DNA of 64,000 bases, taken from contig NZ_BAWN01000013.1 of NCBI RefSeq assembly GCF_000696225.1, positions 1 through 64,000 on the forward strand. Reading direction: 5' to 3'. The position numbers and the translations under genes are program-made. Of this stretch, positions 1 through 64,000 are shown in pieces. The stretch is from Serpentinimonas barnesii. Lineage in GTDB: Bacteria; Pseudomonadota; Gammaproteobacteria; Burkholderiales; Burkholderiaceae_C. The notes beneath the pieces were generated by a model, which saw only the letters and a program-made list of their open reading frames with translations, was not told the origin of the DNA and made no database searches. Position 1 is the first letter of the stretch, and every line of letters starts with the position of its first letter.

Positions 1-9
1 AAAAAAAAA

Positions 10-54
10 CCCGCCATTGGCGGGTTTTTAAAGAACCCACCTTGCGGTGGGTTC
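10..54 (-). terminator. double intrinsic terminator after actP
   Basis: Two hairpins lie back to back just past the actP stop codon. The one nearer actP has the stem GAACCCACC/GGTGGGTTC (33-54). The second has CCCGCC/GGCGGG (10-24) and is flanked by A-runs and T-runs on both sides, so on the minus strand it ends in a run of about nine U. The second hairpin could also stop transcription arriving on the plus strand. Confidence 0.85.
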
Positions 55-75
55 CAAGGGATCGTGCGAACGGTG

Positions 76-1695
76 TTATCCGCGGTGTGCAGCCGCCATG
101 AACTCGCGGGCGTTGCCCGTGTTCTTGGTCAACAGGCTCACCACAAAGATCGACAGCAGGGCCGCCGGCACGCCGTAGAGCGCTGGGTTGCCCAGCACGC
201 GGATGCCAGCAATCTCTGGCACGGCCGAGAAACGGGCGAAGGTGAAGGTCAGCGAGACGATCAGGCCCACCACCAAACCGGCAATCACGCCTTCTTTGGT
301 CAGACCAGTCCACCAGACCGACAGGATCAGCACCGGGGCGAAGGTCGAGGCAGCGATACCGAAGCACATGGCCACCAGGATGGCAACGTTCTGGTCTTTG
401 AGCCAGATCGAAGCCACCAAGGCGATCACGGTCAGCACGACGGCACCCATTTTGGCGAACGCCACACGCTCACGGTCGGTGCTGTTGGGGCGCAACACGC
501 CGGCATAGACGTCGTGCGACAGGCTGGTGGTCATGGAGATCAGCAGACCCACCGCCGTGCTCAGCATGGCTGCCATGGCACCGGCTGCGATCAGGCCCAA
601 CACCACTTCACCCCCTAGTGCCTGACCAAGCATGGGAATGGCCAAGTTGGTGGCTTGACCGCGCTGGCCAGCTTGCAGCATTTTGATCAACTCAGGGTAG
701 AGGATCATCATGGTGGCAAAGCCGACGAACAGCACCGCAACGTAGAACACCGCCAAGCCGATGATGGTGATTTCGGCACCTTTCTTGGCGTCTTTGGCGT
801 CTTTCACGGTGTAGAAGCGGATCAGGATGTGTGGCAGACCGGCTACACCGAGCAGCAGACCCAGCACCAGACTGACCTGGTTCCAGACGTCGGGGGTTGC
901 AACACCGGGTGTGAGCGCATTGGGCAGGTTTTCAAACCCGGCGCGGACCGCTTCGGCCAGCACAAACGGGCCGTAAGCGCCTTCGACCGCGGGCGGCACC
1001 ACCACTTGAGCCATCACCCCTACGGCAGCGGTGGGCGGAACGGTGTCCATGGCTTGGCTGATGATGGCAAAGGGGTTGCCACCAAAGTAAACCAGCGTTG
1101 CCAGCACGAACAGCAGCAGCATCGCCACCAACAAGATCACACCCTGAATGGCTTGGTTGTAGGTTGTGCCCATCATGCCACCCAGAATCACCATCAGGCC
1201 CATGATGATCGCCGAAACGAACACCGTGACCATGTAATCCCAGCCCAACAGCAACTGGAACAGGTGACCCGCACCCACGATCTGCGGCACCAGGTAGAGC
1301 GTGCCGATGACCACCGTGGTGAACATCGCCAGGAACTTCAGGCTGCGGCCGCCAAAGCGCCCGACCAGCACGTCACCGACGGTGAACTTGCCTGAGCTTT
1401 TCAGCGGGCCAGCCAGTGCCACCAGCACAAAAATCCAGGCGCCAAAGAAGCCGATGGCGATCCACCAGCTATCGATGCCAACCAGCGCAATCGCACCGGC
1501 CACACCCAGGAAGCTCGCCGCCGAGCAGTAGTCGCCAAACATGGCCCAGCCATTGAGGCGCGGGGAGATTTTGCCGCCAGCGACGTAGAAGTCGGTGGTG
1601 GTGGTGGTTTGTTTTTTGCCCCACCAACTGATGTAGACCACCAGTATCAAACTGACGACCAGAATGGCAAAGGCAATTGGGTTTTCAAAGTTCAT
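76..1695 (-). CDS. actP: cation/acetate symporter ActP
   Basis: This 539-residue polytopic protein belongs to the sodium:solute symporter family and is expected to import acetate and similar short carboxylates with a cation across the inner membrane. It has about 13 hydrophobic segments. The N-terminal DFYVAGG and GDYCSAASFLG stretches match the ActP/PutP signature region. The length fits ActP (about 550), although there is no cleavable signal like that of the E. coli protein. The start overlaps the stop of the small upstream membrane gene by 4 bp (ATGA), the usual arrangement for this permease and its partner. A double terminator follows. Acetate as substrate is inferred from the family. Confidence 0.87.
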   Translation of the reverse strand: MNFENPIAFAILVVSLILVVYISWWGKKQTTTTTDFYVAGGKISPRLNGWAMFGDYCSAASFLGVAGAIALVGIDSWWIAIGFFGAWIFVLVALAGPLKSSGKFTVGDVLVGRFGGRSLKFLAMFTTVVIGTLYLVPQIVGAGHLFQLLLGWDYMVTVFVSAIIMGLMVILGGMMGTTYNQAIQGVILLVAMLLLFVLATLVYFGGNPFAIISQAMDTVPPTAAVGVMAQVVVPPAVEGAYGPFVLAEAVRAGFENLPNALTPGVATPDVWNQVSLVLGLLLGVAGLPHILIRFYTVKDAKDAKKGAEITIIGLAVFYVAVLFVGFATMMILYPELIKMLQAGQRGQATNLAIPMLGQALGGEVVLGLIAAGAMAAMLSTAVGLLISMTTSLSHDVYAGVLRPNSTDRERVAFAKMGAVVLTVIALVASIWLKDQNVAILVAMCFGIAASTFAPVLILSVWWTGLTKEGVIAGLVVGLIVSLTFTFARFSAVPEIAGIRVLGNPALYGVPAALLSIFVVSLLTKNTGNAREFMAAAHRG

Positions 1696-1967
1696 GATTT
1701 ACCCCCTTTGTCTTGGTTCAGACACATGCGGGTCACCACCAAGCCGACGACGAACACCAGCGTGGCGGTGTAGAGCGCCAGCGGCAAGCCGAGGATTTCG
1801 ATCTGACCGATTTGCTTGAAGTCGCGCGTCGCGATCACGGCAGCCACGAAATACGTGACACAAAAAATGGCCAGTAGGCCCAGGGCCGCGCCAAGCTTGC
1901 GCTTGATCACGCCCTCGTCGTACACGACGCCGGGCGGTGCCGCGTCTTTCGTACTGGGGTTAGTCAT
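1692..1967 (-). CDS. small DUF485-like membrane partner of ActP
   Basis: This 91-residue protein has two hydrophobic segments, at about residues 25-48 and 57-80, and short charged ends. Small two-helix proteins of the DUF485 (YjcH) type are typically encoded immediately upstream of actP and are thought to assist or belong to the permease. The coding region overlaps actP by 4 bp. The start codon has a good ribosome binding site (AAAGGAA about 7 nt upstream). I lean to DUF485 over the similar DUF4212 family, but the two are hard to separate by eye. Confidence 0.78.
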   Translation of the reverse strand: MTNPSTKDAAPPGVVYDEGVIKRKLGAALGLLAIFCVTYFVAAVIATRDFKQIGQIEILGLPLALYTATLVFVVGLVVTRMCLNQDKGGKS

Positions 1968-2108
1968 GAATGGGTTCCTTTCTGGATCAGCCCGGGATGG
2001 GTCGAATCACACCTGAAACGGCGGCTTGCGCCACCGCGCCAGAACGCTGCCGCAAGAGGCCAAGCAACGCTCAGGCACGGACTGTCGAGCCCGATTCTTA
2101 CAGCCAAC

Positions 2109-2792
2109 TTATGAACACCACCCAAGTTCCCCGGTCCTAGGGTATGTCCTAGGAAACTCCTTGCAAAAAGCAAAGGAAACGGTAGTGCGCGGCCACGTAT
2201 CGGCCTGCGGGGTGGCGCCGGGGCTGGCCCCGTAGAGCCACTGGCAGGCCCGGATGACGCCAGCGTGGCAGAGCCAGACCACATCGCCCGGCCCATCCGA
2301 CGCCTGCTCGATCAGGGCCGCCTGCACGCGCTGCAGCAGTTGGCGCACCGACTCGCCCCCGCCCACGCGCGCATCAGCAAAATCGCGCACCCAGGCGTCT
2401 ACGGCGGCCTCGCCGATGTCGCTCCAGCGCCGCCCTTCCCAGACCCCGAAGTCGAGCTCGTCGAGCCGCGCGTCGGCGCCGCCGGGCTGCAGGTCGGAGC
2501 GCAAGGCCAACAGCTCTTGTGCCAGCAATCGGGTGCGCTGGCGCGTGCTGCTGCGCAGCCGTGCACCAGCAGGCAAACGGCTGGCCAGGCTGCGGGCCAG
2601 TTCTTGGGTTGCCAGCGGATCGGCCGGCCAATCGAGCCGCCCGTAGCAGGTGGCACTCGCCGGTTCCACCGGGCACAGCACGCTGGCATGGCGCACCAGC
2701 CACAGGCTGCCCTGGGCCGCTGCGTCAGGTGCGGGGGCGGGGGCGGGTGTGTGCGCGGCTTGCGGGGCCGGGCTGGCTGGGTTGGGCTTCAT
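2109..2792 (-). CDS. cobC: alpha-ribazole phosphatase (histidine phosphatase)
   Basis: This 227-residue histidine phosphatase is expected to remove the 5' phosphate from alpha-ribazole phosphate (or from adenosylcobalamin phosphate) in nucleotide-loop assembly. The catalytic LVRHASV motif is at about residues 33-39 and the second histidine is in LCHAGV near residue 178. The first 28 residues are a Pro/Ala-rich extension. The start at 2792 is the ATG 14 bp below cobS; a longer open frame upstream is only read-through over cobS. The last 15-20 residues (after WPRTTVSF) do not look like the family and are read from what appears to be the actP control region. Last gene of the corrinoid operon. 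Confidence 0.82.
   Translation of the reverse strand: MKPNPASPAPQAAHTPAPAPAPDAAAQGSLWLVRHASVLCPVEPASATCYGRLDWPADPLATQELARSLASRLPAGARLRSSTRQRTRLLAQELLALRSDLQPGGADARLDELDFGVWEGRRWSDIGEAAVDAWVRDFADARVGGGESVRQLLQRVQAALIEQASDGPGDVVWLCHAGVIRACQWLYGASPGATPQADTWPRTTVSFAFCKEFPRTYPRTGELGWCS
2135..2154. promoter_or_regulatory. candidate operator upstream of the actP operon
   Basis: The stretch TCCTAGGGTATGTCCTAGGA contains two CCTAGG hexamers 12 bp apart and an imperfect inverted repeat TAGGG-N4-TCCTA (2138-2151). It lies about 171 bp upstream of the small-partner start, and about 34 bp (centre to centre) upstream of a weak -10-like CATAAG on the minus strand (2108-2113), the spacing expected of an activator touching RNA polymerase. 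Similar sites lie near 32100 and 38291. It overlaps the 3' end of the cobC reading frame. The function is inferred. Confidence 0.45.
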
Positions 2793-2806
2793 GCAGCGCT
2801 CCCCGT

Positions 2807-3622
2807 TCAGCCGGCAACACCCGGCCACTGCAGCGCCAGCCCCAGCAGCAGCCCGAGGGCGGCGGCTTGCTGCATCGCACCCAGCCCGTCGCCGGTGTAG
2901 CCGCCCAGGCGGCGCAGCAGCCAGCGCCCCATCCACACCGCGCCCAGCAGCGCCCCCAGCAGGCCGGCGAACAGCTCGATGGCCGACACCCACCACAGGC
3001 CTGGCGCCACCAGCAGCGCCGCCAGCACCAGCGCCCCCAGCAAGCCGCGCCCCGAGAGGCCATCGGCCAGCGGTTTCGATTTGGCGCCGGCCAAATCGCC
3101 CACATGGCGCTGCCGGTGCAGCATCCACAGCGGGGCGCAGCGCGACACCGTGTGCGCCCACACCAACGCCACCAGCGCCAGCGCCACATCGGTTTGCAGC
3201 AAGGTGGCCAGCAAGGCGCACTGGGCCAGCAGCGCCACCCCCAGCGCCAGCGCCCCGTAGCTGCCAATGCGCGAGTCTTTCATGATCTCGAGCGCGCGCC
3301 CGCGCTCGGCCGAGCCGCCCAGGCCATCGAAGGTATCGGCCAGCCCGTCTTCGTGAAAAGCCCCGGTGAGCAGCAGTCCACATGCCAACGCCACCACGGC
3401 CGCCACCCAAGCGGCGGCCGGCACGGCGGGCAGCAGCCACCACAGCGCCACCATGGCGGCGGCGGCCAACACGCCCACCAGCGCGCCCACCAGCGGGAAG
3501 TACGGCGCCGATTCGCGCAGCAAACGCGGGCTGTAGCCGACCCAGTCGGCCAGCCGGCCCGTGACCGGGATGCGCGTCAAAAATTGCAGCGCCAGCAAGA
3601 AACGGCGCAAGGCGTTGGCCAT
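2807..3622 (-). CDS. cobS: adenosylcobinamide-GDP ribazoletransferase
   Basis: This 271-residue integral membrane enzyme joins adenosylcobinamide-GDP to alpha-ribazole (or its phosphate), the last assembly step of adenosylcobalamin. The N-terminus LLALQFLTRIPV and the acidic stretch FHEDGLADTFDGLGG (near residue 90) are hallmark CobS motifs, with the acidic residues likely binding Mg2+. Several hydrophobic segments follow. The length is slightly above the usual 250. A 90-bp gap separates it from cobT, the largest inside the operon, and the start has a GGAG-type binding site. cobC follows 14 bp later. Confidence 0.9.
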   Translation of the reverse strand: MANALRRFLLALQFLTRIPVTGRLADWVGYSPRLLRESAPYFPLVGALVGVLAAAAMVALWWLLPAVPAAAWVAAVVALACGLLLTGAFHEDGLADTFDGLGGSAERGRALEIMKDSRIGSYGALALGVALLAQCALLATLLQTDVALALVALVWAHTVSRCAPLWMLHRQRHVGDLAGAKSKPLADGLSGRGLLGALVLAALLVAPGLWWVSAIELFAGLLGALLGAVWMGRWLLRRLGGYTGDGLGAMQQAAALGLLLGLALQWPGVAG

Positions 3623-3712
3623 GGGATTTACTCCGGGGTGCGGATCGAGGCTGGCGCGGCGAAGCGGTTGCCAGCGTGGGGCTGGATAGATGGCGGGCTT
3701 AACTTGGCGAGG

Positions 3713-4765
3713 TTATAGCGCCACCGACTGGCTCACCCCGGCGGACTCGAAACTGGCCATCTGCTCCAGCAGCGTGCAGGCCGAGACCAACAGCGGCCAG
3801 GCCAGCGCCGCGCCCGAGCCCTCGCCCAGCCGCAAACCCAGGCGCAGCAAGGGTTCGGCCCCCAGCAGCTCCAGCAGCCGGGCGTGGCCGCGCTCGGCGC
3901 CGCAGTGGGCAAAGACGCAGCGCTGCAACAGCGCCGGCTGCAAGCGCGCCGCCACCAGCACCGCGGCCCCGGTGATGAAACCATCGACCACGATCACGCG
4001 CCGCTGCGCCGCCGCTTCCAGCACCGCCCCGACCAAGGCGGCGATCTCGAAACCGCCCAAGGCTGCCAGCGCATCCAGCGGTTCCTGGGCCTGCGCGTGC
4101 AACTGCAACACCGCGCGCAGCACGGCGGTCTTGCGCTGCACCCCGGCGGCATCCAGCCCGGTGCCGGCCCCGGTGCAGTCTTCGATCGGCACCCCGCCCA
4201 AGCGCGCCAGCAGCAGCGCCGCGGCCGAGGTGTTGCCTATGCCCATCTCGCCCAGCAGCAGCGCGTTGCCCGGCAGGCTGCGCACCACGGCGGCCCCATG
4301 CCCCAGCGCGGCCCGGCACTGCGCCGCACTCATGGCCGGTTGCAGGCTGGAGTCGGCGCTGCCCTGCGCCACCTTGCAGGCACGCAAAGCCGGGTGCGCG
4401 GGCAGCTCGGCGCGCACGCCGCAGTCGAGCACCGTCAGCGCCAGCCCGTGCTGGCGCGCCAGCACGCTCACCGCCGCGCCACCGGCCAGAAAGTTGAGCA
4501 CCATCTGCGCCGTGACCTCACTCGGGTAGGCCGACACGCCCTGCGCCGCCAGCCCGTGGTCGGCGGCGCACACCAGCAACTGCGGCTGCTGCAACTGCGG
4601 CGCCTCGGTGCCCAGGATCAGGCCGATGCGCAGCGCCAGCGCCTCGATCTGCCCCAGCGAACCCAAGGGCTTGGTCTTGCCGTCGAGGCGCTGCTGCAGG
4701 CGCGTGCGCAGCGCGGCCGGGTTGAGGGCGTCGAGATCGGCCAGTTCGGGCGGGTTCCAGTTCAT
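3713..4765 (-). CDS. cobT: nicotinate-nucleotide--dimethylbenzimidazole phosphoribosyltransferase
   Basis: This 350-residue soluble enzyme makes alpha-ribazole phosphate from nicotinate mononucleotide and the lower-ligand base. The N-terminal DGKTKPLGSLGQIE motif, the VCAADHG stretch and the C-terminal RLGEGSGAA, whose Glu is the catalytic base in known CobT, are all present. I chose the ATG at 4765 over an upstream in-frame TTG because family members begin near this point. No clear Shine-Dalgarno sequence precedes it, and it starts 30 bp after the cobQ stop. It supplies the substrate for CobS encoded next. Confidence 0.92.
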   Translation of the reverse strand: MNWNPPELADLDALNPAALRTRLQQRLDGKTKPLGSLGQIEALALRIGLILGTEAPQLQQPQLLVCAADHGLAAQGVSAYPSEVTAQMVLNFLAGGAAVSVLARQHGLALTVLDCGVRAELPAHPALRACKVAQGSADSSLQPAMSAAQCRAALGHGAAVVRSLPGNALLLGEMGIGNTSAAALLLARLGGVPIEDCTGAGTGLDAAGVQRKTAVLRAVLQLHAQAQEPLDALAALGGFEIAALVGAVLEAAAQRRVIVVDGFITGAAVLVAARLQPALLQRCVFAHCGAERGHARLLELLGAEPLLRLGLRLGEGSGAALAWPLLVSACTLLEQMASFESAGVSQSVAL

Positions 4766-4795
4766 GGTGGCTTTCGGGAGGTGCAATAAAAAAGT

Positions 4796-6289
4796 TTAGG
4801 GCTCCAGCAGCGCCGCCAGCGCGCCGGGTGCGAAATGGGCCGCCACGTGGTCGGCTAGGCGATCGAACACCTGATCGGGCAACGGCACCGCCGCCCCGAA
4901 CAGGGCCTGCAACACGGCGGGCTGCTCAAACAGGCCGTGCAGATACAGCCCCAGCACATTGCCTGCTGCGTTGCACCAGCCCAAGGGCTGGCCGCTGGCG
5001 CGGTGGTGCAGGGCCGCCAGCAAGGGCTGGCCAGCGGCCACCCGGGCGGCATCGGCTTGGGTTTGCCCGTGGTGGATTTCGTAGCCTTGCACCGGCAGCC
5101 CCTGCAAGGCGGCCCACGGCCCCTGCGCCAGCGCCGGGCTGGCAAAGACCGCCTCGGTGGGCGTGACGGTTTTGTGGCGCGCAAACTGCGTCAGCAGCGG
5201 CAGCAGGCCGAGCCCGGCGGCGTTGCCGTCGATGCCGTGCGCATCTTGCAGCGCCTGGCCCAGCATTTGCAGGCCGCCGCAGATGCCCAGCACCGCCCCA
5301 CCGCGCGCCGCGTGCTGCGCCAGCGCCCCATCCAGCCCTTGCGTGCGCAACCAGGCCAAGTCGGCCGCCGTTTGTTTGCTGCCGGGCAGGATGACCCAGT
5401 CTGCTGCGGCCAGATCGGCCGGCTGGCGCGCCCACAGCAGCCGCAGACCGGGCACCTGGCTCAGCGGCTGGAACTCGTCGAGGTTGCTGATGTGCGGGCC
5501 AGCCAAGATGGCCACCGTCAGGCGCAAAGGCCCGGCCGCCTGGCCCGCAGCGGGCCCGTACCAGCCGTCCTCTTCGGGCAGCCCATGCTGGCGCAGCAGG
5601 GGCACAGTCGCCAGCGTGGGCACGCCGGTGAGCTGCTGCAACTGCTGCGGCCCCGGTGCCAGCAGGCTGGCATCACCCCGGAAGCGATTCAGTACGAAGC
5701 CGCGCAACAAGGCCCGCTCGGCTTCGGGCAGCAGCGCCCAAGTGCCGTAGAGGTGGGCAAAGGCACCGCCGCGGTCGATGTCGCTCACCAGCAGGCAGCG
5801 CGCTTGGGTGTGCCGCGCCACGCGCAGGTTCACGATGTCGCTGTCCATCAGGTTGATTTCGGCCGGGGAACCCGCCCCTTCGATGACGACCAGATCGTGC
5901 GCTGCGCGCAGTTCGTCCAAGGCCTGCGCCACCGTCGGCCACAGCCGCTGGCTGCGCTCGCGCCAGGGCATGGCGCCCAGTTCCGCGCTGACTTGGCCCA
6001 GCAGCACCACCTGCGAGCGGGTGTCGGCCTCGGGCTTGAGCAGCACCGGGTTCATGCGCACCTCGGGCCGCACCCCGGCCGCCAGCGCCTGAAAATACTG
6101 GGCGCTGCCGATTTCGCCCCAACCGCCCCCCGTGGTGGCCACCACGCGCGCGTTGTTGCTCATGTTCTGCGCCTTGAACGGGGCCACCTTGAGGCCCAAG
6201 CGGGCGTAGTGGCGGCACAGGGCGGTGGCGATCCAGCTCTTGCCCGCGCCGCTGCTGGTGCCCAGCACCATGATGCAGGGGGCGCTCAT
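4796..6289 (-). CDS. cobQ: cobyric acid synthase
   Basis: This 497-residue glutamine-dependent amidotransferase amidates the b, d, e and g carboxylates of adenosylcobyrinate a,c-diamide. An N-terminal dethiobiotin-synthetase-like ATPase carries the P-loop LGTSSGAGKS (about residues 8-17). A C-terminal class I glutaminase-like domain carries the nucleophile Cys in GICGGLQMLG and a conserved GYEIHHG histidine. The ATG at 6289 overlaps the stop of the upstream gene by 4 bp. The much longer open frame upstream is a read-through in an alternate frame of that gene. The 497 residues match the usual CobQ length. Confidence 0.93.
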   Translation of the reverse strand: MSAPCIMVLGTSSGAGKSWIATALCRHYARLGLKVAPFKAQNMSNNARVVATTGGGWGEIGSAQYFQALAAGVRPEVRMNPVLLKPEADTRSQVVLLGQVSAELGAMPWRERSQRLWPTVAQALDELRAAHDLVVIEGAGSPAEINLMDSDIVNLRVARHTQARCLLVSDIDRGGAFAHLYGTWALLPEAERALLRGFVLNRFRGDASLLAPGPQQLQQLTGVPTLATVPLLRQHGLPEEDGWYGPAAGQAAGPLRLTVAILAGPHISNLDEFQPLSQVPGLRLLWARQPADLAAADWVILPGSKQTAADLAWLRTQGLDGALAQHAARGGAVLGICGGLQMLGQALQDAHGIDGNAAGLGLLPLLTQFARHKTVTPTEAVFASPALAQGPWAALQGLPVQGYEIHHGQTQADAARVAAGQPLLAALHHRASGQPLGWCNAAGNVLGLYLHGLFEQPAVLQALFGAAVPLPDQVFDRLADHVAAHFAPGALAALLEP

Positions 6290-7290
6290 GCTGCCGCCTC
6301 CGTGCCGCCTAGGCTGTCCAGCGCCCGCAGCAAGGCTTGCGCAGCCGCGTCTGGCTGTGCGCTCAAGCGCCACCAGCCGGGCAAGCCGAACGAGGTGGCA
6401 TCGCGCAACTTGATGCCCCGCGCCCGCAGTGCTTGTGTCGGCAGCGGCAGTGGCGGCTTGGCGCAGAAGAAGGGAGTATGGCTGGGCAAAGCGCACCAGC
6501 CCCGGCGCAATAGCTGTTGTTGCAGGCGCTCCTTGCGCCGTTGCAGCTCGGGCAGGCACCCTTGCACCCATGCCTGCACCGGCGGTTGGCACCACTGCTG
6601 CAACAGGGCCACACCGTGGCTGCCCACCGGCCAAGAGGCGGCCAAGAATTCCAGCTCCCGCCGCATGGGGGCCAGCGCTGGCGGCGCAATCGCGTAGGCA
6701 GCCCGCACCCCGGTCAGGCCCAGGGCTTTGTTGGGTGACCAAATCTGCCAGCAACGCTGGCGCTGCTCGGGCGTCAAGGTGGGCACCCCATCGAGCCGGA
6801 GCGGCACGTAGGCGCAGTCCAAAGCCACCACGGCGCGACCATGGCCCAGCAGCGCAGCCACCACTGCGGGGCTTTCGTTTTGCCCCAATGGGCTGCCGGG
6901 TTCGCACAGCCAAGCCAGCTTGGCCTGCAGGGGGTCATCGGTGTGCTCCAACCCCCATGCGGCTGCCGCCTGGGCGTAGTCGCCATAGGCGTGGCGCGGC
7001 CACCAGACTTCGATCTGCCCCCGCTGCCGCGCCCAAGCCGACAGGCGCTGCACCCACTCGCTGGCACTGGTGCCCAACAAAATGCACTCGGGCTCGACCC
7101 CGTGCAAACCGGCCAAGGCGCGGCGCAAGGCCGTGTAGGCCGGGTCTGGGTAGCGGCCGGAATCGGCTTGTCGCACCGCAGCCTCGACGGCTGGGCAGGG
7201 CCCGCAGGCGTTGGCGTTGGATGAAAAATCCCATTGGGCCGCGCCTTGCTTGTCGGTGCCGCCGTGTACCCGCCCATCCACGGTGCTCAT
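6286..7290 (-). CDS. cobD: threonine-phosphate decarboxylase (PLP)
   Basis: This 334-residue fold-type I PLP enzyme is expected to decarboxylate L-threonine-O-3-phosphate to (R)-1-amino-2-propanol phosphate, the linker that CbiB attaches to cobyric acid. N-terminal HGG and DFSSNANACGP match the CobD/CobC aminotransferase signature. The PLP lysine is in SPNKALGLTGVRAAY. Names differ between organisms: this is Salmonella CobD, annotated as CobC in several proteobacteria. The ATG at 7290 overlaps cbiB by 4 bp and the stop overlaps cobQ by 4 bp, so translation of the three genes is probably coupled. Confidence 0.88.
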   Translation of the reverse strand: MSTVDGRVHGGTDKQGAAQWDFSSNANACGPCPAVEAAVRQADSGRYPDPAYTALRRALAGLHGVEPECILLGTSASEWVQRLSAWARQRGQIEVWWPRHAYGDYAQAAAAWGLEHTDDPLQAKLAWLCEPGSPLGQNESPAVVAALLGHGRAVVALDCAYVPLRLDGVPTLTPEQRQRCWQIWSPNKALGLTGVRAAYAIAPPALAPMRRELEFLAASWPVGSHGVALLQQWCQPPVQAWVQGCLPELQRRKERLQQQLLRRGWCALPSHTPFFCAKPPLPLPTQALRARGIKLRDATSFGLPGWWRLSAQPDAAAQALLRALDSLGGTEAAA

Positions 7291-8276
7291 GCCCAGCCCC
7301 TGTGCTGCAGCGCCGCAATGCAGGCCGCTGCAGCCGCCAGCAAGCCCGCAGCCAGCCACAGGGTGTGGCCGCACAGGGCGATGGCCCTTGGGGTGCAGTC
7401 TGCGGTGGGCGCAGCGGCGTGTTCATTGAGCGCGTACACACCGGGCTTGCACAAGCGCACGTTCAAAGCCAGCGCCAAGGCACCCATGGGCCAGCCCCCG
7501 TTGGGCGAGGGGGTGCGGCGCGCCTGCTGCGGCAGCGCCCGCAAGCGCCGCACCGGGCCCCAGGCCAGCAACAGCAGCCCGGTCAAGCGAGCGGGCAGCC
7601 ACGACAACACATCGTCGGCCCGCGCGGCCCAATGGCCCGCCCACGTCCAGATGCGGCCGTTGCGCTCGCCGCGGTAGCCCCACATGGCGTCAGCGGTGTT
7701 GGCCCAGCGGTACAGCGCCGCACCAGGCAAGCCGGCCACGGTAAACCAGAACAGGGGGGCCACCACGGAATCGTTGAGGTTTTCTGACAGCGTGGACAGC
7801 GCCGCCTGGCGCACAGCGGTTTCGTCCAGCGACGACACCTCGCGGCTAACCAGCCGCGACACTTGCGCGCGCCCGGCTGGCAGCGACACCGCCAGGGCGG
7901 TCTCCACCTGCTGCACCTCTTGGCGCAACATGCGCCACGCCAGCAAGGGCTTGAGCAACAAGCCCAGCAGCACGGCCTGCAGCCAGAGCGGCACCCAAGC
8001 CACCAGGCCCACCAGCAGCGCGGCACAGCCCGCCACCACCGTGGCCCCCGCCATCCAGCCCAGCGCGCCACGGCCCCATGGGCCCCAGCGCTTCTCGGCA
8101 CCGACTTGGGCCGGTGGCGCCGCCCAGCGGCCCAGCCACGCCAAGGCCCAGCCCATGGCCACCACCGGATGCCAGCGCAGCGGTGGCTCACCCAGCCAGC
8201 GGTCTGCCAGCAGGGCCACCCCAATCGCCACCCCAGGGCTGAGAACGGCGATCCAAGTGGGGGCAAGGTCTTGCAT
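7287..8276 (-). CDS. cbiB: adenosylcobinamide-phosphate synthase
   Basis: This 329-residue integral membrane protein attaches aminopropanol phosphate to adenosylcobyric acid. The N-terminal DRWLGEPPLRWHPVVAMG motif and the SREVSSLDE and LSENLNDSVVAPLFW stretches are strong CbiB hallmarks. Four or more hydrophobic segments are visible and the length is typical (about 320). It lies between cobO (8 bp away) and the gene whose product supplies its substrate (4 bp overlap). A second, divergent membrane protein with only weak likeness is encoded at 62214-63155; this one is the true biosynthetic enzyme. Confidence 0.93.
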   Translation of the reverse strand: MQDLAPTWIAVLSPGVAIGVALLADRWLGEPPLRWHPVVAMGWALAWLGRWAAPPAQVGAEKRWGPWGRGALGWMAGATVVAGCAALLVGLVAWVPLWLQAVLLGLLLKPLLAWRMLRQEVQQVETALAVSLPAGRAQVSRLVSREVSSLDETAVRQAALSTLSENLNDSVVAPLFWFTVAGLPGAALYRWANTADAMWGYRGERNGRIWTWAGHWAARADDVLSWLPARLTGLLLLAWGPVRRLRALPQQARRTPSPNGGWPMGALALALNVRLCKPGVYALNEHAAAPTADCTPRAIALCGHTLWLAAGLLAAAAACIAALQHRGWA

Positions 8277-8284
8277 CTCAGGCC

Positions 8285-8866
8285 TCAGTCTTCAATGCCA
8301 CGCTGGGCCGGCACCCCGGCCTGGAAGGCGTGTTTGACCAAGCCCATTTCGGTCACGGTGTCGGCCAGCTCGATGATTTCTGGCGGACAGCGGCGGCCGG
8401 TCAGGCAGACGTGCACGTCGCGCGGGCGCTCGCGCAGGGTTTGCAGCACATCGTCCAGCGGCAGCCAGCCGTAAATGAGCGGGTAGGTGATTTCATCCAG
8501 CACCAACAGAAAGTGCCGCCCATCCAGTATGGCCGCCTTGGCGCGCTGCCAGCCATCGCGGGCCAGTTGCGCAGAATGGTCCAGGTCCTTGCTTTTCCAA
8601 CTGAAACCATCCCCCAAGCCCTCAATGGGCAGGCCCATCTGCTCAAACATGCGGTGTTCGCCAAAACGCGCGCTCGGCACCTTCATAAACTGAAAAATCC
8701 GCACCTGCTTGCCGTGCACATGGGTGCGCCCAAAGGCCCGCAAAGCCAGCCCAAACGCTGCCGTGCTCTTGCCCTTGCCGTCTCCGGTGTGGACGATCAA
8801 GAGCCCGCGCCGCTCGCCCTCGGGCTTTTCATAACGCTTTTCGGTGGGAGGCGATTCAATCTGCAT
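8285..8866 (-). CDS. cobO: cob(I)yrinic acid a,c-diamide adenosyltransferase
   Basis: This 193-residue cytosolic enzyme transfers the adenosyl group of ATP to the cobalt of reduced corrinoids (CobA/CobO type). The P-loop TGDGKGKST (about residues 27-35) is characteristic, followed by RIFQFMK and LDEITYPLIYGWL and the C-terminal LTGRRCPPEIIELADTVTEM, all diagnostic. The length is normal. It starts 12 bp after btuD, so the importer and the adenosylation step are transcribed together. It would act on incoming cobinamide or cobalamin as well as on the diamide made by CobB. Confidence 0.95.
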   Translation of the reverse strand: MQIESPPTEKRYEKPEGERRGLLIVHTGDGKGKSTAAFGLALRAFGRTHVHGKQVRIFQFMKVPSARFGEHRMFEQMGLPIEGLGDGFSWKSKDLDHSAQLARDGWQRAKAAILDGRHFLLVLDEITYPLIYGWLPLDDVLQTLRERPRDVHVCLTGRRCPPEIIELADTVTEMGLVKHAFQAGVPAQRGIED

Positions 8867-8878
8867 GGGCTATCCGGT

Positions 8879-9676
8879 TTAATGGGGCAAAGCCACCCAG
8901 CGCCCATCGAGGGCGTGGATGCGCAAGCGGTGCTCAAACACCTTTGAGATCGCCTCGTGGGCGTCGGGATGGTTCGCCGGCCCCTGATACGCAATGGCGC
9001 CCTCGCGCATGACGATCACGTCATCGGCCAAGAGGGCCATGGAAATTTCGTGCAGCACACTGACCACGGTGCAGCCCTGCGCCACCCGCTCGCGCACCAA
9101 GGCCAGCCAGTCGGCCTGGTGCGGCGGATCCAGGCTCGTCAGGGGCTCGTCCATCAGCAGCACCTGCGCCTGCACGGCCAGCAGCCGGGCCAGCAGCACG
9201 CGCTGGCGCTCGCCCCCAGACAAGGCCCCAAAGGCACGGTCGCGCCAGTCCCAGGCATGGGTCTGGCGCAAGGCGGCCTCCACAATGGCATGGTCGGCCT
9301 CGCTCGGCGGGGCCAGCCAAGCCTGATGCGGCAGGCGCCCCAGCATGGCCACGTCGCGCACGCTCAGGTCGTCGGCACCCATGTCTGAAGCGCCCCCCTG
9401 CGCCAGCCAAGCCAGCGCCCGGGCCCGTTCGCGGTGTGGCCAGTCATGGATAGACCGGCCCTGCAGCTCCACCCTTCCTTGGGCGGGCACCAGGCCAGCC
9501 AGCGCCCGCAACAGGGTCGATTTGCCGGCGCCGTTGGGGCCCACGATGCTGGTCCAGCGGCCTGCTTGAATCGCCACCTGGACGCGCTGCAACACCTGGC
9601 GCGGCTGGCGCGCCGGGCCAAGCTGCACGCACAGCTCGTGTGCCGCCAGAACGGCGGATGCCGAGTAGGTGTTCAT
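8879..9676 (-). CDS. btuD: corrinoid ABC transporter ATP-binding protein
   Basis: This 265-residue ABC ATPase is the motor subunit of a BtuCDF-type importer. Walker A is GPNGAGKST (about residues 38-46), the signature is LSGGERQ, Walker B is VLLMDEP with the D-loop SLD, and the switch histidine is in VVSVLHEI. The ATG at 9676 overlaps the permease stop by 4 bp; the longer open frame upstream lies over the permease. Siderophore importers share this family. The corrinoid assignment rests on the operon and its riboswitch. Confidence 0.87.
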   Translation of the reverse strand: MNTYSASAVLAAHELCVQLGPARQPRQVLQRVQVAIQAGRWTSIVGPNGAGKSTLLRALAGLVPAQGRVELQGRSIHDWPHRERARALAWLAQGGASDMGADDLSVRDVAMLGRLPHQAWLAPPSEADHAIVEAALRQTHAWDWRDRAFGALSGGERQRVLLARLLAVQAQVLLMDEPLTSLDPPHQADWLALVRERVAQGCTVVSVLHEISMALLADDVIVMREGAIAYQGPANHPDAHEAISKVFEHRLRIHALDGRWVALPH

Positions 9677-10728
9677 GCCATGCGCCGGTGCATCAACCAC
9701 AGCAGATAGCCTCCGCCCAGCACCGCGGTGAGCACCCCCACCGGAATTTCCTGCGGGGCCAGCAAACCGCGCGCCAGCAGATCGGCCGCCAGCAGCAGCA
9801 AGCCGCCCATCAGGCTCGAGAGCCACACCAGCCGGGCGTGGGTGGTCTTGACCACGGCCCGCACCAGATGCGGGGCCGCCAAGCCGACAAAGGCGATTAG
9901 CCCGGTCTGCGCCACCGCCGTGCCGGTGGCCAGCGCCATCACGGCCACCAGCGCGGCCCGCAAGGGAGCCAGTGGCAAGCCCAGGCTCTGTGCCGTGGCT
10001 TCGCCCAGGCTCAGCCCGTCGAGCACTTTGGCCAGTGCCCACGCCGCCGCCACGCAAACCGCCCCCACCGAGGCCATGATGACCCACGACGACCAGCCCA
10101 CAAAGCCCGTGCTGCCGAGCATGAAAGCCTGCATGGCCTGCAACACATCGGGCTCCATGAGGGTGACCAGGGCGGTGAGCGCGCCCAGCACCATGCCCAC
10201 CACGACCCCAGCCAGCAGCAGCCGAAACGTGTGCTGCACGCCGCGCGCCAGCGCCAGCGTGAGCAGCACCGCGCCGACCGCACCCACAAAAGCCGCCCCC
10301 GTCAGACCCAAGCGCACCACCCAGGCCGCCGCAAAGGGCGACACCCCCAAACCCACCAGCGTCACGGCCACGGCGAGCGACGCACCCGCCGCGCTGCCGA
10401 GCAAAAACGGATCGGCCAGCGGATTGCGAAACAGGCCCTGGGCCACCGCCCCCGCCAGACCCAGCAGCGCACCGGCAGCCCATGCGCCGAGCGTGCGCGG
10501 GGCGCGGATGTCCCACACGATCTGCGCCGCCACCGGGTCGGCCAGCATGGCCCAAACCGGCTCCACACCGGTGCTGCCCACCCCCAAGCCCAGCAGCACC
10601 AGCACGGCAGCGGCGCCCATCAACACCCAGGCCAGCCAGGCGCTGCGGCTTTGATCGGTCGTGGCGTGCAGGGCACTGCCCGCCTTTGCAGGCGCTGCGG
10701 CGTGGGGGGATGCCGTCTGGGTCATCAT
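9673..10728 (-). CDS. btuC: corrinoid ABC transporter permease
   Basis: This 351-residue FecCD/BtuC-family permease has about ten hydrophobic segments. Diagnostic stretches are RAPRTLGAWAAGALLGLAGA, FRNPLADPFLLGSAAGAS and, near the C-terminus, FVGLAAPHLVRA. The first 40 residues are an Ala-rich cytosolic extension before the first helix. Two adjacent ATG codons (10728 and 10725) are possible; the first overlaps the btuF stop by 4 bp. It would move cobalamin or cobinamide handed over by BtuF into the cytosol. Confidence 0.87.
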   Translation of the reverse strand: MMTQTASPHAAAPAKAGSALHATTDQSRSAWLAWVLMGAAAVLVLLGLGVGSTGVEPVWAMLADPVAAQIVWDIRAPRTLGAWAAGALLGLAGAVAQGLFRNPLADPFLLGSAAGASLAVAVTLVGLGVSPFAAAWVVRLGLTGAAFVGAVGAVLLTLALARGVQHTFRLLLAGVVVGMVLGALTALVTLMEPDVLQAMQAFMLGSTGFVGWSSWVIMASVGAVCVAAAWALAKVLDGLSLGEATAQSLGLPLAPLRAALVAVMALATGTAVAQTGLIAFVGLAAPHLVRAVVKTTHARLVWLSSLMGGLLLLAADLLARGLLAPQEIPVGVLTAVLGGGYLLWLMHRRMA

Positions 10729-11621
10729 GGTTGGGCGTAGCGCCGCAGGCAATCGGCCAGCAACCGCGCGCCTTCGGCCATGCGCGGCCCCGGGCGGATG
10801 ATGGTGTCGGCCTCTGCGTTGCTGAACACACACATCTGGCCCCGACTCACCGCCCGGATGCGCGACCAGCCCGGCCGGTCGGTCAGGCCGGCAAAGTTGC
10901 GATCGCCCACCATGATCACGTCGGGGTTGGCGCGCACCACAAACTCGGGGTTTAGTTTCGGGAACGGCCCCAATTCAGCCGGCACGATGTTCTGCGCCCC
11001 CAGCCGTGCCAGCGTCTCGCCTATGAACGATGAAGCCCCGGCCGCAAAAGGCGCGCGGTTGACCTCAAAGTACACCCGTGTGCGCCGCACGCCGGGCGGC
11101 AATGACTGGGCGGCCGCCTGCACGGCGGCATCGATCTGGCGCCAGATGCGCTCGGCCTGGCCCGCAGGCAGGCCCAGCACCCGCGCCACCGTGCCCATCA
11201 CCCGCTGCACGTCGGCATGGGTCTTGGGCTCTAGCGCCACCACCTTCAGACCCAGTGCCTCCAGCCGCTCGATGCCCCGGCTGGAGGTGGCCACCAGCAC
11301 CACATCGGGCCGCAGCGCAACGATGGCCTCGATATTGGGGTCGATCCCACCCCCGACCCGTGGCAGCGCCTGCACCGCCGCCGGCCAGTTGGAAAACCGA
11401 TCCACCCCCACCAGCCGGTGGCATTGCTGCAACTCGCACACCGTTTCGGTGAGCGAGGGCAGGATGGAGACCACGCGCTGTGGCGGGGCTGGCAGCAGCA
11501 CGCTGCGACCGCGGTCGTCCGTGACTTGGATGGGCTGCGCCTGCGCCTGGCCCAGAAAAAAGACCATGAGCACGATGGCCCACCACAGCCACCGGGAAGA
11601 TACGCGCAACGCAGCAGCCAT
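10725..11621 (-). CDS. btuF: periplasmic corrinoid-binding protein BtuF
   Basis: This 298-residue protein has a signal peptide (Arg near residue 6, hydrophobic core to about residue 24, AQAQ cleavage region) and a class III solute-binding fold. The core begins with RVVSILPSLTETVCEL, and FSNWPAAVQALPRVGGG and IEAIVALRPDVVL are typical of BtuF. It delivers corrinoids to BtuCD in the periplasm. The start ATG shares one base with the cobU stop (TGATG) and the stop overlaps btuC by 4 bp. A related but signal-less protein is encoded two genes upstream. Confidence 0.9.
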   Translation of the reverse strand: MAAALRVSSRWLWWAIVLMVFFLGQAQAQPIQVTDDRGRSVLLPAPPQRVVSILPSLTETVCELQQCHRLVGVDRFSNWPAAVQALPRVGGGIDPNIEAIVALRPDVVLVATSSRGIERLEALGLKVVALEPKTHADVQRVMGTVARVLGLPAGQAERIWRQIDAAVQAAAQSLPPGVRRTRVYFEVNRAPFAAGASSFIGETLARLGAQNIVPAELGPFPKLNPEFVVRANPDVIMVGDRNFAGLTDRPGWSRIRAVSRGQMCVFSNAEADTIIRPGPRMAEGARLLADCLRRYAQP

Positions 11622-12214
11622 CAAGCCCCACCTTTCACCTGCAGCGGGCAACCCGCCACCATCAGAGTGACGCGGTCCGCCCGCGCCGCCACCGCCTGGT
11701 TCAGGCGCCCAAGTTCGTCCACAAAGCGGCGCACAGGCGGCCCCAGCGGAATCACGCCCAAGCCAATTTCGTTGCCCACCAGCAGCACCGGACCGGGCAG
11801 ACCGGTCAAGCTTAGGCACAGGTGCTCGATCAGCGCCTCGCTGTCGGCCAGCGGCTCCAAGCCCGGCGGCGGCATGATCGCTTGCGTCAGCCACAGCGTG
11901 AGGCAGTCCACCAACAGCAGCGTCTGCGGCGCGCTCTCGTGCCGCAGCGCCTGCGCCAACTCCCGCATCCGGTCCGGCCCTAGGCCCTGCCCGACCTCGC
12001 GCGTTTGCAAGCCCGGCACCCGCAGCGCCCGCTCGCGCCGGTGCCGATCGATGCGCTGGCGCATTTCCTCGTCGCCCGGCACGGCGGTAGCCAGCAGCAA
12101 CGCGCGCCGCCCCGGTGCGCCCGCCAGCCACTGCTGCGCCCGCTGCTCGGCGCAGCGCGACTTGCCGCTTTTTTGGCCGCCGAGAATGAGTTCCAAACGC
12201 ACCGCATCAGCCAT
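11621..12214 (-). CDS. cobU: adenosylcobinamide kinase / guanylyltransferase
   Basis: This 197-residue bifunctional enzyme phosphorylates adenosylcobinamide and then transfers GMP to give adenosylcobinamide-GDP. The P-loop GGQKSGKS (about residues 11-18), LLVDCLTLWL and VGNEIGLGVIP are the CobU hallmarks. The conserved guanylyl-acceptor histidine region (DRHRRER) is present. I chose the ATG at 12214 because the protein then begins at the usual distance from the P-loop; this start overlaps the upstream gene by 8 bp. Its presence allows salvage of imported cobinamide. Confidence 0.92.
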   Translation of the reverse strand: MADAVRLELILGGQKSGKSRCAEQRAQQWLAGAPGRRALLLATAVPGDEEMRQRIDRHRRERALRVPGLQTREVGQGLGPDRMRELAQALRHESAPQTLLLVDCLTLWLTQAIMPPPGLEPLADSEALIEHLCLSLTGLPGPVLLVGNEIGLGVIPLGPPVRRFVDELGRLNQAVAARADRVTLMVAGCPLQVKGGA

Positions 12215-13022
12215 ATTGAATGCGCCACTGGTCAATTAAACGATGCAACTGCGCCACTCCATCGGTCAACGCCGCAGGACCGGGTTGCAGGATGTCGGCC
12301 GACTTGATTTCAAACAGTTGCCCGTTGCGCACGGCAGGCAGATCGGCCCAACCTGCACGAGCAGCCACCTTCTCGGCCCGAAACTTTTTGCCACACCAAG
12401 AACCGATGACCATGTCAGGGAGACGCCGCACGATCTCAGCCCCATCCGCAATGATGCGGTCTTTGCCCATGGGCTGCAGCGCCAGCTCGGCAAACACATC
12501 TTGGCCGCCCGCCAGCGTCAGCAGTTCCGAGACCCAGCGGATGGCACTGATGTGGGGCTCGTCCCATTCCTCGAAAAAAACCCTCGGGCGGCGCAAACCT
12601 GCGGCATCCTGTGCCGCGGCGGCCTGCGCAATCGCGTCGAGTTGGGCCTGCATGGCCGCGATGCGCTGCCGACCCTGCTCCACACAGCCCACCATGGCCG
12701 CCACTTGGTGCAGCATGGAGAAAATCCCGTCCACACTGCGCTGGTTGAACACGGTCACCTGCACCCCCGCGCGGATCAGCGCTGCCGCAATGTCCGCCTG
12801 CAGGTCGGAAAAACCCAACACGCAGTCTGGCTCCAGCGCCAGAATTTTGTCGATCTTCGCGCTCAGAAAAGCACTCACCTTGGGTTTTTCTTCCCGGGCC
12901 CGGCGCGGCCGCACCGTGTAGCCGCTGATGCCAACAATGCGCGCCTCCTGTCCGAGCAGGTAGAGCCACTCCGTGGTTTCTTCGGTCAAACACACAATGC
13001 GCTGAGGGCCGGGCAGATTCAT
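12207..13022 (-). CDS. BtuF-like corrinoid-binding protein without signal peptide
   Basis: This 271-residue protein has the COG0614 solute-binding fold, recognisable from RIVCLTEETTEWLYLLG, IVGISGYTVRP, KILALEPDCVLGFSD and a C-terminal DILQPGPAALTDGVAQLH. It starts directly with the first beta-strand, with no hydrophobic leader or lipobox, so it should stay in the cytosol. The ATG at 13022 overlaps cobB by 4 bp; in-frame codons upstream give no signal either. It is followed by cobU with an 8-bp overlap. Similar proteins are annotated simply as cobalamin-binding in other proteobacteria. A cytosolic role in handing on or sensing corrinoids is plausible but inferred. Confidence 0.75.
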   Translation of the reverse strand: MNLPGPQRIVCLTEETTEWLYLLGQEARIVGISGYTVRPRRAREEKPKVSAFLSAKIDKILALEPDCVLGFSDLQADIAAALIRAGVQVTVFNQRSVDGIFSMLHQVAAMVGCVEQGRQRIAAMQAQLDAIAQAAAAQDAAGLRRPRVFFEEWDEPHISAIRWVSELLTLAGGQDVFAELALQPMGKDRIIADGAEIVRRLPDMVIGSWCGKKFRAEKVAARAGWADLPAVRNGQLFEIKSADILQPGPAALTDGVAQLHRLIDQWRIQYG

Positions 13023-14356
13023 GCGGCCTCCGGCAAAAACAGGTGCGCTGTCGCCTTGGGAGACGACGCAAACCATGCGTGAAAATAACTGGCTTGCAAG
13101 GCAGCACGGCGGTAAACCGCCTCGGGCCGCCCAAAGCGCCGCACAGGCTGGGTCTGCGCGGCTGGGGGGTGGGAGGTATCAACCGTTGAATAGTGAAAGC
13201 TGTGCCCGCGCAAGGCACCATGGGGTGTATCCCACTGCTGCGACCCCAGCGCCGCCAAGCGTGGCTGCACGGTGACTTCTCCGGGCAACAAACTCCACAT
13301 GGCGTACCGACGACCGTCACCAAGCGTCAGTCCTTCAAACAGGGGCATCATGCCCCCGCATTCTGCCCACAGCGGTTTGCCCGCCGCCACATGAGCGGCC
13401 AAGCCATGCCGGGTGCGCTGCAGGCGGGCCAGCGATTCGGCATGCAGTTCTGGGTAGCCACCGGGCAACCAGACGGCGTCGCAGGGGGGTAGCGCATGGT
13501 CGGCCAAGGGCGAAAAGGCCACAACCCGCGCACCCAAGGCGCCCAGCGTTGCCAAATTGGCGGGATAAATGAAGCAAAAGGCCGCATCTTGGGCCACCGC
13601 CACCGTGCGACCAGCCAGCAGTTTCGGTATCTCGGGCGGTGCTTCGGCGGGCATGTCAAAACGCACCGCCCAACGCTGCCACTCCACAAAATCCAATTGA
13701 CCCAAAGGCGTTGGGGCCAAGGCATCGGCCATGGCATCCAGCCTGGCCATGGCATCCGGCAGCTCGGTGGCGGCGGTCAGGCCCAAGTGCCGCTCTGGCA
13801 GGGCAAAAGCCGCATCCCAACGCAATGCGCCCAGCCAGCCCGCATGCAGTGGATTCTCGTGGTCAGCGGCCACTGAAGCCTGCAGCGCGTGGGCATGGCC
13901 ATCGCTGGCCACCCGGTTAGCCAAGGCGCCCGCCCACTTCAACCCACCCTGATAGTGGCGCAAACCATGCACCAAGGCACCAAACGTCTTGGCCATGGCC
14001 GAGGCATCCACCACCGCCAGCACGGGAACGCCCAGCCTCTGCGCCAAATCAGCCGCGCTGGGTTCGCCGTCGAACAGGCCCATCACTCCCTCAATCAAAA
14101 TCAGATCATTTTGCTCAGATGCGTGGCAAAGCCGTGCGCGCACATCGGCCTCGCCATTTACCCACAAATCCAAGTTGTCCACCGGCTGTCCGCTGGCCAG
14201 CGCCAGCCATTGGGGATCGAGAAAATCAAGGCCGCACTTGAATACCTGCACCCGCCGCCCGGCCCGCGCATGCAGACGCGCCAAGCCACAAGTGACGCTG
14301 GTCTTGCCCTGCCCCGATGCCGGGGCCGCGATCAAAAGAGCGGGACAGGTTGCCAC
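13019..14356 (-). CDS. cobB: cobyrinic acid a,c-diamide synthase
   Basis: This 445-residue glutamine amidotransferase amidates the a and c side chains of cobyrinate (CobB/CbiA). The N-terminal ATPase P-loop is APASGQGKTS (about residues 11-20), followed by LIEGVMGLFDG. The C-terminal glutaminase domain has WLPGGYPELHAE, the nucleophile Cys in WAECGGMM and the GHSFHYS histidine region. The length is normal. It follows btuB by 6 bp and overlaps the BtuF-like gene by 4 bp. Its presence means the cell can use cobyrinate-level precursors, although no ring-building genes lie in the window. Confidence 0.92.
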   Translation of the reverse strand: MATCPALLIAAPASGQGKTSVTCGLARLHARAGRRVQVFKCGLDFLDPQWLALASGQPVDNLDLWVNGEADVRARLCHASEQNDLILIEGVMGLFDGEPSAADLAQRLGVPVLAVVDASAMAKTFGALVHGLRHYQGGLKWAGALANRVASDGHAHALQASVAADHENPLHAGWLGALRWDAAFALPERHLGLTAATELPDAMARLDAMADALAPTPLGQLDFVEWQRWAVRFDMPAEAPPEIPKLLAGRTVAVAQDAAFCFIYPANLATLGALGARVVAFSPLADHALPPCDAVWLPGGYPELHAESLARLQRTRHGLAAHVAAGKPLWAECGGMMPLFEGLTLGDGRRYAMWSLLPGEVTVQPRLAALGSQQWDTPHGALRGHSFHYSTVDTSHPPAAQTQPVRRFGRPEAVYRRAALQASYFHAWFASSPKATAHLFLPEAA

Positions 14357-14362
14357 TGGCTT

Positions 14363-16213
14363 TCAGCGCTGCGGCTGCCACGTCAGGCCGGCAAAGAGCG
14401 CGCGCCCGGGCTGGTTGTAGCCCAGCGCCGTTTCGTAGCGCTTGTCACCCACGTTGTTCAGGCGCAGTTGCAGCCGCCAGTCGCTAGACAACTGGTGCTC
14501 GGCGCTTAGGTCGAGCTTGCCGTAGCCCGGCAAGCGCTGGGTGTTGGCGGCGTCGTCGAAGCGCTCGCCCACCAGCAGGGCGTGGGCCCCAAACCACCAG
14601 GCGTCGCCCCAAGCCCGCTCCAGGCTCAGCGTCAACTGTTGCTCGGCGCGGCGCGGCAGTTGGCGCTCGAAGTTGGCCCCCGGGGTGCGGTTGCGCGCCT
14701 CCAGCAATTCCAGGTCGGAGCGCCAGCGCCAGTCGCCCGCGCTGCCTTGCCAGACCAGGTTCCAGCCGTCGATCTGCACCTGCGGCAGGTTGGCCACCGT
14801 CGGGGCTGCGGTGATGAAGCCGCGGATGCGCTGCTCGAAACGGGTCAGTTGCAGCGACTGGCTGCCAAATGCGTAGCTCAGCCCCAGCTCGCTGGAGCGA
14901 CCGCGCTCGGGCTGGGTGGTGGGATTGCCAAACCCGGGCCAATACAACTGGTTGAAGCTCGGGGCCTTGAAACTGGTGCCGTGCGCGGCGCGCACGCGCC
15001 AGCCTTCGGCAAACTCAAAGGCATAGGCTAGCGAGCCGGTGTTGGCGGCACCAAATTGCGAGTTGTCGTCGCGCCGCGCACTGGCCTGCCAGGCGTGCGG
15101 CCCAGAGCTGCCTTGCAGACCCAGAAATACACCCTCGATGCGGCGTTCACGCACCGTGAAAGCGGTGCTGCTGTTGACCTGCTCGCGGGTGTGTTCCGCG
15201 CCCAGCGTCAGGGTGCCCAAGCCGGTCGGCTGGTCGTGTTGCAGCGTCCACTGCTGGCGCCGGGTGTCGATGTGCGAGGTGCGGGTTGCCGACATAAAAT
15301 TGCGCGTGAGGTCGTCGGCGCGGTTCAGGTGCAAGTGGGTGCGCGCGCCAGCGGCCCAGGTGCGCTCTAGCCCGAGCCCGAGCACACGGGTGGTTGTCAA
15401 ACCCCGCACCGCAAAGGCACCAGAGCCGGAATCGAAGGCGTTGTCGCCGCTGGCCAGCAAACCGTGAGCCGATAACTGCCACCCGGGCGCGAGCGCCAGC
15501 CGCACGCTGGCATCCAGCGCATCTTGCTCGAATCCGTCGGCATCCGGGTGGTGCGAACCAAACGGCACTGCCGGGTTGGTGGCCGAAAACCCATCCTCCC
15601 GCAGGCTGGAAACGCCGAAGCGGTAGCTCAGACCGCCCTGCCCGCCCGCCACGCCCAGCGCCACACTGCGCCGCCCGTAAGCACCCAAGCCCAGCTCGGC
15701 GTGGGGATGGAACCCTTCTTGGCCACGGCGGGTAAAAATCTGCACCACGCCGCCGACGGCATCGCTGCCGTAGAGCGCCGCCGCCGGCCCTTTGAGCACC
15801 TCGATGCGCTCGATCGCTGCCAGCGGCAGGTTGTCCCAATTCGGCGTGCCCAAGGTGGCGGAACCGTAGCGCACGCCGTCGATCAGCAGCAGCACATGGC
15901 GCCCTTCGGTGCCCCGGATGAACACGTTTGAGGCCTTGCCCAGCCCGCCGTTGCTGCTGATTTGCACCCCGGCGGCTTGTTGCAGCAAACCGGCCAAGGT
16001 TGCCCCTTGGGCCTGCTCGATGGCCGCCCGGTCGATCAGCACCACCTGGGCCGCCAACTGATCCGGCGGCACCGGAGTGCGCGTGGCCGTGACCACCACC
16101 GCCTCCAGTTCTGTGCCCTGCGCCACCGCACCAGACACCCCCAATGCTCCCGCCAAGCCCAAAACGGCCACGGGAATTGCGGCCGCATGGGCGCGCAGTT
16201 CAGACTTTTTCAT
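14363..16213 (-). CDS. btuB: TonB-dependent outer-membrane cobalamin receptor
   Basis: This 616-residue outer-membrane receptor takes up corrinoids using TonB energy. It has a signal peptide (MKKSEL, hydrophobic core, cleavage near AVAQG), a TonB-box-like segment (EAVVVTATRTP, about residues 31-41), a plug domain (LLQQAAGVQISSNGG, FIRGTEGRHVLLLIDGVR) and a beta-barrel. The length matches BtuB (about 614). The ATG at 16213 lies just below a cobalamin riboswitch, which argues strongly for cobalamin as substrate. No strong Shine-Dalgarno sequence is visible before it. First gene of the 14-gene operon. Confidence 0.92.
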   Translation of the reverse strand: MKKSELRAHAAAIPVAVLGLAGALGVSGAVAQGTELEAVVVTATRTPVPPDQLAAQVVLIDRAAIEQAQGATLAGLLQQAAGVQISSNGGLGKASNVFIRGTEGRHVLLLIDGVRYGSATLGTPNWDNLPLAAIERIEVLKGPAAALYGSDAVGGVVQIFTRRGQEGFHPHAELGLGAYGRRSVALGVAGGQGGLSYRFGVSSLREDGFSATNPAVPFGSHHPDADGFEQDALDASVRLALAPGWQLSAHGLLASGDNAFDSGSGAFAVRGLTTTRVLGLGLERTWAAGARTHLHLNRADDLTRNFMSATRTSHIDTRRQQWTLQHDQPTGLGTLTLGAEHTREQVNSSTAFTVRERRIEGVFLGLQGSSGPHAWQASARRDDNSQFGAANTGSLAYAFEFAEGWRVRAAHGTSFKAPSFNQLYWPGFGNPTTQPERGRSSELGLSYAFGSQSLQLTRFEQRIRGFITAAPTVANLPQVQIDGWNLVWQGSAGDWRWRSDLELLEARNRTPGANFERQLPRRAEQQLTLSLERAWGDAWWFGAHALLVGERFDDAANTQRLPGYGKLDLSAEHQLSSDWRLQLRLNNVGDKRYETALGYNQPGRALFAGLTWQPQR

Positions 16214-16304
16214 AAAAATTGAAACACCACAGATAGGCCCGCGCCGCCATCCCCGGCAGCGCATGGGCGCAACGGCTCGCCGCCTTTGGCAGGCGCGAAC
16301 CACC

Positions 16305-16483
16305 CCGTTGGCCGGTATCCGGGCTGGTGGAAACGACCGACGCCGCCTTCCCGGTTGCCCGCAGGGCATCCAGTGGCTGATAGGGGCGTGCAGCGGGGCT
16401 GGGCTCCAGATGGAAACCAGCCCGTCCACTTACCGTTGCGGGGGCAGCGCAGGTTGGGTTTGGGCCTAAATGGCCGCAACCCT
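16305..16483 (-). promoter_or_regulatory. cobalamin riboswitch controlling the btuB-cob operon
   Basis: On the minus strand this untranslated leader has the main conserved cobalamin-aptamer elements in order: CCCGCAACGGTAA (16430-16442), GCCACTG followed by CGGGAAGGC, and the B12 box AGCCCGGATACCGGCC (16310-16325). The outer stem P1 can form between the stretch around 16472-16480 and 16307-16313 (GGCC with GTT/AAC). Between the aptamer and btuB (16214-16304) there is no hairpin with a U-run, so control of translation initiation is more likely than transcription termination. A GCC-rich hairpin near 16281-16295 may be part of the switch. Confidence 0.92.
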
Positions 16484-16540
16484 CCTGCTTCCCGTTTAAC
16501 CGCCGCGCCAGACTAGGCGCAGCGAGCACCAACAGTCGGC

Positions 16541-16546
16541 ATTGTA
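16541..16546 (-). promoter_or_regulatory. candidate -10 element of the btuB operon
   Basis: TACAAT on the minus strand would place the transcript start near 16534, about 50 nt before the riboswitch aptamer. A weak TTACTG lies 15 bp upstream as a possible -35. It is the only good -10 match between the aptamer and the divergent zapB-like gene. Confidence 0.45.
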
Positions 16547-16582
16547 AGGGCGTGAACCGGGCAGTAACGGGCCCGGGCAGCC

Positions 16583-16588
16583 TACAAT
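16583..16588 (+). promoter_or_regulatory. candidate -10 element of the zapB-like/zapA operon (leaderless?)
   Basis: TACAAT ends 9 nt before the ATG at 16598. A start about 7 nt downstream would leave a leader of only 2-3 nt. No Shine-Dalgarno sequence precedes the ATG, in line with leaderless translation. The -35 region is poor. Confidence 0.4.
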
Positions 16589-16597
16589 GCAAGCTGT

Positions 16598-16816
16598 ATG
16601 CCCGTCCAGACCTGTATCGACCACATTTCGGAGCGCGTCAACCGCCTGCTGTTGCGCCACGAGGAGTTGCTGCGTGCCAACCAGTCCTTGCAGCAGCAAG
16701 TCGAGGCGCTGCGCCAAGAGCGCGATGCGCTGCGCCTGCAGTCACAGGCCGTGCGCCAGCGCCTCGATGCCCTGATCGAGCAACTGCCCTCCGAGTCCGC
16801 CGACGGCCGCCCATGA
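16598..16816 (+). CDS. small coiled-coil protein, TIGR02449/ZapB-like
   Basis: This 72-residue protein is one long predicted coiled coil (about residues 10-62), rich in Leu, Gln, Glu and Arg (LLLRHEELLRANQSLQQQ), and ends in a short polar tail. It resembles the TIGR02449 family of short coiled-coil proteins encoded directly before zapA in many proteobacteria, and in size and shape also ZapB. It overlaps zapA by 4 bp (ATGA). A role at the division ring beside ZapA is inferred from context. The upstream sequence has a TACAAT box but no binding site, so the mRNA may be leaderless. Confidence 0.75.
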   Translation: MPVQTCIDHISERVNRLLLRHEELLRANQSLQQQVEALRQERDALRLQSQAVRQRLDALIEQLPSESADGRP

Positions 16817-17172
16817 ATCAGCCCCCCATCAAGCAAATCGAAGTCCAGATCATGGCCCAGAGCTATCTGCTGGCCTGCCCCGTCAACGGCGAAGAGGCGC
16901 TGCGCGACGCCGTGACCAAGGTCGATGCCGCCATGTGCCGCATCCGCGATGCCGGCAAGGTGAAGGCGCGCGACCGCATTGCCGTGCTGGCCGCGCTCAA
17001 CATTGCCTATGAGTTGCACCAAAAGGAGCTGGGCAACTTTCGCAACACCTCGTTTGGCCAGACCGAAGCGGGCGAATGGACCGACCCCCAAGATCGCCTG
17101 CAAGAAAACCGCCTGCAGCAGTTGCTCGAGCGCCTGGATCAGGCGCTGGTGCAGGGCGATCGGCCGCTTTAA
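16813..17172 (+). CDS. zapA: cell division protein ZapA
   Basis: This 119-residue protein binds FtsZ and stabilises the Z ring. The N-terminal half (KQIEVQIMAQSYLLACP, EEALRDAVTKVDAAM) has the ZapA beta-hairpin and helix pattern. The C-terminal half is a coiled coil ending in LQQLLERLDQAL. The start overlaps the preceding coiled-coil gene by 4 bp. 6S RNA follows after 120 bp, the same order as in many proteobacteria. Confidence 0.9.
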   Translation: MNQPPIKQIEVQIMAQSYLLACPVNGEEALRDAVTKVDAAMCRIRDAGKVKARDRIAVLAALNIAYELHQKELGNFRNTSFGQTEAGEWTDPQDRLQENRLQQLLERLDQALVQGDRPL

Positions 17173-17257
17173 GCGCATCAAGCCGCCCACAGGCCTAGCA
17201 GGTGCAACAACCCAATCTGCTGCACCGCGGCAAAGCCCTTGATGGCGCTCGGAAGCC

Positions 17258-17286
17258 TTGGCGGGTCTGTTTTTTGCGACTAGAAT
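17258..17286 (+). promoter_or_regulatory. sigma-70 promoter of 6S RNA
   Basis: TTGGCG (17258-17263) and TAGAAT (17281-17286) are separated by exactly 17 bp, the best-spaced promoter I see in the window. The predicted start, 6-8 nt downstream, coincides with the first base of the closing stem of the 6S RNA. Confidence 0.75.
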
Positions 17287-17292
17287 GCAGTT

Positions 17293-17464
17293 GTCTGCCG
17301 CCGTTGCCGGGCTTTATATTTCCTTGAACCAATGCTCTCTGAGCCCGGGCTTGGTACATTGTGCAGTGGGTGTGATCGTCTCGCGTCAGATGAACCCGAA
17401 GCTGCTCTGCCCTTGCCCACCTGAACCCCTCCGTTCAGGATGCCGGTCCGGTCCGGCGGCAGAC
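17293..17464 (+). ncRNA. ssrS: 6S RNA
   Basis: A non-coding gene of about 172 nt lies directly after zapA, the conserved site of 6S RNA, which binds the sigma-70 holoenzyme and damps transcription in stationary phase. The ends pair perfectly (GTCTGCCGCCG at 17293-17303 with CGGCGGCAGAC at 17454-17464), giving the long closing stem. The interior is poorly paired, as expected of the promoter-mimicking bubble. Size, stem, consensus promoter and neighbour all agree. A T-run (about 17468-17475) follows. No ORF of interest occupies the region. Confidence 0.8.
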
Positions 17465-17506
17465 ACCTCTTTTTTATGGCGCGCCTAAGTTTCACATGAC
17501 AGCCTT

Positions 17507-18370
17507 GTGCCGGGCTGCCCCTCCCCACCCCCACCACCCTTGTCTTTCTTCGCTGCGCTCGATCCGCTCCTAGTGCTGCAACTGCTGGCCCTTGGGCTCT
17601 GCGGCGGCTTTCTGGCCGGGCTGCTGGGCATAGGGGGCGGCATGGTGCTGGTGCCGTTTCTCACGGTCATCATCGCCAACCAGGGCGTCGAAGCCGGCTT
17701 GGCGGTCAAAATGGCGATCGCCACCGGCATGGCCACCATCGTCTTCACCTCGCTTTCGAGCGTGCGCGCGCACCACCGGCGCGGGGCGGTGCGCTGGGAC
17801 ATCGTGCGCCGCCTGGCGCCCGGCATTGTGCTGGGTGCGGCGCTGGCCAGCTTGGGCGTATTTGCCGCCTTGGGTGGCCAAGCCTTGGCCTTGGTGTTTG
17901 CCATTTTCGTGGCGTTTTCAGCCACCCAGATGTGGCTCGACAAAAAACCTTCTGCCAGCCGCACCCTGCCCGGCCCCACGGGCCAGTTGGCCGCAGGTGG
18001 CGGGATCGGCTTTGTCTCTGGCCTGGTCGGTGCGGGCGGCGGCTTCATCAGCGTGCCGTTTCTGGTCTGGTGCAACGTCACCATGCACCAGGCGGTGGCC
18101 ACCAGCGCCGCACTGGGCTTTCCGATCGCGCTGGCCAATTCAGCCGGCTATGCGCTGGCCGGGCAAAGGGTGGCCGGCTTGCCCGACGCCTCTTTGGGCT
18201 ATATTTTTCTGCCCGCCCTGTTGGTGATTGCGCTGGCCAGCGTGCTGGGCGCGCCATTGGGCGCACGGGCGGCGCATGCGCTACCGGTCAAACCCCTCAA
18301 GCGCCTGTTTGCGCTGGTGCTCTACGCGCTGGCGGCGTTCATGCTCTACCAAGGCCTGCGCGCTGCCTGA
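17507..18370 (+). CDS. TauE/SafE family sulfite/anion exporter-like permease
   Basis: This 287-residue membrane protein has about eight hydrophobic segments in two repeated halves. Each half carries the family's glycine-rich motif: FLAGLLGIGGGMVLVPFL near residue 35 and FVSGLVGAGGGFISVPFL near residue 165. Members export or import sulfite, sulfonates or similar anions; the substrate here is unknown. The GTG at 17507 is the first in-frame start, but a TTG 36 bp downstream (at LSFFAALD) is also possible. The Pro-rich first dozen residues are unusual and may not be translated. Confidence 0.8.
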   Translation: MPGCPSPPPPPLSFFAALDPLLVLQLLALGLCGGFLAGLLGIGGGMVLVPFLTVIIANQGVEAGLAVKMAIATGMATIVFTSLSSVRAHHRRGAVRWDIVRRLAPGIVLGAALASLGVFAALGGQALALVFAIFVAFSATQMWLDKKPSASRTLPGPTGQLAAGGGIGFVSGLVGAGGGFISVPFLVWCNVTMHQAVATSAALGFPIALANSAGYALAGQRVAGLPDASLGYIFLPALLVIALASVLGAPLGARAAHALPVKPLKRLFALVLYALAAFMLYQGLRAA

Positions 18371-18522
18371 GCCGAGCGGCCTTGCCGCAGCGCGCACAAT
18401 GACAAAAAAATTACCGCTTCGTGTCGGCCAAATGGCCCACTTTGGGTTTAGGATGCCAAGGCGCTGCGCATGGCAATATGCCGCTGTCGTAGCGAAGACC
18501 AACCCACAGAAGGATTCAACAA

Positions 18523-18942
18523 ATGGCAACTGCGAAAAAAGCTCCTGCTGCGAAGGCTCCCACCACAAAGGCCGCTGCCGCCCAAGCACCCAGCGCCGCT
18601 GCGCCGGCTGCAAAAGCCCCTGCCAAAGCGGCCGCCCCCAAAGCGGCAGCCGCCAAGGCCAGCGCCCCTGCTGCTGCCGCTGCACCCGCCAAGCGCACCC
18701 CCAACGCGGCCTTCATGAAGCCCATGACCCCCAGCGCGGCCTTGGCTGCCGTGATCGGCAGCAAACCCATGCCGCGCACCGAAGTGACCAAAAAGGTGTG
18801 GGAATACATCAAAAAGCACAAGCTGCAAGACGCCGCCAACAAGCGCATGATCAACGCCGACGCCAAGCTCAAGCCGATTTTCGACAAGCCTCAGGTGTCG
18901 ATGTTTGAGATGACCAAGCTGATCAGCACGCAACTGTCCTGA
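18523..18942 (+). CDS. SWIB/MDM2-domain protein with Lys/Ala-rich tail
   Basis: This 139-residue protein has a low-complexity, basic N-terminus (about residues 1-60, repeated Ala, Lys and Pro) like eukaryotic H1 or bacterial histone-like tails. A C-terminal SWIB domain (about residues 65-138) contains MTPSAALAAVIGSKPMPRTE and KLISTQL. Such proteins occur in betaproteobacteria and chlamydiae and probably bind DNA or chromatin-like complexes. A good ribosome binding site (AGAAGGA) lies 9 nt upstream of the ATG. The gene has its own 150-bp upstream region and no co-directional downstream partner. Confidence 0.88.
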   Translation: MATAKKAPAAKAPTTKAAAAQAPSAAAPAAKAPAKAAAPKAAAAKASAPAAAAAPAKRTPNAAFMKPMTPSAALAAVIGSKPMPRTEVTKKVWEYIKKHKLQDAANKRMINADAKLKPIFDKPQVSMFEMTKLISTQLS

Positions 18943-18990
18943 TCGGCCCAGCCCCCTCAGCAGCCCGGCGCCCCACCTGCCGCCGCACCT

Positions 18991-19449
18991 TCATGCAGCG
19001 GCGTCGTGGTGCTGGAGCGCCAATCCGCGCTGGCTGTAATGGCGCCAGCGCAGTCGTGCGGCTTGCTTGAGTGCCTCGTCCTGCGGCACGATTTCGATCA
19101 GGCGCTGGAAGCGCTCGAAACCCTCGGGCACCGGCTCCAGCAGGTTGATCAGCAGCGGCCAGTCGCTGGCTTGCGGCACCAACTGGTCCGACAGCACCAC
19201 CGGCGCGCGCTGCCACAGGTGCGCAGGCAAGTCCCCCGGCCCCGACTCTTCGGCCTTGGTCGATGCGTGGCGCGCGTGGGCGATGAACTCTTCTGGGGCA
19301 AAGGTCCAAAGCGCGGCGTCGAGCTCGTGCGCCAGCGCCGGCGGCAACAAGACCCACGCACGCTGGCCGGCATGGGTGGCCTTGCGCAACAAGCGGCATA
19401 GGTAAGCCACCGGGGTCGGCACGTTGAAGTGAAAAGCAATCGTGTTCAT
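18991..19449 (-). CDS. holC: DNA polymerase III subunit chi
   Basis: This 152-residue protein links the clamp loader to single-strand-binding protein. The N-terminal VAYLCRLLRKATHAGQRAWV and LDAALWTFAPEEFIAHA match the HolC family well, as does VPEGFERFQRLIEIVPQDE near the C-terminus. The length is typical (about 150). It lies 64 bp downstream of pepA on the same strand, the same pairing as in many proteobacteria, and is probably co-transcribed with it. Confidence 0.9.
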   Translation of the reverse strand: MNTIAFHFNVPTPVAYLCRLLRKATHAGQRAWVLLPPALAHELDAALWTFAPEEFIAHARHASTKAEESGPGDLPAHLWQRAPVVLSDQLVPQASDWPLLINLLEPVPEGFERFQRLIEIVPQDEALKQAARLRWRHYSQRGLALQHHDAAA

Positions 19450-19513
19450 CGCGCGAGCGTGGCCGTTGCGGCCTCAGCAGCCGACCACGGGGTGGACTTG
19501 ACTGGCAACCCCA

Positions 19514-21034
19514 TCAGCGCTTGCGCCGCTTGGCGCCTGCGGCGGCTTGGGGCGCCTGAGCCGATTCCTTGGCCATGCGCGCCGCCTCGTCGAGCAGGTA
19601 CTGCAGCAGCAGCGCCACCGGGCGGCCGGTGGCGCCCTTGGCTGCGCCGCCCTTCCAGGCCACGCCAGCGATGTCCAGGTGCGCCCACGCTTGCTCGGGG
19701 GCCACGAATTTTTGCAGGAACTTGGCCGCCGTCACCGAACCGGCCGGGCGGCCAGCAATGTTGGCCATGTCGGCGAAGTTGGACTTCAGGCCTTCTTCGT
19801 ATTCGTCGTCAAGCGGCATGCGCCAGCAGGGGTCGAGCGTGGCATCGCCCGCCGCTTGCAAGGCCTGCGCCAACTCGTCGCGGTTGCTGTAGAGGCCGGC
19901 ACGCAGATTCCCCAGCGCAATCACGCAAGCCCCGGTGAGGGTGGCCACGTCGATCAGGGCGCGCGGCTTGAAGCGCTCCGCGTAGGTGAGCGCGTCGCAC
20001 AAAATCAGCCGCCCCTCGGCGTCGGTGTTGAGGATTTCGATGGTCTGCCCGCTCAGGCTGGTGACCACATCGCCGGGCTTGACGGCGCGCCCGTCGGGCA
20101 TGTTTTCGCAGCAGGGCACCAGCCCGACCACGTTGAGCGCCGGTTGCAGCTCGGCCAGCGCCACGAAGGTGCCCAGCACGGCGGCGGCACCGCTCATGTC
20201 GAACTTCATTTCGTCCATCTCGGGGCCGGGCTTGAGGCTGATGCCCCCGGTGTCGAAAGTAATGCCCTTACCCACCAGCACCACCGGCGCGCTGGCCTTG
20301 GGGGCGCCTTGGTAGCGCAGCACGATGAAGCGCAGCGGCTCCTCGGCGCCTTGGGCCACCGCCAGATAGGCCCCCATGCCCAACTTGGTCACGTCTTGCG
20401 GGCCCAACACCTCGACTTGCAAGCGCTTGCCCTGCGCCAACTGCTGCGCCGCCTCGGCCAGCAAGGTGGGGGTGGCGTGGTTGGGGGGGCGGTTGGCCCA
20501 CTCCTTGGCCCATTCCACCGCCTTGACCGTGGCCCGGGCTTGGGCAAAGGCGCCTTGCAAGGCGGTGGCGTCGTGCACCCCGACCAGCACGTGTTGCAAG
20601 CTGCGCGGCTGCGCCTTGGATTTGGTGGTGGTGTAGCTGTAGCTGGCATCGGCTGTGGCTTGCAGCAGCGCCGCCAGCGCCCCGGCGCTGACCTCACCGG
20701 CCCACAGCAACAAGCGCTTGTTGCTGCCGAGCTTGAGCGCACCCACCGCCGCCAGCACCGCCTTGCGCGTGGCGGCCGGGCTGGCGTCGCCGCTGCGCAC
20801 CAGCGCCACCTTGCGCGCCTGCACCCCGGGCAGGCGGTGTGCCAGCAGCAGGCTGCCCACTGCCTTGTCGATGTCGGCGTCGGCCACGGCCGCAGTGGCC
20901 CAGCGCATCAGGGCGTCGTCTGGGGCCGCTGAGGCGGTTACCGCATCGGCCGCATCGGGCCAGAGCACGATCAGCGCATCGGCTTCTTGGGTGGCGACCT
21001 GGGACAAGTGCAGCGATTTCAGTTCAAAGTCCAT
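19514..21034 (-). CDS. pepA: leucyl aminopeptidase PepA
   Basis: This 506-residue M17 aminopeptidase releases N-terminal amino acids, and in E. coli also binds DNA. The two-metal centre is visible: VGKGITFDTGGISLKPG with the Lys and Asp ligands, MKFDMSGAAAV, and the signature NTDAEGRL. The N-terminal domain (residues 1-170) is variable, as usual. A C-terminal tail of Ala and basic residues (AAAGAKRRKR) is added. The start lies only 27 bp from the divergent lptF start, so each promoter must overlap the other gene or be very compact. Confidence 0.94.
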   Translation of the reverse strand: MDFELKSLHLSQVATQEADALIVLWPDAADAVTASAAPDDALMRWATAAVADADIDKAVGSLLLAHRLPGVQARKVALVRSGDASPAATRKAVLAAVGALKLGSNKRLLLWAGEVSAGALAALLQATADASYSYTTTKSKAQPRSLQHVLVGVHDATALQGAFAQARATVKAVEWAKEWANRPPNHATPTLLAEAAQQLAQGKRLQVEVLGPQDVTKLGMGAYLAVAQGAEEPLRFIVLRYQGAPKASAPVVLVGKGITFDTGGISLKPGPEMDEMKFDMSGAAAVLGTFVALAELQPALNVVGLVPCCENMPDGRAVKPGDVVTSLSGQTIEILNTDAEGRLILCDALTYAERFKPRALIDVATLTGACVIALGNLRAGLYSNRDELAQALQAAGDATLDPCWRMPLDDEYEEGLKSNFADMANIAGRPAGSVTAAKFLQKFVAPEQAWAHLDIAGVAWKGGAAKGATGRPVALLLQYLLDEAARMAKESAQAPQAAAGAKRRKR

Positions 21035-21061
21035 AATCGGGGTTCAAGTGGTTATTTGACG

Positions 21062-22171
21062 ATGTTATTCCATTCTTCCCTGCGCCGTGAACTGGCGCGC
21101 AGTTTTGGCGCCACGCTGCTGGTGCTGCTGGTGATCGTCGTCACCATGCTGCTCATCCGCACCCTCGGCCAAGCCGACCAAGGCCGCGTCAATCCGCAGG
21201 AAATTGTGCTGGTCCTGACCTACACCGTGGTGGGCCGGCTGCCGATCGTGCTCACCCTCGCCCTGTTCATTGCCGTGGCCTCGACGCTGACGCGCATGCA
21301 CCGCGAGAGCGAAATGGTGATCTGGTACTCCAGCGGCCGTGGCCTGGCGGCTTTTCTGAGGCCGGTGTTCCACTTTGCCTGGCCGGTGCTGGCGGTGATC
21401 GCCCTGATGGTGCTGCTGGTCTGGCCGTGGGCCAACCAGCAAGCCGAGCAGTTGCGCGACCGCTTTCAGCAACGCGGCGCGCTTGAGCGGGTGCAAGCTG
21501 GGCAGTTCATGGAAAGCGCCGACGGGCGGCGCGTGTTCTTCATCGAGCAAGACCCACAGCAGCCCACCATGGCGCGCAACATCTTTGTCTACAGCACCGA
21601 AACCGATGGCAGCCGCATCTTGATCAGCGCCGCCAGCGGGCACCTTGAGTCGATCAAGCAGCAGCAGTGGCTGCAGGTGAACCATGGGCAGCGCCTGCTC
21701 TTCGATCGACCGGACCAGCCCGGCCAGGTGCAGGTGAGTGAGTTTGCCAGCTACCGCATCCTGCTCGACCAACCGGCCCTGCCCGCCGGGGTGGCGCACG
21801 GGCTCAAGTCGCGCCCCACCTGGACCCTGATCGCCGACCCCACCCCGGCCAACCAAGGCGAGCTGGCGTGGCGGCTCGGGCTGGCGCTGGCGGCGTTCAA
21901 CTTTGTGCTGATGGCGCTGGCGCTGGCCACCAGCAACCCGCGCGCCAACAAAAGCGGCAACGTGTTGTTCCTGCTGTTTGGCTTCATTTTTTACTACAAC
22001 CTGATGACCATGGGGCAGCGCTGGATCGGCACCGGCGAGGTTTCCGCCTTGGCCTTTATGCTGGCCCTGCACGGCGGCGTGGGGGCCGCTTGCGTGCTCT
22101 GGCTGGCCAAACGGCACTGGGGCTGGGAGCTGAACTGGACCCGGCTGGGGTGGCGCGGAGCCCGCGCATGA
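21062..22171 (+). CDS. lptF: lipopolysaccharide export permease LptF
   Basis: This 369-residue inner-membrane permease works with LptG and the ATPase LptB to extract lipopolysaccharide. There are three N-terminal helices, a periplasmic beta-jellyroll domain (about residues 130-260) and three C-terminal helices (FNFVLMALALATSNPRANKSG is typical). I chose the ATG at 21062 because the N-terminus MLFHSSLRRELARSF matches the family; an earlier in-frame ATG lies inside pepA. Overlaps lptG by 4 bp. Confidence 0.92.
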   Translation: MLFHSSLRRELARSFGATLLVLLVIVVTMLLIRTLGQADQGRVNPQEIVLVLTYTVVGRLPIVLTLALFIAVASTLTRMHRESEMVIWYSSGRGLAAFLRPVFHFAWPVLAVIALMVLLVWPWANQQAEQLRDRFQQRGALERVQAGQFMESADGRRVFFIEQDPQQPTMARNIFVYSTETDGSRILISAASGHLESIKQQQWLQVNHGQRLLFDRPDQPGQVQVSEFASYRILLDQPALPAGVAHGLKSRPTWTLIADPTPANQGELAWRLGLALAAFNFVLMALALATSNPRANKSGNVLFLLFGFIFYYNLMTMGQRWIGTGEVSALAFMLALHGGVGAACVLWLAKRHWGWELNWTRLGWRGARA

Positions 22172-23286
22172 GAACGCTGCGCAAACTGATCTACGGCGAG
22201 CTGCTGTGGGCGATTGGCTTTGTGGCGCTGGCTTTTTTGGCGCTGTTTGCCTTCTTTGACCTGATCGAAGAGCTGCCCGCGCTCGGCCAGCGCTCGCCGC
22301 TCGACCCGGCGCTCGAGTACGGCCTGGCGCAAGCCCTGCTCTATGTGGGCTTGTTGCTGCCCAGCCGCCTGTACGAGCTGCTGCCGATTGCGGTGCTGAT
22401 CGGCTCGGTGTTTGGCTTGGTGCGCTTGGCGCAAAGTTCCGAGTTCACCATTTTGCGCACCAGCGGGTTTGGGCCGGGCCGAGCCTTGCGGCAGATGCTG
22501 GTGCTCGGCGCGGCCTTTGCGGCCCTCACCTTCGTGCTGGGCGATTATGTGGCGCCCTGGACCGATCGCCAGGCGCAGCGGCTGAAGGCGGTTTATGAGG
22601 GCCCGCTGAGCCTCGGGCAGACCGGTGCCTGGCTCAAAGAACGCACCGAAGGGCATCAGGTGTCGGTCAATGTGGCGGCGCTGGAGGGCTCACAAGGCTT
22701 GCTGGGCGTGCGGCTGTTTGAGTTCGACGCCGAGGGGCGGGTCACGCGCACCCTGACTGCTGCCCGCGCCACCGTGGTGCCTGAGCGTGGGCTGTGGACC
22801 TTGCAGCAGGTGCAACTGCACCAGTTCGACACCCAAGCCAGCCCGCCGCGCCTGATTGCGCAGCAACTGCCCAGCTTGGAATGGCCCACTGGCCTGAGCG
22901 CCGACATGGTTTCGGTGGCCTTGCTGCGCCCCGATCGCATGAGCACCTGGGGCCTGTACCGCTACATCGAACACCTGCAAGCCAACCAACAGGCCACCCA
23001 ACGCTACGAAATCGAGCTCTGGCGCAAGCTGTTTTTCCCCTTGAGCTGCCTGGTGATGGTGGTGCTGGCGCTGCCCTTTGCCTACCTGCATTTCCGCTCC
23101 AAAGGGCTGGCGGCCTACGTCTTTGCCGGCGTCATGCTGGGCTTGAGTTTCGTGTTGCTGAGCAATATGTTTGGCTACGTCGGCAACCTGCTGGCGTGGC
23201 GACCGTGGTTGGCGGCGGCCGCGCCCTCGCTGCTGTATTCGGTGGCCTCGCTGGGGGCCTTTGGCTGGCTGGTGTTGCGGCGTTAG
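22168..23286 (+). CDS. lptG: lipopolysaccharide export permease LptG
   Basis: This 372-residue partner of LptF has the same layout: N-terminal helices with FFDLIEELPALG, a periplasmic jellyroll (about residues 130-265) and C-terminal helices with LWRKLFFPLSCLVMVVLALPFAY, a strong LptG signature. The ATG at 22168 overlaps the lptF stop by 4 bp, so the two subunits are probably made in equal amounts. The stop is 35 bp before the chelatase gene. Confidence 0.92.
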   Translation: MRTLRKLIYGELLWAIGFVALAFLALFAFFDLIEELPALGQRSPLDPALEYGLAQALLYVGLLLPSRLYELLPIAVLIGSVFGLVRLAQSSEFTILRTSGFGPGRALRQMLVLGAAFAALTFVLGDYVAPWTDRQAQRLKAVYEGPLSLGQTGAWLKERTEGHQVSVNVAALEGSQGLLGVRLFEFDAEGRVTRTLTAARATVVPERGLWTLQQVQLHQFDTQASPPRLIAQQLPSLEWPTGLSADMVSVALLRPDRMSTWGLYRYIEHLQANQQATQRYEIELWRKLFFPLSCLVMVVLALPFAYLHFRSKGLAAYVFAGVMLGLSFVLLSNMFGYVGNLLAWRPWLAAAAPSLLYSVASLGAFGWLVLRR

Positions 23287-23321
23287 CGCGCCCAAGGCCT
23301 TATTCAAATGGATGCAAGCTT

Positions 23322-23690
23322 ATGTTGGGTGTGATCGTATTGGCGCACGGCTCGCGCGACCCGCAGTGGTTCGGGCCCATCGAGGCGGTGGCGCAGGCCG
23401 TGGCCGCCCGGGCGCCGCAGAGCCCGGTGCGCTGCGCCTACTTGGAGCTGTGCGGCCCCAGCCTGCCCGAAGCCGCCGCCGAACTGGTGGCCGCCGGGGC
23501 CACCACGCTGCGCGTGCTGCCCTTGTTTTTCGGCCTGGGCAAACACGCCAGACAAGACCTGCCGCTGCTGGCCGAGGAACTGCAGCAATCGCACCCGGCG
23601 GTGCGCTTTGAGTGGCTGCCCACGCCCACCGAGCAGCCGCGCTTGCTGGCGCTGCTGGCCGAACTGGCCGTGGCAGAATCCCCGCCATGA
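23322..23690 (+). CDS. short sirohydrochlorin chelatase (CbiX/SirB-type)
   Basis: This 122-residue single-domain class II chelatase inserts a divalent metal into sirohydrochlorin. The first metal-binding His is in VLAHGSRDP (about residues 6-14) and the second in FFGLGKHARQD. At this length it is the CbiX-short form, which works as a dimer. It overlaps cysB by 4 bp, which favours iron insertion for siroheme and sulfite reductase over cobalt insertion for B12, although a corrinoid operon lies 7 kb away. The start is the only ATG near the first beta-strand. Confidence 0.85.
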   Translation: MLGVIVLAHGSRDPQWFGPIEAVAQAVAARAPQSPVRCAYLELCGPSLPEAAAELVAAGATTLRVLPLFFGLGKHARQDLPLLAEELQQSHPAVRFEWLPTPTEQPRLLALLAELAVAESPP

Positions 23691-24631
23691 ATCTGCACCA
23701 GTTCCGTTTCGCCCAAGAGGCGGTGCGCCGCAACCTCAACCTGACCGAAGCGGCCAAGGCGCTGCACACCTCGCAACCCGGCGTCTCCAAGGCCATCTTG
23801 GAGCTTGAAGACGAGCTCGGCATCGACATTTTTGCCCGCCACGGCAAGCGCATCAAGCGCGTCACCGAGCCGGGGCAGCAGGTGCTGCGCAGCATCGAAA
23901 TCATTCTGCGCGAGGTCAACAACCTGAAACGCATCGGGGCCCAGTACGCGGCCCAAGACAGCGGCGCGCTCAGCATCGCCGCCACCCACACCCAAGCGCG
24001 CTACGTGCTGCCGGCTGCGGTGGCCAAGCTGCGCCACGCCTACCCCAAGGTCTCGATCAGCCTGCACCAGGGCGCGCCCGAGCAGGTGGCGCGCATGCTG
24101 CTCGACGACGTGGCCGACATCGGCATCGCAACCGAGGCCTTGAGCGACCACCCCGAGCTCATCACCCTGCCCTGCTACGACTGGCAGCACACGCTGGTGC
24201 TGCCCGTGGGGCACCCGCTGCTAGAACGCGAGCGCATCGCACTCGAAGACTTGGCTCAGGTGCCGCTGATCACCTACCACCCCTCCTACACCGGCCGCAC
24301 CCGCATCGACACCGCCTTTGCCCAGCGCCAGCTCAAACCCCACATCGTGCTCGATGCGATCGACTCCGACGTCATCAAGACCTACGTCAAGCTCGGGCTG
24401 GGGGTGGGCATCGTGGCAGAAATGGCCATGCAGGGCGATGAACGCAGCCCGGATCTGGTGGCGCGTCCAGTCGGCTATCTGTTTGGCCAGAACGTGAGCC
24501 GGGTGGCGTTCAAGCGCGGGGCCTATTTGCGCCAGTTCGTGCTGCGCTTTGCCGAGTTTTTGAGCGAGCGCCTGTCGCGCGAGCTCATCAACAAGGCCAT
24601 GCTGGGCGGCGGCACAGATTTTGAACTGTGA
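23687..24631 (+). CDS. cysB: LysR-type regulator CysB
   Basis: This 314-residue LysR-family regulator has an N-terminal winged helix-turn-helix (LTEAAKALHTSQPGVSKAI, about residues 18-36) and a C-terminal inducer domain. The near-identical family stretches NLKRIGAQYA, ATHTQARYVLP and DVIKTYVKLGLGVGI identify CysB/Cbl, which activates sulfate and sulfonate assimilation and senses O-acetylserine or its isomer. It overlaps the upstream chelatase by 4 bp (ATGA) and the downstream aminotransferase by 4 bp (GTGA). Confidence 0.92.
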   Translation: MNLHQFRFAQEAVRRNLNLTEAAKALHTSQPGVSKAILELEDELGIDIFARHGKRIKRVTEPGQQVLRSIEIILREVNNLKRIGAQYAAQDSGALSIAATHTQARYVLPAAVAKLRHAYPKVSISLHQGAPEQVARMLLDDVADIGIATEALSDHPELITLPCYDWQHTLVLPVGHPLLERERIALEDLAQVPLITYHPSYTGRTRIDTAFAQRQLKPHIVLDAIDSDVIKTYVKLGLGVGIVAEMAMQGDERSPDLVARPVGYLFGQNVSRVAFKRGAYLRQFVLRFAEFLSERLSRELINKAMLGGGTDFEL

Positions 24632-25839
24632 GCCCGCTCATGCCTGCCATCGAACCCCGTCCAGAGCCTGCCGCCGCCCCGCACACGCCGGCCGTTCGCA
24701 GCCGCCTGCCCGCCGTGGGCACGACCATTTTTACCGTGATGTCGGCGCTGGCCAACGAGTGCGGAGCTGTCAACCTCGGCCAGGGCTTCCCCGATTTCGA
24801 CTGCGATGCGCGCCTGCTCGATGCGGTGAACGACGCACTGCGCGCCGGCCACAACCAGTATCCGCCCATGGCCGGCGTGCCCGCCTTGCGCCAGGCGCTG
24901 GCACGCAAGACCGAGGCGCTGTACGGCCGCCACTACGACCCCGAGCGCGAAATCACCGTCACCGCCGGGGCCACGCAAGCCATTTTCAGCGCCATTTTGG
25001 CCGTGGTGCAGCCGGGCGACGAGGTGATCGTGCTCGACCCCTGCTACGACAGCTACGTGCCCAATATCGAACTGGCGGGCGGCGTGGCGGTGCGGGTGCC
25101 GCTGCGCGCCGATTTTGGGCCCGACCTGGACGCCATCGCCGCCGCCATCGGCCCACGCACCCGGGCCTTGCTCATCAACAGCCCGCACAACCCCAGCGGC
25201 CGCGTCTGGCCGCGCGCCGATATGCTGCGCTTGCAGGAGCTGCTGGCACCGACCGAGGTGATCTTGATCAGCGACGAGGTCTATGAGCACATGGTGTTTG
25301 ATGGCCAATTGCACCAGAGCGCGGCGCGCTTTCCTGGCTTGGCGGCGCGCGCCTTGGTGGTGAGCAGCTTTGGCAAGACCTTGCACGTGACGGGCTGGAA
25401 GGTGGGCAGCGTGCTGGCCCCGGCGCCGCTGATGACCGAGTTTCGCAAGGTGCACCAGTTCAATGTGTTCACCGTGAATACGCCGATGCAGCACGCGCTG
25501 GCGGCCTATTTGGCGGATCCGGCTCCCTACTTGCAGTTGCCCGAGTTTTACGCCGCCAAGCGCGACCGCTTTCGCGCTGGGCTGGCGCGCACGCGCTTTG
25601 AGCTGCTGCCCTGCGAAGGCACCTATTTTCAGTGTGTGCGCTACGCCCATTTGGCGGTGCCCGAGCGCGACTTGCCCGAGGCCGAGTTCTGCCGCTGGCT
25701 GACGCGCACGATCGGTGTCGCCGCCATTCCGCTGTCGGCCTTTTACGGCGACGGCCGCGAGCAGCGCCTGATCCGCTTTTGCTTTGCCAAGCGCGAGGCC
25801 ACGCTGGATGGGGCGCTGCAGCGGCTGGCGCGCTTGTGA
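24628..25839 (+). CDS. PLP-dependent aminotransferase (methionine aminotransferase type)
   Basis: This 403-residue fold-type I aminotransferase belongs to the YbdL/kynurenine aminotransferase-like group, which favours methionine and aromatic amino acids. It has VNLGQGFPDFDC, TAGATQAIFSAI, NSPHNPSGRVW, the ISDEVYEH Asp/Tyr pair and the PLP lysine in SSFGKTLHVTGWKVG, plus a C-terminal LIRFCFAKRE arginine. The GTG at 24628 overlaps the cysB stop, but an in-frame ATG 12 bp further on is equally plausible. Its place behind cysB fits sulfur amino acid metabolism. Confidence 0.85.
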   Translation: MSPLMPAIEPRPEPAAAPHTPAVRSRLPAVGTTIFTVMSALANECGAVNLGQGFPDFDCDARLLDAVNDALRAGHNQYPPMAGVPALRQALARKTEALYGRHYDPEREITVTAGATQAIFSAILAVVQPGDEVIVLDPCYDSYVPNIELAGGVAVRVPLRADFGPDLDAIAAAIGPRTRALLINSPHNPSGRVWPRADMLRLQELLAPTEVILISDEVYEHMVFDGQLHQSAARFPGLAARALVVSSFGKTLHVTGWKVGSVLAPAPLMTEFRKVHQFNVFTVNTPMQHALAAYLADPAPYLQLPEFYAAKRDRFRAGLARTRFELLPCEGTYFQCVRYAHLAVPERDLPEAEFCRWLTRTIGVAAIPLSAFYGDGREQRLIRFCFAKREATLDGALQRLARL

Positions 25840-25878
25840 GTGCCCGCGGCGGCGACAGCGGCGGCGGCAGCGGTGGCT

Positions 25879-28800
25879 TCAAGCCGCCAGTTGCGCCCAG
25901 AGCTTGTCCAGCCGCTTAACGCTCACCGGCTGCGGGGTGCGCAGCTCCTGCGCAAACAGGCTCACGCGCAGTTCCTCCAGCAGCCAGCGCAGTTCGTCCA
26001 GGCGCGCATCGGGCACCCCCTTGCGCTCGGCCAGCAAGCGCGCATAGCGCTGCTCTTGGGCGCGCACGGTGGCCGTGTGCGCGGCGTCGCGCGCCGGGTC
26101 GGCGCGCAGCTTGTCGAGCCGCAGAAAAATCGCCTTCAGGTAGCGTGGCAGGTGTTGCAGCGCCGCCCACGGCGTGTCGGCCAGAAAACGCGGTCCCACT
26201 AGGCGCTGCAACTGCTCGCGGGCATCGGCCAGCGGCTGCGCCTCGAACTTGCCCTCCTTGAGCTTGCGCACCACGGCGGCGTATTCGACCAGCACGGCCG
26301 CCCCCTGGCGCGCCACTTCCTGCGCGATCAGCCCCAGGCGGCCGCGCCCTTGATCCAGGCGCTGCTGGAACTCGGCGGCGTTGCGCGGCCACGGCTCGGC
26401 CATGAAGGCGCGCTCCAGCGCCACCTCGATGATCTGGCCACGCAGCTCCTCCAGCGAGCCCAGCGCCAGGTACGACACCGCCATTTGCTGCAAGCCGGGC
26501 AGGCTTTTTTCCAGTTGCTTGAGCGCCTCGCGCAGTTGCAGCGCAAACAGCCGCCGCAGCCCCGCGCGGTGCTTGCGCGCCGCCGCCTCGGGCTCGTCAT
26601 AGACCGCCAAGGTCACGGCATCGCCCGCGTCGAGCAGGGCCGGAAAGCCGATCACGGTGTGCCCGCCGCTGGCCAGCTCCATCAGCTCGGGCCAGTCGCC
26701 AAAGGTCCAGGCGCGGTAGCGCTCGGTGGCGGCGGGGGCGGGGGCTGGGGCGGCGGCGGGGGCGCTGGGAGCGGCGGGCTGGCTGCGCCGGGCTGACTGG
26801 GCTTGGGCGGCTTGGGCAGATTGGCCTTGGGTGCCTGGCGCGGCTGGCGGCGGACGCTGGGCCGACTGGGCGCGGGCCGGCGGCGCGGAAGCGGCTGGGC
26901 TGGCGGCAGAACGCCCCGCAGGCGGCAGCGAAGCTGGCACCGCCGCCACGCCCACTGCCGCACCCGCACCCGCACCCGATCCTGCCCCTGCCCCCACCCG
27001 CGCCGCCAGTTGCAAGCCCGCCAGCGCCTGGAAGGCCCCACGCGCTTGTGCGCCCAGCTCGGCTTTGAGGGCGGCCAGGCTGCGCCCTTGGCCGAGCTGG
27101 CGCCCGTGTTCATCGAGCACGCGCAGGTGCATAAAGTGGTGCGCGGGCAGCATGTCGAGCTTGAAGTCGCTGCGCTTCACATCCAGCCCGGTGCGCGTGC
27201 GCACGCGCGCCAGCAGCGCCTCCATCAAACTGCCTTGGGCCCAGTGCCCGGGCTGGCACAGCTCCGTGGCCAGTTGCTCGGCGGTCTCGGCCAGCGGCAG
27301 CAGGCGCGCGCGCGGCTTTTGCGGCAGGCTCTTGAGCAGGGCGCTGATTTTGTCTTTGAGCATGCCCGGAACCAGCCATTCGCAGCGCTCCTCGCTGGCC
27401 TGGTTGAGCACAAAAATCGGCAGCGCCACGCTCAGGCCGTCGCGCGCATCGCCCGGCTGGTGCAGGTAGCTGGCGGCGCATTCGGTGCCCCCGAGCGCCA
27501 ACGTGGGCGGAAAGGCTAGGCTGGTCACGCCCGCGGCCTGGTGCCGCATCAGCTCCTCGCGCTTGAGGCGCAGCAAATCGGGCTGCTGGCGCACCTGGGC
27601 GCGGTACCAGCGCTCCAGCTCCTGCCCGCTGCTCATGTCGGGCGGCAACTGGCTGTCGTAGAAGGCGTAGATCAGCTCCTCATCGACCAGCACATCCTGG
27701 CGGCGCGACTTGTGCTCTAGCGCCTGCACCTGCGCCAGCACCTGGCGGTTGGCGGCCAAAAACGGCAGGCGGCGCTCGAAATCGGGCGGCCACACCTCGT
27801 CTTCCAAGGCCGCCACCAGCGCCTGGCGGATAAAGATCGAGCGCGCCCCGCTGGGATCGACGCGCGCGTAATCGACCCGGCGCTGGCTGTAGATCAGCAA
27901 GCCGTAGAGCGTGGCGCGCTCGGAGGCCACCACCCGGCAGGCGTTTTTCTCCCAGCGCGGATCGAGCACCTGCTTGCTCAGCAAATGCGCGCCCACCTGC
28001 TCCAGCCACTGCGGCTCGATGGCGGCAATGCCACGGCCAAACAGGCGCGAGGTCTCTACCAGCTCGGCGCACACGATCCAGCGCCCCGGCTTTTTGCTTA
28101 AATGCGCGCCCGGATGCGGGTAATAGCGAATGCCGCGCGCACCCTGGTAATGCGCCTCGCTCTCGTGCTTGCAGCCCACGTGCCCGAGCAGCCCGGCCAG
28201 CAGCGCCAGGTGCAACTGCTCATAACTGGCCGGGGCCGTGTTGAGCTTCCAGCCGTGCTCGGCCACCACGGTGTGCAACTGGCTGTGGATGTCGCGCCAC
28301 TCGCGCACCCGGCGCGGGTTCAGGTAGTGCTGGCGCAGCAGCGCCTCGTACTGGCGCTGGCTGGGCTTATGCTGCGGCGCAGCCAGAGCCAATCCTGCGG
28401 CATCGGCCAAGCCCTGATCGGGCCGCGCCGCCAGCCTGGGGCCAGCCGAGCGCCCACGGGGCCTGCTGGCGCCAGCACCAGCAGCCTGGGCCGACGGAGC
28501 CACCGCAAGCGCCGCGCTTTCAGCGGGGGGCGCTGCGGCCGCGCTGGGTTTGCCGCTGCGCGCCTGCTCCAGCCAGCGCCAGAGCTTGAGGTAGCCCACG
28601 AACTCGCTCTTGTCGTCGTCGAAGGCGGCGTGCGCCCGGTCGGCCTGCGCCTGCGCCTGCAAGGGGCGGTCGCGCACATCCTGCACCGTGAGCGCGCTGG
28701 CCAGCACCAGCACCTCGTCAAGCGCGTGGCGCTCGCGCGCCTCCAGAATCATGCGCCCCACGCGCGGGTCCAGTGGCAGGCGCGCCAGCTCGGTGCCCAG

Positions 28801-30093
28801 TGCCGTGAGTTGCAAACCCTCGTCGAGCGCGCCCAGCTCTTGCAGCAACTGGTAGCCGTCGGTAATGGCGCGCTGCGAGGGCGCCTCCAGAAACGGAAAA
28901 TCCTCCACCGCCCCCAGCCGCAGCGACTTCATGCGCAAAATCACCGCCGCCAGCGAGGAGCGCAAAATCTCCGGGTCGCCAAAGCGCGGCCGCGCCAGGT
29001 AATCGGCCTCGTCGTAGAGGCGGATGCAGACGCCGTCGGCCACCCGACCACAGCGCCCAGCGCGCTGGTTGGCCGCCGCCTGGCTGATCGGCTCGACCAG
29101 CAACTGCTCGACCTTGCTGCGCAGGCTGTAGCGTTTCACGCGCGCCCGGCCCGAGTCGATCACGTAACGGATGCCGGGCACGGTGAGCGAGGTTTCGGCC
29201 ACGTTGGTCGCCAGCACGATGCGCCGCGCGCCGCTGGGCCGGAAGATGCGCTCTTGCTCGCCCTGGCTCAGGCGCGCAAACAGCGGCAGCACCTCGGTCT
29301 GGCGCAGCACCGGCTGGTGGCTCAGGTGCTGGCGCAGGTGGTCGGCGCATTCGCGGATTTCGCGCTCGCCGGGCAAAAACACCAGCACGTCGCCAGCCAG
29401 CGCGCCGCCGCGCCAGAGCTCGTCCACGGCGTCGGCAATGGCTTCGTTGAGGCCGTAGTCGCGGCTTTCCTCAAAGGGGCGGTAGCGCTGCTCCACCGCA
29501 AAGCTGCGGCCCTCCACATTGAGCACCGGCGCCGGCCCCTGGGCCGACTCGAAGTGGCGCGCAAAGCGCTCGGCGTCGATGGTGGCCGAGGTGATGATCA
29601 CCTTCAGGTCCGGCCGGCGCGGCAAAATCTGGCGCAGGTAGCCGAGCAAAAAATCGATGTTCAGGCTGCGCTCGTGCGCCTCATCGATGATCAGCGTGTC
29701 GTAGGCCTGCAGCAGCGGGTCGGTCTGGGTTTCGGCCAGCAAAATGCCGTCGGTCATGAGCTTGATCGAGGCCCCGGGGCTGAGCCGGTCCTGGAAGCGC
29801 ACCTTGTAGCCCACCACCTCGCCCAGCGCCGTGCCGAGCTCTTGCGCAATGCGGCTGGCCACCGAACTGGCGGCGATGCGGCGCGGCTGGGTGTGGCCGA
29901 TCAAGCGCCCGCGCTCGCCCGGGCGGGCGTGCAGGCGGCCGCGCCCCATGCCCAGCGCGATCTTGGGCAACTGGGTGGTTTTGCCGGAACCGGTCTCGCC
30001 GCACACCACGATCACCTGGTGCGCGCGCAAGGCGGCTTCGATCGCCTGGCGCTGGGCGCTTACAGGCAGGGATTCGGGAAACTCGATAATCAA
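25879..30093 (-). CDS. hrpA: ATP-dependent RNA helicase HrpA
   Basis: This 1404-residue DEAH-box helicase has Walker A GETGSGKTT (about residues 32-40), LIIDEAHERSLNIDFLL, the SATIDAERF motif III and QRAGRCGR motif VI, followed by HA2, OB-fold and a long HrpA-specific C-terminal region. It is about 100 residues longer than E. coli HrpA because of two Ala/Pro-rich inserts: one after the HA2 region (around residues 520-570) and one at about residues 1055-1135. The start appears to be a TTG (MIIEFPESLPVSA), with no ATG in the right place; a GATAAT -10 lies about 40 nt upstream. Acts on mRNA and stalled ribosomes in other bacteria. Confidence 0.92.
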   Translation of the reverse strand: MIIEFPESLPVSAQRQAIEAALRAHQVIVVCGETGSGKTTQLPKIALGMGRGRLHARPGERGRLIGHTQPRRIAASSVASRIAQELGTALGEVVGYKVRFQDRLSPGASIKLMTDGILLAETQTDPLLQAYDTLIIDEAHERSLNIDFLLGYLRQILPRRPDLKVIITSATIDAERFARHFESAQGPAPVLNVEGRSFAVEQRYRPFEESRDYGLNEAIADAVDELWRGGALAGDVLVFLPGEREIRECADHLRQHLSHQPVLRQTEVLPLFARLSQGEQERIFRPSGARRIVLATNVAETSLTVPGIRYVIDSGRARVKRYSLRSKVEQLLVEPISQAAANQRAGRCGRVADGVCIRLYDEADYLARPRFGDPEILRSSLAAVILRMKSLRLGAVEDFPFLEAPSQRAITDGYQLLQELGALDEGLQLTALGTELARLPLDPRVGRMILEARERHALDEVLVLASALTVQDVRDRPLQAQAQADRAHAAFDDDKSEFVGYLKLWRWLEQARSGKPSAAAAPPAESAALAVAPSAQAAGAGASRPRGRSAGPRLAARPDQGLADAAGLALAAPQHKPSQRQYEALLRQHYLNPRRVREWRDIHSQLHTVVAEHGWKLNTAPASYEQLHLALLAGLLGHVGCKHESEAHYQGARGIRYYPHPGAHLSKKPGRWIVCAELVETSRLFGRGIAAIEPQWLEQVGAHLLSKQVLDPRWEKNACRVVASERATLYGLLIYSQRRVDYARVDPSGARSIFIRQALVAALEDEVWPPDFERRLPFLAANRQVLAQVQALEHKSRRQDVLVDEELIYAFYDSQLPPDMSSGQELERWYRAQVRQQPDLLRLKREELMRHQAAGVTSLAFPPTLALGGTECAASYLHQPGDARDGLSVALPIFVLNQASEERCEWLVPGMLKDKISALLKSLPQKPRARLLPLAETAEQLATELCQPGHWAQGSLMEALLARVRTRTGLDVKRSDFKLDMLPAHHFMHLRVLDEHGRQLGQGRSLAALKAELGAQARGAFQALAGLQLAARVGAGAGSGAGAGAAVGVAAVPASLPPAGRSAASPAASAPPARAQSAQRPPPAAPGTQGQSAQAAQAQSARRSQPAAPSAPAAAPAPAPAATERYRAWTFGDWPELMELASGGHTVIGFPALLDAGDAVTLAVYDEPEAAARKHRAGLRRLFALQLREALKQLEKSLPGLQQMAVSYLALGSLEELRGQIIEVALERAFMAEPWPRNAAEFQQRLDQGRGRLGLIAQEVARQGAAVLVEYAAVVRKLKEGKFEAQPLADAREQLQRLVGPRFLADTPWAALQHLPRYLKAIFLRLDKLRADPARDAAHTATVRAQEQRYARLLAERKGVPDARLDELRWLLEELRVSLFAQELRTPQPVSVKRLDKLWAQLAA

Positions 30094-30168
30094 GGCGCGG
30101 GCGGCTCACGTGCAAAATGGGGGCCGCCCGATTATCCCCGCAGTGGCCTCGGCTTGGGATGTGGGCTG

Positions 30169-30196
30169 TGGCGTATGCTTGGCTGGCGTATGCTTG
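30169..30196 (+). repeat. tandem 13-bp repeat in the hrpA-argA intergenic region
   Basis: TGGCGTATGCTTG occurs twice (30169-30181 and 30184-30196) with a 15-bp period. Each copy contains TATGCT, a passable -10 hexamer for argA transcription. The intergenic region (30094-30285) also holds a GATAAT box on the minus strand (30131-30136) for hrpA. Confidence 0.6.
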
Positions 30197-30285
30197 CGCC
30201 CAGCCGCCCCAAGCGCCGCCCCTTGCACCGCCCGCGTTTCACTGCCCGCGTCCTACAGCCCCAGCCGCCCAAGCCTCAACCGCCC

Positions 30286-31635
30286 ATGTCCACGGTCTTT
30301 AATTTCACCTTCGTGCCCTGGTTTCGCTCGGTGGCACCCTATATCCACAAGTTTCGCAACCAGACCTTTGTGGTCGGCATTGCAGGCGAGGCCATAGCGG
30401 CGGGCAAGCTGCCCAATCTGGCGCAGGATTTGGCCCTCATTCAGAGCATGGGCGTGCGCATCGTGCTGGTGCATGGTTTCAGGCCGCAGGTCAACGAGCA
30501 GTTGCGCGCCAAGGGGCACCCATCGCGCACCCACCTGGGGATGCGCATCACCGACGAAGTGGCGCTGGACTGCGCCCAAGAGGCCGCCGGGCAGTTGCGC
30601 TACGAGATCGAGGCCGCCTTCAGCCAGGGCCTGCCCAACACCCCCATGGCCGGGGCCACGGTGCGCGTGCTCTCGGGCAACTTCATCACCGCGCAGCCGG
30701 TGGGGGTGATCGATGGCATCGACTTCCAGCACACCGGCCAGGTGCGGCGGGTCGATGTGGCCGGGCTGATGCGCACCCTCGACATGGGGGCGATGGTGCT
30801 GCTGTCGCCCTTTGGTTTCTCGCCCACCGGCGAGGCCTTCAACCTGAACATGGAGGAAGTGGCCACCAGCGTGGCCATTGCCTTGCAGGCCGACAAGCTG
30901 CTGTTCATCACCGAGGTGCCGGGCATCCGCGTGCAGCCCCACGAAGCGGCCAGCCCCGACAACCCGATCGACACCGAACTGCCGCTGGCGCAGGCCGAGC
31001 AAATTTTGGCCGCTTGCGGCCCGGCCTTGCAACCCAGCGACACCGGCTTTTATTTGCAATACTGCGTGCGCGCCTGCAAGGGCGGGGTAGAGCGCAGCCA
31101 CATCTTGCCCTTTGCCGTCGATGGGGCGCTGCTGCTGGAGGTGTACGTGCACGACGGCATCGGCACCATGGTGGTCGATGAAAAGCTCGAAAGCCTGCGC
31201 GAAGCCAGCGCCGACGACGTGGGCGGCATCCTGCAACTGATCGAGCCTTTCGAAAAAGACGGCACCCTGGTCAAGCGCAGCCGCACCGAAATTGAGCGCG
31301 ACATCGCCAACTACACCCTGATCGAGCACGACGGCGTGATTTTTGGCTGCGCCGCGCTCTACCCCTACCCCGAGGCCAAGACCGCCGAAATGGCCGCGCT
31401 CACCGTCTCACCGCACTCGCAGGGCCAGGGCGACGGCGAAAAGCTGCTCAAGCGCATCGAGCAGCGCGCGCGCCTGCTGGGGCTAGAGAGCCTCTTTGTG
31501 CTCACCACGCGCACCATGCACTGGTTCATCAAGCGCGGCTTTGCGCCGGTCGATGCCGAGTGGCTGCCCGAGGCACGCAAGCGCAAATACAACTGGGACC
31601 GGCGCAGCCGGGTGCTGGTCAAGCGGCTGCACTGA
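30286..31635 (+). CDS. argA: N-acetylglutamate synthase ArgA
   Basis: This 449-residue enzyme acetylates glutamate, the first step of arginine synthesis. An N-terminal amino-acid-kinase-like domain (about residues 1-290) carries LVHGFRPQVNEQL, LSGNFITAQPVGVIDGIDF and LLSPFGFSPTGEAFNL, and probably binds arginine as feedback inhibitor. A C-terminal GNAT domain (about 300-449) carries AALTVSPHSQGQGDGEKLLKR. The first residues VFNFTFVPWFRSVAPYIHKF are typical of ArgA. The ATG at 30286 has no strong binding site. The open frame continues far upstream opposite hrpA; that part is not coding. Confidence 0.93.
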   Translation: MSTVFNFTFVPWFRSVAPYIHKFRNQTFVVGIAGEAIAAGKLPNLAQDLALIQSMGVRIVLVHGFRPQVNEQLRAKGHPSRTHLGMRITDEVALDCAQEAAGQLRYEIEAAFSQGLPNTPMAGATVRVLSGNFITAQPVGVIDGIDFQHTGQVRRVDVAGLMRTLDMGAMVLLSPFGFSPTGEAFNLNMEEVATSVAIALQADKLLFITEVPGIRVQPHEAASPDNPIDTELPLAQAEQILAACGPALQPSDTGFYLQYCVRACKGGVERSHILPFAVDGALLLEVYVHDGIGTMVVDEKLESLREASADDVGGILQLIEPFEKDGTLVKRSRTEIERDIANYTLIEHDGVIFGCAALYPYPEAKTAEMAALTVSPHSQGQGDGEKLLKRIEQRARLLGLESLFVLTTRTMHWFIKRGFAPVDAEWLPEARKRKYNWDRRSRVLVKRLH

Positions 31636-31678
31636 TGGGCGGTAGGCGCTGTAGCGCCCCTAGGGCCCACTCGGGACG

Positions 31679-31716
31679 CAAAAAAACCGCCCAGCTGACG
31701 CAGGGCGGTTTGTTTT
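31679..31716. terminator. bidirectional intrinsic terminator between argA and the lipoprotein gene
   Basis: CCGCCC and GGGCGG form a stem with a 10-nt loop, flanked by AAAAAA on the left and TTTGTTTT on the right. It serves argA on the plus strand and the convergent lipoprotein gene on the minus strand. Confidence 0.85.
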
Positions 31717-31759
31717 GGCGCCACTCTTGCAGGCAGCGCCAACCCAATGGGCTCGGGAA

Positions 31760-31993
31760 TTAACGAGCCGGGGCAGCAGGAGCGGCAGGAGCAGCAGGAG
31801 CTGCAGCATCAGCCGGGGCAGCAGGAGCGGCCGGTGCTGGCTCAGGAGCCGGTGCCGGAGCAGGAGCCGGTGCTGGCTCAGGAGCCGGTGCTGGTGCCGG
31901 AGCAGGTGCGGGAGCCGGCGGGGTGGCTTGCGGGCCGCAAGCGGTCAGGGCGGCGGCGGCGAACAGGGCGGCGAGCAGGACGGAGATTTTCAT
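31760..31993 (-). CDS. small Pro/Ala-rich lipoprotein
   Basis: This 77-residue protein has a lipoprotein signal (MKISVLLAALFAAAALTAC, lipobox LTAC with Cys at 19). The mature chain of about 58 residues is almost entirely Pro, Ala and Glu: PAPAP runs broken by PEP, then PAAPA runs. The DNA is correspondingly repetitive (31770-31920, units resembling GGAGCCGGTGCTGGCTCA). It should sit in the periplasm as an extended, cell-wall-spanning or spacer polypeptide. No enzymatic domain is possible. It is monocistronic, with a terminator behind it, and has an operator-like site about 100 bp upstream. Real expression is likely but the function is unknown. Confidence 0.72.
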   Translation of the reverse strand: MKISVLLAALFAAAALTACGPQATPPAPAPAPAPAPAPEPAPAPAPAPAPEPAPAAPAAPADAAAPAAPAAPAAPAR

Positions 31994-32251
31994 ATGGTTT
32001 CAACTAGAAGGAGGTGGCGATCTGGGTTTTTGCCTCGGCACACACCTAGCCCACATTGCGAGCCCAAGGCGCAGCCACTGGCGGCTGGAATCGAAGGGTA
32101 AACCCTAAAATTTCCTAGCAGTCTTAATGATAATACAAAGCAGAAAAAGCCGCTGAGGCACGCAAAAAATTACCCCGGAAGGCCATGCATTGTTGCCAAA
32201 AAGCAACAAACTGGCCAACATGGGGCCACACAAGGGTTCTGCCCAAGCTTT
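31994..32251 (-). promoter_or_regulatory. upstream region of the Pro/Ala lipoprotein, with operator-like site
   Basis: This 258-bp gap holds no gene. At 32094-32107 is AAGGGTAAACCCTA, an inverted repeat (AAGGG-N4-CCCTA) that shares TAAACCCTA exactly with the site upstream of the TRAP transporter. A TCCTAG half-site follows at 32113-32118. The lipoprotein leader has no Shine-Dalgarno sequence; about 10 nt before the ATG it carries CCACCTCCTT, the sequence of the 16S rRNA 3' end itself. The roxA stop lies at 32252; no clear roxA terminator is visible. Confidence 0.45.
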
Positions 32252-33418
32252 TTAATCGGTGCTTGCTGCCACTGGCTGCACGTGCAGCCAACCCGCCTGC
32301 TGCCACTCGGCCAACTGCTCTTGCACCGGCGCACTGGCGCGGCGCACTTGCGCGGCACTGAGGGCGCGCCGGTCAGCCAGCTCGTGCAGCAGACGCGCAT
32401 CCTTGCCACTGGCGCACCAGGCTTCGCCGTTGACGTACACATGCTCCGCGTCATACAACATGCGCGTGCATTTGTCCAATGCCACCGCCCCGGGCTGCCA
32501 AGGCTGCTGCGGCGCGCTGAAGCAAACCAAGGGCTTGGGCTCGCTCAACACCTCGCCCAGAGCCAGACGCAGCCCCACCTTGTCGCGCAACAGGCGCTTG
32601 AGCGCGTCGCGGGCAAAGTCGACCAAGGCCTCGGGCACGGCGGCGGGTGTGGCCGTGGCAGCCTGGTTGCGGTCGCGGTACAGGCGCTCGTCGGCGCATT
32701 CATCGGCCAGACGCTGCACCAGCTCGGCCGCCAGCCCACCGCGCTGGGGCACCCGAAAACCCACCGAATAGGTCATGCAGCCGCCATCGAGCGCTACCCC
32801 ATCGTGCGCCCACTGCGGCGGCAGGTAGAGCATGTCGCCGGGCTCCAGCACCCACTCTTGCTCGGGCTCGAAATGCTGCAAAATTTTCAGCGGCTTGTCG
32901 GGCTGCAGGCTCAAATCTTTCTGGCGCCCGATGCGCCAGCGCCGCCGTCCGCTGGCTTGCAGCAAAAATACATCGTAGCTGTCGAAATGCGGCCCCACGC
33001 CACCGCCCTCACTGGCCCAGGAGATCATCAGATCGTCCAGCCTTGCGTCGGGCACGAAGCGAAAGCGCTGCAGCAACTGGTGCACGGCGTCGTGGTGCAA
33101 GTCCACCCCCTGCACCAGCAGCGTCCAGGCGGCTTGCTTGAGCGGCGGCAGTTGGCGGCGCTCGAAGGGGCCTTGGGCCAGGCTCCAGTCCTCGCCCTGG
33201 CGCACGATCAGGCGCGACTCCACCTGCGCCGACTGCGCCAGCGCAAACAGCTCGGAGCGCTCAAGCAACGGGGCAAAGCCGGGGATGGCTTGGCGAATCA
33301 GCAGCGGTTTTTTTTGCCAATGGCGGCGCATGAACTGCTGTGGCGTCAGCCCCCCGAGCAAGGGCGTGGGAGCATCGGGCGCGGTGGCCGCGTGCGGGTT
33401 TTGAGGGTGCAAAGTCAT
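32252..33418 (-). CDS. cupin-type ribosomal protein uL16 arginine hydroxylase (YcfD/RoxA-like)
   Basis: This 388-residue 2-oxoglutarate/Fe(II) oxygenase has a JmjC-like cupin core. The iron ligands are in GPHFDSYDVFLLQ (H and D, about residue 145) and WAHDGVALDGGC (His). LYLPPQWAHDG and MTYSVGFRVP are typical of the YcfD/RoxA group that hydroxylates an arginine of ribosomal protein L16. A C-terminal winged-helix-like segment follows. The ATG at 33418 is preferred to an upstream TTG; it lies 14 bp from the divergent slyD-like start and is probably leaderless. Confidence 0.85.
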   Translation of the reverse strand: MTLHPQNPHAATAPDAPTPLLGGLTPQQFMRRHWQKKPLLIRQAIPGFAPLLERSELFALAQSAQVESRLIVRQGEDWSLAQGPFERRQLPPLKQAAWTLLVQGVDLHHDAVHQLLQRFRFVPDARLDDLMISWASEGGGVGPHFDSYDVFLLQASGRRRWRIGRQKDLSLQPDKPLKILQHFEPEQEWVLEPGDMLYLPPQWAHDGVALDGGCMTYSVGFRVPQRGGLAAELVQRLADECADERLYRDRNQAATATPAAVPEALVDFARDALKRLLRDKVGLRLALGEVLSEPKPLVCFSAPQQPWQPGAVALDKCTRMLYDAEHVYVNGEAWCASGKDARLLHELADRRALSAAQVRRASAPVQEQLAEWQQAGWLHVQPVAASTD

Positions 33419-33432
33419 GGGACAATTGTGCA
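33419..33432. promoter_or_regulatory. shared palindromic -10 region of roxA and the slyD-like gene
   Basis: Only 14 bp separate the two start codons. The gap contains ACAATTGT, so each strand reads an ACAAT -10-like box (GACAAT on plus, CACAAT on minus) ending 6 nt before its own ATG. Neither gene has a Shine-Dalgarno sequence. This suggests two leaderless transcripts from mutually exclusive promoters, with -35 contacts inside the opposite gene. Confidence 0.45.
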
Positions 33433-33924
33433 ATGAAAATCACCCCGCAATGCGTCGCCGCCCTCACTTGGACGCTTTCCGACACCTTGGGCGAAGAATT
33501 GGACCGCCTCGACGAACCGGTCGAGTTTCTGGTGGGCGGGCGCGACCTGCTGGAATCGATCGAAGCGGCGCTGCAAGGGCACGGGGCCGGCGAGGAAATG
33601 GAGCTGCATCTAGAACCCGAGCGCGCTTTTGGCGATTTCGACGACCAGTTGCTGCTGCTGGAGCCGCGCAGCGCCTTCCCGGCCGAGATCGAAGTGGGCT
33701 TGGCTTTCGAGGAGCTGCCACCGGGTTGCAGCGGTGCCGCCCAGCCCGAGCGCCTGTATTTTGTGAGCGAAATCTACCCCGAGCACGTGGTGCTCGACGG
33801 CAACCACCCACTTGCCGGCATTGCGCTGCGGCTGGATCTCAAAATCCATGCGGTGCGCGAGGCCACGGTGGATGAAGTGGGGCGCGGCAGCCTGGGCGCC
33901 GGGTTTTTCCGGCTCGAAGCCTGA
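33433..33924 (+). CDS. slyD: FKBP-type peptidyl-prolyl isomerase, SlyD-like
   Basis: This 163-residue isomerase has the SlyD arrangement: an FKBP core (VAALTWTLSDTLGEELD, PVEFLVGGRDLLESIEAAL) with an inserted chaperone flap (about residues 70-125) and the return strand LAGIALRLDLKIHAVREAT. Cytosolic folding helper. It lacks the His/Cys-rich metal-binding tail of E. coli SlyD. The stop lies 2 bp from the convergent dut stop. Confidence 0.85.
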   Translation: MKITPQCVAALTWTLSDTLGEELDRLDEPVEFLVGGRDLLESIEAALQGHGAGEEMELHLEPERAFGDFDDQLLLLEPRSAFPAEIEVGLAFEELPPGCSGAAQPERLYFVSEIYPEHVVLDGNHPLAGIALRLDLKIHAVREATVDEVGRGSLGAGFFRLEA

Positions 33925-33926
33925 AC

Positions 33927-34376
33927 TCAAGCCCGCCCGGTTGACCCGTAGCCCCCAGCGCCGCGCGCGCTGGCTTGGGCAAAGTCGTCCACCCAGTTGA
34001 GCTGCGCTTGCAGCACCGGCACGATCACCAGTTGCGCGATGCGCTCCAGCGGCTCGATGGTGTAGGCCTGCTGGCTGCGGTTCCAAGCGCTCACCATGAG
34101 CTGGCCTTGGTAGTCGCTGTCGATTAGGCCCACCAAATTGCCCAGCACGATGCCGTGCTTGTGCCCCAGCCCCGAGCGCGGCAGGATGAGGGCCGCATAG
34201 CCCGGGTCGGCCAAATGGATGGCCAAGCCAGTGGGCAGCAACTGGCAGGCGTTGGGTGCCAGGGTAAGCGGCTCGGCAATGCAGGCACGCAGATCCAGCC
34301 CGGCGCTGCCCGCGGTGGCGTAGGCGGGCTGGTGTGCGCGCAGGCGCTCGTCGAGTATGCGGCAGTCTAGGCGCAT
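33927..34376 (-). CDS. dut: dUTP pyrophosphatase
   Basis: This 149-residue trimeric dUTPase hydrolyses dUTP to dUMP, keeping uracil out of DNA and feeding thymidylate synthesis. All five motifs are present: [45 protein letters not shown] and the C-terminal [10 protein letters not shown]. The start at 34376 gives the standard length; longer in-frame starts lie over dctM. It follows dctM by 16 bp on the same strand, so its promoter is either shared or inside the dctM tail. Confidence 0.95.
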
Positions 34377-34392
34377 GGGTGCTGCGCCTTGC

Positions 34393-36270
34393 TCAGCGCA
34401 CAGGTGCAGCCGGGCCGCCGCCTGCCGCACCGGGAGCGCCATCGCCAGACGCTGGGGCTGCGGGGGCGGCACCCCCGTCTGCGGGAGCGGCATCGGACGG
34501 CGCACCGTCGGCTGGGGCCCCATCGGCCGGGGCGGGTTCGTCCCACATGCCGGGGCCACCCCACTGGCCTTGATCCTGCTCCTGTCCCGGCTCTTGGTTT
34601 TCGGTTTCACCGGCCCCATGGAAGCCCGGGATTTGCTGCAAGCGCCGCTGCACCTCGGCCTCATCGGCCAGCTCCACCTGCTCGATCTGCCCCGTCACCA
34701 GGTTCGGGTAGGCAATCAGCGCACCCACCATCAGCACCTGCATCAGCACAAAGGCGATCGAGCCTTTGTAGATCTGCTCGGTGGTCACGCCGGCTATGCG
34801 TTTTTTGGTGATGGAGTCGAGGTAGTCGTTGCGCGGGGCCACGCTGCGCAGGTAAAACAGCGCAAAGCCAAACGGCGGGGTCAGGAACGAGGTTTGCAGG
34901 TTCATCGCCAAAATGACGCCAAACCAGACCAGGTTGATGTCGAGCATCTTGGCCACCGGCAGCAGCAGCGGCACCACGATGAAGGCGATCTCGAAGAAGT
35001 CGATAAAGAAGCCCAGCAGGAACACCAGCAAGTTGACGACCAGCAAGAAGCCAATCTGCCCGCCCGGCAGCCCATCGAACAAATCCTTGACCCAGATATG
35101 CCCGTCGGCGGCGTTGAAGGTGAAGCCGAACACGGTCGAGCCGATCAGGATGAACATCACGAAGATGGCCAGCCGGGCGCTGTTTTCCAGCGCCTGCTTG
35201 AGCAGCCCGAAGCTCAGGCGTTTGCGCGCCAGCGACATGATCAGCGCCCCCACGGCCCCCATGGCACCGCCCTCGGTTGGGGTGGCAATGCCCAGAAAGA
35301 TCGTGCCCAGCACCAAGAAGATCAGCACCAGCGGCGGAATCAGCACAAAGGTGACGCGCTCGGCCAACTTGGAGATCAGCCCCATGCGCAGGCCCTTGTT
35401 GGCCAAGGCCAGCACCAAGGCAACCAAGGCCCCCACGAGCATCGACATGATGAAAGTTTCGTCGGCCGGGGCGTCGGCAATGCGATCAAACCAGCGGTGC
35501 ATCATCTGGTTGTGCACCTGCGCCCAAGCGTAGCCGGCCAAGGTGGCCAATGCCATCAGCACGATCAGCGAGCGGTGCCCGCTGGAGCCATTGGGCTCGT
35601 TGTAGATGCGTGCCTCGGGGGGCAGCGGCGGCATCCACTGCGGCTTGACGATGGCAATGCCGATCACGAACGCCAGGTACAGGCCGATCAGCATCAGGGC
35701 CGGCAGCATGGCACCGGCGTACATATCGCCCACCGAAACGCCGAGCTGGTCGGCCAGCACGATCAGCACCAGCGAGGGCGGCAAAATCTGCGCCAGCGTA
35801 CCCGAAGCGGTGATGGTGCCGGTGGCTATGGGCCGGTTGTAGCCGTAGCGCAGCATGATGGGCAGCGAGATCAGGCCCATGGAGATCACCGCCGCCGCCA
35901 CCACGCCGGTGGTCGCCGCCATGAGGGCGCCGACCAGCACCACTGCCACCGCCAAGCCGCCGTGCAAGGGACCAAAGACTTGGCCCACGGTTTCGAGCAA
36001 GTCCTCGGCCATGCCGCTGCGCTCGAGGATGATGCCCATCAGGGTGAAGAAGGGAATGGCCAGCAGAATTTCGTTCTGCATGATGCCAAACACGCGCAAG
36101 GGCAGGGCTTGGAACAGGGTGGCGGGGAACAGCCCCAGCTCCATGCCGAGCAAGCCAAACAGCAAGCCCACGGCCGAGAGCGCAAACCCAACCGGAAAGC
36201 CGGTGAGCAGGAAAAATATCAGCCCCAGAAACATCAGGGGCACAAAGATGCTGATGATGAATTCGATCAT
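34393..36270 (-). CDS. dctM: TRAP transporter large permease subunit
   Basis: This 625-residue DctM-type subunit forms the membrane translocation domain, using an ion gradient. It has about 12-14 hydrophobic segments. [18 protein letters not shown] at the N-terminus, [25 protein letters not shown] and [24 protein letters not shown] are family hallmarks. The long form (over 550 residues) resembles the mannitol/chloroaromatic and 2-oxoacid type (FcbT3-like). The last 70-75 residues form a disordered, acidic then Pro/Ala/Gly-rich tail not typical of the family. It overlaps dctQ by 4 bp. Confidence 0.9.
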
Positions 36271-36902
36271 GACTTGCGACCCCCATGAGCCAGCGCAGCC
36301 GCAGCCGCATCGCGTTCGACGCGGTCGTGCTCGGCCAAGGCAATTTCGCGCGCCAGTTGTTGCACGTCGCTGGAAACCCCTTGCGCCAGCGCATCGGGCC
36401 CGCCGCAAAAGAGGAAATTAAAGCGTTTGATGAGCTCAGAAACCGCCTGCAGCGCCAGCAAGGCAAAGCCGGCCGGGATCAACAAATAGGCAGGCCAGCG
36501 GATCAGGCCGCCGGCGTTGGGCGACATTTCTCCGGTATTCCAAGCGCGCTCGAACACCGGCCAACCCAAGGTTATGAGCAAATAGCACAGCGGCAGCAGA
36601 AACACCAAAATGCCGACGATATCGATCCAGTTGCGCGTGCGCGCCGTCAGGCGGCTGGAGACCACGTCGATGCGCACGTGGGCGTTGCGCAAAAAGGCAA
36701 AACCAGCGCCAAGCAAAAACACCGCACCAAACAAGTACCACTGGATTTCCAGCCAGGCGTTGGAGCTGATGCTCAGGGCGTAGCGGCTGATGGCGTTGGC
36801 GGTGCTGATCAGGACGATCAGCAAAATCAGCCACATCGCCACCTTGCCGACGGCCTCGTTGAGGGCGTCGATGGCGCGCGAAAAAAGCAGGAGGTATTTC
36901 AT
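36267..36902 (-). CDS. dctQ: TRAP transporter small permease subunit
   Basis: This 211-residue DctQ-type subunit has four hydrophobic helices. LEIQWYLFGAVFLLGAGFAFLRNAHVRIDV is the DctQ signature. The extended C-terminal cytosolic part (about residues 165-211) is rich in Ala, Arg and acidic residues. It overlaps dctM by 4 bp. A terminator-like hairpin separates it from dctP upstream, so dctQM expression probably depends on partial read-through. Confidence 0.9.
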   Translation of the reverse strand: MKYLLLFSRAIDALNEAVGKVAMWLILLIVLISTANAISRYALSISSNAWLEIQWYLFGAVFLLGAGFAFLRNAHVRIDVVSSRLTARTRNWIDIVGILVFLLPLCYLLITLGWPVFERAWNTGEMSPNAGGLIRWPAYLLIPAGFALLALQAVSELIKRFNFLFCGGPDALAQGVSSDVQQLAREIALAEHDRVERDAAAAALAHGGRKS

Positions 36903-36967
36903 ACAGGGTAACCTTCACAATGGCATGACACTGTGATTTTTTATAACGGCCAGCGTTCCAACGAATA

Positions 36968-37000
36968 CAAAAACGCCCCGTCAAACAGCGGCGGGGCGTT
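36968..37000 (-). terminator. intercistronic terminator between dctP and dctQM
   Basis: On the minus strand CAACGCCCCG pairs with CGGGGCGTTTTTG across an 11-nt loop, followed by a U-run. It lies 33 bp past the dctP stop and 65 bp before dctQ. Partial termination here would yield more binding protein than permease, a common arrangement in binding-protein transporters. Confidence 0.8.
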
Positions 37001-37032
37001 GAAATGGGGCGGGCGGTGCGCCCGCCACCGCA

Positions 37033-38175
37033 TCACAGGCGGTTGTTGCGGCCCTGCAGCTGCATGTAGCTGTCGAAGCTGGCCTCGGCCAAGCCGTGCC
37101 ACAGCACCTGGTCGCGGCGGAAGGCGATCTGGTGGTCGTAGAGCTTCTTCCAGCGCGGGTTGGTGGCGTTGAGCTCCTCGTACAGCGAGTGCGCGGCACG
37201 AAACGCCGCATCCATCACCGAACGCGGGAACGGCTGCAGGCGCGTGCCGCCAGCCACCAGGCGCTTGAGCGCGGCCGGGTTGAGGGCATCGTAGCGCGCC
37301 AGCATGGTGGTGTGGGCCAGTGTGGCCGCTTGGTTGACGATCGCCTTGTACTCGGGGGAGAGGGCGTTGAAGGCGGCCTTGTTGACCAGCAGGTCGAGCT
37401 GGGTGCCGGCTTCCCAAAAGCCTGGGTAGTAGTAGAACGGGGCCACGCGGTGAAAGCCCAGTTTTTCGTCGTCGTAGGGGCCCACGAACTCGGCGCCGTC
37501 CACGGTGCCGCGCTCCAGCGCCTGGTAGATCTCACCAGCCGGCATGGCCAGCGGCACCATGCCCATGCGCTCAAGCACCCGCCCAGCAAAGCCACCGGCG
37601 CGGAAACGCACGCCCTGCAGGTCGGCTGGGGTGCGGATTTCACGGCGGAACCAGCCACCCATTTGCACCCCGGTGTTGCCGCAGGCGAAGTTGACGAGGT
37701 TGAAGGTGTCGAGCAGTTCGCGGCTCAAGGCCAGCCCGCCGCCTTCAAAGAACCAGGAAGTCATCTGGCGCCCGTTGAGGCCAAAGGAGATGCCGCCATT
37801 GGCCAGAGCCAAGGCGTCGTCTTTGCCGAAGAAGAAGTAGGTGGCGGTGTGGGCGGCCTCGATGGTGCCGGCTTGGGCCGCATCGAACACACCCATGGCG
37901 GGCACCAACTCGCCAGCCGGGTGGGTGCTAACTTGGAACTTGCCGCCGGTGGCGTCGGAGACGGCCTTGGCGAACACTTCGGCCGCACCCCAGATGGTGT
38001 CGAGCGCACGCGGGAAGGTCGAGGCCAAGCGCCAGCGCACGGTCTCGCCAGTGATAACCGCGGGGGCTGCGGGGGCGGCGGCCGGGGCCGCAGCCTGTTC
38101 GCGCGGGCCGCAAGCGGCCAGCAAGCCTGCTACACCAACTGCGCCAGTGCCGGCGATGATTGAGCGACGATCCAT
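37033..38175 (-). CDS. dctP: TRAP transporter substrate-binding protein, TakP-like
   Basis: This 380-residue binding protein has a twin-arginine motif (MDRRSII) and, in the same leader, a lipobox (LLAAC, Cys at 22) followed by an Ala/Pro linker, suggesting a Tat-exported lipoprotein. The mature part matches the TakP/FcbT1 group: WRLASTFPRALDTIWGAAEVF, the substrate arginine region GVRFRAGGFAGRVLERMG and the marker GAEFVGPYDDEKLGF with APFYYYPGFWEAG. TakP-type proteins bind 2-oxoacids or lactate; the exact ligand is unknown. A good GGAG binding site precedes the ATG. Confidence 0.87.
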   Translation of the reverse strand: MDRRSIIAGTGAVGVAGLLAACGPREQAAAPAAAPAAPAVITGETVRWRLASTFPRALDTIWGAAEVFAKAVSDATGGKFQVSTHPAGELVPAMGVFDAAQAGTIEAAHTATYFFFGKDDALALANGGISFGLNGRQMTSWFFEGGGLALSRELLDTFNLVNFACGNTGVQMGGWFRREIRTPADLQGVRFRAGGFAGRVLERMGMVPLAMPAGEIYQALERGTVDGAEFVGPYDDEKLGFHRVAPFYYYPGFWEAGTQLDLLVNKAAFNALSPEYKAIVNQAATLAHTTMLARYDALNPAALKRLVAGGTRLQPFPRSVMDAAFRAAHSLYEELNATNPRWKKLYDHQIAFRRDQVLWHGLAEASFDSYMQLQGRNNRL

Positions 38176-38254
38176 TGAGTGACTCCGGATGAGTAGTTTT
38201 GAGATAGGCACCACCCGCTGCGTCAATGACAGGGCAAGAGGATGGCTGCTGCGC

Positions 38255-38298
38255 ATTGTAGGACCCGCGCGCAACGGGATTTGGCCGTGTAAACCCTA
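38255..38298 (-). promoter_or_regulatory. candidate promoter and operator of the TRAP operon
   Basis: A TACAAT -10 (38255-38260, minus strand) lies about 80 bp upstream of dctP. Centred 34 bp above it is CCGTGTAAACCCTA (38285-38298), whose right half CCCTA and spacer TAAA match the site upstream of the Pro/Ala lipoprotein; the left half is degenerate. The distance suits an activator binding near -43. Confidence 0.45.
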
Positions 38299-38346
38299 GT
38301 GACAGACGCCGCCGGCTGAAAAAATATCAAACCTCAAAACCCGCAT

Positions 38347-40242
38347 TCATTCACCCGATGCGGCAGGCAATGCAGCAAAAGCCGGCCAAGCGCGCACGCG
38401 GGCCTCGATGCCCGCCGCATCCAGCCCCAGCAAGGCCATCAGCTTGCCCGGGTCGCCGTGCTCGATGAAGCGGTCTGGCAACCCCAGGCGCAGCACCGGG
38501 CGCAGCAGGCCCTCGTCGTGCAGGGCCTCCAGCACCGCCGAACCCGCTCCGCCGTCTAGGGCGCCCTCCTCCAGCGTGACCAGGCAATCGTGCTGCTGCG
38601 CCAGCTCGCGCAGCAGGGCGCGGTCCAGTGGCTTGGCCCAGCGCATATTGGCCACCGTGGCGTTGAGCCGCTCGCCCACTTGCAGCGCCGGGTAGAGCAA
38701 GGTGCCAAAGGCCAGCAGGGCCACGCGCTGGCCGCGGCGGCGCACTTCGCCTTGGCCAAAGGGCAGGCCCTGCAAATCGCTCGGCAATGGGGTGCCAGCC
38801 CCGCTGCCGCGCGGGTAGCGCACCGCCACCGGGTGCGTTTGCTGGTAGGCGGTGCAGAGCAACTGGTAGCACTCGGCCTCGTCGGCCGGGCAGGCGATCG
38901 ACACATTGGGGATGCAGCGCAGAAAGGGGATGTCGTAGGCGCCGGCGTGGGTGGGGCCATCGGCGCCGACGATGCCGGCGCGGTCGAGCGCAAACACCAC
39001 TGGCAGGTTTTGCAAGGCCACGTCGTGTATGAGCTGGTCGTAGGCGCGCTGCAAAAAGGTGGAGTAGATCGCCACCACCGGTTTCAGCCCCTCACAGGCC
39101 AGACCGGCGGCAAAGGTGACGGCGTGCTGCTCGGCAATGCCCACATCGTGGTAGCGCGCGGGGAAGCGCTGGTGAAACTCGACCATGCCCGAGCCCTCGC
39201 GCATGGCCGGGGTGATGCCGACCAGGCGCTCGTCGTGCGCCGCCATGTCGCACAGCCAGCGCCCAAACACCTGGCTGAAGGTGGTTTTGGGTGCCTGCGC
39301 CGGGCTTTGCAGCCCGACGGCGGGGTCAAACTTGCCCGGACCGTGGTAGGCGATCGGGTCGGCTTCGGCCAATTCGTAGCCTTGGCCTTTTTTGGTCACC
39401 ACGTGCAGGAACTGCGGCCCTGGCAGGCGCCGGATGTTTTCCAGCATCGGGGTCAGGGCGTCGAGGTTGTGGCCGTCGATGGGGCCGATGTAGTTGAAGC
39501 CGAATTTCTCGAACAAGGTGATCGGCACCACCATGCCCTTGGCCCCTTCTTCGAGCCGGCGCGCCAGCTCCAAGAGCGGCGGCGCCACGCCCAGCACCTG
39601 CTTGCCCACCTGCTTGGCGGCCGAGTAAAAGCGCCCGCTCAAGAGCTGCCCCAGGTAGCGGTTCAGCGCCCCCACCGGCGGGCTGATCGACATGTCGTTG
39701 TCGTTGAGGATGACCAGCAGCCGGGCCTGCTCCAGCACCCCGGCGTTGTTGAGCGCCTCGAAGGCCATGCCGGCGGTCATGGCACCGTCGCCGATCACGG
39801 CCACCGCGTGCCGGTCGGTGCCCTGCTGCTGCGCCGCCACCGCCATGCCCAGCGCGGCCGAAATGCTGGTGGAGGAATGCGCGGTGCCAAAGGTGTCGTA
39901 CTCGCTCTCGGTGCGCACCGGAAAGCCGCTCACGCCGCCCCACTGGCGCAGGGTGTGCATGCGCTCGCGCCGGCCAGTCAGGATTTTGTGCGGGTAGGTC
40001 TGGTGCCCCACGTCCCACACCAGCCGGTCGTGCGGGGTGTTGAATACGTAATGCAGCGCCACCGTGAGCTCGACCGTACCGAGGTTGGAGCTCAGGTGGC
40101 CGCCGGTCTGGGCCACGCTGTGCAGCAAAAACTGGCGCAGCTCGTCGGCCAGCGCGCGCAACTGGGTGCGCGGCAGGCGGCGCAAATCGGCCGGGGATTG
40201 GAGGGTTTCGAGCAAGCCAGTCATGGGAGTGGGGTTCAACAT
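38347..40242 (-). CDS. dxs: 1-deoxy-D-xylulose-5-phosphate synthase
   Basis: This 631-residue thiamine-diphosphate enzyme condenses pyruvate and glyceraldehyde-3-phosphate, the first step of the MEP isoprenoid pathway. It has [19 protein letters not shown], the ThDP site [20 protein letters not shown] with [10 protein letters not shown], and the transketolase-like middle domain ([15 protein letters not shown]). The ATG at 40242 directly abuts the ispA stop; another in-frame ATG 18 bp in is possible. The length matches E. coli Dxs (620). Third gene of xseB-ispA-dxs. Confidence 0.96.
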
Positions 40243-41214
40243 TCAGTGGGAGCGGCGCAGCACCCAGTCGGCCAGTGCGTGCAGGGTTTGCGGCGCCGGC
40301 AGCGCGCCTGTGTGCAGGGCCGCTTGGGCCTGCTGCTGCAGCGCCAGGGCGTAGTCGCGCGCGCCATCGAGCCCGAGCAACGCCACAAAAGTGGGTTTGT
40401 CGGCGGCGGCGTCTTTGCCAGCGGTCTTGCCCAAGGTGGCGGAGTCGGCCACCACGTCGAGCACGTCATCGACCACCTGAAACGCCAGCCCAAGCGCCGC
40501 GCCGTAGCGCGTGAGCGCGGCCAGCGCAGCGGCATCGGCCCCAGCGGCCAGGGCACCCATCTGCACGCTGGCCCGCAGCAGGGCGCCGGTCTTGCGCCGG
40601 TGCATGTCTTCGAGCTGCGCCAGGTTCAACTGCCGCCCCACGGCCGCGAGGTCGATCGCCTGCCCGCCCGCCATGCCTTCGTGGCCGCTGGCTTGCGCCA
40701 GGCACAGGCCGAGCCGTGCCGCCAGCGCGGCCTGTGCCGCCGGTGCGGCTGCTGTGGCGTCTGCCAAACCCAGCACCTGCTCAAAGGCCAGCGCCTGCAG
40801 CGCGTCACCCGCCAGCAAGGCGGTGGCCTCGCCAAAGCGCACGTGCGCGGTGGGCTTGCCCCGGCGCAGCACGTCGTTGTCCATGCAAGGCAGGTCGTCG
40901 TGCACGAGCGAGTAGGCGTGGATCAGCTCGACTGCGCAGGCGCAGCGGCGGGCCGCTTCGTGGCTGGCCGGGCTCAGGGGCGCACCGGCGACCGCTTCGG
41001 CCGCGGCCCACACCAGCAATGGGCGCAGGCGTTTGCCGCCGTCGAGCACGGCGTAGCGCATCGCCGCACCCAGCTCAGCCGGGGCTTGCTGCGGCAGCGC
41101 CGCCTCCAGCGCCGCTTCCACCTCGGCCAGACGCACGGCGCTCCAGGTGGCCAGCGCGTCAGGGGCCGGCGCGGCTGTGGGCATTGCCGCAGGCGCTTGG
41201 GAAGCCCCGCTCAT
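40243..41214 (-). CDS. ispA: (2E,6E)-farnesyl diphosphate synthase
   Basis: This 323-residue polyprenyl synthase elongates dimethylallyl to farnesyl diphosphate. GGKRLRPLLVWAAAE, the first Asp-rich motif HDDLPCMDND and the second VVDDVLDV are present, together with DALQALAFEQVLG. The N-terminus has an Ala-rich extension of about 20 residues. The ATG at 41214 overlaps the xseB stop by 4 bp. It lies between xseB and dxs, the conserved proteobacterial order. Confidence 0.95.
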   Translation of the reverse strand: MSGASQAPAAMPTAAPAPDALATWSAVRLAEVEAALEAALPQQAPAELGAAMRYAVLDGGKRLRPLLVWAAAEAVAGAPLSPASHEAARRCACAVELIHAYSLVHDDLPCMDNDVLRRGKPTAHVRFGEATALLAGDALQALAFEQVLGLADATAAAPAAQAALAARLGLCLAQASGHEGMAGGQAIDLAAVGRQLNLAQLEDMHRRKTGALLRASVQMGALAAGADAAALAALTRYGAALGLAFQVVDDVLDVVADSATLGKTAGKDAAADKPTFVALLGLDGARDYALALQQQAQAALHTGALPAPQTLHALADWVLRRSH

Positions 41215-41456
41215 GGCGCCGCCGTCCAAGGGCGTTCGCTGCCGTTTTCCAGCACCGTGAGCTGCTGCTCCAACGCGTCGAGGCGGGCGCGGCAGTAGGC
41301 CAGCAGCTCGTTGCCGCGCTGGTACTGGGTCAGCAGCTCGTCCAGCGGCAACTGGCCGGCATCGAGCCGCGCCAACAAGGCGTCGAGCTCCTGCGTCGCA
41401 GCCTCAAAAGTGGCTGGGGTAGTGGCTGCAGCGGGGCTGCCTTTGGGTTTGGGCAT
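41211..41456 (-). CDS. xseB: exodeoxyribonuclease VII small subunit
   Basis: This 81-residue helical protein is the regulatory subunit of exonuclease VII. FEAATQELDALLARLDAGQLPLDELLTQYQRGNEL and CRARLDALEQQLTVLE match the family closely. I chose the ATG at 41456 since the region upstream has no likeness and is promoter-like: a TAAAAT -10 lies at 41509-41514 on the minus strand. It overlaps ispA by 4 bp. Confidence 0.93.
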   Translation of the reverse strand: MPKPKGSPAAATTPATFEAATQELDALLARLDAGQLPLDELLTQYQRGNELLAYCRARLDALEQQLTVLENGSERPWTAAP

Positions 41457-41551
41457 GGAAGTGGCAAAAAAACCAAGGCCGCGCAGCATGCTGCGGCTCA
41501 AAGGTCGGATTTTAGGCGCTCGCGCCCTTTGCGTGTGCAGATGTGACCCGA

Positions 41552-41607
41552 CCCCGGGAACCCCGGGGGTACAATCACCCTCCCTTGTTTTCAACTCGAA
41601 GGAGTTG
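41552..41607 (+). promoter_or_regulatory. promoter and leader elements of the Rieske oxygenase gene
   Basis: Two CCCCGGG-type palindromes (41552-41568) sit immediately upstream of a TACAAT -10 (41570-41575) and cover the -35 area, so they may be an operator. The transcript would begin near 41582 with a leader of about 115 nt. Its first hairpin is CAACTC-GAAG-GAGTTG (41592-41607). No leader peptide is credible: the AAGGAG inside the hairpin has no start codon at the right distance. Confidence 0.4.
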
Positions 41608-41695
41608 TTTCACCCTTCCCGCGCTGTTTCGTTGCCCTGCACCGTAGCGCTTCCCTGCCCCTTAATAGGGGGAGTCTCTCGAGGTCAGGACCACC

Positions 41696-42853
41696 ATGTC
41701 TGATTTGAGTCTTCCATTGCAGCAGGCCGCAAGCCAATTGCCCGTTTCCAGCTATTTTGACGAGGCGCTGTTGCAGCGCGAGCTGGAGCTGATCTTTCAG
41801 CGCGGGCCCCGCTACGTGGGGCATGTGAATTCGGTGCCCGAACTGGGTGATTACTACGCCTTGCCGCACGAGGGCGAAGGGCGGGCGCTGGTGCGCACAG
41901 CGCAGGGCGTGGAGCTGGTGAGCAACGTCTGCCGGCACCGCCAAGCCGTGATGCTCAAGGGCCGTGGCAACCTGGCGCAACAACAAAGCGGCCACGGCGG
42001 CGGCCACATCGTCTGCCCGCTGCACCGCTGGACCTACGCCGGCGGCGGCACCAAGCACAGCGGTCGGCTGGGCGAGCTGATTGGCGCACCGCACTTTGCC
42101 CAAGACCCCTGCCTGAACCTGCAGCGCTTCCCCCTGCGTGAGTGGAACGGCCTGCTGTTCGAAGACAACGGGCGCGACATCGCCGCCGACCTAGCCGGCC
42201 TGGAGCGCCTGCCCGAGCTCAACTTCGAGGGCATGGTGCTGGGCCATGTGGAGCTGCACCGCTGCAACTACAACTGGAAAACCTTCATCGAGGTTTACCT
42301 AGAGGATTACCACGTGGTGCCCTTCCACCCTGGGCTGGGCCGTTTCGTCACCTGCGACGACCTGCGCTGGAGCTTCAAGCCCGAGTATTCGGTGCAAACC
42401 GTGGGGGTGCAAAACCTGCAGCAAGGCGGCGGCAGCCCGGTCTACAAGCACTGGCAGGAGGTGCTGCTGCGCTACCGCAACGGCCAGTTGCCCGAGCGCG
42501 GCGCGGTCTGGCTCACCTACTACCCGCACCTGATGGTGGAGTGGTACCCGCACGTGCTCACGGTCTCGACCGTGCACCCGATCAGCCCCAGCCAAACGCT
42601 GAACCGGGTCGAGTTCTACTACCCCGAAGAAATCGCCGCCTTCGAGCCCGAGTTCGTGGCCGCTCAGCGCGCCGCCTACATGGAAACCTGCCTCGAAGAC
42701 GACGAAATCGGCGAGCGCATGGACGCCGGCCGCAAAGCCCTGCTGGCGCGCGGCACCAGCGAAATCGGGCCCTACCAAAGCCCGATGGAAGACGGGATGC
42801 AGCACTTTCACGAGTGGTACCGCTCGCGCATGGGGGCGCATGTTCAGGGTTGA
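41696..42853 (+). CDS. Rieske non-heme iron oxygenase, alpha subunit
   Basis: This 385-residue protein has an N-terminal Rieske [2Fe-2S] domain with ligands C79, H81, C107 and H110 (CRH...CPLH) and a C-terminal catalytic domain. The mononuclear iron motif is near NWKTFIEVYLEDYH (H206, H211, with E199 and D204 nearby). No ferredoxin or reductase gene is adjacent. The family includes aromatic-ring dioxygenases and choline/carnitine-type monooxygenases; the substrate cannot be told from sequence. Its position beside xseB-ispA-dxs is divergent and may mean nothing functionally. Confidence 0.85.
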   Translation: MSDLSLPLQQAASQLPVSSYFDEALLQRELELIFQRGPRYVGHVNSVPELGDYYALPHEGEGRALVRTAQGVELVSNVCRHRQAVMLKGRGNLAQQQSGHGGGHIVCPLHRWTYAGGGTKHSGRLGELIGAPHFAQDPCLNLQRFPLREWNGLLFEDNGRDIAADLAGLERLPELNFEGMVLGHVELHRCNYNWKTFIEVYLEDYHVVPFHPGLGRFVTCDDLRWSFKPEYSVQTVGVQNLQQGGGSPVYKHWQEVLLRYRNGQLPERGAVWLTYYPHLMVEWYPHVLTVSTVHPISPSQTLNRVEFYYPEEIAAFEPEFVAAQRAAYMETCLEDDEIGERMDAGRKALLARGTSEIGPYQSPMEDGMQHFHEWYRSRMGAHVQG

Positions 42854-42986
42854 GGGGTGAGGGGTGCGCTAAGGGAAAACCCGTACCCATGAGGCCTCAA
42901 GGGAAATGGGCTGATATTGGTCTATGATTAAGCAAACGCATCTGCCTTGCTCCAGCCACTCCCATCCACTCTCAGCCACTGCCGCC

Positions 42987-44555
42987 ATGCTCAACCGCTT
43001 CACCATCACACGCCGCGTCTGGCTGGCCCTGATTCTTTATTTGTTCCTGTTTGCACTCACGTTCAGTGCGGCCTTGCTAAGCCTAAACGCGGCGCGCGCA
43101 AGCCTTGAGCTCGTACACAGTGAGCGCATGGCCACCTCCAATTCGCTCAAGACCCTGCGCAGCAACTACCTGCACAACCGCATCGAAGCGCTGCTGATGT
43201 TTCAGCACGCCCCCGACAGCCCCACGCTGGCCCTACACGGGCACCCTATCACGCTGCACTTTGACAACATCCGCGCCGGCCGCGCTGCCAACGATGCCGC
43301 CTTGAAGCAAATCAGCGAGCGCAGTGTGTCGCCCGAAGAGCAGGCCCTGATCGACGACATGCTGGCCAAGCGCCGCGCCTGGCAGGGCAAGCGCGACCAG
43401 TTCCTAGAGGCGCTGCGCAACAACGATTTCTCGGTTCCCACCATGCAGTTTCTGCTGGTCGCCGGGCGCACCGAAGGGTTGGCCTTTGAGCGTGCGATTG
43501 TGGCGTTGTATGAACATCAAACCCTCATGGCAGCGGCTGAAACCACCGCCGCCGAGCGCCGCTACCGGCTCAACCAGGCCCTGCTCGTGGGCATTTTTCT
43601 GTTCGGTGTTGTGCCCATCAGTTGGTTTCTGATTGCTGCCATGCGCCGCATGTCGCGCGGGCTCGATCACGCCAAGCGCAACGCGGCCAGCATTGCCAGC
43701 GGCGACCTGAGCCAAGAAATCCCGCCCCAGCGCGGCAACGACGAAATTGCGCACCTGCTCACCCAACTGCGGTTGATGCAAGACAGCCTGCGCCAGCTCA
43801 TCCGCCAGGTGCTTGGCGCCGCCGACGCCATTGCCAGCGCCTCGGCGCAGGTGGCGGGTGGCACGCAGGATTTGTCGCAACGCACCGAGCAGCAGGCCAG
43901 CTCGCTGGAGCAAACCGCCTCGGCCACCGAAGAGCTCAACAGCACCGTGCGCCAAAACGCCGCCAGCGCGCAGCAAGCCAACCAGATGGCCGACGAAGCC
44001 AGCGGCGTCGCCAGCCGCGGTGGGGCCGTGGTAGCACAGGTGGTGGGCACCATGGAGCAAATTCAAAGCTCCTCGCGCAAGATCGTGGACATCATCAGCG
44101 TGATCGACGGCATCGCTTTCCAAACCAACATCTTGGCGCTCAACGCCGCCGTGGAAGCGGCGCGCGCGGGCGAGCAAGGGCGCGGCTTTGCCGTGGTGGC
44201 CTCTGAGGTGCGCAGCCTGGCCGGGCGCAGCGCCGAAGCGGCACGCGAAATCAAGGCCCTGATCAACGACTCGGTGAGCAAAGTCGGCAGCGGCACCGAA
44301 CAGGTGGGCGAAGCCGGCCATACCATGGAGCAAATCGTGACCAGCATCGGGCGCGTGACGCAAATCATGCGCGACATCGCCGCCTCCAGCGCCGAGCAAG
44401 CCGAAGGGCTGGGCCAGATCAACAGCGCCGTGGCGCAAATGGACGGCGTAACCCAACAAAACGCCGCCTTGGTCGAGCAAGCCAGCGCCGCCGCCGCCTC
44501 GCTGCGCGATCAGGCGCAGCATCTGACCGAGCTGATGGGGCGGTTTAAGATTTGA
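42987..44555 (+). CDS. methyl-accepting chemotaxis protein
   Basis: This 522-residue transducer has a first membrane helix (about residues 10-33), a periplasmic four-helix-bundle-type domain (to about residue 185), a second helix, a HAMP domain ([23 protein letters not shown]) and a long signalling coiled coil. Its tip reads [40 protein letters not shown]. It has no CheR-binding pentapeptide; it ends LMGRFKI. An in-frame ATG at 42924 would add 21 polar residues; I prefer 42987, where [15 protein letters not shown] matches the family. No other chemotaxis genes are nearby. Confidence 0.9.
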
Positions 44556-44632
44556 GGGGCGCGCGGGGCATTCTTGCTCCACACTCATGAGCGAGTCTGA
44601 CTAACCGCCCCTGCATATTCCGGACAGCCTAC

Positions 44633-45232
44633 TTATTGCGGCGGCTTGGCCTCGAACTGGGCCGCGTTCTTGCCCTCGAAGGGCGCGTAAAAGGCCTTGA
44701 TGGCAGCCATGTCGGCCTCGAGGTTGCCGCTGGGCACAAACAACGGGCCTAGGCCGCTGCGTTTGCGGGTGTAGTCCATATAGGCCATGACGATGGGCAC
44801 CTGGGCACCTTGGGCGATGTAGTAAAAGCCGGTTTTCCAGTAGCGCGTTTTGGCGCGCGTGCCCTCGGGCGACACGATGAGCTGCAGCGGCCCATCGGCC
44901 TCGGCAATGGTGCGGGCCGATGCCGCCACCAGGTTGCCCGACTGCTCCCGGCTGACCGCAATGCCGCCCAACCAGCGCATCAGGGGCCCAAAGGGGGCCT
45001 TGAACAGGCTGTGCTTGCCCATCCAATAAGGGGTCAGGCGCAGGGCAAAGGAGACCATCAGCGTGTAGGGCAAGTCCCAGTTGCTGGTGTGGGGGGCGGC
45101 AATCAGCACGCTCTTGGCCGCTTCGGGCGGCAAGCTGCCCTCGACCTTCCAGCCGGTAAGGCGCAAAAAGGCCAGCGAGCAGCCGCGCAGCAAGGTGTTG
45201 ACGACCGGGGTGGTGAAGATGGTGCGCTGCAT
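44633..45232 (-). CDS. 1-acyl-glycerol-3-phosphate acyltransferase family (PlsC-like)
   Basis: This 199-residue acyltransferase has the catalytic HX4D motif in PHTSNWD (about residues 47-53) and the substrate motif SPEGTR (about residues 120-125). One N-terminal hydrophobic segment may anchor it to the inner membrane. It is shorter than PlsC (about 245) and closer to small PlsC-like proteins that acylate various lipids. It follows the nucleotidyltransferase gene by 27 bp on the same strand, hinting at a shared envelope role. Confidence 0.83.
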   Translation of the reverse strand: MQRTIFTTPVVNTLLRGCSLAFLRLTGWKVEGSLPPEAAKSVLIAAPHTSNWDLPYTLMVSFALRLTPYWMGKHSLFKAPFGPLMRWLGGIAVSREQSGNLVAASARTIAEADGPLQLIVSPEGTRAKTRYWKTGFYYIAQGAQVPIVMAYMDYTRKRSGLGPLFVPSGNLEADMAAIKAFYAPFEGKNAAQFEAKPPQ

Positions 45233-45259
45233 GGGCCCCGAGTATCGCCGAAGCGCCCC

Positions 45260-46363
45260 TCAGGCCCGCGCATCGCCCCAGCGCAGGGGGAAGCGGTCGT
45301 CGCCCACGTAGGTGGCGTGGCCGTGGCGGTCCACGCAGTAGCTGGGCGAGACGATCATGTCTTGGAACAACATGCCCGCGCCGATGCGGGTGTACTCGAA
45401 CAGCACGCTGCGCTCCACGCGCGCCCCGGCGCGCACGTGGCTGCCGTGGCCGATCCAGGCCGGGCCGATGACCGAACTGCCGGGGTCGAGCCGCACGCTC
45501 GAACCCAGATACACCGGGCCTTGGATGTGCACCGCGCTCCAGTCGATGCGGGTGTTGAGCCCCGCCCAGACGCCGGGGCGCACCTCGGTGCCAGGCATGC
45601 GCATATCGGCCAGTTCGCCGCGCAGCACGCGCTGCAGCACCGACCAGTAATCGCTCACGCGCCCGATGTCGATCCAGTTAAAGCGCCGCTCCTGGGCGTA
45701 AAACGGCAGGTCGCGCTCGACCAGCAGCGGGAACAGTTGGCTGCCGATGTCGAACACCTGGCCACTGGGGATGAGGTCCAGCGCGGCGGGCTCAAAAATG
45801 TAGATGCCGGTGCTGGCCTGGGTGGATTTGGCCTCGTGCGGTTGCGGCTTTTCTTGGAAGGACTGCACCCGGCCGTCGGGCCCGGCGACCACGATGCCGT
45901 AGTTGCCCACTTGCTCGCGTGGCACGTCCAGCGTGATGACGCTGGCCAGTGCGCCCTGGCGCTGGTGTTGCTCCAGGGCAGCGCCAAAGTCGAGGTCGAT
46001 CAGCGCGTCGCCGCACAGCACCAGCGTGGTGTCGTCAAAGAAGCCGCTCTGGTCCTGGATGTGGCGCATGCCGCCGGCCGAACCCAGTGGGCGCGGCAGG
46101 ATGTCGCCGTGGTCGTACACGCCTTCGTAGGAGTAGCCGATCTCCACGCCCCAGCGGTGCCCGTCGCGGAAGTAGTCCTCGATCTTGCGGTGGTTGTAGG
46201 CCACGTTGACCATGATCTGGCGCACGCCGTGGCGCGCCAGGTGCTCGATTAGGTACTCCATCACCGGCTTGCCCAGTATGGGCACCATGGGCTTGGGCAG
46301 GTCTTTGGTGAGCGGGCGCACGCGCGTGCCCTGCCCGGCGGCGAGAATCATGCCTTTGGCCAT
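45260..46363 (-). CDS. sugar-1-phosphate nucleotidyltransferase with beta-helix domain
   Basis: This 367-residue enzyme has the nucleotidyltransferase signature LAAGQGTRVRPLTKDLPKPMVPILGKP at its N-terminus, VLCGDALIDLDF (metal-binding Asp) and FQEKP. A C-terminal left-handed beta-helix of imperfect hexapeptides (about residues 265-350: IQGPVYLGSSVRLDPGSSVIGPAWIG) follows. It is related to mannose-1-phosphate guanylyl- and glucose-1-phosphate thymidylyltransferases; base and sugar specificity are not evident. It is expected to make an activated sugar for surface polysaccharide or peptidoglycan recycling. Confidence 0.83.
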   Translation of the reverse strand: MAKGMILAAGQGTRVRPLTKDLPKPMVPILGKPVMEYLIEHLARHGVRQIMVNVAYNHRKIEDYFRDGHRWGVEIGYSYEGVYDHGDILPRPLGSAGGMRHIQDQSGFFDDTTLVLCGDALIDLDFGAALEQHQRQGALASVITLDVPREQVGNYGIVVAGPDGRVQSFQEKPQPHEAKSTQASTGIYIFEPAALDLIPSGQVFDIGSQLFPLLVERDLPFYAQERRFNWIDIGRVSDYWSVLQRVLRGELADMRMPGTEVRPGVWAGLNTRIDWSAVHIQGPVYLGSSVRLDPGSSVIGPAWIGHGSHVRAGARVERSVLFEYTRIGAGMLFQDMIVSPSYCVDRHGHATYVGDDRFPLRWGDARA

Positions 46364-46411
46364 ATCGTGGTTTCGTGTGGCGGCCGGCGGGTGGGCGCGG
46401 CTCTTGCTGGT

Positions 46412-46491
46412 GGGGTTAAAAAATCAACCCCCGGATGATAAGCCCGCCGCTATGGGTGAAAATGGGTCAGAATGGGCGAAAATGCTCGAAT
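46412..46491. repeat. inverted repeat and 10-bp tandem repeats between divergent genes
   Basis: The 238-bp divergent region holds an inverted repeat GGGGTT-N8-AACCCC (46412-46431). Then come four 10-bp units beginning at 46452: ATGGGTGAAA, ATGGGTCAGA, ATGGGCGAAA and ATGCTCGAAT. The period of about one helical turn would put the same face of the DNA forward four times, as in a cooperative binding site. No gene is evident in the region. Confidence 0.55.
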
Positions 46492-46601
46492 CGCATCTAC
46501 TCCCCACGCTTGGCAACCGCTGCGGCTGGTGTTGCGCTCGTCTGGCACGGCGCAGGCCGCGCTGAACCCCTTTGGCCCCACCGGACTGATGCCCTTTGTT
46601 T

Positions 46602-47285
46602 ATGTTCGTGCGAATTTTTGCGCTGGCCGTTCTGGCCCTGCTGGTGGTTGGCTGCGCCACACCCACCCCACCGCCTGCTGCACCCACCCCGGCCGCTGCG
46701 GCTGCGGCCCCTCCCGGCCTGAGTACGCTGCCCTTCGAGGGCGGCCACCTGCTGCTCGACACCCGCAGCCCTGCTTGCACCATCACCTTGCAAGGCCAGA
46801 TTCACGAAGGCACGGTACGGCGCCTGCACACGGGTTTGCAGCAGTTGCAGGGTGCGCGCTGCAGCAGCCGGCGCCTGTTGCTGGAGGCCACGGCGGGTGA
46901 GCTGGGCAGCGCCATCACCATCGGCTCGATGCTGCGCAACCGCCAGTTCGACACCCAGGTGCAGCCCGGCCGCACCTGCGACACACCCTGCCTGCTGGTG
47001 TTTGCCGCCGGCACGCAGCGAACGCTGCCGCTGCTGCCGCAACCCGCCCTTTTGGCTTTCACGCCGCTGCCGCCCGACCTCGACTTTGCCCCGCGCACCT
47101 GCCACAGCCAGCCCAACGCCGCGCAGCAGCTCACGCTGGCGCGCTACCTCAACGCCATGCTGCCCGAGCCCAGCTCCAGCACCGTGCTGCGCCAGATTCT
47201 GGCCGCCGACTGCAACGGCCCGACCCGCATCGGCGCGCAGCAGGCGCTGGCCATGGGGCTGGCCACTGCGACGGCGGCGCGCTGA
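46602..47285 (+). CDS. putative lipoprotein with ClpP-fold-like domain
   Basis: This 227-residue protein has a lipoprotein signal with lipobox VVGC (Cys at 17) and a Pro/Ala linker. A domain of about 170 residues follows. Its pattern ITLQGQIHEGTVRRL, LLLEATAGELGSAITIGSMLR and RTCDTPCLLVFAAGTQR resembles predicted periplasmic proteins with a ClpP/crotonase-like fold (COG3904 type), where the usual stretch is CASACVLVF. The Ser nucleophile and Gly-Gly turn of active members are not seen, so it may be catalytically dead. Two Cys pairs suggest disulfides. The polA stop is convergent and 21 bp away. Confidence 0.6.
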   Translation: MFVRIFALAVLALLVVGCATPTPPPAAPTPAAAAAAPPGLSTLPFEGGHLLLDTRSPACTITLQGQIHEGTVRRLHTGLQQLQGARCSSRRLLLEATAGELGSAITIGSMLRNRQFDTQVQPGRTCDTPCLLVFAAGTQRTLPLLPQPALLAFTPLPPDLDFAPRTCHSQPNAAQQLTLARYLNAMLPEPSSSTVLRQILAADCNGPTRIGAQQALAMGLATATAAR

Positions 47286-47306
47286 GGCCGGTTAGCCACA
47301 CCCCCC

Positions 47307-50246
47307 TCAATGCGCCTGTTCCCAGTTGGCGCCTAGGCCCACTTCGGCCAGCAACGGCACCTTGAGCTGCGCCACCGAGGCCATCAGTCGCGGAACTTCG
47401 CTGCGCAGCCAGTCTTGCTCGGCTTCGGGCAGCTCGAACACCAGTTCGTCGTGTACCTGCATGATCATGCGGCTGGCGCGGCCTTGGGCGTCGAGCGCTT
47501 GCTGCACCGCCACCATGCTGAGCTTGATCAGGTCGGCGGCGGTGCCCTGCATCGGGGCGTTGATGGCAGCGCGCTCGGCGCCGGCGCGGCGCGGGCCGTT
47601 GGGTGAGTTGATCTCGGGCAGATACAGGCGCCGGCCCAGCACCGTCTCCACGTAGCCGCAGGCCTTGGCCTGGGCGCGGGTGGCGTCCATGTAGCGGCGC
47701 ACCCCGGCAAAGCGCTCGAAGTAGCGCTCGATGTAGTTGCGCGCCGCCGTGTTGTCGATCCCCAGCGCCTTGGCCAAGCCAAAGCTGCCCATGCCGTAGA
47801 TCAGGCCAAAGTTGATCGCCTTGGCGGCGCGGCGCTGTTCGCTGCTCACCTGCTCGGGTGCCAGACCAAAGACCTCGGCGGCGGTGGCGCGGTGCACGTC
47901 CTGTCCGGTGTGGAAGGCGCGCAGCAGGGCCGGGTCGTCGCTCAGGTGCGCCATGATGCGCAGCTCGATCTGCGAGTAGTCGGCGCTGGCGATCAGGTGC
48001 CCGGGCGCGGCCACGAAGGCTTCGCGCACGCGCCGGCCCTCGGGGGTGCGGATGGGGATGTTTTGCAGATTGGGCTCGTTGCTCGACAAGCGCCCGGTCA
48101 CGGCCACGGCCTGCGCGTAGTGGGTGTGTACGCGCCCGCTGCGCGGGTGTGCCAGCGCGGCGAGCTTGTCGGTGTAGGTGTTTTTGAGCTTGGAGAGCGA
48201 GCGGTGCTGCAAAATTTGGGCTGGCAGCGGGTAGTCCAGCGCCAGTTGCTCCAGCACCTCTTCGTCGGTGCTGCGCGCGCCGGTGGCGGTTTTTTTGAGC
48301 ACCGGCAGGCCAAGGCGGTCGTACAAAATCTCGCCCAACTGCTTGGGGCTGCTGAGGTTGAAGGGCTGACCGGCGCTGGCGTGCGCCTGCTCCTGCAGCG
48401 CCACAATGCGCTGGCCCAGCTCGTGGCTCTGGCGCGCCAGCGTGGCGGCGTCGATCAACACGCCGTGGCGCTCGATGCGGTACAACACCTCGGAGCAATC
48501 GATTTCGAGCGCATAGACGGCGCGCAATTTCTCATCCGCCTGCAGCCGCGGCCACAGGCGCTGGTGCACTTGGAGCGTGAAATCGCTGTCTTCGCAGGCG
48601 TAGCTGCTGGCGCGTTCGATGTCCACTTGGGCAAACGGTATTTGCTGCGCGCCCTTGCCGCACAGCTCGGCGTAGCTGGTGCCGCGCCGGCCCAGATGGC
48701 GCTCGGCCAGGCTCTCTAGGCTGTGCGGCAGGTGCGCTTCCAGCACGTAGCTTTGCAGCAGCGTGTCGTGCTCCAGCCCGCGCAGTTCGATTCCGTGGTT
48801 GGCGAACACGTGGCGCTCGTATTTGATGTGCTGGCCGAGCTTGGGCGCGGCCGCGTTTTCCAGCCAGGGGCGCAGGCATTCCAGCGCCTGCTGGCGCGGC
48901 AGTTGCTCCGGCGCGCCGGGGTAGTCGTGTGCCAGCGGCAAATAGGCTGCCTGGCCCGGCTCCAGGCTCCACGAGAGGCCGACGATTTCGGCGCGCATGG
49001 GGTCGAGCCCGGTGGTTTCGCTGTCGAGTGCTGCCAGCGGGGCCGCTTGCAGCCGCTCCAGCCAGGCGTGCAGCGCGGCCCAGGTGAGCACCGTTTCGTA
49101 CTGGCTGGGTGGGGTGGCGGCGGCGGGTGCGGCATCGGTGCCCTCCACCCCCGCTGTGGCCCTCTGCCCGGCCAGCTCCGCCTCGGCCGACCCGTCGGCG
49201 GCGGCGGCGGCAGCGCCTGGCTCAGCAAGCCCCATCGCCCCGGACTGTGCTGCGCTAAGCGGCACCGCTTCCAGCGCACGCGCCAGCGTCTTGAAGCCGT
49301 AGCGCTGGTAAAAATCGCGCAGCGCCGCCTGGTCGGGCGCTTGCAGGTGCAGTGCCTGCTGCAGGGGCGCGGCAGGGTCTAGGTGCGCGCTCAAATCGCA
49401 ATCGGTCTTGATGCTAAGCAACTGGCGCGCCGTGGGCAGCCAATCCAGCGCCTGGCGCAGCTTGGCCCCCACGGCACCGGGCATGTGTTCGGCCTGCGCC
49501 ACGATGGCGTCGAGCGAGCCGTATTGCTGCAGCCACTTGGCGGCGGTTTTGGGCCCCACTTTCTCCACCCCAGGCACGTTGTCCACCGCGTCGCCCACCA
49601 GGCACTGGTAGTCCACCATCTGCTGCGGTGTCACGCCGAATTCGGCCTGCACCCCGGCCACGTCGCGCCGCTTGCCGTTGAGCGTGTCGATGACCGTGAT
49701 GCGCGGCTGCACCAGTTGGCTCAGGTCTTTGTCGCCGCTGGATATGATCACCTGCATCCCGGCGGCGGCGGCTTGCTGCGCCAGGGTGCCGAGCACGTCG
49801 TCGGCCTCGACGCCGGGTACACACAGCACCGGCCAGCCGAGCAGGCGCAGCACCGCGTGGATGGGCTCAATTTGCGCGCGCAAATCGTCGGGCATGGGGC
49901 TGCGCTGGGCCTTGTAGGCCGGGTAGAGGGCGTCGCGAAAGGTGGGGCCGGGCGCGTCGAACACGAAGGCCGCGCTCTGGGCCGGGTGCTCGCGCAGCAG
50001 CGCCTGCGCCATGTTGATGAGGCCGCGCAGCGCGCCGGTGGCCGGGCTGGTCGGGTCGCCGGGTACGGCGCGCAGATCGGGCATGGCGTGGTAGGCCCGG
50101 TACAGGTAGCTGGAGCCATCGACCAGCAGCAGGGTGGGGGCTGGGGTGGGGGGGGCTGCGTTCGGGGGCTGCTGGGCTGCGGTCTGGGCTGCGGCGGTCG
50201 GCGCTTCGGCTGGGGCTGCGCTTGGGGGTGGGGCTTGGGGGATCAT
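47307..50246 (-). CDS. polA: DNA polymerase I
   Basis: This 979-residue polymerase has all three domains. 5'-3' exonuclease: LLVDGSSYLYRAYHA, VEADDVLGTLA, GDAVDNVPGVEKVGPKTA. 3'-5' exonuclease: LAALDSETTGLDP and SYACEDSDF keep the acidic residues, so proofreading looks intact. Polymerase: DYSQIELRIMAHL, RRAAKAINFGLIYGMG and QVHDELVFEL. Two Ala/Pro-rich low-complexity stretches are unusual: the first 37 residues and a linker of about 60 residues between the exonuclease domains. The ATG at 50246 is the only sensible start; the longer open frame runs opposite thrB. Confidence 0.95.
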   Translation of the reverse strand: MIPQAPPPSAAPAEAPTAAAQTAAQQPPNAAPPTPAPTLLLVDGSSYLYRAYHAMPDLRAVPGDPTSPATGALRGLINMAQALLREHPAQSAAFVFDAPGPTFRDALYPAYKAQRSPMPDDLRAQIEPIHAVLRLLGWPVLCVPGVEADDVLGTLAQQAAAAGMQVIISSGDKDLSQLVQPRITVIDTLNGKRRDVAGVQAEFGVTPQQMVDYQCLVGDAVDNVPGVEKVGPKTAAKWLQQYGSLDAIVAQAEHMPGAVGAKLRQALDWLPTARQLLSIKTDCDLSAHLDPAAPLQQALHLQAPDQAALRDFYQRYGFKTLARALEAVPLSAAQSGAMGLAEPGAAAAAADGSAEAELAGQRATAGVEGTDAAPAAATPPSQYETVLTWAALHAWLERLQAAPLAALDSETTGLDPMRAEIVGLSWSLEPGQAAYLPLAHDYPGAPEQLPRQQALECLRPWLENAAAPKLGQHIKYERHVFANHGIELRGLEHDTLLQSYVLEAHLPHSLESLAERHLGRRGTSYAELCGKGAQQIPFAQVDIERASSYACEDSDFTLQVHQRLWPRLQADEKLRAVYALEIDCSEVLYRIERHGVLIDAATLARQSHELGQRIVALQEQAHASAGQPFNLSSPKQLGEILYDRLGLPVLKKTATGARSTDEEVLEQLALDYPLPAQILQHRSLSKLKNTYTDKLAALAHPRSGRVHTHYAQAVAVTGRLSSNEPNLQNIPIRTPEGRRVREAFVAAPGHLIASADYSQIELRIMAHLSDDPALLRAFHTGQDVHRATAAEVFGLAPEQVSSEQRRAAKAINFGLIYGMGSFGLAKALGIDNTAARNYIERYFERFAGVRRYMDATRAQAKACGYVETVLGRRLYLPEINSPNGPRRAGAERAAINAPMQGTAADLIKLSMVAVQQALDAQGRASRMIMQVHDELVFELPEAEQDWLRSEVPRLMASVAQLKVPLLAEVGLGANWEQAH

Positions 50247-50277
50247 GCCCGCATTGTGCCGCCTACAATCGCAGCCT

Positions 50278-50328
50278 ATGCAAGCCACCCCGTTTGGCGC
50301 CTTGGTTGCGCCCTGCACCCCCCTCTGA
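50278..50328 (+). CDS. 16-residue upstream ORF before thrB
   Basis: A short frame encodes MQATPFGALVAPCTPL and stops 2 bp before the thrB ATG. A TACAAT -10 (50264-50269) ends 8 nt before its ATG, so the transcript would start at or next to the start codon. thrB itself is preceded only by a C-rich stretch with no Shine-Dalgarno sequence. Together this suggests that ribosomes load on the leaderless uORF and reinitiate at thrB. It has two Thr codons and no Ile, so it is not a classical thr attenuator. Confidence 0.45.
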   Translation: MQATPFGALVAPCTPL

Positions 50329-50330
50329 TC

Positions 50331-51287
50331 ATGGCGGTATTCACCGAAGTCGCCCCCGCCCAAGCCGCTGGCCTGATGCGCCCGCTGGGCTTGGGCGAGC
50401 TCATCGAACTGCGCGGTTGCCCGGGCGGGATCGAGAACACCAACTACTTTGCCTCGGTGCGCGCACCCAGCGGCGAGCGCCACGAGTACGTGCTCACGCT
50501 GTTCGAGCGTCTGGGCTTTGAGCAACTGCCCTTTTACCTGTACCTGATGCAGCATCTGGCGGCCAAGGGCATCCCGGTGCCCAACCCGGCCCCGGATGCC
50601 AGCGGCAACATCCTGCACCGGCTCAATGGCAAACCGGCGGCGGTGGTGAACAAGCTGCGCGGCCACAGCGAACTCAGCCCCCAGCCCAGCCACTGCGCGC
50701 AACTGGGCACCCTGCTGGCGCGCATGCACCTGGCGGCGCTGGACTACCCGCGCCAGCAGCCCAATCTGCGCGGCCTGGCGTGGTGGAACGAAACCGCCCC
50801 GCTGGTGCTGCCGCACCTAGCCCCCGAGCAGGCCGATTTGCTGCGCAGCGAACTGGCGCTGCAAAACACCCTGGCGCAGCAGGCCCCCTACCAAGCCCTG
50901 CCGCGTGGCCCGGTGCACGCCGACCTGTTTCGCGACAACGCCATGTTCGAGGGCGGCGAGCTCACGGGCGTGTTCGATTTCTACTTTGCCGGCTGCGACA
51001 CCTGGTTGTTCGACCTCGGCGTGTGCCTGAACGACTGGTGCATCGACTTGGCCAGCGGGCAGCCGGATGCGGCGCGCAGCCACGCCCTGCTCGACGCCTA
51101 CCAGCGCTTGCGCCCCTTCACGCCCGACGAGCAGGCGCTGCTGCCCACGCTGCTGCGCGCCGCCGCGCTGCGCTTTTGGCTCTCGCGCCTGTGGGACTGG
51201 TATTTGCCGCGTTCGGCCGCGCTGTTGCAGCCGCACGACCCCACCCACTTCGAGCGCGTGCTGCGCGCCCGGGTGGCCCAGGCATGA
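50331..51287 (+). CDS. thrB: homoserine kinase (choline-kinase-like type)
   Basis: This 318-residue kinase belongs to the aminoglycoside-phosphotransferase-like homoserine kinase family used by many alpha- and betaproteobacteria, not the GHMP type. FTEVAPAQAA, CPGGIENTNYFAS, YVLTLFER, and the catalytic PRGPVHADLFRDNAMF (Asp) and GVFDFYFAGCDTWLFDLG (metal Asp) are characteristic. It phosphorylates homoserine for threonine synthesis. It overlaps the next membrane-protein gene by 4 bp and follows a 16-codon upstream ORF. Confidence 0.93.
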   Translation: MAVFTEVAPAQAAGLMRPLGLGELIELRGCPGGIENTNYFASVRAPSGERHEYVLTLFERLGFEQLPFYLYLMQHLAAKGIPVPNPAPDASGNILHRLNGKPAAVVNKLRGHSELSPQPSHCAQLGTLLARMHLAALDYPRQQPNLRGLAWWNETAPLVLPHLAPEQADLLRSELALQNTLAQQAPYQALPRGPVHADLFRDNAMFEGGELTGVFDFYFAGCDTWLFDLGVCLNDWCIDLASGQPDAARSHALLDAYQRLRPFTPDEQALLPTLLRAAALRFWLSRLWDWYLPRSAALLQPHDPTHFERVLRARVAQA

Positions 51288-52087
51288 GGCTGCACCGCGT
51301 ACCGGCGCGCACCGGCTGGCTGTGGGTCAAGCTCGGCCTGCGCACATTTTTCAAGCAGCCGCTGGCGCTGGCCGGGGTGTTTTTCGCCTTCATTTTGTTG
51401 GTCACGGTGCTCTCTTTGGTGCCGCTGTTGGGGCAGGCGCTGGCGCTGGCGCTGCTGCCGGCGGCCACGCTGGGCCTGATGGCCGCCACGCGCATCGCCG
51501 CCGCCGGGCAGTTCCCCATGCCCACGGTGCTGGCCAGCGCCTTTCAGGCCGGGCGCGAGCGTGCGCGCGCCATGCTGGTGCTGGGCACGATCTACGCCGC
51601 CGGCTCGCTGCTGATCTTGGGCCTGACGCTGCTGCTCACCGGCGGCGCACCCACGCCCTTGGTCGATCCGGCCAGCGTGCCCGCACCGGGCACCGCCCCC
51701 AGCCCCCAAGACCTGATCCTCAACCCCGAGGCCGTCAACCGCATGATGATCGGCGTGCTGCTGCACATCCCGCTCGGGCTGCTGTTCTGGCACGCCCCAG
51801 CGCTGGTGCACTGGCATGGGGTGTCGCCGCTCAAAAGCCTGTTTTTCAGCGCGCTGGCCTGCTGGACCAACAAGGCCGCGCTGTTCATCTACTTCGTCGG
51901 TTGGGGCGCGGTGTTCTTTGGCGTCTCCTTGCTGCTGGTGCTGCTGGGCGGCTTGGTGGGCGGGCCGCAGTTCATCGGCATGTTGCTGTTTCCGGTGGCG
52001 ATGCTCATGAGCGCAATCTTTTTCACCTCGCTCTATTTCACCTTCCGCGACAGCTTCGAGACCGACGAAGGGCAGCCCGCGGCCTAG
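51284..52087 (+). CDS. BPSS1780-family membrane protein
   Basis: This 267-residue integral membrane protein has about six hydrophobic segments. The pattern (RTFFKQPLALAGVFFAFILLV near residue 20, a hydrophilic loop of about 30 Pro-rich residues in the middle, LHIPLGLLFWHAPALVHWHGVSPLKSLFFS) matches the uncharacterised BPSS1780 family of Burkholderiales. It overlaps thrB by 4 bp. The function is unknown; the coupling to thrB is conserved gene order in related genomes as far as I recall. Confidence 0.78.
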   Translation: MRLHRVPARTGWLWVKLGLRTFFKQPLALAGVFFAFILLVTVLSLVPLLGQALALALLPAATLGLMAATRIAAAGQFPMPTVLASAFQAGRERARAMLVLGTIYAAGSLLILGLTLLLTGGAPTPLVDPASVPAPGTAPSPQDLILNPEAVNRMMIGVLLHIPLGLLFWHAPALVHWHGVSPLKSLFFSALACWTNKAALFIYFVGWGAVFFGVSLLLVLLGGLVGGPQFIGMLLFPVAMLMSAIFFTSLYFTFRDSFETDEGQPAA

Positions 52088-52117
52088 TCAGGCGGGGCTT
52101 GCACCGTTGCCCGCCTG

Positions 52118-54544
52118 TTACAGCGGCGTGAGCTTGGCCACCGCCAGCGCCAGCCATTTGCTGCCGTGGCGCGTAAAGCTCACGTGGGCGCGCGCATCGT
52201 CGCCGCGCCCCTCCACCGCCAGCACCTTGCCTTGGCCAAATTTTTGGTGAAACACCGCCATCCCGGCGCGGATGCCGTGTGTGTCGGCTGCGGCTTGGGC
52301 GCTGCGCGCCGGTGCCCCGGTGCCAGACAAACCGGGCACCCCCGGCACCTCCGGCACCAAGGCGCTGCGGCCCCAGGCCGGTTGCAAGCCGGCCACCCCA
52401 CGGGCCAGCCCCACCCCGGCACCCGGTTTGGGGCTGAGCCACTGCAGGCACTGCGGCGGCAGCTCGTCCAGAAAGCGGCTGCGCGGGTGGTAGCGGGTTT
52501 GGCCGTGCAACATGCGCGTCTGGGCGTGGCTCAGGTACAGGCGCTGGCGCGCGCGCGTAATGGCCACGTACATCAGCCGCCGCTCCTCCTCCAGCGCCTG
52601 CGCGCTGCTGCTGGCGTTGTCGTGCGGGAACAGGCCTTCTTCGAGCCCGGTGATGAACACGGCGTCAAATTCCAGCCCCTTGGCGGCGTGTACGGTCATG
52701 AGTTGCACCGCGTCTTGCCCGCTCTGCGCCTGGTTGTCGCCCGCTTCCAGCGCGGCGTGGCTCAAAAAGGCTTGCAGCGGGCTCAGGGTTTCGCCGCTGG
52801 GGGGCTCGTCGGGTGGGTTGCTGCTGCCTGCATAGGCCTGGGCCTGGGCCTCGGCCGCAGCCGTTTCGTCCAGCGGCAGCGCCACGGCGTCGCGGCCAAA
52901 GCCTTCTAGCATCACAAAGCTCTCGGCGGCGTTGAGCAGCTCCTCTAGGTTTTCTACGCGCTCGCCGGCGTCGCGCTCGGCGCGGTAGTGCGCCAGCAGG
53001 CCGCTGTGCTGCAACACCTGCTCCACGATCTGGCGCAGTGCTAGCCCTTGGCAGCGCTCGCGCAGCGCATCGAGCAGGGCCACGAAGGCGCTCAAGCTGG
53101 CTCCGGCCCGGCCCGGCACCGCGCTCACCGCATCGTGCAGCGAGCAGCCCGCCGCCTGCGCCGCCGCCTGCAAGGCCTCCACGCTGCGCGCCCCGATGCC
53201 ACGCGGCGGAAAGTTGAGCACGCGCAGCAGGCTGGTGTCGTCGGCGGGGTTGTCGAGCAGGCGCAAATAGGCCAGCGCGTGCTTGATCTCGGCGCGCTCG
53301 AAAAAGCGCAGCCCGCCATAGACCCGGTACGGCAGCCCGGCGTTGAACAGCGCCGTTTCCAGCACCCGGCTCTGCGCGTTGCTGCGGTACAGCAGCGCCA
53401 CCTGGTGCGCCGGCAAACCATCGCGGCCGGTGAGCTGGCGCACTTCATCGACGATCCAGTTGGCCTCGGCGTAGTCGCTCGGCGCTTCATAGACGCGCAG
53501 CGGCTCGCCCGTGCCCTGGTCGGTGCGCAGGTTTTTACCCAATCGGCCCTGGTTGTGCTCGATCAGCCGATTGGCGGCTTCCAGTATGTGCGCCTGGCTG
53601 CGGTAGTTTTGCTCCAGCTTGATTTGCTGGCGCACGCCAAACTCGCGCACAAAATCGGCCATATTGCCCACGCGCGCGCCGCGAAAGGCGTAGATGCTCT
53701 GGTCGTCGTCGCCCACAGCCAGCACGGCGTTGCCGGCCGGCACGAACTGGTTGCCCTCCATGCGCCCGGCCAGCAGCTTGAGCCAGGCGTATTGCAGGCG
53801 GTTGGTGTCTTGGAACTCATCGACCAAGATGTGCTGAAAGCGGCGCTGGTAGTGCTCGCGCACCGGGTCGTGGTCGCGCAGCAGCTCGAAGCTGCGCAGC
53901 AGCAGCTCACCAAAATCGAGCACGCCTTCGCGCTGGCACTGCTCCTCGTAGAGGCGGTAAAACTCGATCTTGTGGCGCTGCTCGGCGTCGCGCGCGGGCA
54001 CCTGGTGCGCGCGCTGGCCCTCCTCTTTGCAGGCGTTGATGAACCACTGCAATTCCTTGGGCTTGAAGCGCTCCTCATCCAGCGCGAGCTGCTTGTGCAG
54101 CCGCTTGATGGCGCTGAGCTGGTCTTGCATGTCCAGAATCTGAAACGTGGCGGGCAAGTTGAGCAGCTTGCAGTGGGCGCGCAACATGCGGTGGCACAGG
54201 CCATGAAAGGTGCCGATCCACATCCCGCGCACGTTCAGCGGCAGCAGCGCCGCCAGCCGCGTGAGCATCTCTTTGGCGGCCTTGTTGGTAAAGGTCACGG
54301 CCAGCACCCCGGCCGGGCTCACTTGCCCGGTGCTCAGCAGCCAGGCGATGCGGGTGGTGAGCACGCGCGTTTTGCCGGAACCGGCTCCGGCCAGAATCAG
54401 CGCCGGTTCGGGCCCGAGCGTGACGGCGGCCAGTTGCTCGGGGTTGAGGGCTTGCAGCAGCGGCGACGGTTGGTCCAGGGCTGAGGTGGGGATGGGGCTG
54501 TGGGCCGGACTGGGGGCGGATTCGGGCGCAAAACGGTGGGTCAT
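52118..54544 (-). CDS. uvrD: UvrD/PcrA-type DNA helicase
   Basis: This 808-residue superfamily 1A helicase has Walker A ILAGAGSGKTRVL (about residues 50-62), AVTFTNKAAKEM (Ia), HILVDEFQDTN (II), VGDDDQSIYAFRGA (III), LEQNYRS (IV), LMTVHAAKGLEFD (V) and YVAITRARQRLYL (VI). A C-terminal segment (FGQGKVLAVEG) resembles the UvrD/PcrA tail that binds partners. It acts in nucleotide excision and mismatch repair. Two Ala/Ser/Pro-rich inserts lie near residues 575-600 and 705-740. The ATG at 54544 is chosen because the upstream frame has no family likeness. Confidence 0.93.
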   Translation of the reverse strand: MTHRFAPESAPSPAHSPIPTSALDQPSPLLQALNPEQLAAVTLGPEPALILAGAGSGKTRVLTTRIAWLLSTGQVSPAGVLAVTFTNKAAKEMLTRLAALLPLNVRGMWIGTFHGLCHRMLRAHCKLLNLPATFQILDMQDQLSAIKRLHKQLALDEERFKPKELQWFINACKEEGQRAHQVPARDAEQRHKIEFYRLYEEQCQREGVLDFGELLLRSFELLRDHDPVREHYQRRFQHILVDEFQDTNRLQYAWLKLLAGRMEGNQFVPAGNAVLAVGDDDQSIYAFRGARVGNMADFVREFGVRQQIKLEQNYRSQAHILEAANRLIEHNQGRLGKNLRTDQGTGEPLRVYEAPSDYAEANWIVDEVRQLTGRDGLPAHQVALLYRSNAQSRVLETALFNAGLPYRVYGGLRFFERAEIKHALAYLRLLDNPADDTSLLRVLNFPPRGIGARSVEALQAAAQAAGCSLHDAVSAVPGRAGASLSAFVALLDALRERCQGLALRQIVEQVLQHSGLLAHYRAERDAGERVENLEELLNAAESFVMLEGFGRDAVALPLDETAAAEAQAQAYAGSSNPPDEPPSGETLSPLQAFLSHAALEAGDNQAQSGQDAVQLMTVHAAKGLEFDAVFITGLEEGLFPHDNASSSAQALEEERRLMYVAITRARQRLYLSHAQTRMLHGQTRYHPRSRFLDELPPQCLQWLSPKPGAGVGLARGVAGLQPAWGRSALVPEVPGVPGLSGTGAPARSAQAAADTHGIRAGMAVFHQKFGQGKVLAVEGRGDDARAHVSFTRHGSKWLALAVAKLTPL

Positions 54545-54623
54545 GGGCCGATTATCGGCTGGCGCCCAACCGCTGGCACCTTGGCCACTTGTCTCGGGTT
54601 TTATCAGCCTTGGCCCACTCGCC

Positions 54624-55508
54624 TTACTGCACCGGCGGCGCTTCGAGCACAATTTCCACGCGCCGGTTCTGCGCCCGCCCGGGCGCGGTGGCGTTGTCGG
54701 CCAGTGGCTTGGTGTCGGCCACGCCGGTGGCGCGCAGCCGCATCGGGTTCACGCCGCGTGTCTCGAGGTGGCGCACCACCGCACCGGCGCGGCCCGCCGC
54801 CAGCTCCCAGTTGGAAGGAAAGCGCGCGGTGGCGATGGGCACGTTGTCGGTATGCCCTTCGACCACGATGGTGTGGCCCATGGCCTGGTTGAGCACCGGC
54901 AGCAGCTCGTCGATCACGCGCTGGCCGGCCGGGGTGAGTGCGGCCTGGCCGGGTGCAAACAACAGTTCGCTGCTGATGCGAAAACGCGTGACGCCCCGGG
55001 CTTCGGTCACGACTTCCACGTTTTGCCCCAGATCACCCACGTTGAGCGCAGGCGGCGCGGGCGGCACCGGGGCGGCGCGGACATCAACCGGGTCGCCCTC
55101 GACCCGCGCCGGCGCCGTGGCCGGGTGCGGCAGCGGCACCGGCGGCAAAATGGTGGTGCCGGCGTCGGCTGCGGCCTGCACCTGCGGGTGCAGCCGGTCG
55201 AGCGCGATCTCGCGCCGCTCGCCGCGAAAGGCCTCGCTCACCGGCTCGGAAAAAGCCAGCATCACCACCAGCATCGCCAGCAGCAGCGTCATCATGTCGA
55301 GGTAGGTGATCAGCCAGGCTTCCTCCTCTTGCACCGGCACCGGGTCCACGTGCCAGCGCTCGAAGCGGCCACCGTGCAGCGCGCTGATGGGGCGGTTGGG
55401 GCCCGTGCTGTCGTCTGTGGCCGCCGCCTGAGCGCTGGTCGTGTTGGCCGCCGAGCCGGGCCCGGGGGGCATGCGGGCCAGCATGGTCTCGAGCAGCGTG
55501 GGGCTCAT
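54624..55508 (-). CDS. motB: flagellar motor stator protein MotB
   Basis: This 294-residue stator subunit has a single membrane helix with the essential proton-carrying Asp in AWLITYLDMMTLLLAMLVVML (Asp near residue 71). A plug/linker region and a C-terminal OmpA-like peptidoglycan-binding domain follow, with VVEGHTDNVPI, NWELAAGRAGAVVRHLE and NRRVEIVL. The cytosolic N-terminus is long (about 60 residues, Pro/Ala rich), as in the PomB/MotD-like group. The ATG overlaps the motA stop by 4 bp. No other flagellar genes are in the window. Confidence 0.88.
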   Translation of the reverse strand: MSPTLLETMLARMPPGPGSAANTTSAQAAATDDSTGPNRPISALHGGRFERWHVDPVPVQEEEAWLITYLDMMTLLLAMLVVMLAFSEPVSEAFRGERREIALDRLHPQVQAAADAGTTILPPVPLPHPATAPARVEGDPVDVRAAPVPPAPPALNVGDLGQNVEVVTEARGVTRFRISSELLFAPGQAALTPAGQRVIDELLPVLNQAMGHTIVVEGHTDNVPIATARFPSNWELAAGRAGAVVRHLETRGVNPMRLRATGVADTKPLADNATAPGRAQNRRVEIVLEAPPVQ

Positions 55509-56374
55509 GGACGTCCAGCAGGCTTGGCTTCGGCTTTGCTGGACCGATTGGCTTTGCGCACGCCCAAGCTCCACCAGCCGCCCGATTGAGGCGTTGCCTG
55601 CGGCCCGTCAAAAATCTCGTCTTCGTGGTGCGCGGCAAAGGACTTGAGCGTTTCGCGCATCAGCGACGGGCTGCGCCGTGCCGTCATCATGGCGATGCCC
55701 TGCATCACCATGTTCATCAGCACCACGCGCTGCTCGGTGCGGCGCTCGAGCTTGACCGCCACCGGCTTGAAGATCAGGTTGGCGAGCAAGATGCCGTAAA
55801 AAGTGGTCATCAGGGCCACCGCCAGATGGCCGCCGATCACCAGCATGTCGCCGGTGCCCAAAATGTCCATCATGTTGACCAGCCCGACCAGGGTGCCGAT
55901 CATGCCAAAGGCCGGCGCGTAGCTGGCCATGACGCGAAACAACTGCGCCTCGGCCGCCTCTTTGGCGCGCAGGCGCGAGATGCGCCATTGCATCAAATCC
56001 AAGATGTCGGCTTCGGGGGTGCGCTCGATCACCAGTTGCACCCCGGTGCGCAAGAAGGGGTTGTTGACGTTTTTCAGGGCGCGCTCGACCGCTGCCAGGT
56101 CGTCGCGTATCCACAGGCGCGAGACATCGACCAGCTCGTCGATGGCGCTCTGGGTGTAGAGCCGCTCATTGCGGATCACGGTGCCAAAAAGCTTGAACAC
56201 CCGCAGCACCTCGCGCAGCGGGTAGCTCATGAAGGTGGCGGCCAAGGTGCCAAAGAGCACAATCCCCAAGCCCGGCAAGTCGATGAACAGCAGCGGGTCT
56301 TCGGCCGCAAAAATCATGACGGTGACCAGCAGCAAGACGCTGGCCACCATCCCGATCAGGGTGGAGGGATTCAT
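55505..56374 (-). CDS. motA: flagellar motor stator protein MotA
   Basis: This 289-residue stator subunit has four helices. Helices 3-4 contain SYAPAFGMIGTLVGLVNMM and GGHLAVALMTTFYGILLANLIFKPVAVKLERR, the MotA/PomA signature. The cytosolic loop between helices 2 and 3 has charged residues for contact with the rotor protein FliG. The C-terminal tail of about 30 residues is Ser/Lys/Pro-rich. A CAGGAG binding site precedes the ATG. The pair could be an accessory stator set, since it stands apart from any flagellar operon here. Confidence 0.88.
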   Translation of the reverse strand: MNPSTLIGMVASVLLLVTVMIFAAEDPLLFIDLPGLGIVLFGTLAATFMSYPLREVLRVFKLFGTVIRNERLYTQSAIDELVDVSRLWIRDDLAAVERALKNVNNPFLRTGVQLVIERTPEADILDLMQWRISRLRAKEAAEAQLFRVMASYAPAFGMIGTLVGLVNMMDILGTGDMLVIGGHLAVALMTTFYGILLANLIFKPVAVKLERRTEQRVVLMNMVMQGIAMMTARRSPSLMRETLKSFAAHHEDEIFDGPQATPQSGGWWSLGVRKANRSSKAEAKPAGRP

Positions 56375-56532
56375 CTGGTAGGGCTCCTGGCGACGGGCGC
56401 ACGCGCGCCGCTCTGTGGCGCGATTGTGCCGCATCGACGGCCGCCGCCGCAAGCCGCCTTGCCACTCACTCGCTCACTCGCCCCCCTACGGCGCGCAGGG
56501 CCGTGCGAGGGACGATGAGCAGGCTGACCCGC

Positions 56533-58278
56533 TTAGCGGCTGGGGCGGCCTTTGCCGGCAAAAGGCTTGGGGCCGCCTTGGGGGCGCTCGCGCTTGTCAC
56601 CCCAGGCGGGGCGGTCACCGCCATGCGCCGGACGATCACCATAGGCGGGACGGTCGCCGCCGTAGGCCGGGCGGTCGCCGTAGCCTTGGCGCGCTGGGGC
56701 CGCAGGTTTGCCAAAGCCGTGGCGCGGCCCCTCGCCGGGGGTGCGCGGGGGGTGGTGCGGCTGGTGCTGCGTCGGCCGGGCACCAAAACCACCTTCACGC
56801 GGGCCGCTGTAAGAGCCGCCGGGGCGGGCACCGCGCCCAGCCGGTGGGCGGCCACCGGGGCCACGGCGGGGCTCGCTGCGGCTTTCGTAGAGTTGCTTGC
56901 GCGGCTCCATGCCGACAATGGTGTGGGTGTCGATCACTTGCTGGCTAAAGGCTTCGATATCGCCAATTTTGCGGCGGTCGCGCATTTCGGCCATCGTCAC
57001 CGCCATCCCTTGGCGCCCAGCGCGGCCGGTGCGGCCGATGCGGTGCGTGTAGTCCTCGGCCTTCATCGGCAGCCCGTAGTTGAACACGTGCGTGATGCTG
57101 GGCACGTCGATGCCGCGCGCGGCCACGTCGGTGGCCACCAAAATCTGCACCTGGCCGCTGCGCAGCGCCATCAGGCGCCGGTTGCGCAAGCCCTGGCTAA
57201 GCGCCCCGTGCAGCGCCACGGCGGCAAAACCGGCCTGCTGCAAATCAGCCGCCAAGGCGTCGCACTCGATCTGGGTGCTGGAAAAAACGATGGCCTGCCC
57301 GATGGAGGCGTCGCGCAGCCAGTGGTCCAGCAACTGGCGCTTGTGCTCCGGGCTGTCGCACCAGTACAGGCGCTGCTCGATGTTGACGTGCCGGTCTTGC
57401 GGGGTGTCGATCTGCACCCGCTGCGGCTCGCGCATGACGCGCGTGGCCAGCGCCTGGATGCGCGGCGCAAAGGTGGCGCTGAACATCATGGTCTGGCGCC
57501 GGGCCGCGGTGAGGCGGTTGACTTCGGCCAGGTCGTCGGCAAAGCCGAGGTCGAGCATGCGGTCGGCCTCATCGACCACCAAAAACTGCACCTGATCGAG
57601 CACCAGTTGGCCGCTGCGCTGCAAGTCGAGCAGGCGGCCCGGCGTGGCCACCACGAGGTTGGCGTTTTGCAGCTTGGCGATCTGCATTTGGTAGGGCATG
57701 CCGCCGACCACGTTGGCAATGCGCAGGCCACGGCAGTGCTGCACCAGGTCGATGGCGTCGTTGGCGACTTGCTGCGCCAGTTCGCGCGTGGGGCACAGCA
57801 CCAGCGCACCGGGCACGGTGGGCTTGAAGTGGCGCGCCAGCAGCGGGTTTTGGCGCTTGGCGCGCTTGGGGGCGGGCTGGCCAGCGGCAGCGGCTTCGGC
57901 TTGTTGGCGCTCCCAATCGGCGCGCTCGGCGGCCTCTTGCTGCTCCATCTGCACCAGCAGGGTGTGCAACACGGGCAGCAGGAAGGCGGCGGTTTTGCCG
58001 CTGCCGGTCTGGCTCGATACCATCAGGTCGGTGAAAGCCTGGGCGCCCGAGCGGCCCGTGCCTTCGGCCTGCATGGCTTTGGGAATCACGGCTTGCTGCA
58101 CCAGCGTGGGCTGGGTGAAACCGAGGTCGGCCACGGCGTTGAGCAGCGGCTGGGCCAGGCCCAAGGCAGCAAAAGCCGAGGGGGCGGCAGGGGTGGCCAC
58201 GGGGGTGGCCGCAACCACGGGCGTGGCGGCAGGGATGGCTACGTCGGTAGCCTCAGGGGTGCAGGTGATATCAGTCAT
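56533..58278 (-). CDS. rhlE: DEAD-box ATP-dependent RNA helicase RhlE-like
   Basis: This 581-residue helicase has a Q motif (FAALGLAQPLLNAVADLGFTQPT), Walker A SSQTGSGKTAAFLLP, PTRELAQQV, ATPGRLLDL, VVDEADRMLDLGF, SATF, VATDVAARGIDV and HRIGRTGRAGR. Before the core is an Ala/Pro-rich stretch; after it, a basic Gly/Arg/Pro tail of about 130 residues with repeats of the form YGGDRPAYGDRPAHGG that probably binds RNA. It has an unusually long 5' untranslated region (up to 366 bp). RhlE-type enzymes aid ribosome assembly and mRNA decay; cold induction is possible but only inferred. Confidence 0.9.
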   Translation of the reverse strand: MTDITCTPEATDVAIPAATPVVAATPVATPAAPSAFAALGLAQPLLNAVADLGFTQPTLVQQAVIPKAMQAEGTGRSGAQAFTDLMVSSQTGSGKTAAFLLPVLHTLLVQMEQQEAAERADWERQQAEAAAAGQPAPKRAKRQNPLLARHFKPTVPGALVLCPTRELAQQVANDAIDLVQHCRGLRIANVVGGMPYQMQIAKLQNANLVVATPGRLLDLQRSGQLVLDQVQFLVVDEADRMLDLGFADDLAEVNRLTAARRQTMMFSATFAPRIQALATRVMREPQRVQIDTPQDRHVNIEQRLYWCDSPEHKRQLLDHWLRDASIGQAIVFSSTQIECDALAADLQQAGFAAVALHGALSQGLRNRRLMALRSGQVQILVATDVAARGIDVPSITHVFNYGLPMKAEDYTHRIGRTGRAGRQGMAVTMAEMRDRRKIGDIEAFSQQVIDTHTIVGMEPRKQLYESRSEPRRGPGGRPPAGRGARPGGSYSGPREGGFGARPTQHQPHHPPRTPGEGPRHGFGKPAAPARQGYGDRPAYGGDRPAYGDRPAHGGDRPAWGDKRERPQGGPKPFAGKGRPSR

Positions 58279-58645
58279 GTCGTTCGTCCATGCGCACAAG
58301 TGGCGCAAAGGAACAAAACGGAGGCTCGCCCAGCCCAGAGTGGCTGTGCGGATACGCCCGATTCGTTCGTGGTGAAAAAACACATCGACCACAAACAAAT
58401 CGACCTGGGCGCTGTTCTTCCCCCTAGGGGGCAGTGCAACCAGGCTGGGGTTGGATGGGGGTTTTTTGCAGCCGCGCCCTATAAGCCCAGCTGCCCCCCA
58501 AGAAACCACCCCCAAAAAAGCGTGAGGCAGATGCAAGGTCCTCGCTGTTTTTTCAGCGAAGCCTTCGATTATGGCGCATTTACGCGCGGCGTGCAAATTT
58601 ATTTTTACCGGGCATGCCTGCTCCGCCGAACCGCCTCAGCGCGCT
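58279..58645 (-). promoter_or_regulatory. long upstream region of rhlE
   Basis: This 367-bp stretch holds no gene. On the minus strand it contains a hairpin TCGCTG-AAAAAA-CAGCGA (58542-58559) without a U-run, and a perfect 12-bp palindrome CCCCCTAGGGGG (58420-58431) near a G-rich/C-rich stretch that could also pair. A good rhlE promoter is not obvious. A structured leader, as found on some helicase and cold-shock mRNAs, is possible. Confidence 0.35.
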
Positions 58646-58945
58646 TCAATGCCCAGCAACGGGCCTTGCGGAGAGCTCGATCCCGAGCGCCTTCATCACA
58701 GCCAGCGTGGAGCGCAGCGTCGGGTTGCCGTGGGCGCTGAAGGATCGATAAAGCTGTTCGCGCGACAGGCCGGTCTGGTTGGCAATCTGCGTCATGCCCT
58801 TGGCTCGGGCGACGACGCCCAGCGCATGAGAAATGTAGGCCGGATCTTGGGTTTGGAGCGCCGCGGCCATGAAGTCGGCGATGGCCTGATCGGAAGCCAA
58901 ATCCTCGGCTGGGTCGTAGGGGCTTAGTTTTTCGCTCATGCTCAT
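58646..58945 (-). CDS. HigA-like antitoxin (addiction module antidote)
   Basis: This 99-residue helix-turn-helix protein belongs to the group annotated as putative addiction module antidote (TIGR02684 type). The N-terminal part DPAEDLASDQAIADFMAAALQTQDPAYISHALGVVARAKGM leads into the HTH (TQIANQTGLSREQLYRSFS) and GNPTLRSTLAVMKALGI. It should neutralise the toxin and bind the operator upstream of the pair. The ATG at 58945 overlaps the toxin stop by 4 bp; a second ATG 6 bp on is possible. The order is toxin first, as in higBA. Confidence 0.88.
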   Translation of the reverse strand: MSMSEKLSPYDPAEDLASDQAIADFMAAALQTQDPAYISHALGVVARAKGMTQIANQTGLSREQLYRSFSAHGNPTLRSTLAVMKALGIELSARPVAGH

Positions 58946-59238
58946 TCACTCCATTGCTCTGCCAAGCGCAGCGCGCTAGCAATGTCTCGCGCCTGCGAGG
59001 TTTTGTCACCACCACACAACAAAACGATGATCTGATTGCCGCGCCGCTGAAAATACACCCGGTAGCCGGGGCCATAGTGGATGCGGAGTTCACTCACCCC
59101 TTGGCCTACCGGCTCGGCATCGCCCATATGACCAAATGCCAAGCGGTCTAGCCGCGCCGCGATGGCCGCGCGAGCGCGCCCATCCTTGAGTCTAGAACGC
59201 CACTTGCGAAAGGCTTCGGTTTGCAGCAACTCAAACAT
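58942..59238 (-). CDS. RelE/ParE-family toxin (HigB-like)
   Basis: This 98-residue toxin is of the phage-Gp49-like/TIGR02683 type: FRKWRSRLKDGRARAAIAARLDRL, GVSELRIHYGPGYRVYFQRRG and VLLCGGDKTSQARDIASAL are close to the family pattern. It is probably an mRNA interferase. The ATG is only 6 nt from a TACAAT -10 (59245-59250) and has no ribosome binding site, so the message may be leaderless. A perfect palindrome overlaps this promoter. It lies between core genes (rhlE and orn) with no mobile-element remnants. Confidence 0.9.
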   Translation of the reverse strand: MFELLQTEAFRKWRSRLKDGRARAAIAARLDRLAFGHMGDAEPVGQGVSELRIHYGPGYRVYFQRRGNQIIVLLCGGDKTSQARDIASALRLAEQWSE

Positions 59239-59244
59239 GCTTGG

Positions 59245-59264
59245 ATTGTAGTCTAAAGACTACA
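59245..59264 (-). promoter_or_regulatory. operator and promoter of the toxin-antitoxin pair
   Basis: TGTAGTCTAAAGACTACA (59247-59264) is a perfect 18-bp palindrome, 8 bp upstream of the toxin ATG. It overlaps the minus-strand -10 TACAAT (59245-59250), so a bound antitoxin dimer would block RNA polymerase. This is the usual autoregulation in such modules. Confidence 0.75.
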
Positions 59265-59310
59265 TCATCGCAACACCAATTCAAGGCGACCCCGCAGCCC
59301 CACTGGCCCT

Positions 59311-59901
59311 TCAGCGCAGCAAATGCTGCCGGTAGTGCTCCAGCTCGTCGATGGACTCGTGCACGTCGGCCAGGGCGGTGTGGCGCTGCTGTTTTTTGAA
59401 GGCGGCATAGACCTCGGGGCGCCAGCGCTTGGCCAGCTCCTTGAGCGTGCTCACGTCCAGGTTGCGGTAGTGGAAGTAGTCTTCCAGCTTGGGCATGTAT
59501 TTGAGCAAAAAGCGCCGGTCTTGGCCGATGGTGTTGCCGCACATGGGCGAGCCGCCCTTGGGCACGTAGCGGCGGATGAAGGCCAGCAGCTCGGCCTCGG
59601 CATCGGCCTCGCTCAGGCGGCTGGCGCGCACCTTGTCGAGCAGACCGCTTTTGCCGTGCGTGCCTTTGTTCCAGTTGTCCATGGCCGCCAGCAGCGCCTC
59701 ACTCTGCTGCAGCACCAGCACCGGGCCGTCGATGCGCGGGCTCAAATGCGGCCCGGTGATGACCACGGCAATCTCGAGCAGGCGCTCTTTGTCCGGGTCG
59801 AGCCCGCTCATCTCGCAGTCGATCCAGACCAGGTTTTGGTCGCTGTGGTGCAGTTCGGCCGCATCGGCCAAGGGTGGGACGGGGTGTTGCATGGGCTGCA
59901 T
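59311..59901 (-). CDS. orn: oligoribonuclease
   Basis: This 196-residue DEDDh 3'-5' exonuclease degrades 2-5-nt RNAs and linear c-di-GMP (pGpG). [27 protein letters not shown] gives the first D and [36 protein letters not shown] and [18 protein letters not shown] give the remaining acidic residues and the catalytic His. Two ATG starts are possible (59901 and 59892). The second lies 7 nt after a GAGAAT -10-like box. Divergent from the M48 gene by 60 bp. Confidence 0.95.
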
Positions 59902-59961
59902 TCTCGCCGATTCGCCCCCAGCCCCTGCAGCCTGGACCGGCGACTCCTATACTTGCAGCTT

Positions 59962-61233
59962 ATGAATTCATACGCTGCTTTTGCCCCGGCCTTGTGGACG
60001 GCCGTGTTTTGCCTGCTGCTGGCCGCGGGCTTGCTGACCCGGCTCTGGCTGGCCGGGCGCCAGATGCGCCACGTGGCGCAACACCGCGCCGCCGTGCCGG
60101 CACCCTTTGCCGAGCGCATCGGGCTGGCGGCGCACCAGAAAGCGGCCGACTACACCATCGCCAAAACCCGCTTGGGGCTGATCGAAACCAGCTTCGGGGC
60201 GGCGCTGCTGGTGGGCTGGACGCTGCTGGGGGGCCTGAATGCCCTCAACCAGGGCTTGCTGGCGTGGTTCGGGCCGGGCTTGCTGCAACAGGTGGCGCTG
60301 CTGGCGGCCTTTACCGCGCTGGGGGCGCTGCTGGAGCTGCCGCTGTCGTGGTACCGCACCTTCGTGCTCGAACAAAGGCACGGCTTCAACCGCATGACCC
60401 CGCGCCTGTGGCTCAGCGACGGCCTCAAGGGCGCCGCCGTGGGGGCTGTGATCGGGTTGCCCGTGGTGGCCTTGCTGCTGTGGCTGATGCAGGCCGCCGG
60501 CCCCCTGTGGTGGTTGTGGGCGTGGGGGCTGTGGATGGCCTTCAACCTGCTGCTGCTGGTGTTGTACCCAAGCCTGATCGCGCCGCTGTTCAACCGCTTC
60601 GAGCCGCTGCAAGACCCGGCCCTGAAAACGCGCATCGAAGCCCTGTTGGCGCGCTGCGGCTTTCAGGCCAAGGGCTTGTTCGTGATGGACGGCAGCAAGC
60701 GCAGCGCGCACGCCAACGCCTATTTCACCGGCTTTGGGCCGGCTAAGCGGGTGGTGTTCTTCGACACCTTGTTGCAGCAGCTGGCGCCAGGCGAGCTCGA
60801 CGCCGTGTTGGCGCACGAGCTGGGGCACTTCAAGCGCCGCCACATCCTCAAGCGCATCGCGCTGATGGCGCTGCTGAGCTTGGGCGCTTTGGCGCTGCTG
60901 GGCTGGCTGGTGCAGCAAGTCTGGTTCTACACCGGCTTGGGCGTGACCCCCAACCTGATGCAGCCCAACGGGGCCCTGGCCCTGATCCTGTTTTTGCTGG
61001 TAACCCCGCTGGTCGGCTTTTTTGCTTCGCCGTGGATGAGCGCGCTGTCGCGCCGGCAAGAGTTCGAGGCCGACGCCTTTGCGGTTGCGCACGCCGACCC
61101 GCGCGACCTCGCCAGCGCCCTGCTCAAGCTCTATAAAGACAACGCCAGCACCCTCACGCCCGACCCGCTGTACGTGCGCTTTTACTACTCGCACCCGCCC
61201 GCCGGCGAGCGCTTGGCGCGCTTGGGCGCATGA
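59962..61233 (+). CDS. M48-family membrane metalloprotease (Ste24-like)
   Basis: This 423-residue integral membrane zinc protease resembles CAAX prenyl protease 1. The zinc site is LAHELGHFKRRH (HExxH at about residues 282-286) with the third ligand Glu in RRQEFEADAFAV. The N-terminal region (ETSFGAALLVGWTL, YRTFVLEQRHGFNRMTP) is typical of the Ste24 group, as is YPSLIAPLFNRFEPL. Bacterial members probably act in envelope protein quality control. A TATACT -10 ends 8 nt before the ATG with no binding site, suggesting a leaderless mRNA. Overlaps rsgA by 4 bp. Confidence 0.88.
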   Translation: MNSYAAFAPALWTAVFCLLLAAGLLTRLWLAGRQMRHVAQHRAAVPAPFAERIGLAAHQKAADYTIAKTRLGLIETSFGAALLVGWTLLGGLNALNQGLLAWFGPGLLQQVALLAAFTALGALLELPLSWYRTFVLEQRHGFNRMTPRLWLSDGLKGAAVGAVIGLPVVALLLWLMQAAGPLWWLWAWGLWMAFNLLLLVLYPSLIAPLFNRFEPLQDPALKTRIEALLARCGFQAKGLFVMDGSKRSAHANAYFTGFGPAKRVVFFDTLLQQLAPGELDAVLAHELGHFKRRHILKRIALMALLSLGALALLGWLVQQVWFYTGLGVTPNLMQPNGALALILFLLVTPLVGFFASPWMSALSRRQEFEADAFAVAHADPRDLASALLKLYKDNASTLTPDPLYVRFYYSHPPAGERLARLGA

Positions 61234-62195
61234 TGCCTACCCAGTGCCCCGATGCCACTGGTTCGGGGCTGGCTGAGCGCCTGGGTTTGGTGGTCGGCAC
61301 CCACGGCCGCCACTGCTGGGTCGAGACCGACGACGGCCAGCGCCTGCTGTGCCACCCGCGTGGCAAAAAAGACGCCCCCTTGGTGGGCGACCGGGTCTGC
61401 TGGCAACCCAGCGGCGACGGTGGCACGATCATGCGCACGCTGGAGCGGCGCAATCTGTTCTACCGCCAAGACGAACTGCGCACCAAGTCTTTTGCTGCCA
61501 ACATCGACTTGTTGCTGGTGCTGCTGGCGGCCGACCCGGTGTTCTCGGAAAGCCAGCTCAACCGCGCCCTGGTGGCCGCCCGCGCCGCCGACATCGAGGC
61601 GCTGGTGGTGCTCAACAAGCAAGACTTGGGCCCGGCTTTCGACAGCGCCTGGGAGCGCCTGGCCCCCTATCGCGCCTTTGGGCAAACCGTGCTGCCACTG
61701 TGCCTTAATGCGCCAAGCAGCGCAGCGGGCGCGCCGGCAGACTGTAGCGACGGCGGCCTCGAGGCCCTGCACCAGCGCCTACAAGGGCGTGCGACGCTGG
61801 TGCTGGGCCCTTCGGGCACCGGCAAAAGCACCTTGGTCAACCGGCTCGTGCCCACGGCCTTGGCTGCCACTGGAGCGGTCTCGCGCGCGCTCAATTCGGG
61901 CCGCCACACCACCACCAGCAGCACCTGGTATTGGCTCGATGCGCAGCGCCGCTCGGCGCTGATCGACTCACCCGGCTTTCAGGAGTTTGGCCTGCGCCAC
62001 CTCGAGCCCCCGCAACTGGCGCACCTGATGCCCGACCTCGACGCCCATTGCGGGCAGTGCCGCTTCTACAACTGCACCCATCTGCATGAACCGGGTTGCG
62101 CGGTGCGGGCCGCCGTGGGTGCGGGCATCAACGAGCAGCGCTACCGGCTCTACGTCGATCTGCACCGCGAACTCAGCGTGGCGGCGCGCTACTAG
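61230..62195 (+). CDS. rsgA: ribosome small-subunit GTPase RsgA
   Basis: This 321-residue circularly permuted GTPase helps mature the 30S subunit. An N-terminal OB-fold (GLVVGTHGRHCWVETDDG, LVGDRVCW) is followed by the G4 motif VVLNKQD, then G1 GPSGTGKSTL, G2 GRHTTTSS, G3 DSPGFQEFGL, and the zinc knuckle CGQCRFYNCTHLHEPGC. The ATG at 61230 overlaps the M48 gene stop. The length matches the family. Confidence 0.95.
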   Translation: MMPTQCPDATGSGLAERLGLVVGTHGRHCWVETDDGQRLLCHPRGKKDAPLVGDRVCWQPSGDGGTIMRTLERRNLFYRQDELRTKSFAANIDLLLVLLAADPVFSESQLNRALVAARAADIEALVVLNKQDLGPAFDSAWERLAPYRAFGQTVLPLCLNAPSSAAGAPADCSDGGLEALHQRLQGRATLVLGPSGTGKSTLVNRLVPTALAATGAVSRALNSGRHTTTSSTWYWLDAQRRSALIDSPGFQEFGLRHLEPPQLAHLMPDLDAHCGQCRFYNCTHLHEPGCAVRAAVGAGINEQRYRLYVDLHRELSVAARY

Positions 62196-62213
62196 CCAAG
62201 CCCCCCGGAAACC

Positions 62214-63155
62214 TCACCAAACGCGCGCCAGCAGCGCCAGCGCCAGCAGCAGCAGCCACAGCAACACCCCGCGCCAAACCAGCCCCACCATGGTGGCCAG
62301 ATGGGCCAACTGGGGCACGCGGGCGTCGGACTCGTTCCAGCCCAACTCGGGCGAGTACAGGGGTTCACCCAAGGGCGGGCCGCTGCCTAGGCGCACATTC
62401 ATGGCCCCCGCACTGGCGGCCAGCAACAAGCCGTCGTTGCCCTTGGTCAGGGTGCCCTCTTGGCGCCAGTTGGCCAGCGCTTCCTCAAAATTGCCCACCA
62501 CCGCAAAAGCCAGCGCCGTGGCGCGCACCGGCACGTAATCGACCACGCACCAGCCACGCCGCGCTGCGGCGGCAGAGGCATCCTCGGCTGCGACCGTGGT
62601 GCGCACCGACCAATGGCGCGCCACGTGCAAGGCCATGCGGTACAACACCGCTCCGGCCGGCCCCAAACCCATCGCCGCAAACACCACAAACGCCACCATC
62701 ACCCCAAACACATGCCGGTGCGCGGCCAGCACCGAATGCTCGATCACGTGCCGCAGCAACTCCTGCTGCGGCAACTCGGCTACCTCCACCCCTTGCCAGC
62801 GCGCCAGCTCGGCCCGCGCCGCCGCCTCATCGCCCGACTCCAGCGCCACCCGGATGGAGGTGAAGTGGTGGCTGAACTGCCTAAAGCCCAGCGTGAGGTA
62901 GAGCACCAGCGCCGCCCACGCAAAACCGAGCAGACCGTGCACCCAGTTGAGCAAGCCGTAGATCAACAGCGCGAGCACGGTGGGCAGCAGCACCGCCAGC
63001 GCCCAAGCCAGCCAGCCATGCTGCCACTGCCCGGCATCGAGCCAGCGGCGCGCAGCGGCCGCCCAAGCGCGCAGCGCAGCGTGGGCCGGGTTGTCGTCGG
63101 GCAAGGGGCGCGCCTGTTCGAGCACCAAAGCCAAAATGAGGGCGAACAAGGTCAT
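62214..63155 (-). CDS. AmpE/CbiB-like integral membrane protein
   Basis: This 313-residue membrane protein has about five hydrophobic segments. LFALILALVLEQARPLPDDN at the N-terminus, WQGVEVAELPQQELLRHVIEHSVLAAHRHVFGVMVAFV and WCVVDYVPVRATALAFAVVGNFEEAL match the CobD/CbiB-family proteins of Burkholderiales, which look more like AmpE than the real adenosylcobinamide-phosphate synthase. It lacks the DRWLGEPP and SENLNDS motifs found in CbiB at 7287-8276. The role is unknown. Convergent with rsgA. Confidence 0.75.
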   Translation of the reverse strand: MTLFALILALVLEQARPLPDDNPAHAALRAWAAAARRWLDAGQWQHGWLAWALAVLLPTVLALLIYGLLNWVHGLLGFAWAALVLYLTLGFRQFSHHFTSIRVALESGDEAAARAELARWQGVEVAELPQQELLRHVIEHSVLAAHRHVFGVMVAFVVFAAMGLGPAGAVLYRMALHVARHWSVRTTVAAEDASAAAARRGWCVVDYVPVRATALAFAVVGNFEEALANWRQEGTLTKGNDGLLLAASAGAMNVRLGSGPPLGEPLYSPELGWNESDARVPQLAHLATMVGLVWRGVLLWLLLLALALLARVW

Positions 63156-63252
63156 GGGGTCGCATCATAACCAGCGCCAGCGGTTTCAGCCAACCCAGCG
63201 CGGGCTGCCCTGCACCGGCTCTGGGGCGCACTCGCCGCCAGAGCGCCGGGGC

Positions 63253-63912
63253 TCAGGCGCTCAACAGCCGGTACAGGTTGCGCAGCATGGCCGCCGTGGC
63301 GCCCCAGATGTAGCACTCCCGCGTGCCGTCGTGCCAAGGCATGGAAAACCACTGCCGGTGGCTGCCTTGCCAGAGCAACTCGTGGCGGCGGTGGTGGGCC
63401 GGGTTCATCAAATAAACCAGCGGCACTTCAAACACGGCCGCCACCTCGCGCGGATTGGGTTGCAAGCGCTGGCTGGCCTGCACCAGCGCCAACACCGGCG
63501 TGACGATGAAGCCGCTGCCGGTGGTGTAGGCGGGCAATTGACCGAGCACCTCGACCGCGTGCTGCGGCAGCCCGATCTCTTCTTGCGCTTCGCGCAAGGC
63601 GGCGGCTTGGGCGTCGGCATCGGTGGCGTCGACCTTGCCCCCAGGAAAAGCGATTTGGCCGGGGTGATCGGGCAAGGCAAGGCTGCGCTCGGTGAGCAAG
63701 AGCGTGGGCTGCGGCCCGGCGCGCACCGCCATCAACACCGCCGCCGGACTGGGCACGCGGTCGACGAAGCGGGGCTCGTGGCGCAACTCGGGCTGCCAGA
63801 CCGGGGGGCTTGCAAAGCGCTGGCGCAGCGCCATGGGCTGGCACTGCGCCAGCGCCACGGCGGGCAAATGGCTGTCGGTGCCGAGCACGGGCACTTGGGT
63901 GGGATCAAACAT
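63253..63912 (-). CDS. Nudix hydrolase, CoA pyrophosphatase type
   Basis: This 219-residue Nudix enzyme is probably a coenzyme A diphosphatase (NudL/YeaB-like). The Nudix box is AFPGGKVDATDADAQAAALREAQEEIGL, in the variant form with Asp in place of the first Glu typical of CoA pyrophosphatases. The companion motif just before it, LTERSLALPDHPGQIAFPGG, is the UPF0035 signature. The ATG at 63912 (MFDPTQVPV) is chosen over an upstream in-frame start because the earlier stretch is not conserved-looking. The 97-bp gap to 62214-63155 and the last 88 bp of the window show nothing else. Confidence 0.87.
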   Translation of the reverse strand: MFDPTQVPVLGTDSHLPAVALAQCQPMALRQRFASPPVWQPELRHEPRFVDRVPSPAAVLMAVRAGPQPTLLLTERSLALPDHPGQIAFPGGKVDATDADAQAAALREAQEEIGLPQHAVEVLGQLPAYTTGSGFIVTPVLALVQASQRLQPNPREVAAVFEVPLVYLMNPAHHRRHELLWQGSHRQWFSMPWHDGTRECYIWGATAAMLRNLYRLLSA

Positions 63913-64000
63913 AGCTGGCCGGGGGGCTGCCGCGCATGCCGCACCACACACACCCGCCTTGAAGTTAAGATGAGCCCTATTGTGCAGGTTTGGAAACCGC

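Follow-up and report, generated by a model that had tools for sequence, protein, structure and literature searches.

In gammaproteobacteria, the ACTU motif of the CrbS/CrbR (MxtR/ErdR) system is an N4-centred dyad near the -35 element of actP and other uptake genes, and the published CrbR sites resemble TACGACTAAAGTC and are of the GAC-N4-GTC type, as given in the available part of PMC5715377. The pyruvate symporter gene mctP of Sinorhizobium fredii, an alphaproteobacterium, is under response-regulator control, and the RpuR element in its promoter is an imperfect direct repeat (PMC9100948, available text). In Burkholderiales, the FadP regulon includes a beta-oxidation operon headed by fadP (excerpts of PMC5343134 and PMC12543098).

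The window analyzed here takes in the initial 64 kb of contig C82 in a genome of 2.49 Mb and 94 contigs; its G+C content is 67%, and assembly completeness is estimated at 100%. Gene content and relatives suggest that the genome belongs to Burkholderiales. Three dyads lie in it, upstream of an actP unit (site 1), a small lipoprotein-like gene (site 2), and dctP (site 3). They share with the ACTU motif the N4 centre and a place near the -35 of actP and other uptake genes; however, their half-sites read TAGGG / CCCTA where that motif has TAcGAC / GTC, and the GAC-N4-GTC inverted repeat was not found at the window sites, which read GGG-N4-CCC. The RpuR system is alike in its symporter target, but the element here is a dyad rather than a direct repeat. 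The fadP-headed operon also has our dyad in some genomes, whereas what fadP promoters share is another dyad, ACGAYCGTTC, which we derived here from the promoters themselves.

All three strings to which the sequence-only reading had drawn attention were found in place, and the word that it gave as common to sites 2 and 3, TAAACCCTA, is borne out by the sequence. We consider it probable, at roughly 60%, that all three sites represent a single cis-element conserved in Burkholderiales, approximately CTAGGG-TWWA-CCCTAG, read by a putative dimeric DNA-binding protein. The view that the sites before carbon-uptake genes form one regulatory class appears to stand, supported by matrix ranking and by conservation. 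As far as sequence goes, this is a conserved operator with a putative regulon, and it is more general than a reader of the window could know.

The three dyads and their promoters

The sites and the genes they precede are as follows; bit scores are those of the matrix described at the end of this section.

2137 to 2152, minus strand: site 1, CTAGGACATACCCTAG on the gene strand (18.3 bits, window rank 2)
2120 to 2125, minus strand: candidate -35 of actP, TTGGGT, 17 bp upstream of the candidate -10 (from sequence)
2108 to 2113, minus strand: CATAAG, the actP -10 of the sequence-only reading, with weaker support
2097 to 2102, minus strand: candidate -10 of actP, TGTAAG, 42 bases past the dyad centre (from sequence)
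1692 to 1967, minus strand: gene for a yjcH-like small membrane protein, first in the actP unit (orthologues by tblastn)
76 to 1695, minus strand: actP, sodium:solute symporter of the acetate/monocarboxylate type (PF00474)
32093 to 32108, minus strand: site 2, TTAGGGTTTACCCTTC on the gene strand (19.7 bits, window rank 1)
31760 to 31993, minus strand: small Ala/Pro-rich lipoprotein-like gene of about 77 codons (from sequence; start region conserved in three of three species)
38284 to 38299, minus strand: site 3, CTAGGGTTTACACGGC on the gene strand, with one strong and one weak half-site (12.8 bits, rank 4)
38255 to 38260, minus strand: -10 of dctP, TACAAT, without a recognisable -35, 31 bases past the dyad centre (by eye)
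37033 to 38175, minus strand: dctP, TRAP solute-binding protein (PF03480)
34393 to 36902, minus strand: dctM and dctQ, TRAP permease genes downstream of dctP (dctM above its NCBIfam cut-off; dctQ by eye, from position and sequence)

The dyad centres lie 177 bp upstream of the start of the yjcH-actP unit, 107 bp upstream of the lipoprotein start, and 116 bp upstream of dctP. We compared the genome itself (G000) with two further species of the genus, G073 and G100: sites 1 and 3 occur in all three species and site 2 in two. For site 1, each species has the block TTTCC(T/C)AGGACATACCCTAGG between diverged flanks, and the same is true of CTAGGGTTTAC at site 3, whose spacing to TACAAT is identical in all three. 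Site 2 is present in G100 and missing in G073, which has TAGGGTTATCCC elsewhere within that region.

The sequence-only reading had placed the site centre about 34 bp from a -10-like box at both actP and dctP. This holds at dctP, where TACAAT is found in three of three species, but not at actP, where TGTAAG is favoured over CATAAG because GTAAG recurs, within one base of the same position, in five actP promoters: the three of the genus and those of L046 (a Tepidimonas sp. MAG) and L037 (a Burkholderiales bacterium MAG). It starts 43 bases downstream of the dyad centre in the window, G100, G073, and L046 and 42 bases downstream in L037, and CATAAG is missing at the equivalent spacing in L046 and L037.

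The actP product matches the NCBIfam ActP and MctC models, both under the cut-off, and a Pfam search with the yjcH-like protein gave no match. Few family genomes encode an ActP of this type (3 of 90 at E <= 1e-150), and the window protein is 87% identical to its counterparts in two Silanimonas MAGs; together, these two observations may indicate horizontal transfer or contamination. In a PDB sequence search, the dctP product matched 2hzk best and also matched the ketoacid-binding protein 7ug8. The lipoprotein-like gene consists of consecutive repeats rich in Ala, Pro, and Glu.

Two features count against a single element: site 3 has only one good half-site, and site 1 differs in its centre and extends into coding sequence. 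The overlapping frame is a histidine phosphatase ORF (2109 to 2792) upstream of actP, which ends within the actP promoter region. Its final codons run over site 1, so coding constraint may contribute to the conservation there; the C-terminal FPRTYPR that they encode is identical in all three species. On impression, the conserved codons AGG, ACA, and CCT look atypical of so G+C-rich a genome. It is conceivable, though we regard it as doubtful, that sites 2 and 3 represent the family element and that site 1 is a separate, actP-specific one. The core of site 1 is GGACATACCC and not GGGTWWACCC, and a second actP copy on contig C65 (83% identity) has a degenerate counterpart, TTGGGTCATGCCCTAAG, with a different spacer and a score of 8.2 bits. 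On the other hand, site 1 reaches its 18.3 bits with a matrix drawn from other genera, and in L046 and L037 the canonical form occupies its position: their actP promoters carry CCGTGTTTACCCTAG and CCGTGTTTTCCCTAG, respectively, at the same distance from GTAAG as in the window. These two promoters tie site 1 to the canonical form, and their sites also match the form of site 3. By eye, no dyad was seen in seven other ActP loci (L033-L036, L038-L040).

How far the pattern departs from chance depends on how strictly it is drawn. The genome-wide enrichment check suggested in the sequence-only reading gave no excess with the literal TAGGG-N4-CCCTA (TAGGGNNNNCCCTA at up to two mismatches: 412 matches versus 587 for the reversed control in the genome, and 14 in the window versus 11.5 in shuffles), nor did TAGGGTNNACCCTA at up to three mismatches (8 in the window versus 5.6 in shuffles). 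TAGGGTTWWC, with 17 occurrences across the genus versus 15 for its control, is not over-represented either; its five matches in the own genome include one at ahpC and one within a LysR-type gene, and only three fit. The stricter (C)TAGGGTWWACCCTA(G) form of the dyad, in contrast, is clearly non-random by matrix ranking and simulations. The best three TAGGGTWWACCCTA matches in the 64 kb are the three sites, with 1, 2, and 3 mismatches, and the next match has 4.

For the matrix, 16 bp wide and symmetrised, we took 36 sites in LysR and FadP promoters, all from other genera. It ranks site 2 first, site 1 second, and site 3 fourth in the window. Since the training promoters were located using the window's own word, this ranking involves circularity, which is full for site 2, partial for site 3, and smallest for site 1. 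The window holds four matches of at least 12.8 bits versus a mean of 0.14 in 200 Markov-simulated windows, none of which (0/200) had three or more. Five further stretches of the own genome (41 kb around GerE genes) contain no match of at least 8 bits.

Occurrence in the genome and in the family

Three copies of TAGGGTTTAC exist in the own genome, namely site 2, site 3, and one on contig C71. The following further copies were found through matching and are hence not independent evidence.

C71: copy before a small protein gene (26.8 bits)
C88: copy flanked by an AraC-like gene (by eye) on one side and a Peripla_BP_6 ABC operon on the other (18.6 bits)
C89: copy before a sugar-type ABC operon (16.9 bits)
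C74: copy before a tetR-fadE-fadB-fadA-like operon (16.3 bits; apart from TetR and acyl-CoA dehydrogenase, genes named by eye)

The C71 dyad sits between TTGGCA and TAAGAT, an arrangement kept in G073, and the gene order at C88 resembles that at the family locus L143. We had considered the C71 gene as a phasin and dropped this assignment: Pfam and NCBIfam gave no match, and the product resembles 146-aa proteins encoded beside LysR genes. Those proteins are not DUF1127 by Pfam (one tested).

Across 100 family genomes, the exact word TAGGGTTTACCC has 62 copies in 41 genomes, at most 4 in any one, versus 12 copies of the reversed word. Outside the genus, 53 of 59 copies touch no called gene, compared with 508 of 2,459 composition-matched control words (21%) at the same loci (p 6e-30) and 68 of 244 control words with an equal number of stop frames (p 3e-23); genes were called with a home-made caller that misses some, and the control excludes 150 bp around the sites. 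A looser version of this test, which includes five sites of the genus, gives 63 of 64, the strict figure being 53/59. The element class is non-random, mostly intergenic, and conserved before actP, dctP, and the lipoprotein gene (the last in two of three species). We found no report of exact TAGGGTTTACCC in a literature search, and searches by combinations of words returned nothing on the element by title among the matches listed.

Many of the neighbouring genes, although not all, import or burn organic or fatty acids. They include acetyl-CoA hydrolase/transferase (L064, L124; L052 by eye), DctP (L125, L128), periplasmic binding proteins (Peripla_BP_6 in L057 and L138; L143 by eye), GntP (L129), CitMHS (L131), a 4HBT thioesterase (L060), an acyl-CoA ligase (by eye) beside a Crp-type regulator (Pfam) at L072, and FadP-type TetR genes (L071, L145, L147, by eye). 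Chemoreceptor genes (L051; L133 by eye) and DUF3563 genes (L055, L134) are each found twice. Off the carbon theme are an RNase (L146), Fic (L073), GNAT (L066), DUF3422 (L130), a Na/H antiporter (L054), a pyrophosphatase (L127), and others; 7 of the 59 copies have no called gene inside 350 bp. This is not a full functional tally: Pfam was run on 35 of the 40 listed nearest genes (all except L067, L071, L075, L145, and L147), and 7 of the 35 had no family at threshold. A LysR-type gene adjoins 13 of the 59 copies, and 12 of these genes are alike by eye. Most are divergent from a small protein gene; two of the small proteins were tested and had no match in Pfam.

The TetR gene that heads the beta-oxidation operon is found in 94 of 100 family genomes and holds this position in all four examined (own, G073, G024, and G057), and its identity fits FadP as described in the accessible parts of PMC5343134 and PMC12543098. 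Among 30 fadP promoters, from loci collected by tblastn anchoring, TAGGGTWWWCCCTA is matched in 8 at up to two mismatches and in 13 at up to three, and the other 17 have no match within three mismatches. The dyad is present in the own genome (three mismatches), G073, G089, G057, G024, and others, and lies upstream of TTGACA/TTGACG by 31 bases (own, G073, G089), 29 bases (G057), or 18 bases (G024). The ACGAYCGTTC dyad, located near the -10 and common to 28 of the 30 promoters, is likely the FadP operator, so the GGG/CCC dyad there would be a separate upstream element; the exact word ACGAYCGTTC does not occur in the promoter regions of the three window sites. Several fadP promoters (L159, L164, L166, L167, and others) have a CTAGA-like word pair between the dyad and the -10.

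Mode of action and candidate regulators

An activator role had been proposed for the sites, and the spacings are compatible with it. The dyad would act mainly as an activator site, with its centre at about -43.5 at dctP, -54.5 at actP, -65.5 at fadP, and -33.5 at the family LysR genes, relative to presumed starts that were counted by hand (first -10 base taken as -12) in promoters read by eye. These centres step by about one helical turn, which would keep the bound protein on one face of the DNA and argues for activation; the dyads at L153 (about -63.5) and L154 (about -52.5) also fall near helical steps. Where the dyad lies between the -35 and the -10, as at the C71 gene, its position suggests a repressor site. 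Judging by its 6-N4-6 shape and by known examples, we guess that the dyad could be read by a response regulator of the GerE/FixJ type or by a protein of the Crp/Fnr type.

More tentatively, we propose that a family-wide global regulator of organic- and fatty-acid uptake in Burkholderiales reads CTAGGG-TWWA-CCCTAG. It might activate importers and beta-oxidation from helically phased sites at about -43, -54, and -65, and repress or tune the fadP operon, LysR, AraC, and an aceE-linked kinase pair from within their promoters, as a top-level carbon switch that replaces Crp- or CrbR-like control. Such a regulator was not met in the literature searched. Were acetate-type symporters, TRAP importers, CoA-transferases, and beta-oxidation all under one switch, that switch would be a candidate for the family's main carbon control. 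The conserved site would be a direct bait for its binding protein, making control of carbon uptake without a visible CrbR testable; if the sites are several unrelated elements, their value falls to that of ordinary promoter annotation.

One candidate for the binding protein is the histidine kinase / FixJ-type response regulator pair encoded divergently from aceE (L220 5100-5360, G000 C92; aceE by eye). The kinase is widespread (97 of 100 family genomes), the own regulator is FixJ-like (224 bits versus a cut-off of 255), and GGGTTTTCCC lies upstream of the kinase gene in four genomes (own, G073, G089, and G041). However, only 4 of 30 kinase promoters contain GGGTWWWCCC, which argues against general autoregulation, and the own copy scores 3.9 bits by the matrix. 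We regard this pair as an unlikely reader of the site.

It is quite improbable that the element has no regulator of its own and is a feature recognized by RNA polymerase, such as a composite -35/-10 or a spacer signal. In the LysR promoters the word does overlap a TTWACC/TTAACA -35, with a TATATT roughly 17 bp further along (by eye), and of the 59 family copies, 6 have TANNNT immediately behind CCC and 14 have it no more than 3 bases away. Most copies, though, have no TANNNT box, and at actP, dctP, and fadP the dyad is at or upstream of the -35, at varying distances and with a separate -10; moreover, a sigma-factor site is not expected to be a dyad. By eye, most LysR promoters (L190-L219) also have ATTCAC near GTG after the TATATT box, which may be the LysR protein's own operator.

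We consider it very unlikely that the site is bound by the LysR-type regulator encoded beside many copies, or by FadP, even though 27 of 30 LysR promoters contain a match that outdoes roughly 95% of shuffles and the fadP operon promoter carries the dyad in several genomes. The flanking-type LysR is present in 69 of 100 family genomes, but neither G000 nor G073 has a match at E <= 1e-60, despite the sites that persist there. The dyad is of even length, unlike the T-N11-A box of LysR proteins, and for FadP, the word shared by nearly all fadP promoters is a different one, as described above.

It is highly improbable that the sites are chance look-alikes picked out by eye, or repetitive palindromes such as REPs. 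The loose patterns without enrichment would suit the former, and GGGTTTACCC lies within a REP of Pseudomonas putida GB-1 in the available part of PMC2817692; among the matches listed in a search for GGGTTTACCC/GGGTAAACCC, the sole paper on a bacterial genome, to judge from its accessible text, concerns REPs. Yet conservation amid diverged flanks, the matrix ranking, and the intergenic bias all speak against chance, and four exact copies or fewer per genome are well under REP copy numbers. For the class, this reading is refuted, while it is possible for single sites, above all site 3.

Least probable of all is CrbR/ErdR, the regulator named in the sequence-only reading: an acetate-type symporter is among the targets and both motifs are N4-centred dyads, but the half-site differs, and ErdR-like and CrbS-like proteins were not found in the genome, so that this reading is largely refuted to the extent that the assembly is complete. 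None of its five GerE-domain proteins approaches the NCBIfam ErdR model (NF041830, cut-off 390), three of them scoring 59.8, 58.2, and 55.6 bits and the other two not having it among their best 25 models. A CrbS, that is, an SLC5 symporter joined to a histidine kinase, was not seen: the three SSF frames, of 540, 545, and 715 aa, are too short, and Pfam gives SSF only in the 540- and 715-aa frames (the two that were run).

In favour of CrbR, its predicted targets in P. fluorescens include chemotaxis genes, as listed in the available part of PMC5715377. The remaining high-scoring match to our matrix in the window precedes a chemoreceptor gene.

42870 to 42885, plus strand: fourth candidate site, TAAGGGAAAACCCGTA, intergenic (13.4 bits, window rank 3)
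42987 to 44555, plus strand: gene for a methyl-accepting chemotaxis protein, downstream of the fourth candidate (PF00015, PF02203, PF00672)

This candidate lies about 110 bp upstream of the chemoreceptor gene, and the alignment to G100 stops just before it. In the relative G085 (L051), an exact TAGGGTTTACCC is likewise located upstream of a chemoreceptor gene.
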